From the NCBI RefSeq assembly GCF_014898155.1, contig NZ_CP062938.1, positions 434,001 to 498,000 on the forward strand: 64,000 nucleotides of DNA. Direction: 5' to 3'. The notes below the pieces were generated by a model, which did no database searches, was not told where the DNA came from, and worked only from the letters and a program-made list of their open reading frames with translations. Below are positions 1 through 64,000 of the stretch, piece by piece (positions within the stretch are counted from its first letter, which is position 1; each line of letters begins with the position of its first letter). Source of the stretch: Bifidobacterium eulemuris. GTDB lineage: Bacteria; Actinomycetota; Actinomycetes; Actinomycetales; Bifidobacteriaceae. The translations under genes were made by a program, and so were the position numbers.

Positions 1-21
1 CATACTGAGAGCAGGTGTCTG

Positions 22-1443
22 ATGCGACTCATCCTCCGAGACTTGCATGACGCGCCCCTGGCCTGGAGTGGCGTCATGCTCGTGCTGACCGTCTCGCAAA
101 CCATGCTGGGTCTGCTGGCCATAATGCTCTCATCGGCCCAAGCGCTTGGAGACCTGCCCGGTATGGACGAACAGAGCCGGACGGCCTATCAGAATCTGAT
201 GATTCCCTTCGTGGCTCTCCTCGTCGCCGCGGTGCTGATCATCCTGCAGGTCGTCTCGTCGGTGATCACGCAGCGGCGCCGCAACCTCGCCCTTCTGGCT
301 CTGCAGGGAGCCACGCCGTGGCAGCTGACCGCATTGACCTGCCTGCGAGTGCTCATCCTGGCGCTTGCGGCCAGTCTGATCTCCCTGGTGGCGTCCTTCC
401 TGCTGGTCAGGCCTCTCTACGCATGGGAGACTTCGCAGTTCCTGATCGGCCGACAGCCTTTTATCGCCAGCCACCAGTTCGTCTCCTGGGCCGCGGGCAC
501 GGTGTGCGGAGTGGCGGTGGCTTTGGTCGGCACGCTGTTGACCATCAGGACCATCAGCCGGATCGGTCCGGTGGAATCCCTGCGTGCCGCCATCGCCCCG
601 CCGAAAACGATCGGCTGGATGCGGCGCATCCTCGCCTCGCTGTGCCTATTGGCCGCCTTGGCGTTCATGCTGGTGCCGGTCATGCAGGCGCAGTCCATCC
701 CCGCCAACCAACTCACCCGCCTGCACACCGCCGAGCCCATCCTCCCCATCGGTATGGGCAGCACGTTCGGCTTCGTGCTCCTGCTGGCGGCGATCTGCCT
801 GGCCGGTCCCGCGTTGCTGGGCGTGGTCACGAGCTGCTGGACCGGAATCATCGCCCCGCATGCCTCCTCCTGGCTGGTGGCATGCCAGCAGGCCGGCAGC
901 CGCATGCGCAACCTCAGCTCAACGGTCATACCCTTGGCCGTGGGTGTGTCTTTGCTGATGATGACCGACTCCTTCTACCTGACCAGCACCGAATCCAGCC
1001 GTCTGCTTCCTCCCAACTTGGAGGTTAGCAGCTCCGATTTCTCCATGCTCATCACCCTCCTTGGCCCCGCGCTGGTCGTCACGCTGGCCGGGGTGTGCGC
1101 CGGCTATCTCATCTCGACCCACGGCCGGAGCCTGGACCTGTCTCTTGTGGCAATTACAGGTGCCGATCCCAGCCAACTCGAGCTCATGTCCGCCTTCGAA
1201 GGACTCATCATGGCGACGACCACGGCCCTGGTGTCTTTCGTCTCCAGTCTCCTGCCGATCGTCGCGTATGCCGCGGGCTTCCGCAAGATCTTCGGTGCCT
1301 CCCGCATCGGCATACCATGGGCCCACTGGGCGCTGGTCTACCTCATCCTCGCCGCGGCGGCATCACTGGCCTCATGGATCACAGTGCGCAAGACGGTACG
1401 CCAGTCCCCCGCCGCCGTGATAGCACGGTACACTGGCGAATGA
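22..1443 (+). CDS. FtsX-like ABC transporter permease
   Basis: The 473-residue protein has about eight hydrophobic segments in two groups, an N-terminal pair near residues 15-80 with a cytoplasmic basic stretch (QRRRNLALLALQGATPWQL) and a C-terminal group after residue 330. This matches MacB/FtsX-type permeases, where a conserved loop follows the second membrane segment. Such proteins work with an ATPase, usually for antimicrobial-peptide or lipid export, but the ATPase gene is not in the window and probably lies just upstream. A purine-rich AGCAGGTG precedes the ATG. The two-component genes follow 40 bp downstream on the same strand, so the transporter may be controlled by them. Family assignment is fairly secure; the substrate is unknown. 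Confidence 0.75.
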   Translation: MRLILRDLHDAPLAWSGVMLVLTVSQTMLGLLAIMLSSAQALGDLPGMDEQSRTAYQNLMIPFVALLVAAVLIILQVVSSVITQRRRNLALLALQGATPWQLTALTCLRVLILALAASLISLVASFLLVRPLYAWETSQFLIGRQPFIASHQFVSWAAGTVCGVAVALVGTLLTIRTISRIGPVESLRAAIAPPKTIGWMRRILASLCLLAALAFMLVPVMQAQSIPANQLTRLHTAEPILPIGMGSTFGFVLLLAAICLAGPALLGVVTSCWTGIIAPHASSWLVACQQAGSRMRNLSSTVIPLAVGVSLLMMTDSFYLTSTESSRLLPPNLEVSSSDFSMLITLLGPALVVTLAGVCAGYLISTHGRSLDLSLVAITGADPSQLELMSAFEGLIMATTTALVSFVSSLLPIVAYAAGFRKIFGASRIGIPWAHWALVYLILAAAASLASWITVRKTVRQSPAAVIARYTGE

Positions 1444-1483
1444 GTCCGAGCTTCCTCGGCATGCTCCATGAGGGGGAGACGCA

Positions 1484-2767
1484 ATGAACGTCATGGCAAC
1501 CGACCTGTTCAGGATTCTCGGCAAACTCCACGTGGACAGATTCGTCATGCCCATCCTGAGCCTGCTTTATACGGTCATCTATATCAGTGCGCCTCTCTTC
1601 CCGCCGGACTGGGCCGAACGCATTCCTTTGCCCATATGGAAGACGATCATCGCTCTGTTCGGCCTCCTAAGTGCCTGCCTGTTGTACTGGAGCAGGCGGG
1701 CACCCCTGTGCGTCACCACCATCGAGGCCTTGGCATACATCGGCCTATCGGCCGTCACCTTGGACGGCAGCTTCCTGATCCCTCTGGTGGGAGCGCTCTA
1801 TTTCTGCGTTTCCCTGTCTCCGGCGAGCAAGGCGGTCGCGGGGATATGCGAGACCGCCATAGCCGTCAGCGTGGTCACCTTCGGCATGCATGACGGCAAC
1901 ATGCTCTTCCTTGAATGGGCGGCCCGCATGGCGGCTGTCACGGCCGTCATAGCCGCCGCCATCGCCGTCAGGGCCTACCGGATATGGCGCGAGGCCGAAC
2001 AGCGCGCGGACCGGGAGCGCATTCGCACCGAGATGCTCACAAGGCAAAGAAACCAGGCCATATCCCGCGCCCAAGTCGCCGCGGAACTGCACGACAGCGT
2101 GGGGCACGACCTGACCACGATCATCGCGTTGACCCAAGGCTTCGCGGAAGCGACCGATGTCAGCGAACTGCACGCCGCGCTCAAGGACATTGGCCAAGTC
2201 GCAAGGGAGGGATTGGCTGACACCCGCCATGCCGTCCATACCCTGGTCCAGCGCCACGAGGAGCTTTCTCTGCAAGAGGACGCGATGGAAACGACCCAGG
2301 CGTCCGATTCCCGGAGCGGATTCGGTTCGACGCCGCATTCACTCGACGAGATCGACGCCGTGGTCGCCCATGCCCGCGCGGCGGGCCTGGCCGTGGTCCT
2401 CACCGAAACAGGCCGTCGATGCCACGACCCGGAACAGGACAACCTCTGCTTCATCATCTGCAGAGAGGCGATCACCAACACGCTCCGGCACGCATCGGAA
2501 CCAACCACCATCATCCTCTCCCGGGACTACGGAGATGACGGAACCCTCCACATCAGCCTCCATGATGACGGGCATATGAGCGAGCATCCCGGGGCCGACC
2601 GGAAGACACCCGTCAAAGACCACCCGGGAATCGGACTGAAGCAGATCGGCGAGCAATGTCTGCAGACCCATGGAAGCCTGAGCTATGGGCCAGACGAGAA
2701 CGGGGGCTGGACGGTAAAAGCCACCCTGCCCGCCACCGGCAAGAAGGAGGACGATTCCCATGATTGA
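1484..2767 (+). CDS. Sensor histidine kinase, NarL/DesK type
   Basis: A 427-residue kinase. Four to six membrane segments fill residues 20-165 and there is no obvious extracellular domain. A HisKA_3 dimerisation motif follows (AAELHDSVGHDL, phospho-acceptor His near residue 203). The ATPase part has an N-box (CREAITNTLRHA) and a G-box (GIGLKQIGEQ). This is the form that phosphorylates LuxR/NarL regulators. Its stop overlaps the start of the response regulator by 8 bp, so the pair is translationally coupled. An AGGGGGAGACGCA ribosome site fits the ATG at 1484. The signal is unknown; the FtsX-like permease upstream suggests envelope or peptide stress, which is inference. Confidence 0.9.
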   Translation: MNVMATDLFRILGKLHVDRFVMPILSLLYTVIYISAPLFPPDWAERIPLPIWKTIIALFGLLSACLLYWSRRAPLCVTTIEALAYIGLSAVTLDGSFLIPLVGALYFCVSLSPASKAVAGICETAIAVSVVTFGMHDGNMLFLEWAARMAAVTAVIAAAIAVRAYRIWREAEQRADRERIRTEMLTRQRNQAISRAQVAAELHDSVGHDLTTIIALTQGFAEATDVSELHAALKDIGQVAREGLADTRHAVHTLVQRHEELSLQEDAMETTQASDSRSGFGSTPHSLDEIDAVVAHARAAGLAVVLTETGRRCHDPEQDNLCFIICREAITNTLRHASEPTTIILSRDYGDDGTLHISLHDDGHMSEHPGADRKTPVKDHPGIGLKQIGEQCLQTHGSLSYGPDENGGWTVKATLPATGKKEDDSHD

Positions 2768-3434
2768 CGTGATGCTGGTCGATGACATCACGCTCCTTCG
2801 CAAGGGGCTTACACGCATGATCGAGGCCGACCCGGACCTACGGGTCTCCGATCAGGCGTCAAACGGCCAGGAGGCGGTGACCACGCTGCGCAAGCTCGAG
2901 GAAACCGGACGGCCGCTGCCCCACGTGATTCTCATGGATGTCCGCATGCCCGTGATGGACGGCATCAGCGCCACCGCGATCATCTCCAAAGAGTTCCCCA
3001 CCATCCGCACACTGATCCTGACCACCTATGACGAGGACGACTACGCATTCACCGGGCTGCATGCAGGAGCCTACGGATTTCTGCTCAAGGACGTGTCCAC
3101 CCGAGATCTCCATCAGGCCATCCACGCCGTGGCCGACGGCGACGCAGTGCTCACTCCCCGCATCACCGCGGAGATCATCAACCGAGACAGGGCGCACGCC
3201 CGCCGCAAAGACGACGAAGATCAGGCCAGGCAACAGCTCGGCAGGCTTACCCCAAGGGAGTATGAGATCGCAGGGCTGATCGCGCAGGGGCTATCCAACC
3301 AGGAGATAGCCCAGCGCCTCACCATCGAGGTCGCCTCCGTCCGACGGTACGTCAGCCGCATCCTCGACAAGACCGGCCTGCGCGACCGCACGCAAATCGT
3401 CATCGCCTGGTTCCGATCCGGCGCAACCAACTAG
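2760..3434 (+). CDS. Response regulator, NarL/LuxR family
   Basis: A 224-residue regulator. The receiver domain has the acidic pair VDD near residue 8, phospho-acceptor Asp60 in VILMDVRMP, a Thr in LILTTYD, and the conserved Lys in LLKDVS. The C-terminal LuxR-type helix-turn-helix starts at LTPREYEIAGLIAQGLSNQEIA. It is the partner of the overlapping kinase (ATG at 2760 lies inside the kinase reading frame, preceded by AAGGAGGACG). Likely targets are the permease operon immediately upstream and its own genes, by analogy with similar actinobacterial systems. Confidence 0.92.
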   Translation: MIDVMLVDDITLLRKGLTRMIEADPDLRVSDQASNGQEAVTTLRKLEETGRPLPHVILMDVRMPVMDGISATAIISKEFPTIRTLILTTYDEDDYAFTGLHAGAYGFLLKDVSTRDLHQAIHAVADGDAVLTPRITAEIINRDRAHARRKDDEDQARQQLGRLTPREYEIAGLIAQGLSNQEIAQRLTIEVASVRRYVSRILDKTGLRDRTQIVIAWFRSGATN

Positions 3435-3525
3435 ACGCGCGACCGCAAGTCAAGCATGGAGTCCGCGTTCCGTTTGGAAGCTTATAGTTGGATATCGAAC
3501 AGTTGTTTGAATAAGGAGAGCGGAG

Positions 3526-4527
3526 ATGGCCACACATGACATCTGGAACCCTTGGCATGGGTGCCATAAGGTGTCGGCCGGATGCCGCAACTGCTATATG
3601 TTCCAGCTCGATGCGCAGCGCGGCGTCACCACTCCGCCCACGGTGGTGCATCGCACGCAGGAGTTCGACAAGCCGCTGAGAAAGGACCGGCACGGCGATT
3701 TCAAAATCAAGGCGGGCGAGCGGATCCGCGTGAACATGACCTCGGACACCTTCGTCGAGGAGGCCGACGAGTGGCGCGACGAGATGTGGGATATCATCAG
3801 GCGACGCTGCGACGTGGTGTTCTATATCCTGACCAAACGCCCAGAACGCATCGCCGGGCATCTGCCGGCGGATTGGGGCGAGGGGTACGAGAATGTGATC
3901 CTGCACGTCACCACGGAGAACCAGAACATGTTCAGCCGTCGCTGGCCGGTGTTCGAGGCGATTCCCGCAAAGCACAAAGGACTGACGTTGGCGCCGCTGC
4001 TGGGACCGATCGACTTGGGGCCGGCGTTGGAGTCGGGCCAGATCGAGCAGATCGAATGCGGCGGCGAGAACTACGCGAACCCGCGCCCCTGCGATGTGGC
4101 GTGGGTGTACGACATCGCCGCGCAGTGCCTCAAGCATACGACCAACTTCTGCTGGTACGAGTCCGGCACCGACCTGCGCTGGCACGGGCGGCCGCTACGG
4201 AACCTGCCGTGGAAAACCGAACAGTCGCGCTTCGCGTTCCTCGCCGGCACCAACCGCAGGCATCTCGACGTCCGCTTCCGCCTGTTCGATCCGGTCTACC
4301 ACCGGGAGCTGGACGATGACGAGCTGTACCATCCGCAGTACAACGATTCGCGCTGTCTGTTCTGCGCGAGCCGCATGATCTGCAACGGGTGCAACAGCAG
4401 CGACCACTGCCCGAAGGATCTGCGCTTCGTCCCCGTCGAGGAGTTGGAGCGAATCGAGGCGGGCAAGCATGACGAGATGATGCGCTGGTTCCATTCCGGC
4501 GAGCATTGGATTCGCACCAAAGCCTAA
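3526..4527 (+). CDS. DUF5131 / phage Gp37-Gp68 family protein with C-terminal Cys cluster
   Basis: The 333-residue protein opens with TWNPWHGC-like sequence (IWNPWHGCHKVSAGCRNCY), with C13, C20 and C23 in a CX6CX2C pattern typical of DUF5131 proteins and resembling radical-SAM cluster sites. LTKRPERI is also family-like. Beyond the usual domain lies an extra segment with C277, C280, C286, C289 and C295 (CX2CX5CX2CX5C), suggesting a second metal centre. AAGGAGAGCGGAG precedes the ATG. DUF5131 proteins are often seen in phages and defence-associated loci, commonly beside a three-Cys-motif partner; none is visible here. The biochemical role is unknown. Family call is good, function open. Confidence 0.82.
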   Translation: MATHDIWNPWHGCHKVSAGCRNCYMFQLDAQRGVTTPPTVVHRTQEFDKPLRKDRHGDFKIKAGERIRVNMTSDTFVEEADEWRDEMWDIIRRRCDVVFYILTKRPERIAGHLPADWGEGYENVILHVTTENQNMFSRRWPVFEAIPAKHKGLTLAPLLGPIDLGPALESGQIEQIECGGENYANPRPCDVAWVYDIAAQCLKHTTNFCWYESGTDLRWHGRPLRNLPWKTEQSRFAFLAGTNRRHLDVRFRLFDPVYHRELDDDELYHPQYNDSRCLFCASRMICNGCNSSDHCPKDLRFVPVEELERIEAGKHDEMMRWFHSGEHWIRTKA

Positions 4528-4528
4528 A

Positions 4529-4703
4529 GATGCTTCGACTCCACTGCGCTCCGCTCAGCATGACGCAGTAATCAACAGTAGGAGATCCTTCGACTCCGGG
4601 CTACGCCCTTCGCTCAGGATGACGAAGACAAAAAACGTCATTCCGAGCGAAGTGGCGTCCTTCCTCGTCATTCCGAGCGGAGCGCAGCGGAGTCGAGGGA
4701 TCT
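4529..4703. repeat. Cluster of dispersed GTCAT-CCGAGCG-type intergenic repeats
   Basis: The gap between the DUF5131 gene and trpE is almost entirely made of imperfect copies of one short unit read on both strands: about 4529-4563 and 4585-4624 in one orientation (GATCCTTCGACTCC... to GGATGACG) and about 4639-4660 and 4666-4703 in the other (CGTCATTCCGAGCG... to GTCGAGGGATCT). Related copies occur at 12985-13117. Adjacent inverted copies can fold into long hairpins and may act as the terminator for both convergent genes. Dispersed repeats with this kind of sequence are known in many unrelated bacteria; origin and function are not established. Confidence 0.7.
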
Positions 4704-4735
4704 GTGGAAGGCCGGCTATCCGACGATGACGGGCG

Positions 4736-6292
4736 TCACGCGCTCCGCAGCTGGGCGGCGACCTGCACGGCCTCCACGCTGGCACCGGCCTTGTTGCGGG
4801 TCTCCTGCCATTCGGTGGCGGGCACGGAGTCGAGCACGATGCCCGCGCCGGCCTGCACGCTCGCCTCATGGTCGCGCAGGAACGCGGTGCGGATGGCGAT
4901 GGCCATGTCCATATTGCCGGAGAAGTCGAAGTAGCCGACGGTGCCGCCGTAGATGCCGCGGTCGGCGAGCTCCAGCGCGTCGATGATCTCGATGGCGCGC
5001 GGCTTGGGAGCGCCAGACAGCGTGCCCGCCGGGAAGGCGGAGGTGAACACGTCGAAGGCGGTCATATCGGGATTCACACGGCCGGTGACCGTGGAGCAGA
5101 TATGCATGATGTGGCTGAAGCGCTTGATGTCCATCAGGCTGACCACCTCGACGGATTCCGGCGCGCACACACGGCTCAAATCGTTGCGGGCCAGATCGAC
5201 CAGCATGATGTGCTCGCTGCGCTCCTTCGGATCGGCGAGCAGCTCCTTGGCCAGCGCCTCGTCCTCCTCCACGGTGGCGCCGCGCGGGCGGGAGCCGGCG
5301 ATCGGGAAGGTCATGGCATGGCCGTTGTCCACCTTGATAAGGGTCTCCGGACTGGAGCCGATCACGTTGAAGTCGCGGCCTTCGGCGTCGGTAAGCGCCA
5401 TGAAGTACATGTACGGGCTGGGGTTGAGGGTGCGCAGCACGCGGTACACATCGAAGGGGTCGGCCGGGGAGTCGATGTCCACACGCTGGGAGATGACCAC
5501 CTGGAACACGTCGCCGTCGATGATGTGCTGTTTGGCGACCTCCACGGCCCGTTCATAGTCGCCTTTCGGCGTGCGGAATCGCAGTCCGGGCTGGGCGACG
5601 GACGGATCGAGCACGCTGACGCGGGCCTCGCCGGGCGTGGGCGTGGCGGCGTTGCGCTGCATCGCGTCAAGCCGGGCGATGGCCTCGTCGTAGACGATGT
5701 CAGCACGCGTGGGCTTGTCGTCGAAGTTGACCGCGTTGGCGATCAGCCACACCGATCCGGAGACGTGGTCCACCACGGCGATGTCGGTGGCGAGGGCGAG
5801 CACCAATTCCGGCTGTCCGGTCTCGTCGGGGGCTTCGGCGCGCAGGGTCGGCTCCCAATGGCGAATCGCGTCCCATCCGACCGACCCGACCAGACCGCTG
5901 GTCAGATTCGGCAGGCCCTCCACACGCGGGGCCTTGAGGGTTTTGAGCGCGGCGTGGGCGACCTCGATCACGTCGCCTTCCTTCGGCACGCCGACCGGCA
6001 CTTGGCCGAGCCAGTCGGCCCGACCGTGGTTGGATCGCAGCTGGGCGATCGAATCGACGCCGATGAAACTGTACCGGCTCCATGATCCGCCGTATTCCGC
6101 CGATTCGAGGATGAACGTGCCGGAACGTCCGCCGGCGAGCCGCTCGTAGAAGCCGACCGGCGTGAGCGAATCGGCAAGCAGTCGGCGCACGATCGGCACC
6201 ACGCGGTAGCCCTGGTCGGCGAGTTCGTGGAACTGCGCGCGGTCGGGCCAGGTCTCGCCCCACTGCAGATGTTCGACGCTGCATTCGCTCAT
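4736..6292 (-). CDS. trpE: Anthranilate synthase component I
   Basis: The 518-residue protein matches TrpE: an N-terminal domain with the tryptophan-binding motif (ILESAEYG...YSFIG), then the chorismate-binding domain with IAGSRPRGAT, LVDLARNDLSRV, FPAGTLSGAPKPRA and AGAGIVLDSVP. It converts chorismate to anthranilate using ammonia from a TrpG glutaminase; no trpG is present nearby. It is the last gene of a minus-strand run hisF-hisI-trpE, with a 162-bp gap after hisI in which I see no T-box or Trp-rich leader peptide. Feedback inhibition by tryptophan is expected from the intact LLES-type motif. Confidence 0.95.
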   Translation of the reverse strand: MSECSVEHLQWGETWPDRAQFHELADQGYRVVPIVRRLLADSLTPVGFYERLAGGRSGTFILESAEYGGSWSRYSFIGVDSIAQLRSNHGRADWLGQVPVGVPKEGDVIEVAHAALKTLKAPRVEGLPNLTSGLVGSVGWDAIRHWEPTLRAEAPDETGQPELVLALATDIAVVDHVSGSVWLIANAVNFDDKPTRADIVYDEAIARLDAMQRNAATPTPGEARVSVLDPSVAQPGLRFRTPKGDYERAVEVAKQHIIDGDVFQVVISQRVDIDSPADPFDVYRVLRTLNPSPYMYFMALTDAEGRDFNVIGSSPETLIKVDNGHAMTFPIAGSRPRGATVEEDEALAKELLADPKERSEHIMLVDLARNDLSRVCAPESVEVVSLMDIKRFSHIMHICSTVTGRVNPDMTAFDVFTSAFPAGTLSGAPKPRAIEIIDALELADRGIYGGTVGYFDFSGNMDMAIAIRTAFLRDHEASVQAGAGIVLDSVPATEWQETRNKAGASVEAVQVAAQLRSA

Positions 6293-6454
6293 GGCGGCTC
6301 CTTCCGTCTCCCGCGTCTTGCGCGCGGACTTCCGTCATGGACAAGCGCGCCGCTCCCATAACGGGTTTCATGGTGTTCTGAACGACTACCCTACCCGATG
6401 TCGTTCGCTTATGGCTGCTCCGGCCGTCGGACGTGTGTTCGGCGGACCGTTCGG

Positions 6455-6832
6455 CTACGGACGGTGGCCTTGCGCAACCGGCAGCGGGCCTCCCTCGAGG
6501 AAGCAGCTGCGTTTGCCGGTATGGCAGGCGGCCCCCACCTGGTCGACCTCGACGAGCAGCGCGTCGCCGTCGCAGTCGAGCGAGACGGCCTTGACGTACT
6601 GGGCGTGTCCGGAGGTGTCGCCTTTGCGCCAGTATTCCTGGCGGGAGCGCGACCAGAAGGTCACGCGGCCTTCGGTGAGCGTGCGGCGCAGCGCCTCGTC
6701 GTTCATATAGCCGACCATCAGCACCTCACGGGTGTCGTGCTGCTGCACGACGGCCGCGACCAGTCCTTTGTCGTCGCGTTTGAGACGCGCGGCGATGCGC
6801 GGATCCAGCGTTTCGCTGTTGTCGTATTCCAT
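6455..6832 (-). CDS. hisI: Phosphoribosyl-AMP cyclohydrolase
   Basis: The 125-residue protein is a single-domain HisI. It shows [31 protein letters not shown], the metal-binding DCDGDALL, and the Cys-rich end [12 protein letters not shown]. It opens the adenine ring of PR-AMP in the third step of histidine synthesis. There is no fused HisE domain, so the pyrophosphohydrolase must be encoded elsewhere. It lies between hisF and trpE on the same strand, 143 bp after hisF. Confidence 0.95.
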
Positions 6833-6975
6833 TCGTACCTCCTGCCGTTCCCTCGCGCGGCGAGGGAGGCGGCGTTATGTTCGGTCGTCGTCCGTTCGTC
6901 GGACGTTGGCGGCACCAGCCGGCATCCTCGCGCCGTGGTCAAGTGCCTTCATCCCGTCCGGCGGATGGGTCCGCT

Positions 6976-7746
6976 TCAGCGGACCGTGTATCCCGCACCC
7001 TTGATGGCGTCCTTGACCTCGCGGATCGACACCTTGCCGTAGTGGAAGATCGACGCGGCGAGCACCGCGTCGGCACCGGCCTCGATGGCTGGCGGGAAGT
7101 CGGAGGCCTTGCCCGCGCCGCCGGAGGCGATGATCGGAATCCTCACCTGGCTGCGCACGGCGCGGATCATCTCCAGATCGAAGCCCTGCTGCGTGCCGTC
7201 GGCGTCCATCGAGTTGAGCAGGATCTCGCCCGCGCCCAGCTCCTCGGCCCGTTTGACCCACCAGATCGCGTCGATGCCGGTGGATTTGCGGCCGCCCATC
7301 GTGGTGACCTCGAAGCCGGAGCGCGTATGCTGCTCGCCTTTCTCGCGGCGGGCGTCCACGGAGAGCACCAGCACCTGGTTGCCGAAACGTTCGGACACAC
7401 GGCTGATCAGCGTCGGATCGTTGATGGCGGCCGTGTTGACGCCGACCTTGTCCGCGCCGCAACGCAGCAGCGAGTCCACATCCTCGGGGCTGCGCACGCC
7501 GCCGCCGACGGTCATGGGGATGAACACCTGTTCTGCGGTGCGGCTCACCACGTCGATCATGGTGCTGCGATGCGAGCTGGACGCGGTCACGTCGAGGAAC
7601 GTGATCTCGTCCGCGCCCTGACGGTAGTATTCGCCGGCCAATTCGACCGGATCGCCCGCGTCACGCAGGTTCTCGAAATGCACGCCCTTGACCACACGAC
7701 CCGCGTCGACGTCCAGGCACGGAATCACTCGAACCGCCAGCGACAT
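6976..7746 (-). CDS. hisF: Imidazole glycerol phosphate synthase, cyclase subunit
   Basis: The 256-residue protein is a HisF TIM barrel. The catalytic aspartates are visible in [14 protein letters not shown] and LNSMDADGT, and the phosphate-binding loops TVGGGVRS and IIASGGAGK are intact. With HisH it converts PRFAR and ammonia to imidazole glycerol phosphate and AICAR. It is the first gene of the hisF-hisI-trpE run; AAGGGGAGAGCAGT precedes the ATG at 7746. Confidence 0.96.
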
Positions 7747-7898
7747 ACTGCTCTCCCCTTAGGTTGGATTACTTTCAGCTTGATGACGACCTTCAGGTTA
7801 CCGGCCCGACGTTACAACAATCCGCAGGTTCCCGCATGGTGGGCCGACTTTTCCCCACGCAGTGCCATGATGGAAGACAGGAAGGTCGGAGGAATCGT

Positions 7899-8591
7899 AT
7901 GGAACCAGTGATTGAGCGCACTTTGCGTCGCGGGCGCGAAACCCTTGCCGCCGTCAACGAGGTGGAACGGCTGTATCTGCGCGATTGGATGGATGTGGTG
8001 TTCATCTACGCGATCAGCGGATTCGTCGGCACTTTGCACGAAACCTGTTGGACGCTGTTGTCCAAGGGCGTGTTCGAGGATCGCAGCGGGTCGATCCTCT
8101 CCCCGTTCAACTATGTGTACGGGCTGGGCGCGCTGGCGATTTTCTTCGCCCTGCGCGGCCTGCGCAAGGGGCATCAGGTGTTCGTCGTGGGCGCGCTGCT
8201 CGGCGGCGTGCTCGAGTATTCGATGAGCGTGATCCAACAATATCTGCTGGGCAGCCGTTCCTGGGATTATTCGCAGCTGCCGTTGAATATCGGCGGACGC
8301 ACCACCGTGCCGTTCATGCTGTTCTGGGGATTGCTGTGCTTCGTCATCGTGCGGTGGATCCTGCCGTTAATGCTGCATGTGGTGCACGCCATCGACGACG
8401 ACCATCGCAGAACGATCGCGGTTATCCTGCTGGTATGGATCGTCGTGGATTATTGCGTGACATTACCGGCCATCTTCCTGTACGCGCAGCGCGCCGACGG
8501 ATTCTCGGGCGGCGGATGGCTCGCCGACGTGATCAACACCGTGTTCAATGACGCGTTCATGCGCCGGCACTTTCCCAATATGAGGGTGTGA
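7899..8591 (+). CDS. Putative ABC-transporter type IV membrane protein (CmpB-like)
   Basis: I start the gene at 7899, where GGTCGGAGGA sits 5 bp before ATG; the open frame extends further upstream but without a better start. The 230-residue protein has about six membrane helices. The N-terminal part (FIYAISGFVGTLHET, then GSILSPFNYVYGLGA, GGVLEYSMS and WDYSQLPLNIGGR) matches the ABC_trans_CmpB family (PF06541), small integral membrane proteins of unknown role. It is divergent from hisF and followed by a strong hairpin, so it is probably a single-gene unit. Confidence 0.75.
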   Translation: MEPVIERTLRRGRETLAAVNEVERLYLRDWMDVVFIYAISGFVGTLHETCWTLLSKGVFEDRSGSILSPFNYVYGLGALAIFFALRGLRKGHQVFVVGALLGGVLEYSMSVIQQYLLGSRSWDYSQLPLNIGGRTTVPFMLFWGLLCFVIVRWILPLMLHVVHAIDDDHRRTIAVILLVWIVVDYCVTLPAIFLYAQRADGFSGGGWLADVINTVFNDAFMRRHFPNMRV

Positions 8592-8600
8592 GATGGGCGG

Positions 8601-8639
8601 GGTCGCACGGACGGTGGCTCCGGCACCTTCCGTGCGACC
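8601..8639 (+). terminator. Hairpin after the CmpB-like gene
   Basis: An 11-bp perfect stem (GGTCGCACGGA with TCCGTGCGACC) starts 10 bp after the stop codon. There is no clear T-run. The same bases form part of the diverged kinase-tail copy described at 8602-8740, so the hairpin could be incidental to that copy. Confidence 0.5.
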
Positions 8640-8740
8640 CTCCAAACGCCCCGAATCGAACAAAAAGACGTATGAATCCTTGAGATTCCGCCAATTCGGC
8701 ATGTGATGTCATGTTCGGTTGATGTGAGGAAAAGTCGCAC
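8602..8740 (+). pseudogene. Diverged copy of the 3' end of the downstream kinase gene
   Basis: These 139 bases align without gaps to 11615-11753 at about two-thirds identity by my hand count (93 of 139), with perfectly kept ends GTCGCACGG and AAAAGTCGCAC. The second copy covers the last 23 codons of the histidine kinase plus 70 bp of flank. Read in the kinase frame this copy starts GVARTVAPAPSVRP, against GVARQADPIASVRP in the kinase. It lies before the vanY-regulator-kinase module, so the module is flanked by direct repeats. Confidence 0.6.
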
Positions 8741-8850
8741 GACGCTCTTCTCCCGCCTCCTCCGTGCGAAAGCCGCCCTTCATCGCTTCTTCATGATTCC
8801 TTTATAAGGTCTCATAAGCCGCCGGGCCACGGCCTCATAGGGTGGCGGAT

Positions 8851-9519
8851 ATGAGAAGCAAACATCTGATGACATGTCTCGCGATCGCGGCGTCGCTGAT
8901 CGCGGTGTTCACCGGCGCATGGTTCGCAGCCCAAACGGACACGACGATTCCGCAGGCCACATATTCCGAACAACAGTGGAATCTCATCGTCGTGAACCGA
9001 TGGAACGCCATCCCCGACGACTATCCCACGCCGACCCTGACCGAACTGGATAACGGCGAACGCGTCGACGCGCGCATCTACGAGGATCTGCAACGCATGT
9101 TCGATGCGATGCGGGCGGATGGACTCGACCCGGAGGTCACCGCCGGATTCCGCACGCGCAAGGTGCAGCGGCAACTGATGGACGAGAAGATCGCCGAATA
9201 CCGCGAACAGGGACTGTCCTCGAAGGACGCGAAGGAGCAGGCCGAGCAGTGGGTGGCGATTCCCGGCACCAGCGAGCATGAGATCGGCTTGGCGGTCGAT
9301 ATCAACACGCGCAATTCCACCGGTGCCGCCGACAGTCAGGACGTGTATGCATGGCTGGCCGACAACGCCTGGCAATACGGGTTCATCCTGCGCTATCCGA
9401 GTGATAAGACCGACATCACCGGCAATATGTACGAGCCATGGCATTACCGGTACGTGGGAATCGACGCCGCGTACGCCATGCACGGCACCGGCCAATGTTT
9501 GGAGGAATACACGCGATAG
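8851..9519 (+). CDS. D-alanyl-D-alanine carboxypeptidase, VanY/M15B type, membrane-anchored
   Basis: The 222-residue protein has an N-terminal hydrophobic anchor (residues 6-27) and an M15 metallopeptidase domain. The zinc ligands and catalytic residues are in SEHEIGLAVD (H143, D150) and EPWHYRY (E195, H198). Family members trim the terminal D-Ala from peptidoglycan pentapeptides outside the membrane. A GTG at 8842 in the same frame is an alternative start; ATG at 8851 fits GGTGGCGGAT better. An OmpR-type regulator and a kinase follow on the same strand, an arrangement like the vanY-vanR-vanS part of glycopeptide-resistance clusters, but no vanH, vanA or vanX is present. Confidence 0.88.
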   Translation: MRSKHLMTCLAIAASLIAVFTGAWFAAQTDTTIPQATYSEQQWNLIVVNRWNAIPDDYPTPTLTELDNGERVDARIYEDLQRMFDAMRADGLDPEVTAGFRTRKVQRQLMDEKIAEYREQGLSSKDAKEQAEQWVAIPGTSEHEIGLAVDINTRNSTGAADSQDVYAWLADNAWQYGFILRYPSDKTDITGNMYEPWHYRYVGIDAAYAMHGTGQCLEEYTR

Positions 9520-9624
9520 GTGCCAACGTTCATGGATTCTTCATCATTCGCCGCCTGTGTCGTGTTCGGAAGACCGCTCGAATCGATTAGCGTGGAGGTC
9601 GGATGTCGAGGGAAAGGAACGACG

Positions 9625-10410
9625 ATGGGATGCCAGTCCAGCGAGGTCGCCACGGGAGGCGCAAACGGCGCGACCATACTGGTCGTGGATGACGAGCGGG
9701 AGATCGCCGATCTGGTCGCGCTGTATCTGGAAGCGGAGGGGTTTGCGCCTCAGGTGCGCTATGATGCCGAGACCGCATTGGCCGCCATCGCGCAACGTCC
9801 GTTCGATCTGGCGGTGCTGGACGTGATGCTGCCGGTCGTCAACGGCTTCCAACTCTGCCGTGAGATCCGCAGACACCACACGTATCCGGTGATCATGCTC
9901 ACCGCCAAGGACGCCGAGGTCGATAAAATCGCCGGACTGAATTTCGGCGCGGACGATTATCTCACCAAGCCGTTCCGCCCGTTGGAGCTGGTCGCCCGGG
10001 TCAAGGCGCAGCTGCGTCGACGTCGGCAATACGATGCCGGATTGCGGGCTGGTCCCATGCCGGGCGATGCCGTCTCGATGGCCTCCCGAACGGGCGCGTC
10101 CGTCGCTTCCGTCGTACTGTCGTATCGGGGGCTTGAGCTCAACGCGCTCACGCATGAATGCACGGTGGATGGTGATCCGGTGCAGCTGACGCCCACCGAG
10201 TTCGCGATCGCGCGCGTGCTGTTGGAGCGTCTCGGACAGCCGGTGAGTTCGGAGGAGATGTTCCACGAGCTGTGGGGCGACGAAACCTATATCAAAACCA
10301 GCAACACGATCAGCGTGCATGTGCGCCATCTGCGCGAGAAGTTAGGAGACAACGTTGACAAGCCGACCTATATCCGCACCGTATGGGGCATCGGATACAA
10401 AATCGGGTGA
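9625..10410 (+). CDS. Response regulator, OmpR/PhoB family (VanR-like)
   Basis: I start at 9625 because GAGGGAAAGGAAC precedes that ATG; the open frame reaches back to 9520 without a recognisable domain. The 261-residue protein has a receiver (VDDEREIA, phospho-acceptor Asp66 in AVLDVMLP, Lys114 in YLTKPFRP) and a winged-helix output domain (LTPTEFAIARVLLERLGQPVSS, then SVHVRHLREKL). Between the domains is an unusually long linker, about residues 130-165. It pairs with the adjoining kinase and probably controls the VanY-like gene. Confidence 0.92.
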   Translation: MGCQSSEVATGGANGATILVVDDEREIADLVALYLEAEGFAPQVRYDAETALAAIAQRPFDLAVLDVMLPVVNGFQLCREIRRHHTYPVIMLTAKDAEVDKIAGLNFGADDYLTKPFRPLELVARVKAQLRRRRQYDAGLRAGPMPGDAVSMASRTGASVASVVLSYRGLELNALTHECTVDGDPVQLTPTEFAIARVLLERLGQPVSSEEMFHELWGDETYIKTSNTISVHVRHLREKLGDNVDKPTYIRTVWGIGYKIG

Positions 10411-10411
10411 G

Positions 10412-11683
10412 ATGCTCGTCGGATATGACGTCCGCCCCTATCCGCCCTCCACGGGCGGCGGCGCGGCGCGTCCATCCCGTATGGATGGAACTTCCCAGGA
10501 CGACCGCCCCGGCCATCAGGAGGGGACCCGCCTGGCGCAGGGCATGCTGCTGCGCGTCGCCGTCATGCTCGCCGTGGCGGTGGCCGCCGTCGGATTCTTC
10601 GCGCTCACGTGGGATTCCGACACGCTGTACAACGTTCTGGTCCTGTCGCTGGGCATGTCCGACGAACAGGCGCTGGGACTGCTCGCGCTGATGCGCAACA
10701 ACTCGCTGCCGTTGCTGATAGCCGTCGCGGCCCTGGTGCTGTTCGTCGGCTACCACGCGTCGTTGAAACCGTATTGCGTGCGCTACTTCAGCGCATTGTC
10801 CCACGGCATCGACGCGCTGACGGACAGCGGCCGGACCGACATCGCACTGCCTGCGAAGATGGCGCAGACCGAAGCCAAGCTCAACCAGGTCAAACACGAG
10901 CTGGAACGGCGGGATATGGAGGCGCGGCTCGCCGAACAGCGCAAAAACGATCTGGTCATGTATCTCGCGCACGACATCCGCACGCCGTTGACCTCGGTGA
11001 TCGGCTATCTGAGCCTGCTCGACGAGGTGCCGGACATGCCCGACGCGCAGCGCCGCAAATATATCGGCATCGCCCTGCGCAAGGCGCAACGGCTGGATAC
11101 GCTCACCGACGAATTCTTCGACATCACGCGATACAACATGCAGACCATCGCCTTGGACCGACAGCGGCTCGATCTGACGACACTGCTCATGCAGCTGAGC
11201 GAGGAGTTCCATCCGCAACTGGAGGAGCATGGCAATACGGTACGGCTGGATCTGCCGCAGCGGCTTGAGGTCGACGCCGACGCGCAGAAGCTGGCGCGCG
11301 TGTTCAACAATCTGTTGCGCAACGCGATCTCCTACGGCACGCGGGGCACCGACATCGCCATCCAAGCGTGGGACGACCCCGACCAAGGGATGGCCTGCGT
11401 GTCGGTGTCGAGCGTCGGACGGACGATTTCGCCGGACAAACTGACGCGCATCTTCGACAAATTCTATCGCCTTGACGACTCGCGCGGCAGCTCGTCCGGA
11501 GGTTCCGGGCTGGGCCTGGCCATCGCCAAACAGATCGTGGAGCTGCATGGCGGCGCGATCGGAGCGTCCAGCGTCGACGGGACCACCACATTCGTGGTGT
11601 CGCTGCCGACCGGTGTCGCACGGCAGGCCGACCCGATCGCGTCCGTGCGACCCCCGAGCGGCTTCGAAACGCACACGAAATGA
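10412..11683 (+). CDS. Sensor histidine kinase (VanS-like)
   Basis: The protein has two membrane helices (about residues 45-65 and 98-115), a short extracellular loop of about 30 residues, a HAMP-like stretch, and a HisKA domain with YLAHDIRTPLTSVIGYL (phospho-acceptor near His187). The ATPase domain shows FNNLLRNAISYG and GGSGLGLAIAKQIVE. The ATG at 10412 lies 1 bp after the regulator's stop. A TTG at 10355, inside the regulator gene and preceded by TAGGAGA, and an ATG at 10481 are alternatives. The last 69 bp are repeated in diverged form upstream of the vanY gene. Confidence 0.88.
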   Translation: MLVGYDVRPYPPSTGGGAARPSRMDGTSQDDRPGHQEGTRLAQGMLLRVAVMLAVAVAAVGFFALTWDSDTLYNVLVLSLGMSDEQALGLLALMRNNSLPLLIAVAALVLFVGYHASLKPYCVRYFSALSHGIDALTDSGRTDIALPAKMAQTEAKLNQVKHELERRDMEARLAEQRKNDLVMYLAHDIRTPLTSVIGYLSLLDEVPDMPDAQRRKYIGIALRKAQRLDTLTDEFFDITRYNMQTIALDRQRLDLTTLLMQLSEEFHPQLEEHGNTVRLDLPQRLEVDADAQKLARVFNNLLRNAISYGTRGTDIAIQAWDDPDQGMACVSVSSVGRTISPDKLTRIFDKFYRLDDSRGSSSGGSGLGLAIAKQIVELHGGAIGASSVDGTTTFVVSLPTGVARQADPIASVRPPSGFETHTK

Positions 11684-11753
11684 TGAAAAACGCCGGAAAT
11701 CCGCCGATCAGGCGTGTGAGGTCATGTGCGATTGGTGTTCGGAAAAGTCGCAC
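11615..11753 (+). repeat. Right-hand copy of the 139-bp repeat flanking the vanY module
   Basis: This copy overlaps the last 23 codons of the kinase and the following 70 bp. It aligns ungapped to 8602-8740, with the best agreement at the two ends and in the stretch around GTGTGAGGTCATGTG. The offset between copies is 3013 bp. Confidence 0.6.
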
Positions 11754-11787
11754 AAGTCGGCCGACGGGAGGGCTTCGTGCGAAGACG

Positions 11788-12966
11788 TCACCGCTCCTTG
11801 GCCGCCAGCTGTCCGCAGGCGCCGTCGATATCCTGGCCGCGGGTGTCGCGTAGGGTGGCGGTGATGCCGGCGGCATGTAGAATCTCCAGGAACCGCGCCT
11901 CATCCTCCGGTTTGGAGGCGGTCCATTTCGATCCCTCGATCGGATTGAGCGGGATCGGGTTGACGTGCGCCCAGTTGTCGCCGTAATGGTTGAGTCGCCT
12001 GGCCAATAGCCGCGCATGTTCGGCCTGGTCGTTGATGCCGCGCATCAGCGCGTATTCGATGCTCACGCGGCGTTTGGAGGCCAACCAGTAGTCGTGCGCG
12101 GCGTCAAGCACCTGCGTGGTATTGAAGCGCTTGTTCATCGGCACGAGTTCGTCGCGCAGCTCGTCGCTCGGTGCGTGCAGCGAGACGGCCAGACGCACCG
12201 GAATGCCCTCGGCGGTGAGTTTCTTGATGCCGGGAACCACGCCGACGGTGGAGACGGTGATGTTGCGCGCGGAGATGCCGAATCCCTCCGGCGGCATGGC
12301 GGAGATCTGACGCACTGCGGACAGCACGGACCTGTAGTTGCCCATCGGCTCGCCCATGCCCATGAACACGATGTTGCTCAAGCGTCCCGGCCCGCCCGCG
12401 ACCTCGCCGTCGCGCATCATCATGGCGGCGACGCGCACCTGTTCCAGGATCTCGCCGGTGGACATGTTGCGGGTGAGTCCCAGCTGGCCGGTGGCGCAGA
12501 ACGGGCATCCCATGCCGCAGCCGACCTGCGAGGAGATACACAGCGTGGTGCGCGTCGGGTAGCGCATGAGAACGGATTCGATCAGCGAGCCGTCGAACAG
12601 CTTCCACAGGGTTTTGATGGTGGTGCCCTCGTCGGCCACCTGACGGGTGACCTCGGTGATGAGTTCGGGGAAGAACGCGGCGGCCGCCTCCTCGCGCTTA
12701 GACGCGGGGAAATCGGTGAATTCGGCGGCGTTCACATCGAAGTGGCCGTAATAGTGGTTCGCGAGCTGTTTGACGCGGAATTTCGGCAGGCCGAGCTTTT
12801 TCGCCGTCTCGACGCGCTCGTCCTCGGTCATGTCGGCGAAATGCACGGGCGGCTTGCCGCGCCGCGCATGGTCTTTGGAGAGCACGTCGCGGAACGCGCC
12901 GGAGGTGCCGCCAGGGGTGATGCCGGTTTCAGGCTGTTCGGTGGTGGAAATGGTGGTTTCGCTCAT
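11788..12966 (-). CDS. rlmN: 23S rRNA (adenine2503-C2)-methyltransferase / tRNA methyltransferase
   Basis: The 392-residue radical-SAM enzyme has the cluster motif CGMGCPFCATG (CX3CX2C), the SAM-binding GMGEPMGNY and the C-terminal VNPIPLNPIEGS. An N-terminal accessory domain (LPKFRVKQLANHYYG) matches RlmN. It methylates A2503 of 23S rRNA and A37 of some tRNAs. The frame stays open to 13113 through repeat sequence; ATG at 12966 (MSETTIST) is taken as the start. It is the last gene of the minus-strand series pyrH-frr-cdsA-rlmN. Confidence 0.94.
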   Translation of the reverse strand: MSETTISTTEQPETGITPGGTSGAFRDVLSKDHARRGKPPVHFADMTEDERVETAKKLGLPKFRVKQLANHYYGHFDVNAAEFTDFPASKREEAAAAFFPELITEVTRQVADEGTTIKTLWKLFDGSLIESVLMRYPTRTTLCISSQVGCGMGCPFCATGQLGLTRNMSTGEILEQVRVAAMMMRDGEVAGGPGRLSNIVFMGMGEPMGNYRSVLSAVRQISAMPPEGFGISARNITVSTVGVVPGIKKLTAEGIPVRLAVSLHAPSDELRDELVPMNKRFNTTQVLDAAHDYWLASKRRVSIEYALMRGINDQAEHARLLARRLNHYGDNWAHVNPIPLNPIEGSKWTASKPEDEARFLEILHAAGITATLRDTRGQDIDGACGQLAAKER

Positions 12967-12984
12967 AGTGCCTCTTGACGATGG

Positions 12985-13117
12985 TTGGGATCCCTCGACT
13001 GCGCTCGGGATGACGGTGGTAGCTACGTTCGGGATGACGGTGGTGACTGCGCTCGGGATACGTTGGTGATGATTATTCGTCATGCTGAGCGGAGCGTAGC
13101 GAAGTCGAAGCATCTCC
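12985..13117. repeat. Second cluster of GTCAT-type intergenic repeats
   Basis: Between cdsA and rlmN there are an inverted pair (about 12990-13015 and 13078-13117) and, between them, tandem GGGATGACGGTGGT units at about 13006, 13031 and 13060. The unit is the same family as at 4529-4703. Because rlmN is read through this gap, the repeats would be in the upstream leader of rlmN mRNA. Confidence 0.65.
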
Positions 13118-13158
13118 GCAGGCTGACATTGGTAACTCGCGTGGAATAACGGAAACGC

Positions 13159-14142
13159 TCACAGACCGGTCACCCACAGCAGCGCGCACATGAAGGGCGC
13201 GCTCATCAGGATGGAATCGACGCGGTCCATCACACCGCCGTGCCCTTTGAGCAGATGGCCCATGTCTTTGAGGCCCAGATCCCTTTTGATCATGGACGCG
13301 CACAGGTCGCCGAAGGTGCCCACCGCACCCACCAGCACGCCGGCGACGATGGGAACCCACCAGCGGGTGGCCCACACGTCCGCGTCATAGGTGCAGAAGA
13401 ACACGGCGAACGCGCCCACCATGGCGAACAGCATCGATCCGGCCAGTCCCTCCCAGGATTTCTTGGGGGAAATACGCGGCGAGAGTTTGTGCTTGCCCAA
13501 CCATGCGCCGGCGAACAGGCCGCCGGTGTCGGAAAGCGCGGGCAGGAACACCAGCATGATCGCGTGGGCGACGGGATGCTCCCCCGGCAGCGAGATCACG
13601 ATGCAGGAGGCGAGCAGCGGAATGTACAGGACGGTGAGGATGGAGACCGCCACATGCGACAGTCGGCTATGCCACTGCTCTCCCCCGTCGTGGTTGAAGG
13701 AGGATTCCAGACGCGCGCCGGCTTCGGTTTGGGAGAGTTTTCCGGCCACCGCAAGCGACAGGCGGTTGCCGAAGCTCAGTTTGGCGGTGGCGGCCAGAGA
13801 GACCAGCATCAGCGACATCAGCACGCACAACGCCGCCGCCTCGAGATGATATGGGGAGTAATAGGTGGCGAACAGGGTGACCGACGAGCACACCCACAGC
13901 ATGACCACAGGAATGTGCAGGCCGACGGTGGCGAAGTCGACGCGCAGCTCCCACAAGGCGAGGATCATGAACACGACGATCAGCGCCACGAACAGGTCGA
14001 TGCTGATCAGCAGACAGGCGAGGATCAATATGACAAGGGCCGCGCCGGTGGCGATCGCCTGCGGCATATTGCGTCCGGTCTTCTTGTTGATGTTGTCGAG
14101 CGTCTCCTCGGCGTTCCTCTCCAACTGTTCGTTGCGTTCCAT
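13159..14142 (-). CDS. cdsA: Phosphatidate cytidylyltransferase
   Basis: The 327-residue membrane protein has about eight helices and the CDS signature near its C-terminus (SMIKRDLGLKDMGHLLKGHGGVMDRVDS). It makes CDP-diacylglycerol from phosphatidate and CTP for phospholipid synthesis. I chose the ATG at 14142 because GGAGG lies 5 bp before it; an ATG at 14157 and a TTG at 14163 in the same frame lack a good ribosome site. The soluble N-terminal region (MERNEQLERNAEETLDNINK) is a short coiled-coil-like extension seen in actinobacterial CdsA. Confidence 0.93.
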   Translation of the reverse strand: MERNEQLERNAEETLDNINKKTGRNMPQAIATGAALVILILACLLISIDLFVALIVVFMILALWELRVDFATVGLHIPVVMLWVCSSVTLFATYYSPYHLEAAALCVLMSLMLVSLAATAKLSFGNRLSLAVAGKLSQTEAGARLESSFNHDGGEQWHSRLSHVAVSILTVLYIPLLASCIVISLPGEHPVAHAIMLVFLPALSDTGGLFAGAWLGKHKLSPRISPKKSWEGLAGSMLFAMVGAFAVFFCTYDADVWATRWWVPIVAGVLVGAVGTFGDLCASMIKRDLGLKDMGHLLKGHGGVMDRVDSILMSAPFMCALLWVTGL

Positions 14143-14180
14143 CAGGTCCTCCAGCATCGTCAATCTGTGACCACTATAGC

Positions 14181-14233
14181 GTGAGGCTGGGCGTTAGCAG
14201 GATTCTTTCGTCCTGTCGCGCGCCCAGCCTCAC
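14181..14233 (-). terminator. Large hairpin between frr and cdsA
   Basis: A 13-bp perfect outer stem (GTGAGGCTGGGCG with CGCCCAGCCTCAC) encloses a 27-base loop that holds a further 5-bp stem (CAGGA/TCCTG). It sits 79 bp after the frr stop and 39 bp before the chosen cdsA start. There is no U-run on the minus strand, so it may attenuate or protect the transcript rather than end it. Confidence 0.55.
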
Positions 14234-14311
14234 ACCTATTCGGAAGGTCCGACCCTCAAAAACCGTCAGAGGACTCGCCATCGTCCGGTTATCGAGAAAG
14301 GATGGCCTGTC

Positions 14312-14866
14312 TCAGACCTCCATGATCTCCTTCTGCTTGGCTTCCAGCAGCGCGTCGATCTCGTCGGTGATCTGCTTGGTGACCTTGTCGAGATCCTTGA
14401 GCAGACGGTCGCCCTCATCCTCGCCCATATCGCCGTCCTTGACGGACTTGTCGATGGTTTCCTTGGCCTTGCGGCGGATGTTGCGCACCGCCACCTTGCC
14501 GTCTTCGGCCTTGGTCTTGGCGAGCTTGACGTATTCCTTGCGACGCTCCTCGGTGAGTTCCGGCATGGTCAGGCGGATCACATTGCCGTCGCGGTTCGGA
14601 CTCACGCCGAGGTCGGAGTTGCGGATCGCCTTCTCGACCGCCGCGGCCTGGGAGGCATCGAACGGGGTGACTGCGAGGGTGCGCGGTTCGGGCACGCCGA
14701 TGGAGGCGACGGCCTTGATCGGCGTGGGTGAACCGTAGTAGTCCACCATGATGCCGTTGAGCAGCGCCGGGTTGGCGCGGCCGGTGCGGATGCCGGCGAA
14801 GTTGTCCTTGGTGTTTTCGATGGTTTTGGCCATCTGGTCCTTGGCCTGATCGATGAGGGTTGCCAT
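14312..14866 (-). CDS. frr: Ribosome recycling factor
   Basis: The 184-residue protein is the usual RRF length and contains GIRTGRANPALLNGI, VDYYGSPTPIKAVASIGVPEPRTLAV and ERRKEYVKLAKTKAEDGKVAVRN-like segments spread along the chain. It splits post-termination ribosomes together with EF-G. It follows pyrH by 68 bp on the same strand, a standard arrangement; AAAGGAGCAACAC precedes the ATG. Confidence 0.97.
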   Translation of the reverse strand: MATLIDQAKDQMAKTIENTKDNFAGIRTGRANPALLNGIMVDYYGSPTPIKAVASIGVPEPRTLAVTPFDASQAAAVEKAIRNSDLGVSPNRDGNVIRLTMPELTEERRKEYVKLAKTKAEDGKVAVRNIRRKAKETIDKSVKDGDMGEDEGDRLLKDLDKVTKQITDEIDALLEAKQKEIMEV

Positions 14867-14934
14867 GTGTTGCTCCTTTGTGGATGTGCGGTTCTGCTGT
14901 GAACGCTGGTTGGTTTATCTGGTGGCGGATTGGG

Positions 14935-15684
14935 TCATTCGGCCACGCGCGATTCGGCGGTGGAGACGAGGGTGCCGATCTCCTCGCCGACGAGGGCGCG
15001 GGTCACGTTGCCTTCGCCTTCGAGTCCGAAGACGCGGATGTGCTGCTTGTTGTCGCGGGCCATCGACAGGGCGGAGGCGTCCATGACGGCGAGATTGTCG
15101 ACGAGGGCGCGGTTGTAGCTCAAGGTTTCGAAGCGTTTGGCGCTTGCATCCTTGCGCGGGTCGGCGGTGTAGACGCCATCGACGCCGTTCTTGCCCATCA
15201 GCACCTCGTCGCAGTGGATTTCGAGCGAACGCTGGATGGAGACCGTGTCGGTGGAGAAGTACGGCATACCGGCGCCGGCGCCGAAGATCACCACACGGCC
15301 CTTCTCGAGATGACGGATGGCTTTGAGCGGGATGTACGGCTCGGCGACCTGGCCCATGGTGATGGCGGTCTGCACGCGGGTGGCCTGCCCCTCCTGCTCC
15401 AGGAAATCCTGCAGCGCGAGGCAGTTCATCACCGTGCCGAGCATGCCCATGTAGTCGCCGCGGGAGCGGTCGATGCCGGCCTGCTGGAGTTCCGCGCCGC
15501 GGAAGAAGTTGCCGCCGCCGACCACGATCGCGACCTCGACTCCTTGCCGTACTGCGGGAACGATCTCCTCGGCGATGCGGCGGATCACATGCGTGTCGAT
15601 ACCGACCCTGCCGCCGCCGAACGCTTCGCCGGACAGTTTGAGCAGAACCCTGCGGGGCTTGTCTCCTGCGTCTTCGCCAGTCAT
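14935..15684 (-). CDS. pyrH: UMP kinase
   Basis: The 249-residue protein is a bacterial UMP kinase of the amino-acid kinase fold: [13 protein letters not shown] at the N-terminus, [10 protein letters not shown], the [16 protein letters not shown] helix and [13 protein letters not shown]. It phosphorylates UMP to UDP. In most bacteria pyrH follows rpsB-tsf; here those genes lie almost 10 kb away, so pyrH must use a promoter in the 15685-15807 stretch or read-through from the glycosylase gene. Confidence 0.96.
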
Positions 15685-15807
15685 ACGTTGCCTTTCTCTT
15701 GAGGCTCAGGAATTACCGATTTCCAAGCATATCGGCTATTCGCGACGGCCGTCCGCACGACGCGCACACGACGGCTACGGCGCCGCTGCGTGTTCCACCG
15801 CATCGCC

Positions 15808-16008
15808 TCACCTTCCATATGCATCGATCATGGAAGCGAAATCCAAGTCCCGTCGTCTACGCGACTCCGCATCGTCAAGGCTCCAACAATCGCGATAGTC
15901 GACATCGATTTCGCCGGCAGCAAACCGGCTCAGTAGCGCGTCGCGTTCGCGGCGCAGCCGCTCGATTATCGACTCATGTTGCTCACCATATCGTTCATTG
16001 TTCCACAA
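15808..16008 (-). CDS. Possible small protein, unrecognised
   Basis: A 66-codon frame starting with TTG (a weak GGACGG before it) encodes a charged, helix-prone sequence (IIERLRRERDALLSRFAAG) followed by EIDVDYRDCWSLDDAESRRR. It follows the glycosylase gene by 33 bp on the same strand. The composition is more protein-like than a chance frame, and short antitoxins can look like this, but I recognise no family. The rest of the 15685-16041 gap holds nothing else I can support. Confidence 0.35.
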   Translation of the reverse strand: MWNNERYGEQHESIIERLRRERDALLSRFAAGEIDVDYRDCWSLDDAESRRRRDLDFASMIDAYGR

Positions 16009-16041
16009 CCGTCCGCTTTGCCGAAAGACACGACGATCCCT

Positions 16042-16638
16042 TCAACGTGTTTGCGATGCCCGGTCCGTGCGGAAAGAACAATCGGCCACGAGCCGATAGG
16101 ATTCGACCAGCTGGTCGAGCCGTATGGAGGCGTTGGCGGAGCTTGTCGAGGGCAGTATGGTCATCGGCAAATCTTCGTAGCCCGCTTCGATCAACGCCGG
16201 CACGCAAAGTTTTCGGTACAGTTGCCCCGCTTTGGCACCTGTGGCGAACACATGGGCGATACTCGACCGCGAGACGACGGAGGCGATGTCGTTGGGCACC
16301 GCGTTGCGGATGCTTGCGTCACTGGCGCCTGCGATGTCGCAGGAGGCGACCACATCCCACAATGCGACATGATGACTGATCGCGAACCGTCGCCGCGCCT
16401 CGACCAGCGCTTCTTCCGTCATCGCTTTGTCAGGGTCGAGGCAGGAGTCATCATCGAACACCGCCGCCATCACGGGCCAGAACCTGTTGTGCGGATGCCC
16501 GTAATAGAACCGCATCTGTCGTGATTTGGGGCTTGGCATGGATCCCAGCACCAGTACGCCCGAGTCGGCATCCCATACCGGACCGAACCCATGTTCCACA
16601 TGTTCGAGCCGGTCGACAGTCAGTCGGCAACGTCCCAA
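16042..16638 (-). CDS. DNA-deoxyinosine glycosylase, UDG superfamily
   Basis: The 198-residue protein shows LVLGSMPSPKSRQMRFYYGHPHNRFWPVM, the entry motif of the Mug/HDG group of uracil-DNA glycosylases, then HHVALWDVVASCDIAGASDASI and the second motif LPSTSSANAS. Family-6 enzymes excise hypoxanthine (deaminated adenine) from DNA. The start at 16638 gives a normal length; no other repair gene is adjacent. It is the gene nearest pyrH in the accessory region. Confidence 0.82.
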   Translation of the reverse strand: MGRCRLTVDRLEHVEHGFGPVWDADSGVLVLGSMPSPKSRQMRFYYGHPHNRFWPVMAAVFDDDSCLDPDKAMTEEALVEARRRFAISHHVALWDVVASCDIAGASDASIRNAVPNDIASVVSRSSIAHVFATGAKAGQLYRKLCVPALIEAGYEDLPMTILPSTSSANASIRLDQLVESYRLVADCSFRTDRASQTR

Positions 16639-16784
16639 CGACGACTCCTTTCAATCGATTCCAAAAGTCCCAGCGACGTCTCATACAATCCGTGAATCGT
16701 TATGGTCGTCACATCGCTCATGTCTCCACACGATCGTCGCCTGGCTTAGAGCAACTGTGTCCAGTTTCGAAAAACAATTCTCGA

Positions 16785-16988
16785 TTACCGCACGTCCTTC
16801 ATAAGAGCTTTGCGCAACTGGGAAAGTTCGTTTTCGGAAACACCCCAGTTATGCACGACATGGTATGAGGGATAATCGAAAAGCACAGTGGCCAAATCAG
16901 CTTGCCGCTCACAAATCATACGATGGTTGACGGGGTTGAAATACACGTCGAACCCTTCGACATGCCCACGCGCACGCAAATCAGTCAT
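16785..16988 (-). CDS. Small unrecognised protein, third gene of the DUF4160 cluster
   Basis: I start at 16988, where the ATG overlaps the stop of the DUF4160 gene by 8 bp (ATGACTGA). The 67-residue product (MTDLRARGHVEGFDVYFNP...) has no domain I recognise. The tight overlap implies co-translation with DUF4160. It could be an antitoxin-like or partner protein, but that is only context. The surrounding DNA is visibly richer in A and T than the neighbouring conserved genes. Confidence 0.5.
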   Translation of the reverse strand: MTDLRARGHVEGFDVYFNPVNHRMICERQADLATVLFDYPSYHVVHNWGVSENELSQLRKALMKDVR

Positions 16989-17253
16989 AGAAGCGGACAT
17001 AGCCGAACATCTCCTGCCATGCCATGACAATACTGGGCGAGACGGAACGAAGGAACTCTGCGATGCCGCGCAACTCCTTTGTTGTCATATCCGAACATTC
17101 TTTCTCCAACTACACATCGCCATTTTCGAGGATCCAGAATTTCGCCGCGGACGGAGATTGTCTGCCACGAGCCACGTGCACGTGAATAGGCTCGTCATTT
17201 TCATTCGCCCAAAAATAAACGAGAAAACCACTGATTCTATACAGCCCAGGCAT
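16981..17253 (-). pseudogene. DUF4160 family gene interrupted by an in-frame amber codon
   Basis: From ATG 17253 (GGGGGAG 6 bp before it) the frame encodes 47 residues, MPGLYRISGFLVYFW followed by a PIHVHVARG motif, then meets TAG at 17112-17110. The same frame continues without another stop for 42 codons (LEKECSDMTTKELRGIAEFL and a WQEMFGYVRF end) to TGA at 16983-16981. Together the two parts make a 90-codon protein with the shape and length of DUF4160 (PF13711): an N-terminal beta region with the PxHxH motif and a C-terminal helix pair. One base change would explain the break. Read-through or a sequencing error cannot be excluded. Confidence 0.75.
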
Positions 17254-17497
17254 TCCCGACTCCCCCATGCCGTGCATATTCCATAATGGATTTCATGCCT
17301 CGAACTGTACTGACAAGGAACGTCGCAGCAACACGATCATCAAACCCGTTATTCTCGACAATGCGACCTTCCGGAAGCGTCACTTCGAGATGCCTATCCC
17401 CTTTATCGAAAAATACAAGAACATTGTCATCCACAGTCACATCAGAATGCGTGACTTTAACTCCATCCCCTGTTTCGTAATAATCGAAAATACGCAT
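17237..17497 (-). CDS. Small unrecognised protein, first gene of the DUF4160 cluster
   Basis: The ATG at 17497 has an excellent ribosome site (AAAGGAGG, 5 bp spacing), which rules out the longer frame starting at 17539. The 86-residue product starts MRIFDYYETGDGVKV and looks mostly beta-stranded in its first half, with a helix near the end. I recognise no family. Its stop lies 17 bp inside the DUF4160 gene, so the three small genes form an overlapping unit. Confidence 0.6.
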   Translation of the reverse strand: MRIFDYYETGDGVKVTHSDVTVDDNVLVFFDKGDRHLEVTLPEGRIVENNGFDDRVAATFLVSTVRGMKSIMEYARHGGVGNAWAV

Positions 17498-17597
17498 GAC
17501 AACCTCCTTTATCGCACATTGTACGCGACTATCCCCCAACGTGACTCATCGTTAACTCAACGTCTCATACCAGCCTCCGCCGCCTTTGGCAGGAATG

Positions 17598-18332
17598 CTA
17601 TATCTCGTCGATAAGGTGACGGAGCAGCGACTCGCGGCGGTTGATGATCATGTCGGTGATGCGGTACGACTCGGTGTCCTCATAGGAGATGGGATGTACC
17701 CGCCCATCGTCGAACGAGAGAATCGTGGCGTTTGGCAAGGCGAGCAGCACCGGCGAATGGGTGGCGATGATGAACTGCGAACCGGCTTGCGCGAGTTCGG
17801 ACAGCAACGCCAGCAACGAAAGCTGACGCTGTGGGGAAAGCGCGGCCTCGGGCTCATCCATCACACAGAGACCCGGACCGCTGAACGACTGTATCCAACT
17901 CATAAAGCTTTCGCCGTGGGATTGCTCGTGCAGTCTCGCGCGCGCATCGGACCTGCCGACGGCGTATTCACGCGCCTTGGTGGCCATGGTGAAGAAGCTC
18001 TCCGCGCGCAGGAAGTAGCTGGACTGAGTCAACGACCGTTGCCGCTCCACGAGTACCGCATCGGCCAGTTCGGACACATCGTCGTAGGTGGAGAAACGAT
18101 AGTTGCGCGTACCGCCTTCCGCATTGAATCCGCAGGCGAGCGCGATCGCTTCCAGCAGCGTGGACTTACCGGATCCGTTCTCCCCCACGAAGAACGTCAC
18201 CGGCACGTCGAATGTCACCTCATCAACGTCCTGTAACGCCGTGATGCCCCGCACATAGGAGCCGTCAGGCAACGCGTTCCAATCAATACGCACCCGACGT
18301 ACAAACAACGGTGATCCCATGCGCCCCACCAT
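17598..18332 (-). CDS. ABC-type AAA ATPase, stand-alone
   Basis: A 244-residue soluble ATPase: Walker A VGENGSGKST, Walker B LCVMDEPEAALS, and the H-loop FIIATHSP. This combination is that of SMC/RecF-like or OLD-type ATPases (AAA_21/AAA_23), not of a transporter ATPase, and no permease is near. Such single-domain ATPases often occur with nucleases or in defence loci; no nuclease domain is fused here. An ATG at 18320 is an alternative start. Role unknown. Confidence 0.8.
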   Translation of the reverse strand: MVGRMGSPLFVRRVRIDWNALPDGSYVRGITALQDVDEVTFDVPVTFFVGENGSGKSTLLEAIALACGFNAEGGTRNYRFSTYDDVSELADAVLVERQRSLTQSSYFLRAESFFTMATKAREYAVGRSDARARLHEQSHGESFMSWIQSFSGPGLCVMDEPEAALSPQRQLSLLALLSELAQAGSQFIIATHSPVLLALPNATILSFDDGRVHPISYEDTESYRITDMIINRRESLLRHLIDEI

Positions 18333-18419
18333 ACCTCGAACATACCGCGACGTTCAAAACGCATTGCCGCATCACCACCACACCGAGCGCGTAATGACAT
18401 ACACGGCGGCGAACCGTGT

Positions 18420-18548
18420 ATGAAAAGCCTGTTCGCAGTGGGGTTCTCCGCGCTGTTCTGGGACGAGGTCATCGGATGGAATTCCATCGTCGGCTTCGCG
18501 CTGATTTTTGCTGCCGTGCTGATGAGCGTCGGCAAGCACGCCGATTAG
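18420..18548 (+). pseudogene. Remnant of an EamA/DMT-type transporter gene
   Basis: A 42-codon frame encodes MKSLFAVGFSALFWDEVIGW and a final hydrophobic helix (SIVGFALIFAAVLMS). This is the pattern of the last two helices of EamA-family drug/metabolite transporters, in which the L-F-W-x-E segment precedes the final helix. Nothing upstream continues the protein, so I read it as the 3' stub of a lost gene. It occupies part of an otherwise gene-free 325-bp gap (18333-18657). Confidence 0.6.
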
Positions 18549-18657
18549 ACGATTCACAGCCTGAACATTGCACGCCCAGCTGAACATCGCAGCCGTTCCG
18601 TCTCCTTTGATTTCGCTTGTCGCGGATTTGCGACGACCAAGATGCGTATTCGCCGGA

Positions 18658-19503
18658 CTAATGCGTCACGCACTCGGCGTTGTTTTCAGCCAGACGTTCG
18701 AGCATGGTGATCGGATGGGTGCGCTTGGAGAGGGTTTCGGTATATCGCGCGGTGACAGCGAGGAAAATCACGTACACATAGGGCATGCCGAGGTTGGTTT
18801 CGAGCAGCGAGTTGACCACCAGCGGCTTCAACGTCTCCTGCAGGCCAAGACCCGCGGAGCGGATGCCGCCGATCAACAGTCCCAATTCCCATCCGAATTG
18901 CACGAGCACGCCGATGGCGAGCAGCCAGGGGATGTTCACGCGCTGGGAGCGACGTTCGTGTGCGAGATTCCAGATGATCAAGGCCAGATATCCGACGAAT
19001 AGAATAAGTGCCATCCATCCGTGATAGGCACCGGTGGTGCGTTGGATGATGATGGGATGGTCGGCTTGATCGGGTGCGAACCGCGCGACCAGCGTCTGCA
19101 CGATCGGCGGCGCGCAGAACCACCATCCGAGGATGAGCAGCGACCATTCGAACAGATGGCTGTCTTTGGATATCCACAGCCAGATCCATGCGAAATTCGT
19201 AAACCCGTAGCTCATCGACATCCACAGCAGCACCCAGAACATCGATCCGCCTTCGATGCTGCGCGTGTGCAACGCGAGGTTGAAGATGCCGTAGTCGACG
19301 GCGAAATACAGCACGCCGGCGGCGAGCCCTACCAGCACCGTCATGGTTTTGCGCCGCCACAGCAGCAATCCTGCGAACACCAGCAGAAACGCGATGTCCA
19401 ACCAGATATACATCGGCGCGAACTGCCGTTTCGCCACAAAGTCCGCGACCTGAGTGGTCTCAGCCGCCGCCGCTATCATCGCATTCTCATACACAACCAT
19501 CAT
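18658..19503 (-). CDS. Multi-pass membrane protein of unknown function
   Basis: I start at 19503 (ATG ATG, with a GGGA-type site); the frame is open to 19578. The 281-residue protein has about seven to eight helices, is rich in Trp (for example WVLLWMSMSYGFTNFAWIWLW) and has no extracellular domain. It ends in a short hydrophilic tail. I do not recognise a family with certainty. It is divergent from the small membrane protein gene at 19573, sharing a 69-bp promoter gap. Confidence 0.65.
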   Translation of the reverse strand: MMVVYENAMIAAAAETTQVADFVAKRQFAPMYIWLDIAFLLVFAGLLLWRRKTMTVLVGLAAGVLYFAVDYGIFNLALHTRSIEGGSMFWVLLWMSMSYGFTNFAWIWLWISKDSHLFEWSLLILGWWFCAPPIVQTLVARFAPDQADHPIIIQRTTGAYHGWMALILFVGYLALIIWNLAHERRSQRVNIPWLLAIGVLVQFGWELGLLIGGIRSAGLGLQETLKPLVVNSLLETNLGMPYVYVIFLAVTARYTETLSKRTHPITMLERLAENNAECVTH

Positions 19504-19572
19504 GCTATCCCGTTGGCACGCCGAGCGACAGGCACGTGCCGCAACAATAGTCGCAAGGCCAAGAGAGGTCGT

Positions 19573-19899
19573 ATGCACGCAACATGGTCCGACCCATGGC
19601 TCTATATCGTCGTCATCATTGATTTCTATGTTGTTCCGTCGGCGATTCAGGATACCGGGAGCGGCATAGTTCTGATGCTGATTGTCATGACTCTTGTCCT
19701 GTTCGTGACTTCCATAGCGTATGGCCTGCGCCGCGGGCGGCGTTATCAGTATCCGATAATCGTCGTTCTACTGTTCATTCCAACGATATTCATCTTCTGC
19801 AATGCCAGCTCCTGGTTCCGCATCATCTCATGCGGCATCATCGCAGCGCTCGGCAACGCATTCGGCAGCCTGCTTACATGCATCTTCAGGAAAGAGTAA
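19573..19899 (+). CDS. Small membrane protein of unknown function
   Basis: The 108-residue product begins MHATWSDPWLYIVVIIDF and has four hydrophobic segments covering most of its length, with a basic loop (GLRRGRRYQYP) in the middle. GAGAGGTC precedes the ATG. It is lower in GC than its surroundings. No family recognised; no neighbour suggests a role. The 171 bp that follow up to the MntA gene hold only the short inverted repeat listed next. Confidence 0.5.
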   Translation: MHATWSDPWLYIVVIIDFYVVPSAIQDTGSGIVLMLIVMTLVLFVTSIAYGLRRGRRYQYPIIVVLLFIPTIFIFCNASSWFRIISCGIIAALGNAFGSLLTCIFRKE

Positions 19900-20044
19900 C
19901 CACCTCGCACACCTTGTCATCACAGCGTCATTCCGTGCCAATCTGGCTCTTCGTATTTGGGAACAAGTTCCATAGGTGGATTGGGCAGAGCGAACAGCGC
20001 ACCATGCCCTAAGGCGTCGCAACAGCATAATCACCCACATACCA

Positions 20045-20060
20045 TTAGCATATAGGCTAA
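20045..20060. promoter_or_regulatory. Short inverted repeat before mntA, possible operator
   Basis: TTAGC and GCTAA are arranged as an inverted repeat around ATATAG, 10 bp before the mntA start and overlapping a TAAGAT that could be a -10 element. Because MntA carries an HTH domain, self-repression here is plausible. No Shine-Dalgarno sequence is visible, so the transcript may be nearly leaderless. Confidence 0.35.
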
Positions 20061-20070
20061 GATAGCGGAT

Positions 20071-20568
20071 ATGGAAAGCATTGCAGCATTAAACGAGCGG
20101 CGCGCGGCATTGGATTTCACGCAGAGCAGCGTCGCCGACGCCATGGGTGTCTCCGCGCCGGTGCTTTCCCGCGCCGTCAGAGGCAATCCGACGCAGGAAT
20201 TCCTCGACCGATACAGCGACGCGCTCGACGAGCTGTCCCGCAAAACCACGCCACAACAAATCGCCGATATCGCGCGCCCAATCGCCACCAAACATTTCGT
20301 CGACGAGCTCTACCTGTTCGGATCCATGGCGAGAGGCGAGGGCACCGCACACTCAGACGTGGACCTCATCTACCGCTTCTCCCCTGAAGCCAACCCACCG
20401 ATTGATTCATGGGCGTTGCGCGACGACCTCGAACAGGCGTTCGGCCGAAACGTCGATCTTGTTCGCAAAGACTATTTCACCACGCCGCTGAGCGATCGGC
20501 TTGCGGAAACACAGCGGATACTATTCGTCAACAGCGTGACCTCCAAGCCAATGTTCCGCATCATCTGA
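20071..20568 (+). CDS. mntA: MNT-type nucleotidyltransferase antitoxin with fused XRE helix-turn-helix
   Basis: The 165-residue protein has an N-terminal XRE-like DNA-binding domain (residues 5-58, FTQSSVADAMGVSAPVLSRAV) and a minimal nucleotidyltransferase domain with LYLFGSMARGEG (G84, S85) and HSDVDL (D96, D98), the GSx10DxD signature. MntA enzymes inactivate the HepT toxin by adding AMP to a tyrosine near its active site. The classic MntA has no HTH, so this version probably combines neutralisation with repression. The hepT gene follows by 10 bp. Confidence 0.87.
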   Translation: MESIAALNERRAALDFTQSSVADAMGVSAPVLSRAVRGNPTQEFLDRYSDALDELSRKTTPQQIADIARPIATKHFVDELYLFGSMARGEGTAHSDVDLIYRFSPEANPPIDSWALRDDLEQAFGRNVDLVRKDYFTTPLSDRLAETQRILFVNSVTSKPMFRII

Positions 20569-20578
20569 AAGAAGGAAT

Positions 20579-20992
20579 ATGGACACGGCGTATAGCGACC
20601 GAGACCTCATCCATATCATCGCCATCATTCGCGCGCTGCATGACGCACAGCGTTTCCTCGGAGACATGACGCTGGAGGAATTCGAAACCGACGACGAAAA
20701 GCAGAACGCCGTGGCCATGGCCTTCGCCCGCTGCGGCGAGCACGTCAAAAGGTTATCGGAAGAGTTCAGGCGACATGAAAGCTCCATCGAATGGCGCAAG
20801 GTGGCGGGAATGCGTGACTGGATCACCCACAATTACGATGGATTGGATTTCGAAACGCTCTACCATGCGGTGATTGACCAGGCCCCGCAGGTACTCGACG
20901 TATTACTTCCCTACGCCGATCAAGCCAGCAACGAACGCATACAGGTCGCCGACCCTTTCGACGTGCCGAACATCGATGAAACGCCACGGTAA
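20579..20992 (+). CDS. hepT: HEPN-domain RNase toxin (DUF86 family)
   Basis: The 137-residue helical protein contains the HEPN catalytic motif as RDWITHNY: R79, H84 and the AMP-acceptor tyrosine Y86 (RX4HXY). This matches HepT of the HepT-MntA type VII toxin-antitoxin family, an RNase thought to cleave tRNA. AAAGAAGGA precedes the ATG. Both motifs are intact, so the pair should be active. Its role here could be stabilising the accessory region or phage defence. Confidence 0.88.
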   Translation: MDTAYSDRDLIHIIAIIRALHDAQRFLGDMTLEEFETDDEKQNAVAMAFARCGEHVKRLSEEFRRHESSIEWRKVAGMRDWITHNYDGLDFETLYHAVIDQAPQVLDVLLPYADQASNERIQVADPFDVPNIDETPR

Positions 20993-21039
20993 GCGCAATC
21001 GTCAACGCTTCCGAACATAAGATAAGGACGCTTCACGAA

Positions 21040-21903
21040 TCACGCCGAAATGAGTTCATGATCACGGGCGCGATAGTAGTCGCGGGCGGCGTCCACCAGC
21101 GTTCGGATGGGGAATGCGAGGATCTGCGCGCCGCCGACGCTCGTTCGACGGATCGCATCGCCGTGCTTGGCGAGGAAGTGTTCGCCGAATCGGGAGAAGT
21201 CCTCGTAGCGGTCGAGTTCCACGGTGTCGAAGGTGACCCATTCGACCGTGCGCTCACCGGTGACCGCGTCGATTTGACGGACCGGTGCGGTCTCTTGAAT
21301 GACCGGACGCCCGATCAGCGATTCGGCGTGGTGGATGGCCGTGCAGGATTCGAAGTCGGTTCCGAGGAAAATCACCTTGCCGTCCAGTTCGCACAGTCTG
21401 GCGATGGGACTGTTCTCGCCGAACGGCATATCGTATACGCCGTTGCCGGCGGCGCCCCGCCCTTCCGCGATTCCGCACAGCCAGTCGGCGTGCGCGCCCC
21501 ATGCGCTCATCGAATACAACGGATGATCGCTGCGGCGGGTGCCGGGCAGCGCACGGAAATATTCCGGGGTGCGTCCCAATCCATGCACGGGCGTGGTCGC
21601 GGCGTCGAACGCGGGCAAGGCGTTGCGCACATCATCGACCAACGCCGCATCCACCGGCGGATATCCCCAGTATTGCGGATCGGACAGGTCCAAGCTCTGC
21701 GCCGACATCATGATGTCGCCTTCGCACAGCACGTCCTTGAGCACATCGACCACGGTCTGCTCGCCGCCCGGTATGAATCCGAACGCGCTGAGTTTGGTGT
21801 GCACGAAGCATGAGTCCGTGCGCCCCAAACCCACCGCAGTCAACGCCCCGCGAAGCCGCGCCCCTGTGGTCACGGTCTCGATACAGGACTCATCCCAGGA
21901 CAT
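21040..21903 (-). CDS. Aminoglycoside N(3)-acetyltransferase family protein
   Basis: I start at 21903 (MSWDESC); the open frame reaches 22032 without added similarity. The 287-residue protein has the AAC(3)/Antibiotic_NAT family motifs: VHTKLSAFGFIPGGEQTV, RRSDHPLYSMSAWGAHA, and SPIARLCELDGKVIFLGTDF followed by IHHAE, which carries the catalytic histidine. Chromosomal members of this family do not always confer resistance. It is head-to-head with the aminoglycoside phosphotransferase-like gene, 165 bp apart. Confidence 0.85.
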   Translation of the reverse strand: MSWDESCIETVTTGARLRGALTAVGLGRTDSCFVHTKLSAFGFIPGGEQTVVDVLKDVLCEGDIMMSAQSLDLSDPQYWGYPPVDAALVDDVRNALPAFDAATTPVHGLGRTPEYFRALPGTRRSDHPLYSMSAWGAHADWLCGIAEGRGAAGNGVYDMPFGENSPIARLCELDGKVIFLGTDFESCTAIHHAESLIGRPVIQETAPVRQIDAVTGERTVEWVTFDTVELDRYEDFSRFGEHFLAKHGDAIRRTSVGGAQILAFPIRTLVDAARDYYRARDHELISA

Positions 21904-22068
21904 GGCAGGTCTCTTTTCTGAATTGGGAAAACGGTACGAAGAGAATGTATCATGCATCACCAGTCCGGAGTACGCGAACCATGAACCACGCCCGCGGATG
22001 CGACATCCATACATGTCAAGCACGCCACACATTCACCGTTGCCTTCCGAACAAGACGTTCGAACGGTT

Positions 22069-22869
22069 ATGCTCGAGAACATGAAACGAACATCTCTTCA
22101 GCGGCCAGTCTTACCGCACTGGCTGGATGATTCGCTGGCGCATGCGCCCATGTTCGACAGCAGTTCGTCGCCCGAAGCGCGGGTGACGTTCATCGACCAT
22201 GAAGACGGCTTCTTTCTGAAACGCGCGAAGTTGGGCACCCTCCAACGCGAGGCCGAACTCACGAGATTCTTCCATGAACGCGGACTCGCCGCCGAAACGC
22301 TGCGCTACGATCAGGATCCGCGTCATAGCTGCGATTGGCTGCTCACCAAGCGATTGCCCGGCGAGGATTGCACCGCATCGCAATACATGGAGCAGCCCGA
22401 ACGTTTGGCCGATCTCATGGCCGAACGTCTGGCGGCCCTCCATACGATGCCGACCGACGGATGCCCGGTGCCCGACCACACAACGCGATATCTGGAACGC
22501 GCCAAAGAAGGACGGCGCATCGGACGCGTCGATCCGTCGTTCTTCACCGATATGTTCGGTCCCGCCTCACTCAGCGAAATACACCGCGTCATCGTCGAGC
22601 GCAAACATCTGCTGCATACGGACACGCTGCTCCACGGCGATTACTGCCTGCCGAACATCATTCTCGACGACTGGCGGTTCTCCGGTTTCATGGATCTTGA
22701 TTCCGGCGGCGTCGGAGACCGGCATGTGGACGTGTTCTGGGCATTATGGACTCTGCGGTTCAATCTGCATACCGACCGATACGACAACCGTTTCCTCGAC
22801 GCCTACGGGCGGGAGCGAGTCGATTTCGACGTTCTCCCACTGATCGCCGCCATCGAAGTGTTCGGATGA
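22069..22869 (+). CDS. Aminoglycoside phosphotransferase (APH(3')-like) family kinase
   Basis: About 266 residues from ATG 22069 (22081 is an alternative, giving a length typical of APH(3')). It shows a nucleotide-binding half with a conserved Lys in FFLKRAK, the Brenner motif LLHGDYCLPN, and the metal-binding segment FMDLDSGGVGDRHVDVFWAL, close to the APH(3') consensus. Substrate may be an aminoglycoside or another small molecule. It is divergent from the AAC(3)-like gene; both look intact. Confidence 0.83.
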   Translation: MLENMKRTSLQRPVLPHWLDDSLAHAPMFDSSSSPEARVTFIDHEDGFFLKRAKLGTLQREAELTRFFHERGLAAETLRYDQDPRHSCDWLLTKRLPGEDCTASQYMEQPERLADLMAERLAALHTMPTDGCPVPDHTTRYLERAKEGRRIGRVDPSFFTDMFGPASLSEIHRVIVERKHLLHTDTLLHGDYCLPNIILDDWRFSGFMDLDSGGVGDRHVDVFWALWTLRFNLHTDRYDNRFLDAYGRERVDFDVLPLIAAIEVFG

Positions 22870-22885
22870 CGATTGAGCCAACCGG

Positions 22886-23836
22886 TCACACATCGGGGGA
22901 TTCGTTTACGCGCTCGTCAAGAGCGCCGGCGTTGGCTTTGTCGATGGACGTGATGATGTCGTAGACGAAACGGCATACGGGAAGATCCACGCCGTGTTCC
23001 CGCCCCATCCGCAGCGCCTCGCCCATGAACATATCGATCTCCGTCTGGTTCCCGTGCAGCACGTCCTGGACCATGCTGCACATGCCGTCCGGATCGTAAT
23101 CGTCGAAGAAGCCGTCCAGATCCCGTATGTCCCGCTGGGTCAGGCCCACGTCCATCGCCTCGGCGAGGGCTACGATCTCCCGCATGACGCACTCCATCGC
23201 GTCACGGGCTTCGGGGATTCGCTGGAACCAGCGGTGCCGCCCACGGAAGATGGCCTCCACCGTGTTGCAGGCGGCGTTGAGCATGTATTTGCGCCATATC
23301 TCCAGATAGATGTCGTCGCTGATCGCGCAGGGGACGGCGTCCGCGAACAGTGCGTGCGCGTCCTTGACCCTGCCGCTGACCGTTCCGTCCTTCTCTCCTA
23401 TGGCGATCTGCCCGACCGGTTTGAAGTCGACATGATTGCCCGACTTCTTCGCATTGATTTTGCTCATGCAGTAGACGACATGCCCCGCGCCGAACCGTCT
23501 CGCCAGCGTCTCCTCGCTGGATAGGCCGTTGATCAGGCTCATCAGCGTGGTGTGGCCGTCGATCTCCCGTGCGATGTCGTCCAGAATCCCTTGAAGCTGG
23601 TAGCTTTTCACCGCTACGACCAGCAGATCCGGCGCGCTCCGCCCCTCGCCTGGCGCGACCACGTTCAGCTCGTAGGATTCCCCGTTGATGACCATGCCGT
23701 CACGTTTGAGCCGCTCCGCGCGCTCCCCTGTCGCGATGACGCGCACCCGACCCGCGCCCAACGAGCGTCTTGCGGCGTAGTAGGCGACGCTGCCCTCCGC
23801 GCCGAGTCCGATGATGCTTACCGTTCGTATTGCCAT
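22886..23836 (-). CDS. Ketopantoate reductase family oxidoreductase (PanE/ApbA-like)
   Basis: I start at 23836, where AAAGGAG lies 8 bp upstream. The 316-residue protein has an N-terminal Rossmann fold (IIGLGAEGSVAYYAA), VKSYQL at the catalytic-lysine region, and the C-terminal helical domain (WRKYMLNAACNTVEAIF). Family members reduce 2-dehydropantoate with NADPH, but paralogues of unknown substrate are common. It is divergent from the MocR regulator, with a palindrome between them, so it is probably the target of that regulator. Confidence 0.82.
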   Translation of the reverse strand: MAIRTVSIIGLGAEGSVAYYAARRSLGAGRVRVIATGERAERLKRDGMVINGESYELNVVAPGEGRSAPDLLVVAVKSYQLQGILDDIAREIDGHTTLMSLINGLSSEETLARRFGAGHVVYCMSKINAKKSGNHVDFKPVGQIAIGEKDGTVSGRVKDAHALFADAVPCAISDDIYLEIWRKYMLNAACNTVEAIFRGRHRWFQRIPEARDAMECVMREIVALAEAMDVGLTQRDIRDLDGFFDDYDPDGMCSMVQDVLHGNQTEIDMFMGEALRMGREHGVDLPVCRFVYDIITSIDKANAGALDERVNESPDV

Positions 23837-23881
23837 GATCCACGCTCCTTTCCGCATGTCGACTGCATCATACGGTTATAT

Positions 23882-23912
23882 TCCATACAATTAAGAACGA
23901 GAATTGTATGGA
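23882..23912. promoter_or_regulatory. Perfect 11-bp inverted repeat, likely MocR operator
   Basis: TCCATACAATT at 23882-23892 and AATTGTATGGA at 23902-23912 are perfect inverted copies with a 9-bp spacer, so the half-site centres are 20 bp apart, two helical turns. The site lies in the 94-bp gap between the divergent oxidoreductase and MocR genes, 18 bp before the MocR start codon. Control of both genes by the MocR protein is the simple reading. Confidence 0.7.
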
Positions 23913-23930
23913 TTACATTGGGAGGTCGTC

Positions 23931-25343
23931 ATGCCGCGACACAATGCGCTGTGGGCTTCCGCGCTCTCCTGGAAGCCGGATCGAAGCAGCCTGAAACGCC
24001 CGATCTACGCGTCGCTCGCCGAACAGTTGGAACGCGACATCGCGGACGGCTCGCTCGCCCCGGGCGTGCGACTGCCGTCGCAGCGCGATCTGGCCGACTA
24101 TCTGGGCATCAATTTCACCACGGTCACCCGAACCTACCGCTTATGCGAGCTGAAAGGACTGCTGTACGCGACCACCGGCAGCGGAACCTTCGTGGCACCC
24201 AACGCGGCGAGGTCGGCCACCATATCGACCGCGAACCTCGCGCGGGAAAGCATCGACCTGGGATTCGTCGGATCCTTCGAATCCTGCAACGCGATGGTCG
24301 CCGAGGCCATCGCCTCCGTGGCGAGGAACAGGCATGTCCCGCAACTGCTCGATTACGACCATCCGACGGGCATGCCGCACCATAAGGCCGCGGGCGTCGA
24401 CTGGCTGCGCGGCATCGGTCTGCGAACCGACACCGACCATCTGGCTATCGTGTCGGGAACGCAGAACGGACTCGCGCTGGCGCTCATCGCCTTGTTCGAC
24501 CCCGGCGACCGCATCGCCGTGGACACCTACACCTATGCGAATTTCATCGAGCTGGCGAAGACGCTCCATATCCAGCTCGCACCCGTCGCGGCGGACGACG
24601 AAGGCATGCGGGCGGATGAGCTGGAGGCGCAGCATGGACTCAACCCCGTGCAGGGCGTTTTTCTGATGCCGTCCTGCTGCAATCCCACGACGGCGATGGT
24701 CTCCGAACGACGGAAGAGGGAGTTGGCGGACGTCATCGCGAGACATCGGCTGATTCTGATCGAAGACGACATCCATGCCCTGTTCACGGCCGGCGTCGTC
24801 GCGGATTACCAAGGCCCGATGGCGCTGCTGGTTCCGGATCGGACGATATATCTGTGCGGTACTTCGAAACCGATCTGCTCCGGTCTGCGCGTCGCGTATC
24901 TCGTCTATCCGGATGAGTTCCGCGAGCGGATCCTGCAGGCACTGTTCAACGTGAACGTGAAAACATCCTCGCTGGACGCGGAGATCATCAGCGAACTGAT
25001 CACCTCCGGAACGGCGAGCAAGATCATTCACCGGAAGCGCGATCTGCTGGCCGAAATGAATGCGCTGTTCCGTGGTTTCTTCCCGGATGCGCCGGATTTC
25101 GGCCATCCTCTCAGCTTCTACCGTTGGCTGCCGATAGACGACCAACGGGACGGCGCGCGGATCGAAAAGGAACTCCAGAACGCGGGAGTGCGCGTCTACC
25201 ATTCCGACCGTTTTCTGTCGGGCCCGCGCCAGAAGCGGCGATATCTGCGGATAGCCCTTTCCACGGCCGGCGCACCGGAACGCCTCGCCAAAGGTCTGTC
25301 GATTCTTTCGGACTATCTGTCGGACAATCGGCCGCTTGTCTAG
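23931..25343 (+). CDS. MocR-type regulator (GntR HTH with aminotransferase-like domain)
   Basis: GGGAGG 5 bp before ATG 23931 fixes the start. The 470-residue protein has a GntR-type winged helix (PIYASLAEQLERDIADGSLA, LPSQRDLADYLGINFTTVTR) and a class-I aminotransferase-like domain with the PLP-lysine region YLCGTSKPICSGLRVAYL. MocR proteins sense PLP or an amino compound and usually regulate a divergent gene, here the ketopantoate-reductase-like gene. Intact. Confidence 0.92.
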   Translation: MPRHNALWASALSWKPDRSSLKRPIYASLAEQLERDIADGSLAPGVRLPSQRDLADYLGINFTTVTRTYRLCELKGLLYATTGSGTFVAPNAARSATISTANLARESIDLGFVGSFESCNAMVAEAIASVARNRHVPQLLDYDHPTGMPHHKAAGVDWLRGIGLRTDTDHLAIVSGTQNGLALALIALFDPGDRIAVDTYTYANFIELAKTLHIQLAPVAADDEGMRADELEAQHGLNPVQGVFLMPSCCNPTTAMVSERRKRELADVIARHRLILIEDDIHALFTAGVVADYQGPMALLVPDRTIYLCGTSKPICSGLRVAYLVYPDEFRERILQALFNVNVKTSSLDAEIISELITSGTASKIIHRKRDLLAEMNALFRGFFPDAPDFGHPLSFYRWLPIDDQRDGARIEKELQNAGVRVYHSDRFLSGPRQKRRYLRIALSTAGAPERLAKGLSILSDYLSDNRPLV

Positions 25344-25359
25344 CACGGCCGTATGCAAA

Positions 25360-25389
25360 GGCCGCGCACCCGAATCGGGATGCGCGGCC
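25360..25389. terminator. Bidirectional terminator between mocR-type gene and tsf
   Basis: GGCCGCGCA and TGCGCGGCC form a 9-bp stem extended inward by CCCGA/TCGGG with one bulged base. It begins 16 bp after the MocR stop and lies 46 bp after the convergent tsf stop. No long T-run on either side. Confidence 0.7.
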
Positions 25390-25435
25390 GAATGCGTATG
25401 TTCAGTCAGTCATGACCGAAGACGGTGAGCCAAGC

Positions 25436-26287
25436 TCACTCCTCTTCGCCCTTGCCGACCTCGACGCGGGCGAAGGCCACGGCCTTGCCGCCCACTTCCT
25501 TGAACAGGTCGCCGACGGTCTTGGACGGATCCTTGACGTAGGCCTGCTCAAGCAGCACGCTCTCCTTGTAGAAGGCGTTGAGACGGCCTTCGACGATCTT
25601 GGGAACGATCTGCTCCGGCTTGCCCTCGGCGAGGGACTTCTCGGTGGCGACGCGGCGCTCGGACTCGACCACATCGGCCGGAACGTCCTCGCGGGTCAGC
25701 CACTGGGCGCCCATCGCGGAGATCTGCAGCGCGGCCTCGTGCGCGACGGCGGCGCCGGCCTTGTCGGTGGCGATCATCGCGACGATGCTCGGCGGCATCT
25801 CGGCGGACTTCTTGTGGGCGTAGACCTCGACGTGCTCGCCGGAGATCTTCGCGAACTGGCCGACCTTGACGTGCTCGCCGAACAGGGCGGCGGCCTCCTC
25901 GACGGCCTCCTTCACGGTGGCGTCGCCGACCTTGGCGGCCAGCAGCTCGTCGGCGGAGTCGGCGTTCGCCTCAACGGCGTAGCCGAGCAGCTCGTCGGTG
26001 AACTCGACGAACTTCGGGGTCTTGGCCACGAAGTCGGTTTCGGAGTTCAGCTCGACGGCGTAGCCGGTCTGGCCTTCGGCGGTCTCGACGACCTTGGAGC
26101 CGATGGTGCCTTCCTGGGCCTTGCGGCCTTCGCGCTTGCCGGCGGCGGCGATGCCCTTGGCGCGGATGATCTCCTTGGCGCGGGCGACGTCGCCTTCGGC
26201 CTCGGTGAGGGCCTTCTTGACGTCCATCATGCCGGCGCCGGTGTCTTCACGCACCTGCTTGATCAGAGCGGCGGTAATTGCTGCCAT
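25436..26287 (-). CDS. tsf: Elongation factor Ts
   Basis: The 283-residue protein is EF-Ts: TAALIKQVREDTGAGMMDVKKALTEA at the N-terminus, with the UBA-like domain, and VELNSETDFVAKTPKF in the core. It recycles EF-Tu by nucleotide exchange. The frame extends to 26356 but the start at 26287 follows AAGGGAGACAAAC. It follows rpsB by 81 bp; pyrH, normally next, is displaced by the accessory region. Confidence 0.97.
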   Translation of the reverse strand: MAAITAALIKQVREDTGAGMMDVKKALTEAEGDVARAKEIIRAKGIAAAGKREGRKAQEGTIGSKVVETAEGQTGYAVELNSETDFVAKTPKFVEFTDELLGYAVEANADSADELLAAKVGDATVKEAVEEAAALFGEHVKVGQFAKISGEHVEVYAHKKSAEMPPSIVAMIATDKAGAAVAHEAALQISAMGAQWLTREDVPADVVESERRVATEKSLAEGKPEQIVPKIVEGRLNAFYKESVLLEQAYVKDPSKTVGDLFKEVGGKAVAFARVEVGKGEEE

Positions 26288-26368
26288 GTGTTTGTCTCCC
26301 TTGTTGAAAGTGTGATGTTCCCGTAAACCGGGAGGCGCGCGGAACACGCCTCCCATTCACGGTTGGAT

Positions 26369-27205
26369 TCACTCGGCCTGTTCGGCCTCGGCCTCGGTGG
26401 ATTCAGCTTCAGCCTCGGCGGCCTCGGCGGGAGCGGCCTGGTTCTCCAGGAGCTCCTTCTCCCAAGCGGCCATCGGCTGCTCAGCGGTCTCGCCTTCGGC
26501 CTTGGTGGCCTTGCCGGAACGCTCGATAAGACCCTCGGCGACCGCGTCAGCCATGAGGCTGGTCAGCAGTTCGATGCCGCGGATGGCGTCATCGTTCGCC
26601 GGAATCGGGTACTCGACGGCTTCCGGATCGGTGTTGGTGTCGACGATGGCGACGACCGGGATGCCCAGCTTGTGGGCTTCCTCGACGGCCAGCGCCTCCT
26701 TGTTGATGTCGACGACGAACATCGCGGACGGCGTGCGGGTCATGTTGCGGATACCGCCCAGCTGCTTGTTGAGCTTGTCCTTCTCGCGCTCGAGCAGCAG
26801 CAGCTCCTTCTTGGTCAGGCCGGAGCCGCGCACGTCGGAGAAGTCCATCTCCTCAAGTTCCTTGAGGCGGTTGACGCGCTTGGACACGGTCTGGAAGTTG
26901 GTCAGCATGCCGCCGAGCCAACGCTCGGAGACGTAGGGCATGTTCACACGGACGGCCTGGTTGGAAACGGCCTCCTGGGCCTGCTTCTTGGTGCCGACGA
27001 AGAGCACGGTGCCGTTGTGGGCCACGGTGGTCTTGATGAAGTCGTACGCCTTGTCGATCATGTCGAGCGACTTGAACAGGTTGATGATGTGGATGCCGTT
27101 GCGCTGGGTGAGGATGAACTGCTTCATCTTCGGGTTCCAGCGGCGGGTCTGATGGCCGAAGTGCAGGCCGGCCTTCAGCATGTCGCTCATAGCGATCTGA
27201 GCCAT
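26369..27205 (-). CDS. rpsB: 30S ribosomal protein S2
   Basis: The 278-residue protein starts [20 protein letters not shown] and contains [12 protein letters not shown] and the [19 protein letters not shown] segment of S2. The C-terminal 40 residues are an acidic Ala/Glu-rich tail, common in actinobacterial S2. AAAGGTAGCATTACC precedes ATG 27205. First gene of the rpsB-tsf unit. Confidence 0.98.
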
Positions 27206-27415
27206 GGTAATGCTACCTTTCATTGTCGGTTCTTGCCTGGCCATGCGCACCTGCGTGCAGCGTCGCCCCCTCTCGGGAGGTCAGCCGACCGACACAGGCC
27301 GTCGCGGACATGGCGCGATATGCGTGCGTGCCGGTAGGGATCAGTTGGGTGGCCCCGAACGCCTGCGACCGCGCCCGGAAACCGGGGTGGCACACACAAA
27401 CTCTTAGGATAGCAT
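27206..27415 (-). promoter_or_regulatory. Leader and probable promoter region of rpsB-tsf
   Basis: The gap between def and rpsB contains no gene. On the minus strand a TATGCT/TATCCT stretch near 27405-27415 could be the -10 element, giving a leader close to 190 bases with small GC hairpins (for example CCTCCCGAGAGGGG near 27275-27290). A ribosomal-protein autoregulatory structure is possible, but I cannot match it to a known leader class. Confidence 0.35.
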
Positions 27416-27441
27416 AAGACCCCGCCGTTTGGCGGGGTCTT
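27416..27441 (-). terminator. Terminator after def
   Basis: An 11-bp perfect stem, AAGACCCCGCC with GGCGGGGTCTT, around a 4-base loop, 9 bp after the def stop codon. It should end the fadD-def transcript before the rpsB promoter. The T-run is short. Confidence 0.8.
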
Positions 27442-27450
27442 CGCGGAAGT

Positions 27451-27936
27451 TCACTTGGCGTGTTCGCGCATGTATTTGAGCGCGGCGCGACGCTCCTCCT
27501 TCTCCAGTCGGTCGAGGTAGACATGGCCGTCGAGATGGTCGCATTCATGCTGGAGCATACGGCCCATCAGTCCATGCCCTTCGAGCACGACCGGCTTGCC
27601 GTCGAGGTCGATGCCGCGCACGCGCGCATAGTCGGCACGGCGGGTTTTGTACCACAGGCCGGGCACGGACAGACATCCCTCGTCGCCGTACTGCTCGCCG
27701 CTGGTCTCCTCGATCACCGGGTTGAGCACATAGCCCACCTTGCCGTCGATATTGTAGGAGAAGGCGCGCAGGTTCACACCGATCTGGTTGGCGGACAGAC
27801 CGGCCCGACCAGGATCGTCCACGGTTTCGACGAGATCGTCGACCAGGCGGCGCACGGCCGGGGTGATCTCCTTGATCTCGTCGCAGGGCGTGCGCAGCAC
27901 GGGATCGGGTACGACACGAATCTCACGGATTGCCAA
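27451..27936 (-). CDS. def: Peptide deformylase
   Basis: The 161-residue enzyme has the three deformylase motifs: [22 protein letters not shown] (metal-binding Cys) and [14 protein letters not shown] (HEXDH with both His ligands). Motif 1 has the GxSANQ variant usual in actinobacteria. It removes the formyl group from nascent peptides. It lies 3 bp after the acyl-CoA synthetase stop, so the two are probably co-transcribed. Confidence 0.96.
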
Positions 27937-27939
27937 AAC

Positions 27940-30045
27940 TCACTGCTCCTCGTTGGTCGCGCCGGCCGCGTCGTCGGCGGCGGGCATGTCGTCAGCTCCA
28001 CCGGCGGCCGGGGCGTCATCGTCCGCCTCGAAACCGTCCGGCTGCTGCTTTTTGATCTTCTCCGACACGGTAGCAAGCGAATCCGACACGCTGGCGCGCG
28101 TGCGCTCGTACGCCTGACGCATCTTCGGGCTCATGTTCTCCGAGGCCTGTTTGACCGATTCGCTCATCTGCTGCACCGTCTCCGTGGTGCGGTCGATGAT
28201 CCGGGCGGTGGCCGGCACCGGCCTTGAGGAAGCCTTGGGCGCGTACAGCTCGTTCTCGATCAGATCGGCGTAGCGCGCGAGCACCTTCGGACGGACCATC
28301 TTCATACTTGGCGTCAGCGTGCCGGACTCCTGAGTGAATTCCTCATCGAGAATGACGAATTTACGCACCGATTCGGCGCGGGACACATTCGCATTCGCCT
28401 GGTCGATGTACTGCTGGATGAACGCGCGCACCGCGTCGCTTTGCGCGACTTCGGCCATCGACATATCCGCGTTGAGACCTTGCGAGCCCAGCCATGAGCG
28501 CGTCATCTCGTCGTCAAGCTCGACTAGCGCCGCGATGAACGGCTTGCCGTCGCCCACGACGACCGTGTGGGAGACGATCGGGCAGGTGTTGATCACATCC
28601 TCCATAGGCGCGGGGCTGACGTTCTTGCCGCCCGCGGTGATGATGATGTCCTTCTTACGGCCGGTGATGGCCACGAAACCGTTCTCGTCGATGGTGCCCA
28701 AATCGCCGGAGCGGATCCATCCGTCCTCGGTCATGGCGGCGGCGGTGAGTTCGGGTTGCTTGTAGTAGCCGAGGAACACGTTGGGACCGGTGAGCAGCAG
28801 CTCGTCGTCCTCGCCGAGACGCACGCCCATGCCCGGCCCCGGCTTGCCGACGGAACCGACCACGTTGTCGTCCTCCCAGTTGACGAGCATCGGAGCGGCC
28901 GTCTCGGTCATACCGTAGCCCTGAATGAACGTGATGTCGTCCATGCCGTTGAAGAAATGCGCCAGATCGGCGTTGAGCGGAGCGCCGCCGCAGGCCAGAT
29001 ACCTGAGGTTCGGCCCCAGGGCGGAGCGCACCGACGTGCCGACGGTCTGCATGTAGAACATATGCTTGAGCCGGGCGACGAGGGAATGTCCGGCACCCGA
29101 CTGCTCCTCCTTCGACCATTGGACGAAATGCGCGAACGCCTGGGCGAAGATACGGCCCTTGATGCCGGCGCCGGCCTTCTGCGATGCGGCGTTGTAGACC
29201 TTCTCGAACACGCGCGGCACGCCGAGCAGATAGGTCGGTTTGAAGGAGCGCAGGTCGGCGAGCAGATGCTTGGCGCTGGGCACGTATCCCACCACGCCGT
29301 GCCCACCGATGGCCACGTACTGGATGTAGCGCGCGAAGCAGTGCGCCAGCGGCAGGAACAGCAGCAGACGGTTCGGCTGGTAGAGCACGTTGTTGAGGAT
29401 CTCATAGCCGTTGTGGACGATATGGGTGAAGTTGCGGTGCGAGAGCATCGCCCCTTTCGGCTTGCCCGTGGAACCGGAGGTGTACACGATGGTGGACATG
29501 TCGTCCGCTTTGACGCGCGCGATGGCGCGGTCGAGCTCGCCGTCGTCCACCCGTTCGCCGAAATCGGCCACCGCGTCGAGTCCGTCCGCCTTGAAGTTGA
29601 ACACGTATTTGAGATGCTCGCGGTCGACCCTGATCTGTTCGAGGGTCTGGGCGTGGTCATAGTCGCCGGCGAACGCGATCAGCGGCGTGGTGTCGTCGAT
29701 GATGGAGGCGGCCTGTTTCGCTGAATCGGTTTCGTAGATCGGGACGCTCACCGCTCCGATGGCAGCGCAGGCGAAATCGACCACGCCCCACTCGTAGCAG
29801 GTGGCCGAGTAGATGGCCACCATGCTGCCGGGCTTGGCGCCCAGCCCCATCAGGCCTTTGGCGACGGCGCGCACACGCTCAAGCATCTGCCCTGCGGTCA
29901 CATCCCGCCAACGGCGGGTCTCCTCATCCTGCCACTGGGCGATAAGATCGTCCGGATCCGCACCGGCCCGGTTGGCCAGCAGGGCGAAAATCGTGTCTTC
30001 CTCGGTGGTGACGTACCGGGGATCGGAGATATATTCACGCAACAT
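27940..30045 (-). CDS. Long-chain fatty acid CoA ligase with acidic C-terminal tail
   Basis: The 701-residue protein is an AMP-forming acyl-CoA synthetase: VYTSGSTGKPKGAMLSH (P-loop), IQGYGMTETAAP, and GRKKDIIITAGGKNVSPAPME near the catalytic Lys region. It activates fatty acids, probably for phospholipid synthesis since bifidobacteria lack beta-oxidation. About 100 extra residues follow the family domain: a helical stretch (ETVQQMSESVKQASENMSPK) and a low-complexity acidic/Ala end. I start at ATG 30045; the longer frame is unsupported. Confidence 0.9.
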   Translation of the reverse strand: MLREYISDPRYVTTEEDTIFALLANRAGADPDDLIAQWQDEETRRWRDVTAGQMLERVRAVAKGLMGLGAKPGSMVAIYSATCYEWGVVDFACAAIGAVSVPIYETDSAKQAASIIDDTTPLIAFAGDYDHAQTLEQIRVDREHLKYVFNFKADGLDAVADFGERVDDGELDRAIARVKADDMSTIVYTSGSTGKPKGAMLSHRNFTHIVHNGYEILNNVLYQPNRLLLFLPLAHCFARYIQYVAIGGHGVVGYVPSAKHLLADLRSFKPTYLLGVPRVFEKVYNAASQKAGAGIKGRIFAQAFAHFVQWSKEEQSGAGHSLVARLKHMFYMQTVGTSVRSALGPNLRYLACGGAPLNADLAHFFNGMDDITFIQGYGMTETAAPMLVNWEDDNVVGSVGKPGPGMGVRLGEDDELLLTGPNVFLGYYKQPELTAAAMTEDGWIRSGDLGTIDENGFVAITGRKKDIIITAGGKNVSPAPMEDVINTCPIVSHTVVVGDGKPFIAALVELDDEMTRSWLGSQGLNADMSMAEVAQSDAVRAFIQQYIDQANANVSRAESVRKFVILDEEFTQESGTLTPSMKMVRPKVLARYADLIENELYAPKASSRPVPATARIIDRTTETVQQMSESVKQASENMSPKMRQAYERTRASVSDSLATVSEKIKKQQPDGFEADDDAPAAGGADDMPAADDAAGATNEEQ

Positions 30046-30134
30046 ACGCACCACTATAGGCCGGACACGGATATCGGCGGCGCATGGCCGCGCCGCCGAT
30101 ATCCCTGCCCACGCGGGCGGGAGACCACACCGAC

Positions 30135-30692
30135 TCAGCCAAGGTCGGCGTATGTGCACATCCATCGGGAGCCGATGATCTTCAATTTCATATTCGCCAG
30201 ATACGAGTCACGGCCGATGGTCAGCTGCACGGCCGTCTCCAAGGTGTCGTCACTGATCAGCATGCCGGTGATCCAGTGCGGGACGGCGGGAAGGTAGCAG
30301 AACCTCGCCTTCAACTCGGGATGGGTGAGCATATGGGTGTCGACCAGATAGGCCATGGTCTGCAGACGGTCTATGCACTGCGAGGTCAGGGCCCGGTGCA
30401 GATGCTCGACGTTGATCTTGCCTCGCACCGCATCCGTCGCATAGCAGGCGATGCGGCACGACGACATAGCCAACGAATGGCATTCGGCGTCGTTCGGACC
30501 TCCATGGAAGGTGCGGGCGATATGGTATTTCACCGGCCTTTCGGACAGTTCGGTGACGATGAATCCGTCGCTTGCAGGGATGGGCCGGCGTTCGCGAACG
30601 GGCAGAATCCCGCTGATATCGTTATCGTTCTGGCTGGAGTCATGGTTGTACTGACGCACGGGTTCTTTCCCTTCTCTGCTCAAGGCCGTCAT
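30135..30692 (-). CDS. Rv3235-like (DUF6459) family protein
   Basis: A 185-residue soluble protein. Its second half has RIACYATDAVRGKINVEHLH, then a short helix (DRLQTMAYLVD) and the closing strand SRWMCTYADL, which follow the layout of the actinobacterial Rv3235/DUF6459 family. In other actinobacteria the family sits near secA. Function is unknown. The N-terminal 60 residues look disordered. Start at 30692 is preceded by GAGCAGAGAAGGGAA-like purines in reverse reading, not strongly decisive. Confidence 0.6.
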   Translation of the reverse strand: MTALSREGKEPVRQYNHDSSQNDNDISGILPVRERRPIPASDGFIVTELSERPVKYHIARTFHGGPNDAECHSLAMSSCRIACYATDAVRGKINVEHLHRALTSQCIDRLQTMAYLVDTHMLTHPELKARFCYLPAVPHWITGMLISDDTLETAVQLTIGRDSYLANMKLKIIGSRWMCTYADLG

Positions 30693-30723
30693 CGTCGGCG
30701 GCTATGCATCAGCACAACACAAT

Positions 30724-30756
30724 AGGAGCGTCCAGTCAAGCCGACCGGACGCTCCT
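30724..30756 (-). terminator. Terminator after guaB3
   Basis: AGGAGCGTCC and GGACGCTCCT form a 10-bp perfect stem 28 bp after the guaB3 stop, around a 13-base loop that can pair further (GTC/GAC). Two GTGGATAA motifs (one a full DnaA-box-like TTATCCACA at 30774-30782) lie between it and guaB3. Confidence 0.65.
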
Positions 30757-30784
30757 GTGCATAAGTGGATAACTGTGGATAACT

Positions 30785-31909
30785 TCAGCGTATGGAGTTG
30801 GGGTTCACCACCATGCCGCAACGCTGGAAGTTCTTCACGTCGACGTATCCCGTCGAGGCCATCGCGCGGCGCAGCGCGCCGACGAAGTTGGTGGTGCCGT
30901 CCGCCACATGGCTGGGGCCGAACAGGATCTGCTCCAGCGAACCAACCGTGCCCACCGTGGTGCGGTAGCCGCGTGGCAGGGTCTGATGGCGGGCTTCCGC
31001 GCCCCAATGCGTGCCTTGGCCCGGAGCTTCGGCCGCACGGGCGAGCGGCGCGCCCAGCATCACGGCGTCCGCGCCCAACGCCAGCGCTTTGACGAAGCTG
31101 CCGGAGTCGCCCATGCCGCCATCGGCGATGACCTGCACGTAGCGGCCGCCGGACTCGTCCATATAGTCGCGGCGGGCCTCGGCGACGTCGGCGATCGCGG
31201 TGGCCATCGGCGCCTGCACGCCGATGGTCTGGCGCGTGGCGGATACGGCGCCGCCGCCGAAGCCGACCAGCACGCCGGCCGCGCCGGTGCGCATCAGATG
31301 CAGCGCGGCGGTGTAGTTGGCGGCGCCGCCCACGATCACCGGCACGTCGAGATCGTAGATGAACTTCTTCAGATTCAACGGCTCATGCCCCATCGACACA
31401 TGCTCGGCGGACACCACGGTGCCGCGGATCACGAACAGGTCGACGCCCGCCTCGACCACGGTTGAATAGAACTGCTGGGTGCGCTGCGGGGAGAGCGCGC
31501 CGGCCACCGTGACGCCGGCGTCGCGGATCTCATGCAGGCGACGGGTGATGAGCTCCGCCTTGATCGGCTCCGCGTAGATCTCCTGGATGCGCGCGGTGGC
31601 GCGTTCCGCCGGCAGATTCGCGATTTCGTCCAGCAGCGGGGTCGGATCGTCGTAACGGGTCCACAGGCCTTCGAGGTCGAGCACGCCGAGCGCGCCGAGA
31701 CGCCCCATGGCGATGGCAGTCGCCGGACTCGTCACCGAATCCATGGGAGCGCCGATCACCGGCACGTCGAACTCATAGGCGTCGATCTGCCATGAGGTCG
31801 ACACATCCTCGCTGTCGCGCGTGCGACGGGAGGGAACGATGGCCACATCATCCAACGAATACGCGAGACGGGCCTTTTTGCCCAAACCGATTTCAATTTC
31901 CTGAGACAT
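30785..31909 (-). CDS. guaB3: GuaB3 family IMP dehydrogenase-like protein
   Basis: The 374-residue TIM-barrel protein matches the actinobacterial GuaB3 family: EIGLGKKARLAYSLDDVAIVPSRRTR at the N-terminus, IGAPMDSVTSP, VIADGGMGDSG and NFVGALRRAMASTGY. It lacks the CBS domains of true IMPDH. In the active-site loop, GFGGGAVSATR, a serine (Ser223) stands where IMPDH has its catalytic cysteine, so it should not be a normal IMP dehydrogenase. ATG 31909 is 139 bp from the divergent icd start. Confidence 0.88.
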   Translation of the reverse strand: MSQEIEIGLGKKARLAYSLDDVAIVPSRRTRDSEDVSTSWQIDAYEFDVPVIGAPMDSVTSPATAIAMGRLGALGVLDLEGLWTRYDDPTPLLDEIANLPAERATARIQEIYAEPIKAELITRRLHEIRDAGVTVAGALSPQRTQQFYSTVVEAGVDLFVIRGTVVSAEHVSMGHEPLNLKKFIYDLDVPVIVGGAANYTAALHLMRTGAAGVLVGFGGGAVSATRQTIGVQAPMATAIADVAEARRDYMDESGGRYVQVIADGGMGDSGSFVKALALGADAVMLGAPLARAAEAPGQGTHWGAEARHQTLPRGYRTTVGTVGSLEQILFGPSHVADGTTNFVGALRRAMASTGYVDVKNFQRCGMVVNPNSIR

Positions 31910-32048
31910 GGCTTCTAGGCTAATGCGCGGCGCAGACGGGGACAAGTCCGCGTCGAAGGTGTCCACATAGCCGAACGCGGGCACGTTCCGTTTACAAACA
32001 TGCGCTATGAATAGCCCTAAGACCCCACGCACCCATAGAGGAGGAAGC

Positions 32049-33269
32049 ATGGCCAAAATCAAGGTCGAAGGCACGGTCGTCGAACTCGACGGCGACGAAA
32101 TGACCCGCGTCATCTGGAAGGACATCAAGGACCGTCTGATTCTGCCCTATCTCGATGTGGATCTGGAATACTACGATCTGGGCATCGAGAACCGCGACGC
32201 CACCGACGACCAGGTGACGATCGATTCGGCCGAGGCCATCAAGAAGCATCATGTGGGCGTCAAATGCGCCACCATCACGCCCGACGAGGCGCGAGTCAAG
32301 GAATTCGGCCTCAAGAAGATGTGGAAGTCCCCCAACGGCACCATCCGCAACATCCTCGGCGGCACGATCTTCCGCGAGCCGATCGTGATGAGCAACGTGC
32401 CGCGTCTGGTGCCCGGCTGGACCAAGCCGATCGTCGTGGCCCGCCACGCCTTCGGCGACCAGTACAAGGCCACCGACTTCAAGGTGCCGGGGGCGGGCCG
32501 CCTCACCGTCACCTTCACCCCCGATGACGGCTCCGAGCCGATCGAGCACGTGGTCTACGACTATCCCGCCGAAGGCGGCGTGGCCCAGGTGCAGTACAAC
32601 GTGAACGAGTCCATCCGCGGCTTCGCGCGCGCCTGCTTCAACTACGGTCTGCTGCGCCACTACCCGGTGTACCTCTCCACGAAGAACACGATCCTCAAGG
32701 CCTACGACGGCCAATTCAAGGACATCTTCGCCGAAGTCTTCGAAACCGAGTACAAGCAGCGCTTCGAGGCCGAAGGACTGACCTACGAGCACCGCCTCAT
32801 CGACGATATGGTCGCCAGCTCGCTCAAGTGGAGCGGCGGATACGTGTGGGCCTGCAAGAACTACGACGGCGACGTGCAGTCCGACACGGTGGCCCAAGGC
32901 TTCGGCTCGCTCGGCCTGATGACCTCCGTGCTCATGACCCCGGACGGACAGACCGTCGAGGCCGAGGCCGCGCACGGCACCGTGACCCGCCACTACCGCC
33001 GTTGGCAGGCCGGCGAGAAGACCTCCACCAACCCGATCGCCTCCATTTTCGCTTGGACCGGCGGCCTGCGCCACCGCGCCAAGCTCGACGGCACCCCCGA
33101 GGTCGCGCATTTCGCCGACACGCTGGAGCAGGTGATCGTCTCCACCGTCGAATCCGGCCGTATGACCAAGGATCTGGCCACGCTGATCGGCCCCGACCAG
33201 GCATGGCTCGACACCGACGGATTCATGAACGCGCTGGACGAGGAGCTCGCGAAGGCGCTCGCCGCGTAG
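32049..33269 (+). CDS. icd: NADP-dependent isocitrate dehydrogenase
   Basis: The 406-residue enzyme is of the homodimeric type-II (eukaryote-like) [62 protein letters not shown] and [12 protein letters not shown]. It oxidises isocitrate to 2-oxoglutarate, providing NADPH and the glutamate precursor. GAGGAGGAAGC precedes the ATG at 32049. A strong terminator follows. Confidence 0.97.
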
Positions 33270-33293
33270 TCTCCCCTGCCACATCCTGAATTC

Positions 33294-33334
33294 AGGCCCG
33301 AATATCCCGTGAGAACACCCGGATATTCGGGCCT
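33294..33334 (+). terminator. Rho-independent terminator after icd
   Basis: A 14-bp perfect stem (AGGCCCGAATATCC with GGATATTCGGGCCT), 13-base loop, followed by TTTT. It starts 24 bp after the icd stop. Confidence 0.9.
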
Positions 33335-33413
33335 TTTGCATACTCCAGCGACTACAATCGGCAAGCAGCATCGCAAGGAACCGACAAGCCCTTTCGGAAA
33401 GGACCCTCCCCAC

Positions 33414-35123
33414 ATGACCACGCGCAATTCCTCGTTCGCAGCACGTCTCACCGCGCTTATGGCGGCGGCCGGCCTGCTTGTCGGGTTGGGGGCGTGCTCT
33501 TCGGCGGACAACGGACAATCCGAGGATCCCGATTCGTCAAGCACCACGGTCTCCACCGGGGCGAAGGACGGCGCCGTCGCCATCTTCACCCCATCGGACG
33601 GCATCACCATCTCCCAACACACCCCATTGAACAAGTGGGCGAAGCTGGTACCGGAGATCACCGACGCGCTGGAGGCCGAGGGCATGTCCGGCGACCATAT
33701 CGAATCCTTCACCTCCGATTCGCTGGATCGGCAGAGCCGTACCGTGCAGGATTACGTGGTCGACCATCTCTCCGCGACGGACGAGGACGACATCGAGGCG
33801 CAGCACACCACGCTGCTGGTGGCGCCGGTGGTTCAGACCGATGATTCCACCAGACAATACGGCGATTACATCCGTCAGGAACTGGCGCACGACGACGAGA
33901 ACGACGAGAACACGGCCGACGATGCCGACGCCTCCGACACGTCCGACACGTCCGACACCGGTTCGGCGGACGATGGTGATTCGTCCGCCGATGCCTCCGA
34001 GGGAACGTCCGAAGCCGATGGGACGGATTCCACCGAAGACGCCGAGGATTCCGAAGCCGAGCGAATCGTCGAGGAAAACCGTCAGGCCGCCGACAGGCTG
34101 GTGTCCGCGCTGCGTCTCGCCCAGGATTCCGGCATGCATGTGGTACTGATGGCCAGCACCATCGAAGGCTACTCCCCTGACGCGTTCGTCTCATTCAGCG
34201 ACGCGCGGTCCATAGGGCAGCTGCAGGCGGAGAAAATGGTGACCAAACTCGAGCTCGACAAGGTCAGTGAGGACAATCCCAAATACGTCGAGGTGATGCT
34301 GCCCTACGATCCGCAGTCCTCTTCGGCTGACACCGATGATGCGGCCAGTGCCGATGACGCCGACACATCCGCCTCCTTCGCTCAAGAGGCCTTCGCCGGC
34401 ATCTGGAGCGTGTTGGGACCGTATTTCGAGTCCGGCGTGCTGCGCAGCCCGTCGGGCATTCTCACCGCGTCGACCACCGCCGACGATTGGAGGCTGGTCG
34501 CCTATGACGCCTCCGAGGACGACGCGACCGGCAGCGAGCTCGCCAACCGTTTGGATGTGGAGAACAGCGATTCCGGACACACCCGCATCGACGGCGTGAT
34601 CGCCATGAACGACTATGTGGCCTCCGATGTGATCGATGAGCTGGAGGCGCTGGGCTATACCGGTTCCGCCGCGGATATCAATCCGTCGATCACCATTTCC
34701 GGCATCGTCGACAACATCACCGGCAAGAAGGACCTGGCCCGCGAAGCCGTGCCCGATCCCATCAAAGCCCCCGATACCGACGGCACGGACGCCGATACGC
34801 AGGACGAGGCGGAACGCGACGCGCAGTGGCCGTTGGTCACCGGCTATGGCGCGTATGTGGACAGCATGCCGGATCTGGTCAGTGGCAAGCAGTGGATGAC
34901 CGGTCTGGAGGACCGCAAGGCGTTGGCAGAGGCCACCGCCCAGGCCTGCGTGCGGCTGAACACCGGAACGACTTTGGACGATATGGAATCGGTAAGCACC
35001 ACAACCATCGCGGGTAAGGAAACGCCGACCATCAGCGAGGCTTTGCTGGCGGTCAGCGCTTCCAATCTCAAGGCCGAGCTCATCACGCCCGGCTATATCA
35101 CCATGGCCGAAGCCGGTTTATAG
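33414..35123 (+). CDS. Sugar-type ABC substrate-binding lipoprotein with acidic insertion
   Basis: The 569-residue protein has a lipoprotein signal (basic start, hydrophobic core, LGAC lipobox with Cys28) and a two-lobed periplasmic-binding fold of the Peripla_BP_4 type (VAIFTPSDGITISQ, HVVLMASTIEGYSPDAFVSF, DGVIAMNDYVASDVIDELEALGY, TISGIVDNITGKKD). No permease or ATPase is adjacent. Around residues 160-222 there is a low-complexity Asp/Ser/Thr/Glu-rich block not found in typical binding proteins. It ends 2 bp from the convergent fadD paralogue. Confidence 0.82.
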   Translation: MTTRNSSFAARLTALMAAAGLLVGLGACSSADNGQSEDPDSSSTTVSTGAKDGAVAIFTPSDGITISQHTPLNKWAKLVPEITDALEAEGMSGDHIESFTSDSLDRQSRTVQDYVVDHLSATDEDDIEAQHTTLLVAPVVQTDDSTRQYGDYIRQELAHDDENDENTADDADASDTSDTSDTGSADDGDSSADASEGTSEADGTDSTEDAEDSEAERIVEENRQAADRLVSALRLAQDSGMHVVLMASTIEGYSPDAFVSFSDARSIGQLQAEKMVTKLELDKVSEDNPKYVEVMLPYDPQSSSADTDDAASADDADTSASFAQEAFAGIWSVLGPYFESGVLRSPSGILTASTTADDWRLVAYDASEDDATGSELANRLDVENSDSGHTRIDGVIAMNDYVASDVIDELEALGYTGSAADINPSITISGIVDNITGKKDLAREAVPDPIKAPDTDGTDADTQDEAERDAQWPLVTGYGAYVDSMPDLVSGKQWMTGLEDRKALAEATAQACVRLNTGTTLDDMESVSTTTIAGKETPTISEALLAVSASNLKAELITPGYITMAEAGL

Positions 35124-35125
35124 AA

Positions 35126-36937
35126 CTACTTCTTGCCCGCGTAGATCACCGTGTCGATGAGCTCGCGGTAGTGTTCGGTGATCGCGGCGCGACGGGCCTT
35201 CAGGCTCGGCGTCACCATGCCGTTGTCCTCGGTGAACTCATCGGGCACGATCTCGAATTTGCGGATGGATTCGGCGCGGGAGACCAGCTCGTTGGCGGCG
35301 TTCACGGCGCGTTCCACCTCGGCGTAGACGATCGGGTTCCTCGCCGCCTGGGCAAGGTCCTCCATCTCGGTGGCCCCTTGGGCTTTGAGCCAGGTGTTGG
35401 TTTCCGCCAAATCCAAAGCCACGATGGCCGCGATGAACGGCTTGCGGTCGCCGAGCACCACGCACTGGTTCACCACCGGCGAGGTCATCACGGAGGCCTC
35501 CAACATGCCCGGAGAGACGTTCTTGCCGCCTGCGGTGATGATCAGATCCTTCTTACGGCCGGTGACCGTCACGAAGCCCTCATCATCCAGATCGCCCAGA
35601 TCGCCGGTATGCAGCCAGCCGTCGACGATCTGCTGTTCGGTGACCTCAGGCTGGTTGTGGTAGCCCGCGCACACCTGTGGGCTCTTGAAGCACAGTTCGC
35701 CGTCCTCGGCGATGCCCACGGTCACGCCCTGCAGGGGCAGTCCGATGGTGCCGATCTTGTAGCCTTCCGTAGGGTTCACGTTGGTCGGCGCGCAGGTTTC
35801 GGTCATACCGTAGCCTTCCAGCAGCGGAAGTCCCACGCCGTTGAAGAAATGCGCGATGGACGAGTCGAGCGGCGCGCCGCCGGACACGGCGTATTCCACA
35901 TGGCCACCGAACACGCTCATGATGGAGGAGTAGACCAGCTTGTCGTACACCGCATGCTGCAAGTTCAGCAACAGAGGCATCTTCTCGCCGGACTGCTGCA
36001 CCGCGGACCATTCCTTGGCCACGACGGTGGCGTTCGCGAAAATGCGTCCCTTGATGCCCGAACCGGCCTTCTGGGAGGCGGCGTTGTAGATCTTCTCGAA
36101 AATACGCGGCACGGCGAGGATGAAGGTGGGCTGGAAGCTGGCGAAATCGGCCAGAATGGTTTTCAGATTGCTCGACAAGCCCAGAGAGACGTTGCCGGCG
36201 AAGCAGAAGAACTGCATGTAGCGTGCGAACACATGCGCGAGCGGCAGGAACAGCAGCAGCCGGCGGTTCGGTTTCATCGCGATGTCGGGCATGGAGTTGA
36301 TGCCGGAGTAGGTGATGAACACGAAGCTGCCGTGGCTCAATTCGATGCCTTTCGGCGTGCCCGTGGAGCCGGAGGTGTACACGATGGTCGCCAGATCGCT
36401 TCCCTTCACCGCGTGTTCGCGTTCGTAGAACTCCTCGGTGGTCACGCCGCGGCCGTATTCCTCGATGGTGTCGATCGCTCCGTAGTCGATCACATACACG
36501 TCGTCGAGGTTCGGACATTCGCCGCGTACGGATTCGATTTTGTCGCGCTGCGCGTCGTTCTCGGCGAAGGCCATTTTGACGCGGGAGTCGTTGAAGATCA
36601 TGGCGACCTGCGCGGCGGAGTTCGTCTCGTACACGGGCACGGTGAGCGCGCCGATCGACATGATCGCCATATCGAGGGCGGTCCATTCCCAACGTGTTTT
36701 GGAGATCACGGATACGGCGTCCCCGGGCATGATGCCGCGCGCGATCAGTCCTTTGGCGATGGCGATCACCTTGTCGCGAAATTCCACGGCGGAGAACGAC
36801 AGCCAATCGCCGCCGTCCCCCTTGTATTCCACCAGCGAATCCTCAGGTGTGCGTTCCGCACGGTGTTCGAGCACCGAGAAGATGTTCTGGTCGTAGTCGA
36901 TGGGGGCCGCCAGAGGGCGGGTGTATTCCTTGAGCAT
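35126..36937 (-). CDS. Long-chain fatty acid CoA ligase, second copy
   Basis: The 603-residue protein is a second AMP-forming acyl-CoA synthetase: IVYTSGSTGTPKGIELSHG, LLEGYGMTETCAPTNV and GRKKDLIITAGGKNVSPGML. It is the length of the family domain and lacks the tail of the 27940-30045 copy. Both start MLREY/MLKEY and share most motifs, so they are paralogues. The two probably differ in chain-length preference or location. GACAGGAGCAGC precedes the ATG. Confidence 0.93.
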   Translation of the reverse strand: MLKEYTRPLAAPIDYDQNIFSVLEHRAERTPEDSLVEYKGDGGDWLSFSAVEFRDKVIAIAKGLIARGIMPGDAVSVISKTRWEWTALDMAIMSIGALTVPVYETNSAAQVAMIFNDSRVKMAFAENDAQRDKIESVRGECPNLDDVYVIDYGAIDTIEEYGRGVTTEEFYEREHAVKGSDLATIVYTSGSTGTPKGIELSHGSFVFITYSGINSMPDIAMKPNRRLLLFLPLAHVFARYMQFFCFAGNVSLGLSSNLKTILADFASFQPTFILAVPRIFEKIYNAASQKAGSGIKGRIFANATVVAKEWSAVQQSGEKMPLLLNLQHAVYDKLVYSSIMSVFGGHVEYAVSGGAPLDSSIAHFFNGVGLPLLEGYGMTETCAPTNVNPTEGYKIGTIGLPLQGVTVGIAEDGELCFKSPQVCAGYHNQPEVTEQQIVDGWLHTGDLGDLDDEGFVTVTGRKKDLIITAGGKNVSPGMLEASVMTSPVVNQCVVLGDRKPFIAAIVALDLAETNTWLKAQGATEMEDLAQAARNPIVYAEVERAVNAANELVSRAESIRKFEIVPDEFTEDNGMVTPSLKARRAAITEHYRELIDTVIYAGKK

Positions 36938-36951
36938 GCTGCTCCTGTCTC

Positions 36952-37731
36952 TTACGTTATGCTCCGTCTCGCATTGTATAACGACCCAGTGCTGAAGAAG
37001 GTGGAATCATCTGTTAAGCGACCGGTCGAGCGGTGGGCTTTGAGGGAGATGACCGTACGCGCCGTATACGCGCCCGGATCCAGATAATCATCGGCGCCGC
37101 GTCGAAGCCCCCAATGCACGCACCGGTTTCCGCAATGGTCCGATCCTCCGCCCGTCACGGCGAATCCCTCGCCCCGCCGCACGCTTGTGCCGACCTTCAG
37201 GTCGGTGGTGGCCGGTTCGAAACTCGAGAGGATCGTGCCATGGCGTACGCTGACCACATCCTTACCCGCCACCACGCCGGCGAAGCTCACCACGCCATCC
37301 GCGGGAGCGAGCAGCGCCGTCCCCTCTTCGGCGAGCAAATCCACACCTCGATGGCCAGCGGACCACGTCGTGGGAGGCCTGCGGAACTCCTGTTCGAGGC
37401 TGACCTGGGCCACCGGCCAATCAAACACGGACTGGCAGCGCGACTCGTCGGAGGAACTGGAGACGCTCATATCGACCGCCAATGCCGTGAAGGCGATGGG
37501 GGTCGCCGTCCCGCAGTCCTTCCGCTCATCGGCGAGCATGTACCGCTCTTGCCCCGCACCCGTGGCAAGGATGCAGGTCAACAGCACCACCATCACAGCG
37601 AATATCGCCAAGGCCGACGTCAAGGCGCGGAGCCGCTCCTCTTGGACCCGTCGGCGTTCGTATTCGAATCGTGTTTTTCTGGCGCGGCTTTGGTCGTGGC
37701 ATTCGCCGCATCGCCCGATATGTCGGTTCAT
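36952..37731 (-). CDS. M23-family (LytM-like) peptidase, membrane-anchored
   Basis: I start at ATG 37731, 8 bp after AAGGAG; a second ATG at 37737 is too close to that site. The 259-residue protein has a short Cys-containing cytoplasmic head (HIGRCGECHD), one helix (about residues 37-60) and an extracellular M23 domain: GHRGVDLLA (HxxxD zinc site), PADGVVSFAG, and RCVHWGLRRG. The last is the variant, common in actinobacteria, where the usual HxH is CxH. It probably cleaves or regulates cleavage of peptidoglycan. Its upstream region shares a repeat with comEA. Confidence 0.8.
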   Translation of the reverse strand: MNRHIGRCGECHDQSRARKTRFEYERRRVQEERLRALTSALAIFAVMVVLLTCILATGAGQERYMLADERKDCGTATPIAFTALAVDMSVSSSSDESRCQSVFDWPVAQVSLEQEFRRPPTTWSAGHRGVDLLAEEGTALLAPADGVVSFAGVVAGKDVVSVRHGTILSSFEPATTDLKVGTSVRRGEGFAVTGGGSDHCGNRCVHWGLRRGADDYLDPGAYTARTVISLKAHRSTGRLTDDSTFFSTGSLYNARRSIT

Positions 37732-37791
37732 CGTCATCGCTCCTTGGGGTTCTTGTGGTGGATTCACGTGTTCGCCGTGATGTCGTGATTC

Positions 37792-37864
37792 CACTGTGAG
37801 CAATGCGACGCTCCGTTGTCCACTCGAAACGGGTTATGTGGTTCCAGCCTTCGAGTTATCCACA
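37792..37864 (-). repeat. Sequence upstream of the M23 gene shared with the comEA upstream region
   Basis: About 50 bp (37816-37864) match 44767-44814 at roughly 85% with one indel, including an identical 13-base core (TGTGGTTCCAGCC at 37836-37848 is the centre) and TTATCCACAT at the end; weaker similarity reaches back to CCACTGTG at 37791. Both copies are upstream of a minus-strand gene at a similar position and contain a perfect DnaA-box sequence, TTATCCACA (37856-37864). Confidence 0.65.
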
Positions 37865-37929
37865 TTGCCCTTCGAGGGTGTCGCCGCACAAGACGCGCGC
37901 CGCCGACCGATATTGGCCTGAAAACAAGA

Positions 37930-37952
37930 AAACCCCTGAAATTCAGGGGTTT
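37930..37952 (-). terminator. Terminator after tRNA-Asn
   Basis: AAACCCCTGAA and TTCAGGGGTTT are perfect inverted repeats one base apart. On the minus strand the stem is followed by a T-rich run (TTCTTGTTTT), directly after the tRNA 3' end. Confidence 0.85.
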
Positions 37953-37956
37953 ATGG

Positions 37957-38029
<73 letters not shown>

Positions 38030-38073
38030 ATATTCAATTTTCTCGACCGGAAACCGAAATCTCCGATCTCGAG

Positions 38074-38146
<73 letters not shown>

Positions 38147-38315
38147 ATATGTTCCCGTGCGGTCGATTTCTCTCGCGCACAAGTCACATAGCTTACATGA
38201 TTTGCCCTCAAATGCAAATCAACGCACCTCGGCATGTCGCAGCATCGGAAGCGAGCGGTTTCGCTCCCGACATCCCGAACCATCAACCGGACGATTAACG
38301 GTTCGATGCGCGCCG

Positions 38316-39359
38316 CTACAGCGAAACCGTGGTCAGCGGCATGGACGAGTCGATGGGGAAATCCGGTCCGCTGGGGGCGATGCCCGCCTCCACGAGGTTC
38401 ACGCCGAGCATGGCGACCATCGCGCCGTTGTCGGTGCAGAGTTTGAGTTGCGGAATCCGCACCTCGACGCCATGTTTCTCGCCGTATTCGAGCAGTTTGG
38501 CCCGCAGCTGCGAGTTGGCGGAGAATCCGCCGCCCACGATAAGCGTGTCGGAACCGTACTGTTCGCATCCGCGCATGGCCTTCTTCGCCAGCACGTCGGC
38601 CACGGAGTCGGCCAGAGAGGCGCACACGTCGTCCACGGGGATGTCATGGCCCAAAGCCTGTTCGGTTTCGATCCAGCGCGCCACGGCGGTTTTCACTCCG
38701 GAGAAGCTGAAATCATACGGATGCGCCGCGCCGGCCTTGCCCTGCGTCAACCCCTGCGGCACGCGGATGGCGTGCGGGTCGCCGGCCTGCGCGTGGCGGT
38801 CGATATGCGGACCTCCCGGATAGGGGAAGCCGAGCAGGCGCGCCACTTTGTCGAAGCACTCCCCCGCCGCGTCGTCCAAGGTGGTGCCGACCACGTCGAT
38901 TTTGCGCGCCACATCCTCCACATGCAGCAGGGAGGTGTGCCCGCCGGAGACGATCAGCGCCATCGTATCCGGCGGGAACGCGCCGAATTGCAGTTGGGTG
39001 ACGGCGATATGCCCGATGACGTGGTTCACGCCGTACAACGGCTTGTTCGCGGCCCATGCCAGCGCTTTGACGCCGGAGACGCCCACGGCGAGGCATCCGG
39101 CCAAGCCCGGCCCCGCGGAGACCGCGATCGCGTCCACGTCGGCCAAGGTCATGTTCGCGTCGGCCAACGCCTTGGACACGCAGGGCACGAAGGCCTCGGC
39201 GTGCGCGCGCGAGGCGATTTCGGGGATCACGCCGCCGTAGCGCGCATGCTCCTCCATGGATGAGGCCACGACGTTCGAGACGAGCTCGCGTCCGCGCACG
39301 ACGGCGGCGGCGGTTTCGTCGCATGTGGATTCGATGCCGAGCACGATCGCTTCGCTCAT
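38316..39359 (-). CDS. tsaD: tRNA N6-threonylcarbamoyladenosine transferase, TsaD subunit
   Basis: The 347-residue ASKHA-fold protein starts IVLGIESTCDETAAAVV and has the metal-binding HARYGGVIPEIASRAH, LIVSGGHTSLL and IVGGGFSANSQLR. With TsaB and TsaE it transfers the threonylcarbamoyl group to A37 of ANN-decoding tRNAs. Its start overlaps rimI by 4 bp. Last gene of the comEA-to-tsaD unit. Confidence 0.97.
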   Translation of the reverse strand: MSEAIVLGIESTCDETAAAVVRGRELVSNVVASSMEEHARYGGVIPEIASRAHAEAFVPCVSKALADANMTLADVDAIAVSAGPGLAGCLAVGVSGVKALAWAANKPLYGVNHVIGHIAVTQLQFGAFPPDTMALIVSGGHTSLLHVEDVARKIDVVGTTLDDAAGECFDKVARLLGFPYPGGPHIDRHAQAGDPHAIRVPQGLTQGKAGAAHPYDFSFSGVKTAVARWIETEQALGHDIPVDDVCASLADSVADVLAKKAMRGCEQYGSDTLIVGGGFSANSQLRAKLLEYGEKHGVEVRIPQLKLCTDNGAMVAMLGVNLVEAGIAPSGPDFPIDSSMPLTTVSL

Positions 39360-39880
39360 TGCGCCGCTCCTTCGTTCCTGTGTTCCTCACGCGCGAATCC
39401 CACCATGCGCGGAGCCAATTCCACGCTCATGGTGTACGCGTCGATGCCTTCGGGCTGATAGTACCGTTTGCGCAACCCCATGCGTTCGAATCCGAAGCGA
39501 TGGTAGAGGGCCAACGCGGGTTCGTTGTCCACGCGCACCTCGAGCAGCATGCGCCGCGCGCCCTGCCGTGACGCCTCGTCCAGCAGACGCCGCAGCAACG
39601 CGGCGGCGATGCCCTTGCGCTGGTGGGCCTTGCCGACGCCGATGGTCATGAGTTCGGCGTCCTCGCCGTCGTACCAGAATCCGGCGTATCCACGGATGGC
39701 TGAGGGCGATCCGGTCGGGGCGTCGGGCTCGATATCCACGACATAGGTGCGGGCGGGCGCGTCCAGCTCCTCGCGCACCATGCGCTCGCTCCATGCGCCG
39801 CGTCCGAACAGTTCGGCCTCCATCGCGGCGATGGCGCGCACCGCCGTATCGCGGTCGATCGTTTCCAATTCGGCGATCAT
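39356..39880 (-). CDS. rimI: Ribosomal-protein alanine N-acetyltransferase
   Basis: A 174-residue GNAT protein with the acetyl-CoA loop VGKAHQRKGIAAALLRRL and the RimI-type end LALYHRFGFERMGLRKRYY. RimI acetylates the N-terminus of S18. It sits between tsaB and tsaD, as in many bacteria, overlapping tsaD by 4 bp and following tsaB by 9 bp. Confidence 0.92.
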   Translation of the reverse strand: MIAELETIDRDTAVRAIAAMEAELFGRGAWSERMVREELDAPARTYVVDIEPDAPTGSPSAIRGYAGFWYDGEDAELMTIGVGKAHQRKGIAAALLRRLLDEASRQGARRMLLEVRVDNEPALALYHRFGFERMGLRKRYYQPEGIDAYTMSVELAPRMVGFAREEHRNEGAAQ

Positions 39881-39889
39881 GCGAATCCC

Positions 39890-40714
39890 TCAGGCCTTGT
39901 CCGCGCCGGCGTGGCCGAGCACATGCTTGAGCGGGTTCGGAATCTCCGCGTCCGGGCGGCGCAGATACAACGGCTCCACGGGAGCGTCCGGCCGGAGACC
40001 ATGCGCGAGCACGGCATCCTCCCAGAAGATCGACAGTCCCTGAGCTCCTTGGTCGAGCACGGATTCGTCGCTGATATCACCCAGATGCTCCATCCGCTCA
40101 AACACGGAGGCGTATTTCGCCGCGCCATGGCCGATCACGTCCACCACGACCTGCGCGCCGGGATGTTCCTCGGCGAACGCACGCACGGCGGCGTTCACCC
40201 GTTCCACGATGTTCTCCGGATAGTCGATGTCCATGGCGATCAGCGCCTGGACGGGCCGCTTCGAAGTCAATGAAGCCTGTTCCAATTGAAAATACAGTTG
40301 TTTGCGCCGCGCGTCGTTCACAGCCAAAGTCAGCACATGACGGCCGCCGTCAACGGCGTCGCCCAACGTGCCGGCCTCGGAACGGCGGATCAGGTTCCAT
40401 TGCGCTTGGGCGGACAACACGTCGTGGCCGATCAGCGTCGCTCCTGTGGCGAAGGCCAGCGCCTTGGCCGCCACGACGCCCGCCCTGAGGCCGGTGAACG
40501 GCGCGGGACCGGTGCCCACGATGATTTCGTCCAAATCGGCGGGCTTCAGTCCCGCTTCGGCGACGGCGCGGGCGATATTGGCCTGCAAACGTTCCACATG
40601 CGTGCGCGAATCGGTTTCCGTGATCGGCTCGCGACCCACGATGCCGACGGTGGAGCCATAGGAGGTGTCGATGACCAACGTATTGGTGTTGGACTGCTCT
40701 CCCCGTTCGGTCAT
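39890..40714 (-). CDS. tsaB: tRNA threonylcarbamoyladenosine biosynthesis protein TsaB
   Basis: The 274-residue ASKHA-fold partner of TsaD: TLVIDTSYGSTVGIV at the N-terminus, IIVGTGPAPFTGLRAGVVAAKALA, the TsaB signature. TsaB dimerises with TsaD but is not catalytic. The start overlaps tsaE by 4 bp. Confidence 0.93.
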   Translation of the reverse strand: MTERGEQSNTNTLVIDTSYGSTVGIVGREPITETDSRTHVERLQANIARAVAEAGLKPADLDEIIVGTGPAPFTGLRAGVVAAKALAFATGATLIGHDVLSAQAQWNLIRRSEAGTLGDAVDGGRHVLTLAVNDARRKQLYFQLEQASLTSKRPVQALIAMDIDYPENIVERVNAAVRAFAEEHPGAQVVVDVIGHGAAKYASVFERMEHLGDISDESVLDQGAQGLSIFWEDAVLAHGLRPDAPVEPLYLRRPDAEIPNPLKHVLGHAGADKA

Positions 40715-41292
40715 TGCCGCTCCTTGCCGATGTCGTCGAATGATGCGATACGCGATTGCCAGTCGCTGCCGACCGGAACCAACGTCACGATTCTAGTCCC
40801 CTCGCTGGTCGGCGCGCCGCCCGCCTCCCGAGTCATATCCAACGGACGCTCGATGTGGATTTCGAGACGTTCGGGGGCCAAGGCCGCGGCCATCTGCTCG
40901 CCCCATTCCATCAGCACCACGGTGTCGTCGCTGGGATCCTCGAGCTCTTCGTCAAGTCCTAAGGATTCGAGTTCGTCGAGCAGCCGTTCGGCGCTGTTCT
41001 GTCCGGGCGCGTAGGCGTTGCCGCCAAGACGGTACGCGTCCACATGCACCAGATGTGCGGCGGTGCCGTCCACGAACCGTCCGTCCAGTTCGCGGGCGAT
41101 GGTGAAGGTCGGCGACACGATAGGCCCGTCGATGCCCAACCCCGCGCCGAATCCTTGCGCGAAGGTGGTTTTGCCCGCGCCCAGAGGGCCGGACAGCAGC
41201 AGCACGTCGCCACCGCGGACCATATGTGCGATTCGCATGCCGAATCCGCGCATCGCCTCGTCGGTGGGAATGGAGTGGGAGAACTCGCTCAT
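40711..41292 (-). CDS. tsaE: tRNA threonylcarbamoyladenosine biosynthesis ATPase TsaE
   Basis: The 193-residue P-loop ATPase has Walker [39 protein letters not shown] and the family's [10 protein letters not shown]. It drives turnover of the TsaBDE complex. Start codon shares one base with the holA stop (TGATG). A nonstandard acidic stretch ([10 protein letters not shown]) precedes the EWG motif. Confidence 0.94.
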
Positions 41293-42272
41293 CAGGACGC
41301 CCGTCCTTTTCCGGCGATCAGCATAATGGACTGTTCCAGAGCGTAGACGGGGTCGCCGCCGTTGGTTTTGCTTTGCTCATCGGCCCAGGCCAATGTCCGG
41401 ATGCAACGCCCGAGCCCTTCGGAGGTCCATCCGGAAAGTTGACGCATGGCGTTCTTCAGCACCCACGGATTCGTTTTGGCCTCCGCCTGCGAGATCGTGC
41501 CCGCCTTCACGGCCGAGGCTTTGGCCATGGTGCGCAGTTTCATGGCCAGCGCGCCAATCAGCGCGATGGGGTCGATGCCCTGCTCCACGGCCGAACGCAT
41601 CATCACGATCGCGTCCGCGGCGCGCCCCTCCATGGCCTTGTCGGCCACATTGAACCCGGTGACCTGAGGGTTGGCGGTCAGATACTGGTTGACGCGGTTC
41701 AATCCCATGGGATTGTCGTCGAAGTCGAAGCATAATTGGTCGCACATGGCGGCCAGTTCGCCGGTTTTGCCCGCCAGCACGGAAACCAGCTGCTGGGCGG
41801 CCATCGGGTCGACGCGCCGGCCGTTGCGGTCGAACCGTTGCAGCACGAAGTTCAGCTGCGCGTCGGCGCGTTTGAGGTCGGGGACCTCCTCTTTGCCGGC
41901 GCCGGCCTTCACCAGCTGGTCGATCAGGCGTTTGCCTTTGACCCCGCCCTCATGCTGGCAGACAACCACGCTGGAGCCGGCCGGATCTGCGCAGGCCTGC
42001 TTGCAGTAGTCGACCAACGCGTCGGCGAGCTTCTCATCGGCGTTCTGCACGTTGAGCAGTTTCACCACGGACACGTCGGACAGCAGCGAGGGGCTCACCG
42101 CCTCGTCGAAGGCGTACCGGTCGGCGTGCGTGGCGTCCAGTTCGATGAGTTCGCTGCCTGGACGCGCGTTCAGAGCCCGCTGGCACAGGTCCCGCACGGT
42201 CTGCTCGTTGAGATAGGCGTCGCCTCCCGATACGATGCGCACCGGGGCGTTCGCCGCTGCTGTTTTGGCCAT
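41292..42272 (-). CDS. holA: DNA polymerase III, delta subunit
   Basis: I start at ATG 42272, after GATTGGAGACT. The 326-residue protein has the clamp-loader delta layout: an N-terminal domain ([18 protein letters not shown]), a middle region with [21 protein letters not shown], and the C-terminal helical collar ([21 protein letters not shown]). It opens the sliding clamp during loading. Its first 239 bp overlap the annotated end of comEC in another frame. Confidence 0.9.
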
Positions 42273-44010
42273 AGTCTCCAATCTCGCCGTATCGCTGGAC
42301 AAGCACGCGTTCCGTCTCATCGAACCAGATCGCCAGTCGATTGCGCCATGTGGCGCCGATACGCTCTCCGGGCAGCCCTGGCTGCGCGACCCGTCGGCGT
42401 TTCCACCAGCGGGCGCAGACGACCATGCCCGATGCGACTGCGGCTTCCACGATGATCATGGAGACCGCGCCGGCGACGCCGGAGCTCCATGGCAGGGTCA
42501 CCACGTCGGTGCCGCCGAGCCAGACCGCGGCGCGTTCCATCACTATGGTGCCGCATGAGGACAGCCACGCGCATCCGTAGGCCAGTTCCGGGCTCGCCCA
42601 TGCGGCCAGCAACGCCACCAATCCCGTGATGGTCGACCATCCCACGACGGGGGCGACCAGCAGGTTCGCCGCCACCGACAGGATGGGCAGTTCGGGTTCC
42701 ATAAGGATTTGTATCGGCAGGGTGAACAGTTGCGCGGCCACGGTCATCGCGACCATCTGAGCCAAGGGTTTCGGCATGGCCGTGCGCAGCGCTTTCTCCA
42801 ACGCCGGCGAGCAGATGACGATGCCCAGCACGGCCGCGCTGGACAACGCGAATCCATAGCTGCGGGACATGGCGGGGTCGGCCACGAGCACGATGACCAC
42901 CGTCCAACTCAATGCGCTGATGGGTTGCGAGCGCCTGCCCAGCGCCACGCCGGCCGAGGCGATCAGTCCCATGATGAGGGCGCGTGTGACCGAGGCCGAG
43001 GGGAAGACCAGGGCGGCGAGCGCGATATAGGTGGCGGCGAGCAGGGCCGCACGTATGCGTCGGTCGAGCAGCAGCCATGAGCCCAGTCGGCGCGTGAGTT
43101 CGGCGATGAGGGCGAAGTGCCCGCCGGATACGGCCATGAGGTGCATGATGCCGGCGCGTCGGAACTGGTCTTCCAGTGTGGCGGCGTAGGTGTCGTCGAT
43201 GGCGGGTCCTGCGCCGTCGTCGATGTGGTCTTGGCCGAGCAGTCCCAGGGTGAGGCCGGGCACGAGCACGCGTCCTTGGTCGGAAAGTCGTTCGGTGACG
43301 GCGAAAAAGGCCTCCTGTATGGCGGTGGCCATTGTGTCGGCCATGCTTGGGTCACGGATGCGGCGTACGGGATCGGTTCCCTGCACGTTGAGCCAGAGCG
43401 CCACGTTTCCCCAGTCGGCCGGGGTGATGGTGCCGGTGAATGCGATGACGGCGCCGCGTGTCAGCCCCGCACAGTCTTCTCCGGTGGCGTATACGCGTAT
43501 CGATGCGGTGGATGCGCGGCGTACGATGCCGTCGTCGAGGACGCGGGTTTGGGCCGTGGCCTGGCAGTCGTAGCCGCGCCGGTCGGCGGCGGTGACGGGT
43601 TCGTCGATGTGGGCGTGCACGGTGACGGTGGCCGGTGTCCCGCGCGCCTGTATGGAGGCAGGGTCATGCCATGCGTGCAGGTCGAAGGCGAGCGTGGCGA
43701 TGCCCGCGGTGATCGCGGCGCATATCAGCATCGTCGCCATCGCGCGCATATGCGGTTTCAGTGGGATGGCGGGAACCGCCATCACGCCTGCCGTGACTCC
43801 CGCCATCGCGCATCCCGCGACGCCGACCGTAAACGTCGGCGGCATCGGCTGCGCGACCGCCCATTCGAATGCCGTGTGCATGCCGAGGCTTGCCGCCCAC
43901 ATGGCGATGGCGACCGGCAGCATCCGCCAGTCGCGGCTGCCTTGCTCCCGTTGGAATGCTGGCATGCCGCGCCGCCGCGCGCGTTCCGTAGGTCGTGTGG
44001 TTCCGTTCAT
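42034..44010 (-). CDS. comEC: ComEC/Rec2-type DNA uptake channel
   Basis: The 658-codon frame gives a protein with an N-terminal DUF4131-like region, an OB-like middle (ATVTVHAHIDEPV) and the Competence domain with about ten helices (MHLMAVSGGHFALIAELTRRLG is the signature). There is no C-terminal metallo-beta-lactamase domain. The last 80 or so residues (after [10 protein letters not shown]) are Arg-rich, low in hydrophobic content and read through holA in a different frame, so the true protein may be shorter in its ancestors. The ATG overlaps the comEA stop by 4 bp. Confidence 0.85.
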   Translation of the reverse strand: MNGTTRPTERARRRGMPAFQREQGSRDWRMLPVAIAMWAASLGMHTAFEWAVAQPMPPTFTVGVAGCAMAGVTAGVMAVPAIPLKPHMRAMATMLICAAITAGIATLAFDLHAWHDPASIQARGTPATVTVHAHIDEPVTAADRRGYDCQATAQTRVLDDGIVRRASTASIRVYATGEDCAGLTRGAVIAFTGTITPADWGNVALWLNVQGTDPVRRIRDPSMADTMATAIQEAFFAVTERLSDQGRVLVPGLTLGLLGQDHIDDGAGPAIDDTYAATLEDQFRRAGIMHLMAVSGGHFALIAELTRRLGSWLLLDRRIRAALLAATYIALAALVFPSASVTRALIMGLIASAGVALGRRSQPISALSWTVVIVLVADPAMSRSYGFALSSAAVLGIVICSPALEKALRTAMPKPLAQMVAMTVAAQLFTLPIQILMEPELPILSVAANLLVAPVVGWSTITGLVALLAAWASPELAYGCAWLSSCGTIVMERAAVWLGGTDVVTLPWSSGVAGAVSMIIVEAAVASGMVVCARWWKRRRVAQPGLPGERIGATWRNRLAIWFDETERVLVQRYGEIGDYGQNSSGERPGAHRIGRRRLSQRADRAGPVPAGSERASRQRTHRTGRHARRPVRLRRGGEPLAAVRRVRGETAQRAERR

Positions 44011-44735
44011 CGCACCGTCACCTGCGCCCGCATCTTGTCCAGTGTTTTCATGCCGATGCCTTTGACGTCGAGCAGTTGGTCCACGCTGGTGAACCGTCCG
44101 ATGCTGGCGCGGTGGTCGAGGATGCGTTGCGCGATCGCCGGTCCCACGCCGGGCAGGGTGTCCAGTTCCTGCGCGTCGGCGGTGTTGAGGTCGATCAGAC
44201 CATCATCCGTGGGATTCGAGTCCGGCGTTTCGGACTCGGATGGAGTCTGGTTCTCCGTCGGGGGTTCATCCGTGGAGTTCGTCCCACTGGTGCCGTTCGG
44301 ACTGGAGTCGGTCGCTTCGTCTTCGGAGCCGTCGGATGATTCGTCCGCTTGCCTGTCTTGCGCATCCGTGGATGCGTCCGGGAGTCGCGCGATTGTCTGC
44401 GAGGCCGTGGAATCCTGCAATGCGGCCATATTCGCGCCCTGCTGCACCAGCAGGGTCAGACTGGCGCATAACGCGGCCGTCAGTATGAGAACGGCGGTCA
44501 GCATATGCCGGAAGATGAATCGTATCCGAGGCTGGGTGCGCTTGCGGCGGGCCCGTTCCGTTCGCCCGTCATCCGGACGGACACCGACCAAATCTTCCAA
44601 CGCCACCCGATTGGCGTCGGATCTCGATGCACGGGCAGGCGGAGGCGGCGGAGGGGGAACGTCACCGCCTCTCCGCTGTTGCGTCAGGTCGCGCAGCCGC
44701 GTATGCGCGTCCCGTTGGATATGCGAAGCGCCCAT
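44007..44735 (-). CDS. comEA: ComEA-type competence DNA-binding protein
   Basis: The 242-residue protein has a basic, Pro-rich cytoplasmic head (PPPPPPP near residue 27), one membrane helix (about residues 78-100), a long Ser/Thr/Asp/Glu-rich spacer and two helix-hairpin-helix motifs at the end (IDLNTADAQELDTLPGVGP and SVDQLLDVKGIGMKTLDK). ComEA binds incoming DNA outside the membrane and passes it to ComEC. The only in-frame start, ATG 44735, lies in the stem of a hairpin and just 1 bp from a GGGAG, so initiation may be controlled. Confidence 0.9.
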   Translation of the reverse strand: MGASHIQRDAHTRLRDLTQQRRGGDVPPPPPPPARASRSDANRVALEDLVGVRPDDGRTERARRKRTQPRIRFIFRHMLTAVLILTAALCASLTLLVQQGANMAALQDSTASQTIARLPDASTDAQDRQADESSDGSEDEATDSSPNGTSGTNSTDEPPTENQTPSESETPDSNPTDDGLIDLNTADAQELDTLPGVGPAIAQRILDHRASIGRFTSVDQLLDVKGIGMKTLDKMRAQVTVR

Positions 44736-44763
44736 ACTCCCACTGTGGGGGAGTCATGGGCGC
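44728..44763 (-). promoter_or_regulatory. Hairpin covering the comEA start codon
   Basis: On the minus strand GCGCCCAT-G-ACTCCC pairs with GGGAGT-ATGGGCGC: 14 base pairs with one bulge. The second arm contains both the only purine-rich ribosome site (GGGAG) and the comEA ATG. It could be a terminator for the regulator gene 116 bp upstream, or a structure that hides the comEA start. Confidence 0.6.
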
Positions 44764-44814
44764 TCTGTCCAGTCGAACGGGGTGATGTGGTTCCAGCCTA
44801 TGCGGTTATCCACA
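44740..44814 (-). repeat. Upstream sequence of comEA shared with the M23 peptidase gene
   Basis: This is the partner of 37792-37864. It carries the identical core TGTGGTTCCAGCC and TTATCCACAT, with a perfect DnaA-box sequence at 44806-44814, and begins 5 bp before comEA. The outer part overlaps the hairpin at 44728-44763. Confidence 0.65.
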
Positions 44815-44878
44815 TCGGCGATGCAGCTTGGCGACGCATGCATCCAGTAGGAACACGGAGCCACACAGCCTGCGGACG

Positions 44879-45580
44879 TTATTCCGCCTGATTGAGCCAG
44901 ATGGCCGATGCATGACGCACGCTGTTCGCGTTGAGCTTGGCAACGATATGCTGCATATGCTTTCTGACCGTGGCATCAGCGATTCCCAGCAGATCGCCGA
45001 TCTCCTGATTGCTCATGCCTCGTTCCGCCGACAACGTGATGATTTCCTCCTCGCGCATGGTGAGCAGCAGATTGAGGGAATGGTCGTTTTTCAGTCGCAG
45101 ATGCGCCATCTGGGCCGTATCGAATCCGGGAAGCGCGCCTCCGGCGGCCACTACTCGCATCGCCTGCGCGATTTCCTGGTCATCGCTTTTCCCTATCAGT
45201 CCCTGCATGCCGCAGACCGAGGCTTTTTGCCGATACCAGTTCAATGAGAAACTGGTGATTCCCAGTATGGCCGGCCGCGTGGATTGGGCGCGTATCCGTC
45301 GGCATACGCTGCTCCCCTGCAGTCCTTCCAATGACATATCCACAACCAGCAGATCCGGCGTCTGCCGAGCGTCGCAGCATCGTCCGATGGCGTCCTCGCC
45401 TCGCTCGACCGTCCATATCACCTGCGATGGCGCCAGATGCTGTTCGACCAGTTCCTGCAGGGAAAGCAACGCTCGCCTGTCATTGTCCAACAGGGCGATA
45501 CGATAACTGACCGGATACCGACGGAACCGGCCGTCGCGGCCTTCAACCGAATCACCTGCCCAAGCATTCCGGTCATTCAT
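44879..45580 (-). CDS. Response regulator, LuxR family
   Basis: A 233-residue regulator with a short N-terminal extension, a receiver (IALLDNDRRALL, phospho-acceptor Asp81 in LLVVDMSLEG, Lys in LIGKSD) and a LuxR HTH (MREEEIITLSAERGMSNQEIGDLLGIADATVRKHM). It starts 1 bp after the kinase stop. Its targets are probably the divergent ABC transporter genes. Confidence 0.9.
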   Translation of the reverse strand: MNDRNAWAGDSVEGRDGRFRRYPVSYRIALLDNDRRALLSLQELVEQHLAPSQVIWTVERGEDAIGRCCDARQTPDLLVVDMSLEGLQGSSVCRRIRAQSTRPAILGITSFSLNWYRQKASVCGMQGLIGKSDDQEIAQAMRVVAAGGALPGFDTAQMAHLRLKNDHSLNLLLTMREEEIITLSAERGMSNQEIGDLLGIADATVRKHMQHIVAKLNANSVRHASAIWLNQAE

Positions 45581-45581
45581 A

Positions 45582-46745
45582 TCATTCGCCCCCTTCTGCG
45601 ATCATCGAAGCCGTTTTCCCCGGAATGAACACATGCAACCGCCATTGTCCATCGGTTTCCCCAACATCCATCGAGCCATGATACTCCTCGCATATCATGC
45701 GCCGCCAGCGTTCCAACCCGGTGCCACCGGGAAGGTCCATCGCCGTGCCTGTGTCTGGGCAATCGTTGACCGCCATTATCGCCGCGCCCTCACGCCCCAG
45801 TTCCACCGAGACCTGATAGCCGCCTTCCGGCTGCGAATGTCGCATGATATTGGAGAACACCTCGTTGAGACAATCGACGGTGGCGTTCTGCCGCACACTG
45901 TCCAACACGGCGGGATGCCGTACGACATGAACATTGCTGACCCCTTGAAGGCCAATCTGACACATGCGACGATCATGAACGCGCAACGCGTCGGTAAGCC
46001 TGGTAACGAAGGATTCCCAATCTGAATCGATGGACGGCGCGGAGGATCCTTCGTCCAGCTTGTCGATGATTTGGTGCACCGAAGACAACGCCGTCAACGC
46101 CGCGTCCCCCACTTGTCTCCAATCGTCGTTCTCCGACCGTTGATGTGCCTTACGCACGATAAACGACAGGTCTCCCGTCACCGAATCATGGATGTTTCGC
46201 GCAATCCGTTCGTTATTGCGCATGCGTTCGACCTGCGCCGCATGATTCTCCATTCGCCGTTGCATCTCGAAATATTGTTTATGCCATCGAAGCGAACACC
46301 CCATAAGAGCGGCCAATATGTCCATGATCACAAACGACGGATATGTTCGGATATCCATTCCATAGGTGTTGGGCAGCAGATTCTCCAAGAGTTGCACGCA
46401 ACTGCATACTACGAGCATGAGGGCAGCCGAACGGTTGGTGATTTCATATGCAAGAACCGCAATAGCCACCAGATTACCGAAATAAGAAATCGACGCAACA
46501 TCCGTGAACAAAAAATACAGCAACGGATCGGACATGAGCAACACCACGCTGGCAGTCTTAGGCCACCAAGGAATAACAAGCAGCAGAACAATATACGCAG
46601 CGCAGACGATGGAGGACAATACGCTCAACGTCTCCAGCCAAGCGACGGTATATAAAGTCAACGCCGCGGCAAGCGCGGCGACGACGATCAGCGCTTTTCG
46701 GCCTTGCGGCGGATTATCACCCGCCTTGTTTCCCATACTCACCAT
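45582..46745 (-). CDS. Sensor histidine kinase, NarL/DesK-like
   Basis: A 387-residue kinase with six or so membrane helices in residues 18-155 and no extracellular domain, followed by a HisKA_3-like segment (NERIARNIHDSVTGDLSFIV, His186) and an ATPase domain with NEVFSNIMRHS and GGTGLERWRRM. The gene is lower in GC than comEC or leuS. It is divergent from the ABC genes, with a 250-bp shared gap (46746-46995) in which I see no further gene. Start at 46745 has GGAGAG close by; 46736 is an alternative. Confidence 0.88.
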   Translation of the reverse strand: MVSMGNKAGDNPPQGRKALIVVAALAAALTLYTVAWLETLSVLSSIVCAAYIVLLLVIPWWPKTASVVLLMSDPLLYFLFTDVASISYFGNLVAIAVLAYEITNRSAALMLVVCSCVQLLENLLPNTYGMDIRTYPSFVIMDILAALMGCSLRWHKQYFEMQRRMENHAAQVERMRNNERIARNIHDSVTGDLSFIVRKAHQRSENDDWRQVGDAALTALSSVHQIIDKLDEGSSAPSIDSDWESFVTRLTDALRVHDRRMCQIGLQGVSNVHVVRHPAVLDSVRQNATVDCLNEVFSNIMRHSQPEGGYQVSVELGREGAAIMAVNDCPDTGTAMDLPGGTGLERWRRMICEEYHGSMDVGETDGQWRLHVFIPGKTASMIAEGGE

Positions 46746-46995
46746 TCTCTCCGATTCGCCCGCGGACCATCGCAGCGTCCAAGGACAAGATGCCGTCGGA
46801 TGTGTCCGTCGTATTCAACCCCACAACCACCAATACTACGTCTGGAACCGTTCGCCGGCGCTTCCACCGTAGAACGATCCGCGCACGGATGGGAAGCAAT
46901 CATGTACACGTTTCGCGTATGCCCGCGGTGGTCTTCCCCGCAAACGCTCCCTAGAGTGAAGTCAGGTAGCGATGACGCTTCACCAAGGAGGGGAC

Positions 46996-47811
46996 ATGAT
47001 CACACGATTGTGGAAAGAACAATTTTGCGATGGTTGCCGCAGCGTGCGATGGATTGCGGTGCTCATCGTTTCCATCGCCTTGCTGGTCGTGCAGCAGGTC
47101 ACATCTTTCCCCAGTGTCTGGCGGCTGCCCGATATCGGACCGACCTTTCTCAATTACATGCTTCTCTTCAACTATTTCGGCTCGGGAACCCATCTGTATC
47201 TGTTCCTCCTTCCGTTTCTGGCGGCTCTGACAGGCGGCAGCATCTATGCGAATGAACGTCATAACAATCGGCTATCCCTGTTGCAGACACGTATTCCAAG
47301 ACCGCTGATCGTGCGTTCATCGCTGGTTTCCGGTTTTCTGTTGGGCGGCCTGGGAGGATCCGCACCATTGATGCTCAGCTTGCTGGTCGCGGTCGTCAGA
47401 GAGCCCCATATGCGGTTTGTGGACGGGCATTTCACCAACGACGGATCATACCCGTTGATCACATTCGACTCGTGGGTGTACGGATTCTACGAGCGGAATC
47501 AGGTCGCGCTGCTGGCGGCCATATTGCTTTACGTATTCGCGCTCTCGGGATTGCTGGCATGCCTGTCCATATGCGTATCATTCTGGACACGGCATCGGTA
47601 TGTGGAAGTCATCGTTCCTCTGGTGCTGTCGTATACCGTGTGGATGGCCACCAACGGAACGTCTCTGGCCGGTTTGAGCTTTATTGATTTTCTGAGTGTC
47701 CGCGCGGCGAATCAAGCGTGCAGCCCCCTAGGGGCAACCGTCACGTTACCTGCGCTGATGATTCTGATAGCGGCGTGCTATCCGTTGGAGGTGCGTCGTG
47801 AAGCATGGTAA
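46996..47811 (+). CDS. ABC transporter permease subunit, LanE/BcrB-like
   Basis: The ATG at 46996 follows AAGGAGGGGAC. The 271-residue protein has six membrane helices and the ABC-2 permease feel of lantibiotic-immunity or bacitracin exporters: a cytoplasmic N-terminus (MITRLWKEQFCDGCRSVRW), then LTGGSIYANERHNNRLSLLQTR after helix 2. First gene of a four-gene unit with two more membrane proteins and an ATPase. Substrate unknown. Confidence 0.72.
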   Translation: MITRLWKEQFCDGCRSVRWIAVLIVSIALLVVQQVTSFPSVWRLPDIGPTFLNYMLLFNYFGSGTHLYLFLLPFLAALTGGSIYANERHNNRLSLLQTRIPRPLIVRSSLVSGFLLGGLGGSAPLMLSLLVAVVREPHMRFVDGHFTNDGSYPLITFDSWVYGFYERNQVALLAAILLYVFALSGLLACLSICVSFWTRHRYVEVIVPLVLSYTVWMATNGTSLAGLSFIDFLSVRAANQACSPLGATVTLPALMILIAACYPLEVRREAW

Positions 47812-48499
47812 TGTTCTCATGCCGCTTGCCAGAGCCGTTCCTTTGGCGAAGTTGGCCATGCTCGCCTGCACGGCACTGGCGATCACGACCTATACGCTGT
47901 CTTATGCGCGCCCTGATCTCGAGGGCCGTTGGCAGCAGGTCATGCTGAACACCAACATACTGGGATACAATCTCATACCGCTGTTTCTGCTGTTGCTCTG
48001 CTTTGGTTCGACGCGATTCTCCAGTTTCGAGCGAGTGCGAACCGATCCCCGCTCAGAGTTGAGGCTCAACCTGATATGGATGCTGGTTGCGGCGCTGCTT
48101 ACCTCACTATTGCCCGCGCTGGCCGCCATCATCGCGTGGGCGATAACGCCACAGACCCCGTCCGCTTTCCTTTCATCTTCGCTCGCGCCACTGCCATTGA
48201 TCATCGCACAAGTGTTCATGGAATTGACAGCGATAGGTTTGGCAGCGTTTCTACCCATCAGCGCCGGCATATCATGGGGGTTTGTCGCGCCTCCATTCAT
48301 CATTGTGTTTGCTTTGGCGGATTGGGTGTTCAGCGCAGCCGCTCCCCGTGTATTGGACTGGCTTTTTCTGTTTACGCTTCCCGTTCACACCGCATCGCAA
48401 CTGATACAGGAACGAGTGCTGCCGTTTCTCGTCCTCTTCGCGATGCTCATCGCCGCCAACGCGATCGCACATGCTCGACGCGATCATCTCAAGGAATAG
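47798..48499 (+). CDS. ABC transporter membrane subunit
   Basis: The 233-residue product starts at GTG 47798 (TTGGAGG, 6 bp spacing) inside the end of the previous gene, a 14-bp overlap. It has six helices, including IPLFLLLLCFGSTRFSSFERVRTD where a cytoplasmic loop follows helix 2, matching the layout of its neighbour. Probably the second half of a heteromeric permease. Confidence 0.65.
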   Translation: MKHGNVLMPLARAVPLAKLAMLACTALAITTYTLSYARPDLEGRWQQVMLNTNILGYNLIPLFLLLLCFGSTRFSSFERVRTDPRSELRLNLIWMLVAALLTSLLPALAAIIAWAITPQTPSAFLSSSLAPLPLIIAQVFMELTAIGLAAFLPISAGISWGFVAPPFIIVFALADWVFSAAAPRVLDWLFLFTLPVHTASQLIQERVLPFLVLFAMLIAANAIAHARRDHLKE

Positions 48500-48511
48500 C
48501 GAGACGATGAT

Positions 48512-49213
48512 ATGCCGCACCATACGCTTGCCATCAGAGGACGAACCGTTTACCGCACGCTGCTCGGCATACTGTATTGCGCGCTGATGGCACGATTCGT
48601 CCTGTCGCCGGATCCCGCAGTATTCGTGGGCGCGCCGCATATCGCCGAATACGCCGGCGTCACTGGTATGGAAGACAATCTTGGATTTATCGTATTCATG
48701 CTGTTCGGCACGCTGCTCTCGCTTGGCCAGCCTGCCGAATATCTTATGAGGCCGAATCCATTCGTATTCATACGCCGTGGACGAAGCTGGGGAAGATTGG
48801 CGAAATGTCTCACCACGACCGGCGGCTACTGCGTGGTATTCGCCGGCGCGCAGCTTGTCATCACCGTGATGCTCTTCGCCATGCTGCCTGCCGAGGCCTT
48901 CCCCTACCACGCGCGCGGCTTCTCTTCCGCTGCTCTGGCGGCGGGTGCGATCTGGGCTGCCTTGATGCTGCTCATTCTGCTGCTCAACGACATATTCGCC
49001 ACACTGGTTGGCCACCGTGAGCAGGGCTGGCTGTGGATTTTGGCGATTGTGGCCTTGTGCGCCATCCTGCCCGCCATACAGCATGCGCTTATGGACGCGA
49101 ACCCTCTCGCCATACCCAATTGGGTGCTGCTATTCCCCTTGGTGATAGCGGCACTGGTCATCGCAATCGCCATCGCTTATCAGCATACGGAATTACTCAC
49201 ATCACACCTATAA
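48512..49213 (+). CDS. ABC transporter membrane subunit
   Basis: A 233-residue protein with five to six helices (NLGFIVFMLFGTLLSLGQPAEYLM, YCVVFAGAQLVITVMLFAM, and three more toward the C-terminus). It lies 12 bp after the previous gene and 11 bp before the ATPase gene. No stronger family call is possible from sequence alone; context makes it part of the same transporter. Confidence 0.6.
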   Translation: MPHHTLAIRGRTVYRTLLGILYCALMARFVLSPDPAVFVGAPHIAEYAGVTGMEDNLGFIVFMLFGTLLSLGQPAEYLMRPNPFVFIRRGRSWGRLAKCLTTTGGYCVVFAGAQLVITVMLFAMLPAEAFPYHARGFSSAALAAGAIWAALMLLILLLNDIFATLVGHREQGWLWILAIVALCAILPAIQHALMDANPLAIPNWVLLFPLVIAALVIAIAIAYQHTELLTSHL

Positions 49214-49224
49214 GGAGATCTCTC

Positions 49225-49905
49225 ATGTATGTGAACGTCGACAACGTATCGAAAACCATTCGGCGCAAAACAGTGCTCAACGCCGTAAGCGCACAATTCG
49301 AACGCGGCAAGGTATACGGCATTCTCGGGCCGAATGGTTCGGGCAAAACCATGCTGCTTAGAACCCTCTGCGGCTTCATCAAACCAACCGGCGGCTCCAT
49401 AACCATCAATGGAACACCCGTGACCTTTAATCGCAAGCTGCCTGAAAACATCGGCATCATCATCGAGACGCCGGGATTCACCCCGTCACGGAGCGCAATG
49501 GACAACCTGCGGTATCTGGCGGATATCAACCATGCGTTCGATGCGACGGAGGTTGAACGGCTGATGCGGGCGTTCGGCCTTTGGGATCATCGCGACGACA
49601 AGGTCAGATCGTATTCCCTGGGCATGCGGCAGAAGCTCGCCATCGTGCAGGCGTTCATGGAGCATCAGCGACTGGTGCTGTTGGATGAGCCGACCAACGG
49701 CCTCGACTGGCGTTCCGTGGAACGGTTCATGGAGGAAGTGAATCATCAGCGCGAGCAGGGGCATACCATCATCATCGCGTCGCATCATAACGATGAGCTT
49801 GGCGGCATCGTGGACGACGCCCTGCTCATGGGCAACGGCATGATCGAACGGCGGGTGGCACCGGATGAGATCGCTTCGCTCTCGCTTGACCGAGCCGTGC
49901 GATAA
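49225..49905 (+). CDS. ABC transporter ATP-binding protein
   Basis: The ATG at 49225 follows AAGGAG. The 226-residue ATPase has Walker A GPNGSGKTMLL, the signature YSLGMRQKLAIVQAF, Walker B LVLLDEPTNGLDW and the H-loop IIASHHNDEL. This is the BcrA/LanF type of exporter ATPase. It completes a transporter of one ATPase and three membrane proteins under the neighbouring LuxR-type two-component system. Confidence 0.92.
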   Translation: MYVNVDNVSKTIRRKTVLNAVSAQFERGKVYGILGPNGSGKTMLLRTLCGFIKPTGGSITINGTPVTFNRKLPENIGIIIETPGFTPSRSAMDNLRYLADINHAFDATEVERLMRAFGLWDHRDDKVRSYSLGMRQKLAIVQAFMEHQRLVLLDEPTNGLDWRSVERFMEEVNHQREQGHTIIIASHHNDELGGIVDDALLMGNGMIERRVAPDEIASLSLDRAVR

Positions 49906-49920
49906 GACAAACGAAATCAT

Positions 49921-49969
49921 GACCGGCGTGCCCCTATGACCTCGGAAAGGTCATAGGGGCACGCCGGTC
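49921..49969. terminator. Perfect 22-bp hairpin between the ABC operon and leuS
   Basis: Both arms are 22 bases (49921-49942 and 49948-49969) and pair perfectly around the loop CGGAA. It lies 15 bp after the ATPase stop and 17 bp after the leuS stop, so it serves both convergent genes. No T-run. Confidence 0.85.
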
Positions 49970-49986
49970 AACGGAGGAAATCGCGC

Positions 49987-52932
49987 TTATTCGGCGGGCA
50001 CGATCGAAACGATCTTCGGCGCCTTGACGATCACCTTGCGCGGGGCCTTGCCGCCCAGACGGTCGGCGACGGCCTCGAGCGCGAGCCGTTCCAGCTCGGC
50101 CGGGTCGATGTCGGGCGCGACCTCGAGCTTGGCGCGCACCTTGCCCTTGATCTGCACCACCGCGGTGACGGTGTCCTGGCCCACGTACCGTTCGTCGGCG
50201 ACGGGCCACGGTTCGGCGGACAGGGATTCGCCGTGGCCGAGCTTGTTCCACATCTCCTCGCAGATATGCGGCGCAATCGGCGCGAGCATGAGGATCAGCG
50301 GCTCGACGGCGGCGCGCGGCACGGCGTCCAGCGAAGTCAGATGGTTGTTGAGCACGATGAGCTTGGCGATGGCCGTGTTCGGACGCATGGCCTCCATCTC
50401 CACGGTCACGTCGGCGATCGTGTTGTTGAGCAGCTTGAGCGTCTTCATGTCCGGCTCGTCTTCGCTCACACGCACCTCGCCGGTGGTCTCGTCGACCACG
50501 TTGCGCCACAGGCGCTGCAGGAAGCGCATGCCGCCGACCACGTTGCGCGTGTTCCACGGGCGGGACTCGTCGAGCGGCCCCATGCTCATCTCGTACAGAC
50601 GGAAGGTGTCGGCGCCGTAGTTGTCGTACATGTCGTCCGGCGTGATGATGTTCTTCAGGCTCTTGCCCATCTTGCCGAACTCGCGGTTCGCATGCTCGCC
50701 GTTCCAGGTGAACGTCGGCTCGCCGTTCTCGTCGGCCGGCCCCTCCACCACTTCGGCGGCGGGCACGTACTGTCCGCGGTCGTCGGTGTAGGCGTAGGCC
50801 TGGATCATGCCCTGGTTGAACAGCTTGTGGAACGGCTCGGACGAGTTCACATAGCCCAGATCATAGAGCACCTTGTGCCAGAAGCGCGAGTACAGCAGGT
50901 GGAGCACGGCGTGCTCGACGCCGCCGATGTACAGGTCCACGCCGCCTTCGACGCCCGAATACCGGTTGTGGTTCGGCCCCATCCAGTAGTCGTATTCCGC
51001 GCCCTCCACCATATGTTCGGCGTCGGTCGGGTCGATGTAGCGCATGTAGTACCAGCAGGAGCCGGCCCAGTTCGGCATGGTGTTGGTGTCGCGGTAGTAG
51101 GTCTTCACGCCGTCGCCCAGGTCGAGTTCGACCTTCACCCAATCCTCGTTGCGGCTCAGCGGCGCCTCGGGGTTGGATTCGGCGTCCATCGGGTCGAAGG
51201 TGCGCGGTGAATAGTCCGGCACGTCCGGCAGATTGATGGGCAGCTGGTCGTCGGGCAGCAGGTGCGGGGTGCCGTCCTCGCCGTAGACGATCGGGAAGGG
51301 CTCGCCCCAGTAGCGCTGGCGGGAGAACAGCCAGTCGCGCAGGCGGTAGGACACGGTTCCCTTGCCGACGCCCGCGGACTCCAGCCACGCGTTCACCTTG
51401 TCGATGGCGTCGTCGACGCGCAGTCCGTTGATGCTCAGCGGCTCGCCGTTGGCCTTGGTGGCTTCGACGGCGGAGTTGATCACGATGCCGTCGTGGCTCA
51501 CGAACGGGGCCTTGCCTTCGTAGTCGGCCAGATCATCGCCGGATTCGGGCAGCGGCTGGACGGTGTAGATCACCGGCAGGCCGAATTTGACGGCGAAATC
51601 GTAGTCTCGCTGGTCGCCGCCCGGCACGGCCATGATCGCGCCGGTGCCGTAGTCCATCAGCACGTAGTCGGCGGTGAACAGCGGCAGCTTGGCGCCGGTG
51701 ATGGGGTTGACGGCGTACAGGCCGGTGAACAGGCCGGTTTTCTCGCCGGCCGCGTCCACGCGGTCCTTCGCGGTTTTCGCCTCGGCGGCCTTGCGGTAGG
51801 CGGCGACGGCCTCGAGCGGCGTGGCATAGCCGCCCTTCCACATTTCGGGAGTTTCGGCCGGCCACTCGGCGGGCACGTCGGCCAGCAGACGATGCTCCGG
51901 GGAGACGACGGCGAAGGTGGTGCCGAACAGGGTGTCGGGACGGGTGGTGTAGATCTCCATATCCTTGACGCCGGCCGGGGTGTCCACGTCGAAGTGCACG
52001 GAGGCGCCGTGGGATTCGCCGATCCAGTTGCGCTGCATGAGCTTGACCTTCTCCGGCCAGTCGATGCCGTCGAGGCCGGCGATCAGACGGTGGCCGTAGG
52101 CGGTGATGCGCATGGACCACTGGCGCAGCTCGCGCTGGAACACGGGGAAGTTGCCGCGTTCGGACTTGCCTTCGGCGGTGACCTCCTCGTTGGCGAGCAC
52201 GGTGCCCAGGCCCGGACACCAGTTGACCGGCGACTTGGAGATGTAGGCGATGCGGAAGTCGTTGAGCACGTCGGCCTGTTCGGCCTGGCTCAGTTCGCCC
52301 CAACTCTTGCCTTCGAAACCGGGGATCGGGCGGGAGCCGTTCTCGAACTGTTCGACGAGTTCGGCGATCGGGCGCGCCGCGCCCTTGCCGCCGTCGCGGT
52401 TGTCGGCGGTCTCGTCGTACCAGGAGTCGTAGATGCGCGAGAAGATCCACTGCGTCCAACGCACATAGCCCGGGTCGATGGTGGCGAAGCTGCGACGGTT
52501 GTCGAAGCTCAGGCCCATGCGGTGCAGCTGGCGGCTCATGTTGGCGATGTTCGCCTCGGTGGTCACGCGCGGATGCTGGCCGGTCTGCACGGCGTACTGT
52601 TCGGCGGGTAGGCCGAAGGCGTCGTAGCCCATGGCGTGCAGCACGTTCTCGCCCTTCATGCGGTGGTAGCGGCTCACCACGTCGGAGGCCAGATAGCCCA
52701 GCGGATGGCCGACGTGCAGGCCCTTGCCGGAGGGGTACGGGAACATGTCCATCGCGAAATACGAGGGGCGTCCCTCGGCGTTGCGGCCCTTGCCGTCCTT
52801 CAGGTCGCCGTTCACGTTCGCGGCCCAGAAGGTGCCCTCGTCATCCCAGATCTTCTGCCATTTGGTCTCGATGTCCTGCGCCAGACGCGCGTTGTAGCGG
52901 TACATCGGTTCGTCGGTTGCGTTCTCACTCAT
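49987..52932 (-). CDS. leuS: Leucyl-tRNA synthetase
   Basis: The 981-residue enzyme has the class-I motifs: YPSGKGLHVGHPLGY (HIGH region) near residue 70 and KMGKSLKNIITPDDM (KMSKS as KMGKS) in the second half. The CP1 editing domain (TTRPDTLFGTTFAVVSPEH) is present. Length is somewhat above the common 860-970. It charges tRNA-Leu. No T-box is visible upstream (52933-53010). Confidence 0.97.
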   Translation of the reverse strand: MSENATDEPMYRYNARLAQDIETKWQKIWDDEGTFWAANVNGDLKDGKGRNAEGRPSYFAMDMFPYPSGKGLHVGHPLGYLASDVVSRYHRMKGENVLHAMGYDAFGLPAEQYAVQTGQHPRVTTEANIANMSRQLHRMGLSFDNRRSFATIDPGYVRWTQWIFSRIYDSWYDETADNRDGGKGAARPIAELVEQFENGSRPIPGFEGKSWGELSQAEQADVLNDFRIAYISKSPVNWCPGLGTVLANEEVTAEGKSERGNFPVFQRELRQWSMRITAYGHRLIAGLDGIDWPEKVKLMQRNWIGESHGASVHFDVDTPAGVKDMEIYTTRPDTLFGTTFAVVSPEHRLLADVPAEWPAETPEMWKGGYATPLEAVAAYRKAAEAKTAKDRVDAAGEKTGLFTGLYAVNPITGAKLPLFTADYVLMDYGTGAIMAVPGGDQRDYDFAVKFGLPVIYTVQPLPESGDDLADYEGKAPFVSHDGIVINSAVEATKANGEPLSINGLRVDDAIDKVNAWLESAGVGKGTVSYRLRDWLFSRQRYWGEPFPIVYGEDGTPHLLPDDQLPINLPDVPDYSPRTFDPMDAESNPEAPLSRNEDWVKVELDLGDGVKTYYRDTNTMPNWAGSCWYYMRYIDPTDAEHMVEGAEYDYWMGPNHNRYSGVEGGVDLYIGGVEHAVLHLLYSRFWHKVLYDLGYVNSSEPFHKLFNQGMIQAYAYTDDRGQYVPAAEVVEGPADENGEPTFTWNGEHANREFGKMGKSLKNIITPDDMYDNYGADTFRLYEMSMGPLDESRPWNTRNVVGGMRFLQRLWRNVVDETTGEVRVSEDEPDMKTLKLLNNTIADVTVEMEAMRPNTAIAKLIVLNNHLTSLDAVPRAAVEPLILMLAPIAPHICEEMWNKLGHGESLSAEPWPVADERYVGQDTVTAVVQIKGKVRAKLEVAPDIDPAELERLALEAVADRLGGKAPRKVIVKAPKIVSIVPAE

Positions 52933-53010
52933 AACTCAGCAAACTAGCCGCGCAACTGGACACATGGCGACCCCGCGGACCGGCGTGTGGGACGGCCCGG
53001 CTTCGACCGG

Positions 53011-53961
53011 TCACTTGAACAGGCGCGAACGGGTGAGGAACCACGTCACTACGGCCGATATCGCCATGGACAGCACGATGACGAGCGCGAATCCCCACGG
53101 CTTGTCGGTGAAGGGCATGCCGAGCATATTGCCGTCGAAGTTCATGCCGTACATCGAGAAGATCAGCGTCGGAATCGACAGGGTGATCGAGATGATGGTG
53201 AAGATGCGCATCACGTTGTTCAGGTTGTTCGACACCACGGAGGCGAACGCGTCGGTCATGTTCGCGAGAACGCCGCTGTAGATGTTCGCCATCTCGATGG
53301 CCTGCTTGTTTTCGGTGATGACGTCCTCGAGCAGATCCTCGTCCTCCGGATACTGCTTGATGCGCGAAAGCGTGGTCAGCTTCTCCATCACGATCTCGTT
53401 CGATTTGAGCGAGGTGGTGAAGTAGACCAAGGTTTTGCTCAGTTCGAGCAGCATGAGGATCTCGCGGTTCTGCATGGAATGGCGCAGCTTCAGTTCCAGC
53501 TTGTCGCTTTCGCGGTCGATGATGCGCAGGTAGCGCAGGTACATGGTCGCGTTGCGGTAGAGAATCTGCAGGATGAACCGCGAGCGCATATACGTGTTGA
53601 AGCCGCGGATCGTGCCTTCCATGAAGGGGTGCAGCACCGGGGTGTCCTGCATGCAGACGGTGATGATGAGCTTCTGCGTGATGATGATCGACAACGGGAT
53701 GGTCTCGTACCAGTCGCGTCCGTTGCGTTCCTCGACGGTGGGGATGTCCACGATGATCATCGTGTAGTCGTCCTCCACGTCGACGCGCGAGCGTTCCTCG
53801 TCATCCAGGGGGGCGCGCAGGTCGGCCAGGTCGATACCGGTCTGGGAGGCGACGGTGGCGAGCTCCACGTCGGTGGGGTCGCTTAAACACAACCACGCAC
53901 CATTCTCCGGTTTCTCGATCTGCTCCACCTGACCGTTCATGGTGCTGAACATCCTCAACAT
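53011..53961 (-). CDS. corA: CorA-type magnesium/cobalt transporter
   Basis: The 316-residue protein has the long soluble N-terminal domain and two C-terminal helices, the first ending in YGMNF (the GMN selectivity motif at the pore mouth), followed by a short loop and a basic end (FLTRSRLFK). It forms a pentameric Mg2+ channel. The 170 bp upstream hold no recognisable Mg riboswitch. Confidence 0.94.
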   Translation of the reverse strand: MLRMFSTMNGQVEQIEKPENGAWLCLSDPTDVELATVASQTGIDLADLRAPLDDEERSRVDVEDDYTMIIVDIPTVEERNGRDWYETIPLSIIITQKLIITVCMQDTPVLHPFMEGTIRGFNTYMRSRFILQILYRNATMYLRYLRIIDRESDKLELKLRHSMQNREILMLLELSKTLVYFTTSLKSNEIVMEKLTTLSRIKQYPEDEDLLEDVITENKQAIEMANIYSGVLANMTDAFASVVSNNLNNVMRIFTIISITLSIPTLIFSMYGMNFDGNMLGMPFTDKPWGFALVIVLSMAISAVVTWFLTRSRLFK

Positions 53962-54131
53962 CGTCTCTCACCGCCTTCCGATACGCGTACCGTCTCGTCT
54001 TCTCTTCGCTATCGCCCTTATGCGCGACGCACGCCCGGCGGCCGTTCCACCGCGGCCGCGTCTTCTCGTCACATAAGCCATCCTTAAGAATAGCCCCTGC
54101 GTGCCGACTTTGCCCGCGCCCGCGGAGGAAT

Positions 54132-55424
54132 TCAGTCTCCGTTCACCTGCGCCGCGTCGGATTGCTGCGTTTTCGCGCCGTCGCCGACCCGTTCGCCCAG
54201 CGAACGCACCGCGGTGGCGGGGAACGCCTTGACGACGTCGGCGAGCAGGGCGCGCGTGGACGGGTCGGTGCGTCTGGCGGCTTTGGCGATCTTCGGCAGA
54301 GCCTCGCTCCAGTGCGCGGCGAGTTCCGCGAAGGTCTCGTAGCCCGCGGCGGCGAAGATGCCGTAGATCTGGTCGATGGCGCGTTCGCGCTGCTCCTTGC
54401 TAAAACGGTCCAACCAGATGTCGATGGTCTGGTCGAGGAAGCGCGCGCTCGCGTTGAGTTCGGGCACGGTGTCGAATCCGCCGTCGTCCGCGACCCGCCA
54501 GTTGCGTCCCATATGCTGCATGATACCCACGGCGTCGGCGGCGACCACCGTGTAGTCGTCCGTGGTTTCGAGCAGCATGCCGATCACCGAGGATTCGGGC
54601 ACGGTGCTGTCGATCAGCCGTCTCACGGCGGCGAAGGTCTCTCCTTGCATGAGTTCCGCGGGCAGTCCCGGACCGTCATGGGTGAACACGCGTTCGATGC
54701 GGCCGAAGGCGGTCTCGTTATCCCGCGCCAGCATCAGCGCGGAGTAGACGGCCAGATTGCCGCCTTTGGAGTGGCCTCCGACCATGAGACGCGATCGCGC
54801 GCCCTCGCCTGACCCGGCGGCGAGCGCGGCGAGATAGTCGGCGGCCGCGATCTGCGAGGGCACCGGGCAGCGCACGGCCATATTGAAATCCTCCTTCCAT
54901 CCGACCAGCGTGCCGTCGGTGCCGCGGAAGGCGACGTACAGCATGGGATCGTCCTCGGCGCGCAATCCCGCGCAATCGGACAGGTCGAAGGTCATGGCCG
55001 CGAACTGGGTCTCGCTGTCCGTGTCCGTGCGTTCGCTATAGCCGCCCACGCGCAGGTTCCGCCATCGCGGGCTTTCCGCCACCGCGACCAGCAGCTGGCG
55101 GCGGTAGTCGTTCACGTCTTTGGATCCGGTCACGAACATGTCCGGATAGTCCTCGGCGCGCAGCAACGCCGTGATAGGAACACCCGGCATGATGCCCGTC
55201 CCCCGCTCGGACGTGCCCCGCTCCCCGCGATCCGACGGGGTGGCGTCCCGTCCGGCGATGTCGCCGGATGGCGCAGATCCGCCGGCGTGCGCGGCGAACA
55301 CCGGCACCACCCGAGGCATGCGGATGTAGGCGAGTTCGGACAATATCAGCGAGTCGACCGCGCTGAACGGCAGTTCGGCGAAGCTGCGGAATTCCACGCG
55401 CGCGTAATCAAGTATGGTGCCCAT
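54132..55424 (-). CDS. DUF2974 (Mbeg1-like) alpha/beta-hydrolase family protein
   Basis: The 430-residue protein begins MGTILDYARVEFRSFAELPFSAVDSLILSELAY-like sequence typical of DUF2974 and has LYVAFRGTDGTLVGWKEDFNM and the lipase elbow VGGHSKGGNLAVYSAL with the nucleophilic serine. A Ser/Gly/Arg-rich variable stretch (about residues 45-80) interrupts the N-terminal part. Likely an intracellular lipase or esterase; substrate unknown. A GTG at 55433 is an alternative start. Confidence 0.82.
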   Translation of the reverse strand: MGTILDYARVEFRSFAELPFSAVDSLILSELAYIRMPRVVPVFAAHAGGSAPSGDIAGRDATPSDRGERGTSERGTGIMPGVPITALLRAEDYPDMFVTGSKDVNDYRRQLLVAVAESPRWRNLRVGGYSERTDTDSETQFAAMTFDLSDCAGLRAEDDPMLYVAFRGTDGTLVGWKEDFNMAVRCPVPSQIAAADYLAALAAGSGEGARSRLMVGGHSKGGNLAVYSALMLARDNETAFGRIERVFTHDGPGLPAELMQGETFAAVRRLIDSTVPESSVIGMLLETTDDYTVVAADAVGIMQHMGRNWRVADDGGFDTVPELNASARFLDQTIDIWLDRFSKEQRERAIDQIYGIFAAAGYETFAELAAHWSEALPKIAKAARRTDPSTRALLADVVKAFPATAVRSLGERVGDGAKTQQSDAAQVNGD

Positions 55425-55552
55425 GCCCTCCACTGTAACGCGAACGGAATATCACGTCGCCGATGGACGTTTCCCTCCGGCCTCCGACCCACGCACATGC
55501 CCTTCGCGCGGTCGGCCCATCCGCCGCGTATGGCGTCCCATACAATGATGGG

Positions 55553-56806
55553 GTGAATATTTCCGACGAGACGCTGGCGTTCATCCGCCGGCACCGCACC
55601 GAGAACGTGCGCGATCTGGCGTTGCGCGCCAAACGCGGCGAGGGGTTGGATCTGCCGTTCGCGCTCGACCAGATCGCCGGATGGCAGACCGCGCGCGCCA
55701 AACTTCCCGCATGGGCGGCATGCGATGGGGTGTTGTATCCGCCGCATCTGTCGATGGAGCAGTGCTCGTCGCAGGCCACGGCCGAATACAAGCGGCGGGT
55801 CGCGCGTCGGCTCGTCGCCTCCGACGGGTCGCGTCGAACATCCATGGCGGATCTGACCGGCGGGTTCGGCGTGGACTGCTCGTATCTGGCGCGCGAATTC
55901 GACGATGCCGTATACGTCGAACGTCAGGCGAATCTGTGCGCGTTGGCCGAACATAATATGGCCGCGCTCGGTTTGGACCATGTGCGCGTCGTCAACGGCG
56001 ACGCCGAGGATTTCCTGCGCGGGATGGAGCCGGTCGACCTCATCTTCCTCGATCCCGCGCGGCGCGACGCGCATGGCGCGCGCACCTACGCCATCCAGGA
56101 TTGCGCGCCGGATGTGCTCGGCCTGTGCGACGCTCTGCTCGGCAAAGCGCCGCATGTGATGGTCAAGCTCTCCCCCATGCTGGACTGGCATAAAACCGTT
56201 GAGGATTTCGCGGGTCTCGTGGCCGAAACGCATATCGTCTCCACGGCCAACGAATGCAAGGAGCTGCTGCTTGTGCTGTCGCGCGAACGCCACGCCACCC
56301 CACGCATGGTCTGCGTCAACGACGACGAGGTGTTCGAACCCATATCGCCCATATCCGACATGTCGGATGGCGAGGGTGCCGCCGCCCGGCGACGCTCCGC
56401 ATCGCGCGACCGCGAACTTCCCGACCCCGCAGATCCCGCTTCGTGGCGGTATCTGTACGAGCCGAACGCCTCGATTATGAAGGCGGGCTGTTTCGCGCAG
56501 CTGTCGGCGCTGTTCGCCGTATGCCAGATCGCGCCGAACAGCCACCTTTTCGTCGCGGCCGAACCGCAGGCCGGATTCCCCGGCCGCGCGTTCGTCATCG
56601 ACGATATCTGCACCATGAACAAGCGCGAACTCAAGCGGACGCTCGGCGGACTCACGCACGCGAATATCGCCGTGCGCAATTTTCCGCTCAACGCCCCGCA
56701 GTTGCGCGCCAAACTCAAGCTCAACGACGGCGGCGACGACTATCTGTTCGCCACCACCGACTCCGCCGGCGTCCATCGCGTCATCCGCACCCATAAACTC
56801 GTCTGA
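55553..56806 (+). CDS. Class I SAM-dependent methyltransferase with THUMP-like C-terminus
   Basis: I start at GTG 55553, the first plausible codon before conserved sequence (NISDETLAFIRRH); the frame is open to 55463. The 417-residue protein has a Rossmann-type methyltransferase core with ADLTGGFGVDCSYLA (SAM-binding) and IFLDPARRDAHG (DPAR in place of the D/NPPY motif), then a THUMP-like segment (AVRNFPLNAPQLRAKLKL) at the end. This matches the actinobacterial THUMP-like methyltransferases, probably acting on RNA. Target unknown. Confidence 0.83.
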   Translation: MNISDETLAFIRRHRTENVRDLALRAKRGEGLDLPFALDQIAGWQTARAKLPAWAACDGVLYPPHLSMEQCSSQATAEYKRRVARRLVASDGSRRTSMADLTGGFGVDCSYLAREFDDAVYVERQANLCALAEHNMAALGLDHVRVVNGDAEDFLRGMEPVDLIFLDPARRDAHGARTYAIQDCAPDVLGLCDALLGKAPHVMVKLSPMLDWHKTVEDFAGLVAETHIVSTANECKELLLVLSRERHATPRMVCVNDDEVFEPISPISDMSDGEGAAARRRSASRDRELPDPADPASWRYLYEPNASIMKAGCFAQLSALFAVCQIAPNSHLFVAAEPQAGFPGRAFVIDDICTMNKRELKRTLGGLTHANIAVRNFPLNAPQLRAKLKLNDGGDDYLFATTDSAGVHRVIRTHKLV

Positions 56807-56827
56807 CCGTCGAAGACATCGGAGGCG

Positions 56828-57868
56828 TCAGAAGGGAACCTCGTCGTATTCCGGCTCGATATGGTTCACCGTGACCGGCACCGGCGAGTATCCGCGCTCA
56901 GCGCGCCGCTGCGCCGACATGGTGCCGCCGCACTCGTATCGGTCCGCGCCGTTCGACGGATACGACCAAGCGTCATCCCTATATGATGAGGCCGCGTTGT
57001 TCGTGACGAACGAATCGAATCCGTATGGGTGGCGAGCGCCGTCGTGATGGCGTTCGAACAGTTCCAGCTCGTAGTCCGAGGGTTCGGGAATCTCGAAGCG
57101 GAGATTGTCCGTGTCGTTCCATGGGTTGGAGGCGCGCAGATGCTCGCGCAGCGTATCGAGGTCCTTTTGGAAGGGCGTCGAGATGCCGCCATCCTGCCGA
57201 AGGACCGCACGTTCGAGCATGTTCAGATATTCTCCCTGCTGCAGCCATTCCTGATAGTCGCCGGAGCGCTGCTTCAACGTTTCGATGAGTTTTTCCAGCC
57301 GGTACGCCGCATGCATCTCCCGCTTACGCCGTTCGCGGTCCTCCTGATACCGGCGTTCCTGCTCTCGGCGCTTGCTGCCGAGATCCAAGGAGTCGAACAC
57401 TTTGCCGAGCCGATCCTCGATGTGGGTGCGGTCGGAATCCTTGCATGTGCGCTGATGCCATTGGGAGACTTCGCTGCGTATCGCCAGCGTCAGTACGCCT
57501 GTGCCGGCGAATTCATAGTTACGCGCGTCCATCCATGCCGGGCATTCGCCCGTCTGCCCGGGTTTGCGTGAGAACGGCTCCCGCGCGGGCATGCCGGGCT
57601 GGGAGGATTCGCTGATCTGCATGAAATATGTCACGTCCTCCTTGCGTATCGCGATATGCGCCCAGGCCAGATCCTCCTGATGCTTGTCCATCATCTCGGC
57701 GTCATCCGGACGCAATACGGCGTATCCGCGGCGCATGCCCTCGTCGGCGATCAGCCGGAGCAGTTTCTCCACACGCGGCACCTGTTCCTCGGACACGCGT
57801 TGGGTGTCCACATCATCGAGGAAGCGCCTCACCCACGGGTTGTCCTCCATCTCGTTCGTCTCGTCCAT
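56828..57868 (-). CDS. Hypothetical soluble protein
   Basis: The 346-residue protein (start at 57868, MDETNEMEDN) has no membrane segment. A central coiled-coil (about residues 175-215, RREQERRYQEDRERRKREM) separates an N-terminal region of mixed structure from a Pro/Tyr-rich, poorly ordered C-terminus. The N-terminal half (RGYAVLRPDDAEMMDKHQED, then IAIRKEDVTYFMQI) suggests a DNA- or ligand-binding fold but I recognise no family. Confidence 0.65.
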   Translation of the reverse strand: MDETNEMEDNPWVRRFLDDVDTQRVSEEQVPRVEKLLRLIADEGMRRGYAVLRPDDAEMMDKHQEDLAWAHIAIRKEDVTYFMQISESSQPGMPAREPFSRKPGQTGECPAWMDARNYEFAGTGVLTLAIRSEVSQWHQRTCKDSDRTHIEDRLGKVFDSLDLGSKRREQERRYQEDRERRKREMHAAYRLEKLIETLKQRSGDYQEWLQQGEYLNMLERAVLRQDGGISTPFQKDLDTLREHLRASNPWNDTDNLRFEIPEPSDYELELFERHHDGARHPYGFDSFVTNNAASSYRDDAWSYPSNGADRYECGGTMSAQRRAERGYSPVPVTVNHIEPEYDEVPF

Positions 57869-57985
57869 GTTCACCGCCTGCCTTTCCTTGACTTTCCCGG
57901 CGCAGGGCCGGGAACCGGGCGTCTTCGCCCGATCGCAGACAGCATCGCATAGTCGTTCCGCCGCGTGCAAGCGCCCTGAAAAACC

Positions 57986-58030
57986 TGTGGATGGCGGTGG
58001 ACAACTGCGCGCTATCCACCGCCATCCACA
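57986..58030 (-). terminator. Strong terminator downstream of the PNPOx-like gene
   Basis: A 16-bp perfect inverted repeat (TGTGGATGGCGGTGGA with its complement) with a 13-base loop. On the minus strand GGTTTTTC follows. A second hairpin at 58076-58102 (GACCCGCGGGC/GCCCACGGGTC, one mismatch) lies between it and the gene. Confidence 0.85.
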
Positions 58031-58129
58031 AAAGCGGAGCACTCTCCACGCTCCACCCGCCCACGGAAACGAAACGACCCGCGGGCTTGCCGCCCACGGG
58101 TCGCCATCGAATGGAACGGAACCGTCTAA

Positions 58130-58534
58130 TCAGTCCTTGACGATGGTTTTTCCGGCGTTGGCGCCGGCGGTGAGGTCCTGGATCTCGGTGACCTCCAGCA
58201 CGGGGATGACGGCCGGCTTCTTGGTGCCGTTCTCCTCGGCCACCTTGACCTGGGCGTCGTAGATGTCGTCGTCGACGTGCAGCGCGACGTCGCCGCGGAA
58301 GCGGTAGCCCGTCTTCGTCTCAAGATTCGCGACGGCGATGACCAGCTGGGAGCCGTCCAACAGGTTGCGGTACATCTGGCCGGCGGTGCGCTCGTGGTAG
58401 GCGATGTGGTTGTCGTCGAGCACGTACATGCTCATCTTCGGCCCCAGATCGACCTCGCCGTCCTTGGAGACGGTGGCGACCCAGCCCAGATTATTCTCGA
58501 TGAAGGTTTTCATCTCAGCGGTGAGTGTTGCCAT
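58130..58534 (-). CDS. Pyridoxamine 5'-phosphate oxidase-like (FMN-binding split barrel) protein
   Basis: The 134-residue protein has the split-barrel pattern MKTFIENNLGWVATVSKDGE, GPKMSMYVLDDNHIAYHERT and AVANLETKTGYRFRGD, as in the small PNPOx-like flavoproteins. These bind FMN or F420 and reduce diverse substrates; true PdxH is longer. AAAGGAGCCTGTT precedes the ATG. Substrate unknown. Confidence 0.83.
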   Translation of the reverse strand: MATLTAEMKTFIENNLGWVATVSKDGEVDLGPKMSMYVLDDNHIAYHERTAGQMYRNLLDGSQLVIAVANLETKTGYRFRGDVALHVDDDIYDAQVKVAEENGTKKPAVIPVLEVTEIQDLTAGANAGKTIVKD

Positions 58535-58667
58535 AACAGGCTCCTTTCAAAGCTCGTCCCTCCAGACTAGCGAACATCCCCAAGGATCGCGCGGGTTTCA
58601 CGGCGAGTGTGACGAACCTCACCACCCTCCGTCCACCCGGATTCGCCCTTCCACCGTCCGCGGTTCT

Positions 58668-59462
58668 TCATTCCCGCCATGCCCGCAGCACGGATTGGGG
58701 TACCTGGCTCGTATCCCACCGGTAATGTCCTGTGACGGCCATATGCGTCGTGAACGCGAGATAGTCGTTCTCGCGCTGTTCCTGACCCATGTTGTGGTTG
58801 ACGAACGCGGTGCCGGACCGGTCGCGCTTGTCGGAGATGACGCCGATGTGTTTGACCGTTTGGAACACGACGATGTCGCCCTGCTGCCATTGCGCATGGT
58901 CCGTGGTGTCCGTGGTCAGGTTTTGCGCGTATTTGCCGAAGAACACGTTGAGCACGCCGGCGCGTCGGAAATCGATATTGGGATCCGGCGTGGAAACCAC
59001 CTCGGCGTAGGCCGTGGGGTCGGCCGCGATATCGGCGTCGACCATGGCTTTGAGGTCGTAGCCCGCGTTGGCGAACGCGCGCCATACCACGTCGGTGCAC
59101 GCGCCGCGGTCGTCCGGAGGATAGCCGCCGTCGTAGTAGCCGGAATCGTAGGTGGGTTTGGCGGCCGAATCGGCCTGCGCGCCTTGGCGGATGTCGGTGT
59201 AGTCATCGATGCCGTCGCCGTCGTAGTCGACGCCCGACGTGAGTTTGGGATATCGGGAGTCCGTCTCGCTCTGCGGCGCGGCGACCATGCCGTCCACCGG
59301 CGGCACGCCGCCGAAATGCCGCCACACCAGCGTTCCCGCCACCACGACGATCACCACGACCACGGCCATAACGGACACCGCCACAGGCCAGCGGCGCGTG
59401 CGCGGAACTCCCCCACTCATACCGACATGCTGCGCCATATCCCTCATTTCATCATTCGTCAC
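58668..59462 (-). CDS. DUF1287 protein, membrane-anchored
   Basis: A 264-residue frame with one N-terminal helix (about residues 25-47) and an extracellular DUF1287 domain: YYDGGYPPDDRGACTDVVWRAF (conserved Cys), NIDFRRAGVLNVFF and WQQGDIVVF then HIGVISDKR with conserved His. The fold is of the NlpC/P60-like cysteine-peptidase type and may act on the cell wall. The start is uncertain: GTG 59462, or in-frame ATGs at 59447 and 59438. Confidence 0.82.
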   Translation of the reverse strand: MTNDEMRDMAQHVGMSGGVPRTRRWPVAVSVMAVVVVIVVVAGTLVWRHFGGVPPVDGMVAAPQSETDSRYPKLTSGVDYDGDGIDDYTDIRQGAQADSAAKPTYDSGYYDGGYPPDDRGACTDVVWRAFANAGYDLKAMVDADIAADPTAYAEVVSTPDPNIDFRRAGVLNVFFGKYAQNLTTDTTDHAQWQQGDIVVFQTVKHIGVISDKRDRSGTAFVNHNMGQEQRENDYLAFTTHMAVTGHYRWDTSQVPQSVLRAWRE

Positions 59463-59534
59463 ATCGTATCAAGCTTGGGCGCATGGGGTTCGTGCCTGGA
59501 TCGCCACCGCATCCTTTATCGCCGACGAACAATC

Positions 59535-60647
59535 CTATGCGGTGAGGTAGGCCTGCGCGTCGAGGGCGGCACGGCATCCCATGCCGGCGGCGCTGATGGC
59601 CTGTCGGTAGACGCGGTCCACGCAGTCGCCCGCGGCGAACACTCCCGGCGTCGAGGTGCGGGTGCCCGCGCCTTCGACCAGCACATAGCCGTCATCGTCC
59701 ATGGCGACCTGTCCTGTGAGGAATCCGGTGGCTGGCGTGTGTCCGATGGCCACGAACAGGCCGTTGACCGGCATCGTGCCGGTCCGCCCGCTCACCGTGT
59801 CGCGGATGTCGATCGAAGCCACCGAGTCGGCCGGTTTCGACAAGGAGAGACCGAGACCGATTGCAGGGCCGCCCGCGTTCGCGTTCGAGGCCAGACCGAT
59901 GCTCCGACCCGATGATGCCGCATTCAGTCCCGTCCGCAATTCGAGCGAGGGTGCGGAGACGCTCGGTACGCCGGCCGGCGCGACGCCGCTTCCCCGCACC
60001 GCGGTGACCACGGTGTTGGCGAGTATGGTGATCTTCGGATTGTCGCGCACGCGGTCGAGCATGATCTTCGATGCACGGAACTCGTCACGCCGGTGGATCA
60101 GGGTCACCGATGAGCCGAAGCGCGAGAGGAAGTCGGCCTCCTCCATCGCGGAATCGCCGCCGCCGACCACCACGATCGGCTTGTCTTTGAAGAAGAAGCC
60201 GTCGCAGGTCGCGCAATAGGAGACGCCTCGGCCGGAATACTCCTCTTCGCCGGGCACGCCCAGCTTACGCACCTGCGAGCCGGTCGTCACGATCACGGCA
60301 CGCGCGCGGATCGTCCGGCCCGATGCCAACGTGACGGTTTTGAGCGAGTCGCCGAAATCCACCGAAACCACGTCGTCATAGACGAACTCCGCGCCGAACC
60401 GTTCAGCCTGCAGACGCATGGACTCCATCAGTTCCGGCCCCATCACCCCGTCCGGGAAGCCTGGATAGTTCTCGACCTCGGTGGTGTTGACCAGCTGGCC
60501 ACCCGGCGTCAGCGCGCCGGCGACCACCAGCGGCGCGAATCCGGCACGTCCCAGATAGATGGCCGCCGTATACCCGGCTGGTCCCGATCCGATGATCAGC
60601 GCGTCAACCGTCCCGCGTCCCTCGACCGTGTTTCTTTCCTCCGTCAT
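59535..60647 (-). CDS. trxB: Thioredoxin reductase with an internal insertion
   Basis: The 370-residue flavoprotein has FAD-binding [19 protein letters not shown], the redox site YCATCDG (C145, C148), the NADPH-binding [12 protein letters not shown] and the C-terminal [22 protein letters not shown]. Family members are usually about 310-320 residues; the extra length is a block at about residues 222-276, rich in Ala, Gly, Ser and Leu, placed in the NADPH domain. The enzyme reduces thioredoxin with NADPH. Start at 60647 after GGGGATC; 60659 is possible. Confidence 0.92.
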
Positions 60648-60795
60648 GGCGATCCCCATCCGTCGTCGTTCCGTCGTTCATATACGACCCCACACTACCG
60701 CACGTCCCATGCCGTTTACGCCTCCAGCTCACGGCGGCGATCCGCGTTTGCCGAACCGCATGTCCGGAGATCTTTTCATGGAAACGTCAACAGTA

Positions 60796-60848
60796 TTGAC
60801 AAGTACACTATGCAAGCCGCATACTGATATTGCCAAATATACTTGTCA
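60796..60848 (+). promoter_or_regulatory. Promoter and operator-like inverted repeat of the DUF6442-XRE pair
   Basis: TTGACA at 60796-60801 and CATACT at 60820-60825, 18 bp apart, make a good sigma-70-type promoter. The same region has a 9-bp perfect inverted repeat, TGACAAGTA (60797-60805) and TACTTGTCA (60840-60848), the first arm covering the -35 element. The XRE protein encoded 410 bp downstream is the likely binder. Confidence 0.65.
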
Positions 60849-60866
60849 TACCCAAGGGAGGGCATT

Positions 60867-61256
60867 ATGACTGGGCGTCACGGCTTCGATACCACATCCG
60901 CCGCCAAGCTCGACCGCGCGGAAATCCTCGCACGCAGCCGGCATGAGGCATCGGACGAGGGGGAGCTTCATATCGCGAACCGTTCCAACTATTACGAGGC
61001 GTTGTTCGCGGCCATCGAAATCCTCGCGGTCATACTGTTCGCCATCGTCTGGTATTGGACGGGGGATCACAGTTACCTGGATCTTCTCGGCGTGCTCGCC
61101 CCGTTCTTCGCGCTGTCCTTGGCCATGATCTCAGGCAGGAGTCTGGCGCTATACCAAGGGCGTGGCCGGCAGCGCACGTGGCTGGTGCGCACGGTGGGAG
61201 GATTGCTGCTTTCCGCCGTCTTCCTCGTGCTGTTCATGGTTCATCTGGCGGCCTGA
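60867..61256 (+). CDS. DUF6442-like small membrane protein
   Basis: The ATG at 60867 follows AGGGAGGGC. The 129-residue protein has a soluble N-terminal third (AEILARSRHEASDEGELH) and three membrane helices, an arrangement seen in small proteins encoded together with an XRE-type repressor (DUF6442). Its stop overlaps the XRE start (TGATG). Function of this widespread pair is unknown. Confidence 0.7.
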   Translation: MTGRHGFDTTSAAKLDRAEILARSRHEASDEGELHIANRSNYYEALFAAIEILAVILFAIVWYWTGDHSYLDLLGVLAPFFALSLAMISGRSLALYQGRGRQRTWLVRTVGGLLLSAVFLVLFMVHLAA

Positions 61257-61474
61257 TGAGACCGAGTGGAGAGGACGAACTCGTCCTGCACAACAACCTC
61301 AAGCGACTTCGCGCCGAGCGAGGCCTTTCCCAGGCCGCGCTGGCGGAACTTGTCGGAGTCTCCCGCAATACGATCAGCTCGATCGAAACCGGCCAATATA
61401 CCCCCACCGCCAAGCTCGCGCTTGTCCTATGCGTCGCGCTCGACCAAAAATTCGAGGATGTGTTCTATTTCTAG
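61256..61474 (+). CDS. XRE-family transcriptional regulator, short
   Basis: The 72-residue protein is essentially one helix-turn-helix (NLKRLRAERGLSQAALAELV, then SRNTISSIETGQYTPTAKLAL) ending in FEDVFYF, the typical form of YozG/Cro-like regulators paired with small membrane proteins. Translationally coupled to the DUF6442-like gene. Probably represses the promoter at 60796. Confidence 0.85.
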   Translation: MRPSGEDELVLHNNLKRLRAERGLSQAALAELVGVSRNTISSIETGQYTPTAKLALVLCVALDQKFEDVFYF

Positions 61475-61605
61475 CCTCCGCCCACCTCGAGCTGATGGGA
61501 GACGGAGACGACCACGACTTCGCAAACCCGGAAACAGACGAATGACATGATGAGTGGTCAAACCGGGGTCGCGCAGACCTTGTCGGAGGCGGCGTGAATA
61601 TGAGA

Positions 61606-61638
61606 AGAGGCTTGGAATCCAACGTTTTCCAAGCCTCT
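61606..61638 (-). terminator. Terminator after the tRNA-Ala pair
   Basis: AGAGGCTTGGAA and TTCCAAGCCTCT form a 12-bp perfect stem with a 9-base loop, 7 bp after the end of the downstream tRNA-Ala. Confidence 0.75.
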
Positions 61639-61645
61639 CAATCTG

Positions 61646-61718
61646 TGGAGCTAAGGGGATTCGAACCCCTGACCCTCTCCATGCCATGGAGATGCGCTAC
61701 CAGCTGCGCCATAGCCCC
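61646..61718 (-). tRNA. tRNA-Ala (GGC)
   Basis: A 73-nt cloverleaf: acceptor GGGGCTA/TAGCTCC with the G3-U70 pair that identifies tRNA-Ala, anticodon stem TCTCC/GGAGA with loop ATGGCAT (anticodon GGC), T-stem AGGGG/CCCCT and discriminator A. CCA is not encoded. Confidence 0.97.
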
Positions 61719-61802
61719 GTTTGCAATTATCTGGACTTCGCGAGCAGAACATGCCGCCCGACGAAGCCAGTGGTGAGATATTCCGTAAGAAACACCTCGA
61801 AG

Positions 61803-61875
61803 TGGAGCTAAGGGGATTCGAACCCCTGACCCTCTCCATGCCATGGAGATGCGCTACCAGCTGCGCCATAGCCCC
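61803..61875 (-). tRNA. tRNA-Ala (GGC), second copy
   Basis: Identical in all 73 positions I compared to the copy 84 bp away and in the same orientation. The spacer between the two copies holds no gene. First of the pair in transcription order. Confidence 0.97.
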
Positions 61876-62051
61876 GTATTCAGTTGTCGTTCGTTTTGAA
61901 CCTTGGATAGTTTACGACGGACTTGCTCACTCGGCAAGACCGGCGTGTCGCCAAATATCATCGATGTGATTTGACGACACGGGACACATCCGCCACATCC
62001 AAGGCATCAGCCGCGCCAAACCGCCGTTCACGGCGACTGGCGGCGAGGACT

Positions 62052-63251
62052 TCACTGGTTCGATCCGTTCGCGTTCGAGGATGATCCGCCCGTCGACGAG
62101 CCGGAACCGTTGGATCCACTGGACGTGCCTGAGGAGGAGGATCCGCTGCCTGTTCCGCTTTCCGTTCCGGTTCCCGAGCTGGTCGAGCCGCCCGTTCCGG
62201 TTCCTGTTGACCCGCCACTGCCGGAAGTCGTTCCCGAATCGGTTCCGGAGGAGCTTCCGGAACCGCTGGAATCCGTGGAGCTCGATCCGGATCCGGTGGA
62301 TGAGTCGCCGGTGGACCCACTGGTCGAACCGCTGGTGCCGTTGGCGTCGTCAGTCTCGCCGGAACCGCTGGTGCCGCTCGCTGCCTCCGATCCTTCCGAT
62401 TCGCCGGCGTCGCTTGTCGTGTCATCCGTCGAGGAGGAGTTCTTCTTATCGGTGGACGAATCGGTCGTTCCGGAGCTGTCTTCCGGCTCTTGGGAGGGTT
62501 CCTGCGTGGTCTGCGGCGTCTGCTGCACGCTCGGATGCTGCACTAGATCACGCACCACAGTGTCGGTGCCTTCGCCTCGGGTGATCAGCAGGATCACCGC
62601 GGCGGTCAGTCCCACAGCCACCAATGCGCTCACGATGGCCACGATCAGGGCGTTGCGCTTGGCATGCCGACTGGAGATGAGATCGGAATCCTTAAGGCTC
62701 TTGTTATCATGCGTCTGCATGTTCGTATTGACACCGGCCCGTCCGGAAACGGATCGTCCACCGGAGGCGGAGTCGAGTGTCATCGCCTCATCCAACAAAT
62801 CCGCCGTCGCATCGGCCAGCGCCATGGTGCTCGCCAACGTCTGCGCATCCTCAACGTCTTCAAGCTCGACGGCCCGCTGCGTATGTGTCTCGGACGACTG
62901 CGCCGTCGCATCTTCCGCAGGCGCGACCACCGTCGTCTCGGCGGATTCCTCAGCGGATCTTTCGACGGACTCATTCCCATCCCGCGTATCGGACGCCGCG
63001 GATTCGCCAGAACCATCGTCGGAGTCCCCATTCCCGTCATCCGGAATGGGCAACGCCGATTGCAGTTTCTCCCCTGACGCTTTGAGCACGTTCTGGTAGA
63101 CCTGCGACGAGATCGCGGACACCACCGAACCGACGGCCACACCGATCACCGATCCTGCGATGCCGATTTTGCTCGACAGGAGGAACGAGGTCACCGCGGC
63201 GAGCGCGCCGGCGGCGAGCTGCGCGAATGAGATACCCTTAAGAAATTTCAT
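62052..63251 (-). CDS. Membrane protein with long Ser/Gly/Thr-rich extracellular tail
   Basis: The 399-residue protein (start at ATG 63251) has a hydrophobic N-terminal region (about residues 8-50, FAQLAAGALAAVTSFLLSSK then GSVIGVAVGSVVSAISS), an acidic middle, one further helix (about residues 202-224) and a tail of 150 or more residues of Ser, Gly, Thr and Asp repeats. The tail is likely outside the cell and disordered. No enzymatic motif; function unknown. Confidence 0.7.
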   Translation of the reverse strand: MKFLKGISFAQLAAGALAAVTSFLLSSKIGIAGSVIGVAVGSVVSAISSQVYQNVLKASGEKLQSALPIPDDGNGDSDDGSGESAASDTRDGNESVERSAEESAETTVVAPAEDATAQSSETHTQRAVELEDVEDAQTLASTMALADATADLLDEAMTLDSASGGRSVSGRAGVNTNMQTHDNKSLKDSDLISSRHAKRNALIVAIVSALVAVGLTAAVILLITRGEGTDTVVRDLVQHPSVQQTPQTTQEPSQEPEDSSGTTDSSTDKKNSSSTDDTTSDAGESEGSEAASGTSGSGETDDANGTSGSTSGSTGDSSTGSGSSSTDSSGSGSSSGTDSGTTSGSGGSTGTGTGGSTSSGTGTESGTGSGSSSSGTSSGSNGSGSSTGGSSSNANGSNQ

Positions 63252-63387
63252 CACACCACGAAACCGTACCGGCAAACGCTAGAAACGCGCTGCGCCGACG
63301 GTGAACGTCACCATGTTTTTACCTTGTGTGCGCAAAACCTCTACGTCCGCGCGCGTTTCAGGCCGTTTGGCGCATGCTCCCCATCCG

Positions 63388-64000
63388 TCAGAGCGCAGGA
63401 TGCTCCCACTGATCGGTGCGCGCGGCCTGGGGGCCATGGTTGTAGTCGGCGAGCCGCCAGCGCACGCCGCCGTCCGCGAAGTCCAAAGGAATCAGGCGGC
63501 TCCAATGGGCGTTGCGCATCGACAGGATGCTGGCGAAATCCGGATAGGTGACGTCCAATCCCATCAGCGTCTGCAGGGTTTCGGAGATCCATGCCCCATG
63601 TGAGAACACGTACAGGTCGGTGTCGCCGCCGCCGCGCGCGGACCAGTCGAGCAGCGCGTCGACGCCCCGGCGCCCGACCTCGATTTTCGGTTCGGCGCCA
63701 TGTTTGAGTTCGCCGTCGCGGTGCTCCTGCCACAGGCGGAAATCCTCCGGATAGCGTTCGGCCAGCTCCTCGCCGCTCATCCCTTCCCATTCGCCGAAGT
63801 TGCGTTCGCGCACGCGCGCGTCGGGATGCGTTTCGACGCCGATGAGGTCGGCGAAGGCTCGCGCTGTGTCGACCGCGCGACCCAGATCGGAGCAGACGAC
63901 CAGATGGTTCGTCACATCCGGCCTGCGGTTGACGTAGAGCTCCTTCAGCGCCGCGGCGGTCTGCCCGGCCTGCCACCGGCCCACTTCGTCGAGGGGGATG
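63388..64000 (-). CDS. Histidine phosphatase (phosphoglycerate mutase-like) family protein, partial
   Basis: The frame runs off the end of the window (IPLDEVGRWQAGQ continues upstream), so the N-terminal RHG catalytic motif is missing. Visible parts are LVVCSDLGRAVDTARAFADL (the S/R phosphate pocket), RERNFGEWEGMSGEEL and VFSHGAWISETL with the second catalytic His. This is a typical dPGM/CobC-like phosphatase; substrate unknown. Confidence 0.88.
   Translation of the reverse strand, partial: IPLDEVGRWQAGQTAAALKELYVNRRPDVTNHLVVCSDLGRAVDTARAFADLIGVETHPDARVRERNFGEWEGMSGEELAERYPEDFRLWQEHRDGELKHGAEPKIEVGRRGVDALLDWSARGGGDTDLYVFSHGAWISETLQTLMGLDVTYPDFASILSMRNAHWSRLIPLDFADGGVRWRLADYNHGPQAARTDQWEHPAL

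Follow-up and report, generated by a model that had tools for sequence, protein, structure and literature searches.

Three small overlapping genes (A, B and C) in a 64,000-nucleotide stretch of the Bifidobacterium eulemuris genome, hereafter called the window, quite probably constitute a small, putatively mobile toxin-antitoxin module that resembles type II systems and is of the DUF4160 (DhiT) kind. It would differ from the latter in its antitoxin and in having a third gene, and the presumed toxin gene B is interrupted in this strain by an in-frame TAG codon. This proposal is built on the gene order, the overlaps, the conservation, the pattern of gene loss and the predicted folds. The sequence-only reading had suggested an undescribed toxin-antitoxin-like module; the likeness to toxin-antitoxin systems stands, but DUF4160 is already described as a toxin in the available parts of PMC8198452 and PMC12724237, and hence what is new is the variant rather than the kind of module.

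Organization of the locus

All elements of the module lie on the minus strand and are arranged as follows.

17237..17497, minus strand: gene A, 86 amino acids, upstream partner of DUF4160 and presumed antitoxin
16981..17253, minus strand: gene B, interrupted DUF4160 frame of 90 codons and presumed toxin, PF13711 above cut-off
17110..17112, minus strand: in-frame TAG, codon 48 of B, read from the sequence
16785..17000, minus strand: gene C, the third gene, 71 amino acids from the ATG at 17000 (67 amino acids from the ATG at 16988)
17237..17253, minus strand: A/B overlap of 17 bp, identical in length in 5/5 loci compared
16981..17000, minus strand: B/C overlap of 20 bp with the upstream C start, identical in length in 5/5 loci compared
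17518..17523, minus strand: TACAAT, a -10-like element recognized by eye, ending 20 nt before the A start

The compact, coupled arrangement and the 17-bp A/B overlap had been recognized from the sequence, whereas the B/C overlap of 8 bp given at that time applies to a C start at the ATG at 16988 and not to the likelier ATG at 17000, which yields 20 bp. Both C starts are present in 5/5 loci compared, AGGAG is located upstream of the ATG at 17000 and this codon is most likely the start of C. Ribosome-binding sites are indeed present before A, whose start is preceded by AAAGGAGG, and ahead of the B start (GGGGGAG); Shine-Dalgarno, -10 and HxH are used here as standard signal names. TACAAT was found by eye 20-23 nt ahead of the A start in 5/5 loci, and a scan with the sigma-70 consensus did not call it, returning one site on the opposite strand versus 1.2 expected. 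The module is also AT-richer, as had been claimed, with a GC content of 49% against 59% for its 11-kb surroundings, in a complete assembly of one contig of 2.92 Mb.

Directly upstream of the module lies a gene for an AAA_21-type ATPase (window 17598-18332, minus strand), which is accessory among relatives, with 64-65% matches in 2/18 other genomes plus one at 41%. A second toxin-antitoxin-like pair near the module is composed of an MntA-like nucleotidyltransferase gene with an N-terminal helix-turn-helix (20071-20568, plus strand; 54.2 bits, cut-off 60) and, after it, a gene for a HepT-like protein (20579-20992, plus strand; PF01934, 69.8 bits). The window genome contains a second DUF4160 gene (L082, G000:C1:2589500-2593100), which is intact, belongs to another branch and is followed by DUF2442, corresponding to an ordinary DhiTA-like pair.

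Gene B encodes a DUF4160 protein

Against PF13711 (DUF4160; cut-off 23), B scores 35 bits with its first half and 44.5 bits, over all 65 positions, when the complete frame is taken and the stop is written as X. As read earlier, the frame is interrupted by a single TAG at codon 48. The second half alone returned no row in a Pfam search, but positions 49-90 score 44.2 bits against a DUF4160 profile built in this analysis. The NCBIfam DhiT model gave 12.8 bits for the first half versus a cut-off of 100, and no DhiT row was obtained at E 0.1 for the intact relative P0007. Protein searches revealed 16 B relatives including the window's own, and 13/16 have 90-98 amino acids (10 close relatives of 90-98 and three more distant ones of 92), so that homologues do not generally end near codon 47. 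Besides the window's own, the short close relatives are a protein of 49 amino acids on a 503-bp contig and P0015 of B. parmae (51 amino acids), a species that also has an A relative, P0048.

Conservation of the A-B-C unit in Bifidobacteriaceae

Among 112 genomes of the genus, A is present in 5 and C in 6, and among 189 genomes of the family A is found in 6 and C in those 6 plus G047. B lies between A and C in 6/6 A-containing genomes, intact in four and broken in two, these numbers being small, one of the broken copies coming from a metagenome assembly, and counts across related genomes representing non-independent events. The earlier reading would have been refuted had the outer genes been conserved with DUF4160 nowhere, which is not the case: the A-B-C order with an intact B of 90 codons occurs in four of the 189 family genomes (G040, G046, G066 and G072). 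In the four other Bifidobacterium genomes, A homologues are 57-78% identical and occupy the same position, and the overlaps of 17 bp and 20 bp recur in 5/5 loci, that is in every A locus of the 112 genus genomes. In G172, a metagenome-assembled family member, B carries a frameshift, whereas the frames of A and C are uninterrupted. G047 has C with a B tail only (L083, G047:C36): a serine-resolvase-like gene, recognized by eye, lies upstream of about the last 21 B codons and an intact C, a configuration that suggests a deletion through A and B.

The six A loci represent five neighbourhoods, with flanks common only to B. ramosum (G066) and B. miconis (G046), which rules out a neighbourhood of its own for every A locus. 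Between these two genomes the identity is 98% for A, 93-94% for B and 67% for C, and C is the fastest-changing of the three genes. In 6/6 cases the A loci are AT-richer than their surroundings. Different neighbourhoods together with the lower GC content indicate that the module has probably been moved horizontally.

For pairs involving the window with computable dS, the dN/dS values of A and C are 0.12-0.22 and those of the two B halves 0.025-0.33, and dN is below dS in every such comparison for A, both B halves and C; several dS values were saturated and those pairs gave no dS. The low ratios in both halves of B make its loss look recent, and, judging from these comparisons, selection probably maintained a single B protein of full length until a short time ago. 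It is quite conceivable, although not the favoured reading, that after the loss of B the rest of the unit is a decaying relic without function, as the broken B and the occurrence in G047 of C alone beside a B tail would fit. Against this, A and C of the window are of full length, retain the conserved residues and show dN below dS, a signal that mostly reflects the time before the loss.

The A family and its relatives outside Bifidobacteriaceae

That the outer genes belong to no known family agrees with the profile searches of A and C, neither of which gave a library match. Pfam, NCBIfam, PHROGs and PADLOC returned nothing above cut-off for A, and a protein search retrieved 17 relatives including the window's own (P0049 was left out of alignment A4). 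An origin of A from DUF2442 was rejected, as 18 A members gave no row against Pfam DUF2442 at E up to 1 and hhalign assigned less than 1%, or at most 1.3% with A relatives added. Because a relation to DUF2442 is not detectable, the antitoxin role of A is proposed from its position and the loss pattern. DUF7723 shows no detectable homology to A, and no DNA-binding motif was recognized in A or C. Compared with the 77-amino-acid partners of other Bifidobacterium DUF4160 proteins, A gave a direct score of 9-10, and 19-25 when partners from other families were added, with shuffle maxima of 21-22 where run. A is not accepted as a proven relative of the 77-amino-acid partners. Values of about 25 were also reached by chance in other pairs (t2t4 versus the strong DUF4160 set, and the other-family partner set 'cor' versus DUF4160 sets).

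A relationship was obtained with f45 and f31, two families belonging to another class of the phylum, which we guess to be Coriobacteriia. There, an 86-amino-acid protein is encoded directly upstream of a type-1-like DUF4160 and aligns over its full length with A (hhalign 96%, E 1.7e-9), with a score of 51, a value compared with 150 column shuffles that did not exceed 21. A combined profile detects this partner in 34/65 and 9/119 genomes of the two other families, and its overlap with DUF4160 is 8 bp or about 1 bp. Among 58 other-family A loci listed, 30 were fetched and 28 retained (L148 and L159 were dropped, A covering less than 85%); a nearly full-length DUF4160 adjoins A in 18 of these and not in 10. 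In four of the ten (L139-L142, from four genomes) an MNT nucleotidyltransferase gene follows instead, 3-28 nt after the A-family gene, which may reflect a partner exchange or a neighbouring module. In the other six, first codons resembling DUF4160 (MPxLF or MPxVF) were recognized by eye, and L147 has its tail as well. Such remnants beside A-family genes imply that the partner often outlives the toxin.

Gene C and its predicted fold

C was found in Bifidobacteriaceae only, as far as searched, and its profile detected nothing in 46 other-family loci (L115-L160). A protein search gave 25 relatives, and the 25 rows of alignment A5, from which P0021 was left out, have invariant G12, N22, N25, R27, I29, E31, R32, D35, L36, L40, W52 and L62. 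With 25 members, no row was obtained against Pfam DUF2442 at E up to 1, and hhalign remained below 1%. The AlphaFold model of C (pLDDT 89.7) has strands at 9-14, 17-22, 27-32, 37-42 and 48-52 and a helix at 56-70, whereas that of the B relative P0003 (pLDDT 88.1) has strands at 4-7, 10-15, 24-29, 37-42 and 47-51 and a helix at 58-83. Both models thus contain five strands and a helix in identical order, the elements also coincide in register with the profile alignment, and the helix of P0003 is the longer one. The HxH motif of the third strand of DUF4160 is absent in C, in which that strand carries R-x-I-x-E-R.

In profile comparisons C and DUF4160 gave similar and colinear alignments. Against one DUF4160 set the score was 27.3 (50%), with column shuffles reaching at most 18.1 of 200 runs, and against a wider set it was 17.0, with shuffles up to 26.2 of 300 runs; a certain relationship by sequence was hence rejected as not robust with the wider set. 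PDB rows for the C and P0003 models are weak and different, with the PLK4 polo-box domain in both lists. Since the score holds against one set only and the PDB rows are weak, a derivation of C from DUF4160 is regarded as possible at most. The survival of C in G047 without A and most of B fits an independent role of C as well.

DUF4160 branches and one-sided loss

DUF4160 is encoded in 52 of the 112 genus genomes, and 75 stretches covering 76 of 78 DUF4160 places were examined (G083:C1:295790 and G093:C2:1531586 were left out). DUF2442 follows DUF4160 in 39 of them. In the other branch, which includes the window, the partner precedes it and belongs to the 77-amino-acid family (21 stretches), to DUF7723, which has DUF7724 on its upstream side (8), or to A (5), and the remaining two of the 75 contain DUF4160 fragments without any partner. 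Three-gene DUF7724-DUF7723-DUF4160 units in Bifidobacterium are represented by L049, L051-L053, L055-L057 and L066. The 77-amino-acid partners look distantly related to DUF7723 (hhalign 83% for one pair), and in L067 and L070 the unit of such a partner with DUF4160 is duplicated in tandem in two copies.

Counting as intact a DUF4160 with one open frame covering at least 90% of the profile, using the best copy per stretch, and as recognized a partner with at least 70% of its profile covered, intact DUF4160 was accompanied by a partner in 63/63 stretches, four of which are A-type. DUF4160 is broken in 12 of the 75, with the partner kept in 10/12 and none in 2/12; in three of these broken copies nothing but the N-terminal portion of the match is missing. 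The stretches were found via DUF4160, and partners standing alone thus go uncounted. Such a one-sided pattern is expected of a toxin and its antitoxin. Two general features of type II systems, small adjacent overlapping genes and an intact toxin never without its partner, are accordingly seen here, the first in A-B-C and the second in the 63 stretches.

It is unlikely that the genes instead form a small regulatory or defence complex with DUF4160 as a subunit and no toxin-antitoxin module, although there are three genes rather than two, C has its own conserved polar patch, and toxin-antitoxin-like neighbours and the AAA_21 ATPase lie nearby. Against such a complex stand the one-sided loss and the toxicity of DUF4160 in two tested systems (PMC8198452 and PMC12724237, in their available parts), and PADLOC returned a single weak row, RT_VIII (E 0.014), which spans 27 residues in the second half of B.

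The in-frame TAG of gene B

On the P0003 model, the TAG at codon 48 corresponds to the beginning of the final strand (47-51) and precedes the whole helix (58-83). Because most of the last strand and the entire C-terminal helix would be lost, the truncated B of the window should be inactive. No further stop interrupts the 42 codons that follow the TAG, which is also true of 2339 of 20000 base shuffles; the open frame is weak by itself as many shuffles stay open, and the evidence lies in the conserved residues. Breaks in other DUF4160 genes are located at different places. In L025 (G097:C21), which belongs to the DUF2442-paired branch, DUF4160 likewise contains one in-frame TAG, and the DUF2442 gene after it is intact. 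For B of the window, the most fitting interpretation of the TAG is a recent loss of the toxin and not a part of the working of the module.

The TAG is known from a single assembly, complete in one contig. A (P0001) was counted in two contigs, and P0021, 100% identical to C over its 67 amino acids, is listed with 667406 as the length of its longest contig, so A and C seem to be present on a second contig too. A sequencing or assembly error, with a normal and intact module in the window strain, would account for a frame that is conserved and open after the TAG, yet it is quite improbable, given that the genome is complete in one contig and that a broken DUF4160 is common in the genus (12/75 stretches). 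An intact, nearly identical B was likewise not found, although the length limit of the protein search would miss a 47-amino-acid B product. Readthrough of the TAG, or a switch at the TAG between a short and a long B, is very improbable: the open conserved frame and the one other DUF4160 of the genus with a single in-frame TAG (G097) would suit it, but a sense codon occupies this position in the other four Bifidobacterium A-type loci, the short B of B. parmae (51 amino acids, P0015) ends elsewhere, and the breaks in other DUF4160 genes are scattered as in ordinary decay.

Relation to known systems

According to the available text of PMC8198452, DhiT of Dickeya dadantii, a DUF4160 protein, inhibits growth and is relieved by co-expressed DhiA (DUF2442), and its Table 1 gives the toxin gene first and DUF2442 second at a distance of -3 bp. 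For the Persistence Enhancing Module of Thermus thermophilus, the available part of PMC12724237 reports that a plasmid without the DUF2442 gene yielded no transformants, while one without the DUF4160 gene still did. In what is available of both papers, the form of DUF4160 tested is the DUF2442-paired one. DUF4160 or DUF2442 is also named in the accessible portion of PMC12654330, and a term search for 'DUF' and 'DhiT' in the main text of a 2025 review of Bifidobacterium toxin-antitoxin systems (PMC12724246) gave no occurrence.

The window module shares with DhiTA the presumed DUF4160 toxin and small overlapping genes. It differs in that A precedes B in 6/6 Bifidobacteriaceae loci whereas DhiTA is toxin-first, in that profile comparison shows no relation between A and DUF2442, and in the third gene after B. 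The Thermus module likewise has DUF4160 as the toxin, a role that is predicted for the window, but consists of two ORFs with DUF4160 first and a DUF2442 partner. DUF7724-DUF7723-DUF4160 units (PF24849, PF24848) resemble A-B-C in having three small genes with DUF4160 directly after a small partner, and the DUF7723-type partner overlaps the DUF4160 start by 8 bp; however, the partners are of other families and the extra gene lies upstream, while in the window module it lies downstream. The f45/f31 pairs have a full-length A homologue directly upstream of DUF4160, but only two genes are present, and the C profile found nothing in the 46 loci scanned.

Proposed mode of action and significance

In the proposed toxin-antitoxin module, transcription would start from a promoter containing TACAAT just before A, and A, made first, may act as the antitoxin by binding and silencing B. 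Translation of B would be coupled to that of A and yield a growth-inhibiting toxin, with the HVHV motif as the likeliest candidate for an active site or a metal site. C, coupled in turn to B, could serve as a second neutralizer or co-regulator, and its ancestor was possibly a DUF4160 protein. With B cut at codon 48 in the window strain, the unit would be toxin-less, with at most an antitoxin or regulatory activity left, and the remaining A and C could protect against a related incoming module. More speculatively, and with a good deal of doubt, C may be a duplicated DUF4160 toxin that has lost HxH, gained a conserved N-P-x-N-x-R-x-I-x-E-R site and now acts as a dedicated second antitoxin or regulator of the toxin it came from, A and C being kept by strains that lose the toxin because they protect from incoming copies. 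If true, two proteins of unrelated origin would neutralize the module, and one of these would descend from the toxin itself.

For the toxin-antitoxin systems of this family, the proposed module would mean that DUF4160 gains at least one further partner family, that of A, and a three-gene arrangement, and the natural copies with a broken toxin make the toxin and antitoxin assignment directly testable.
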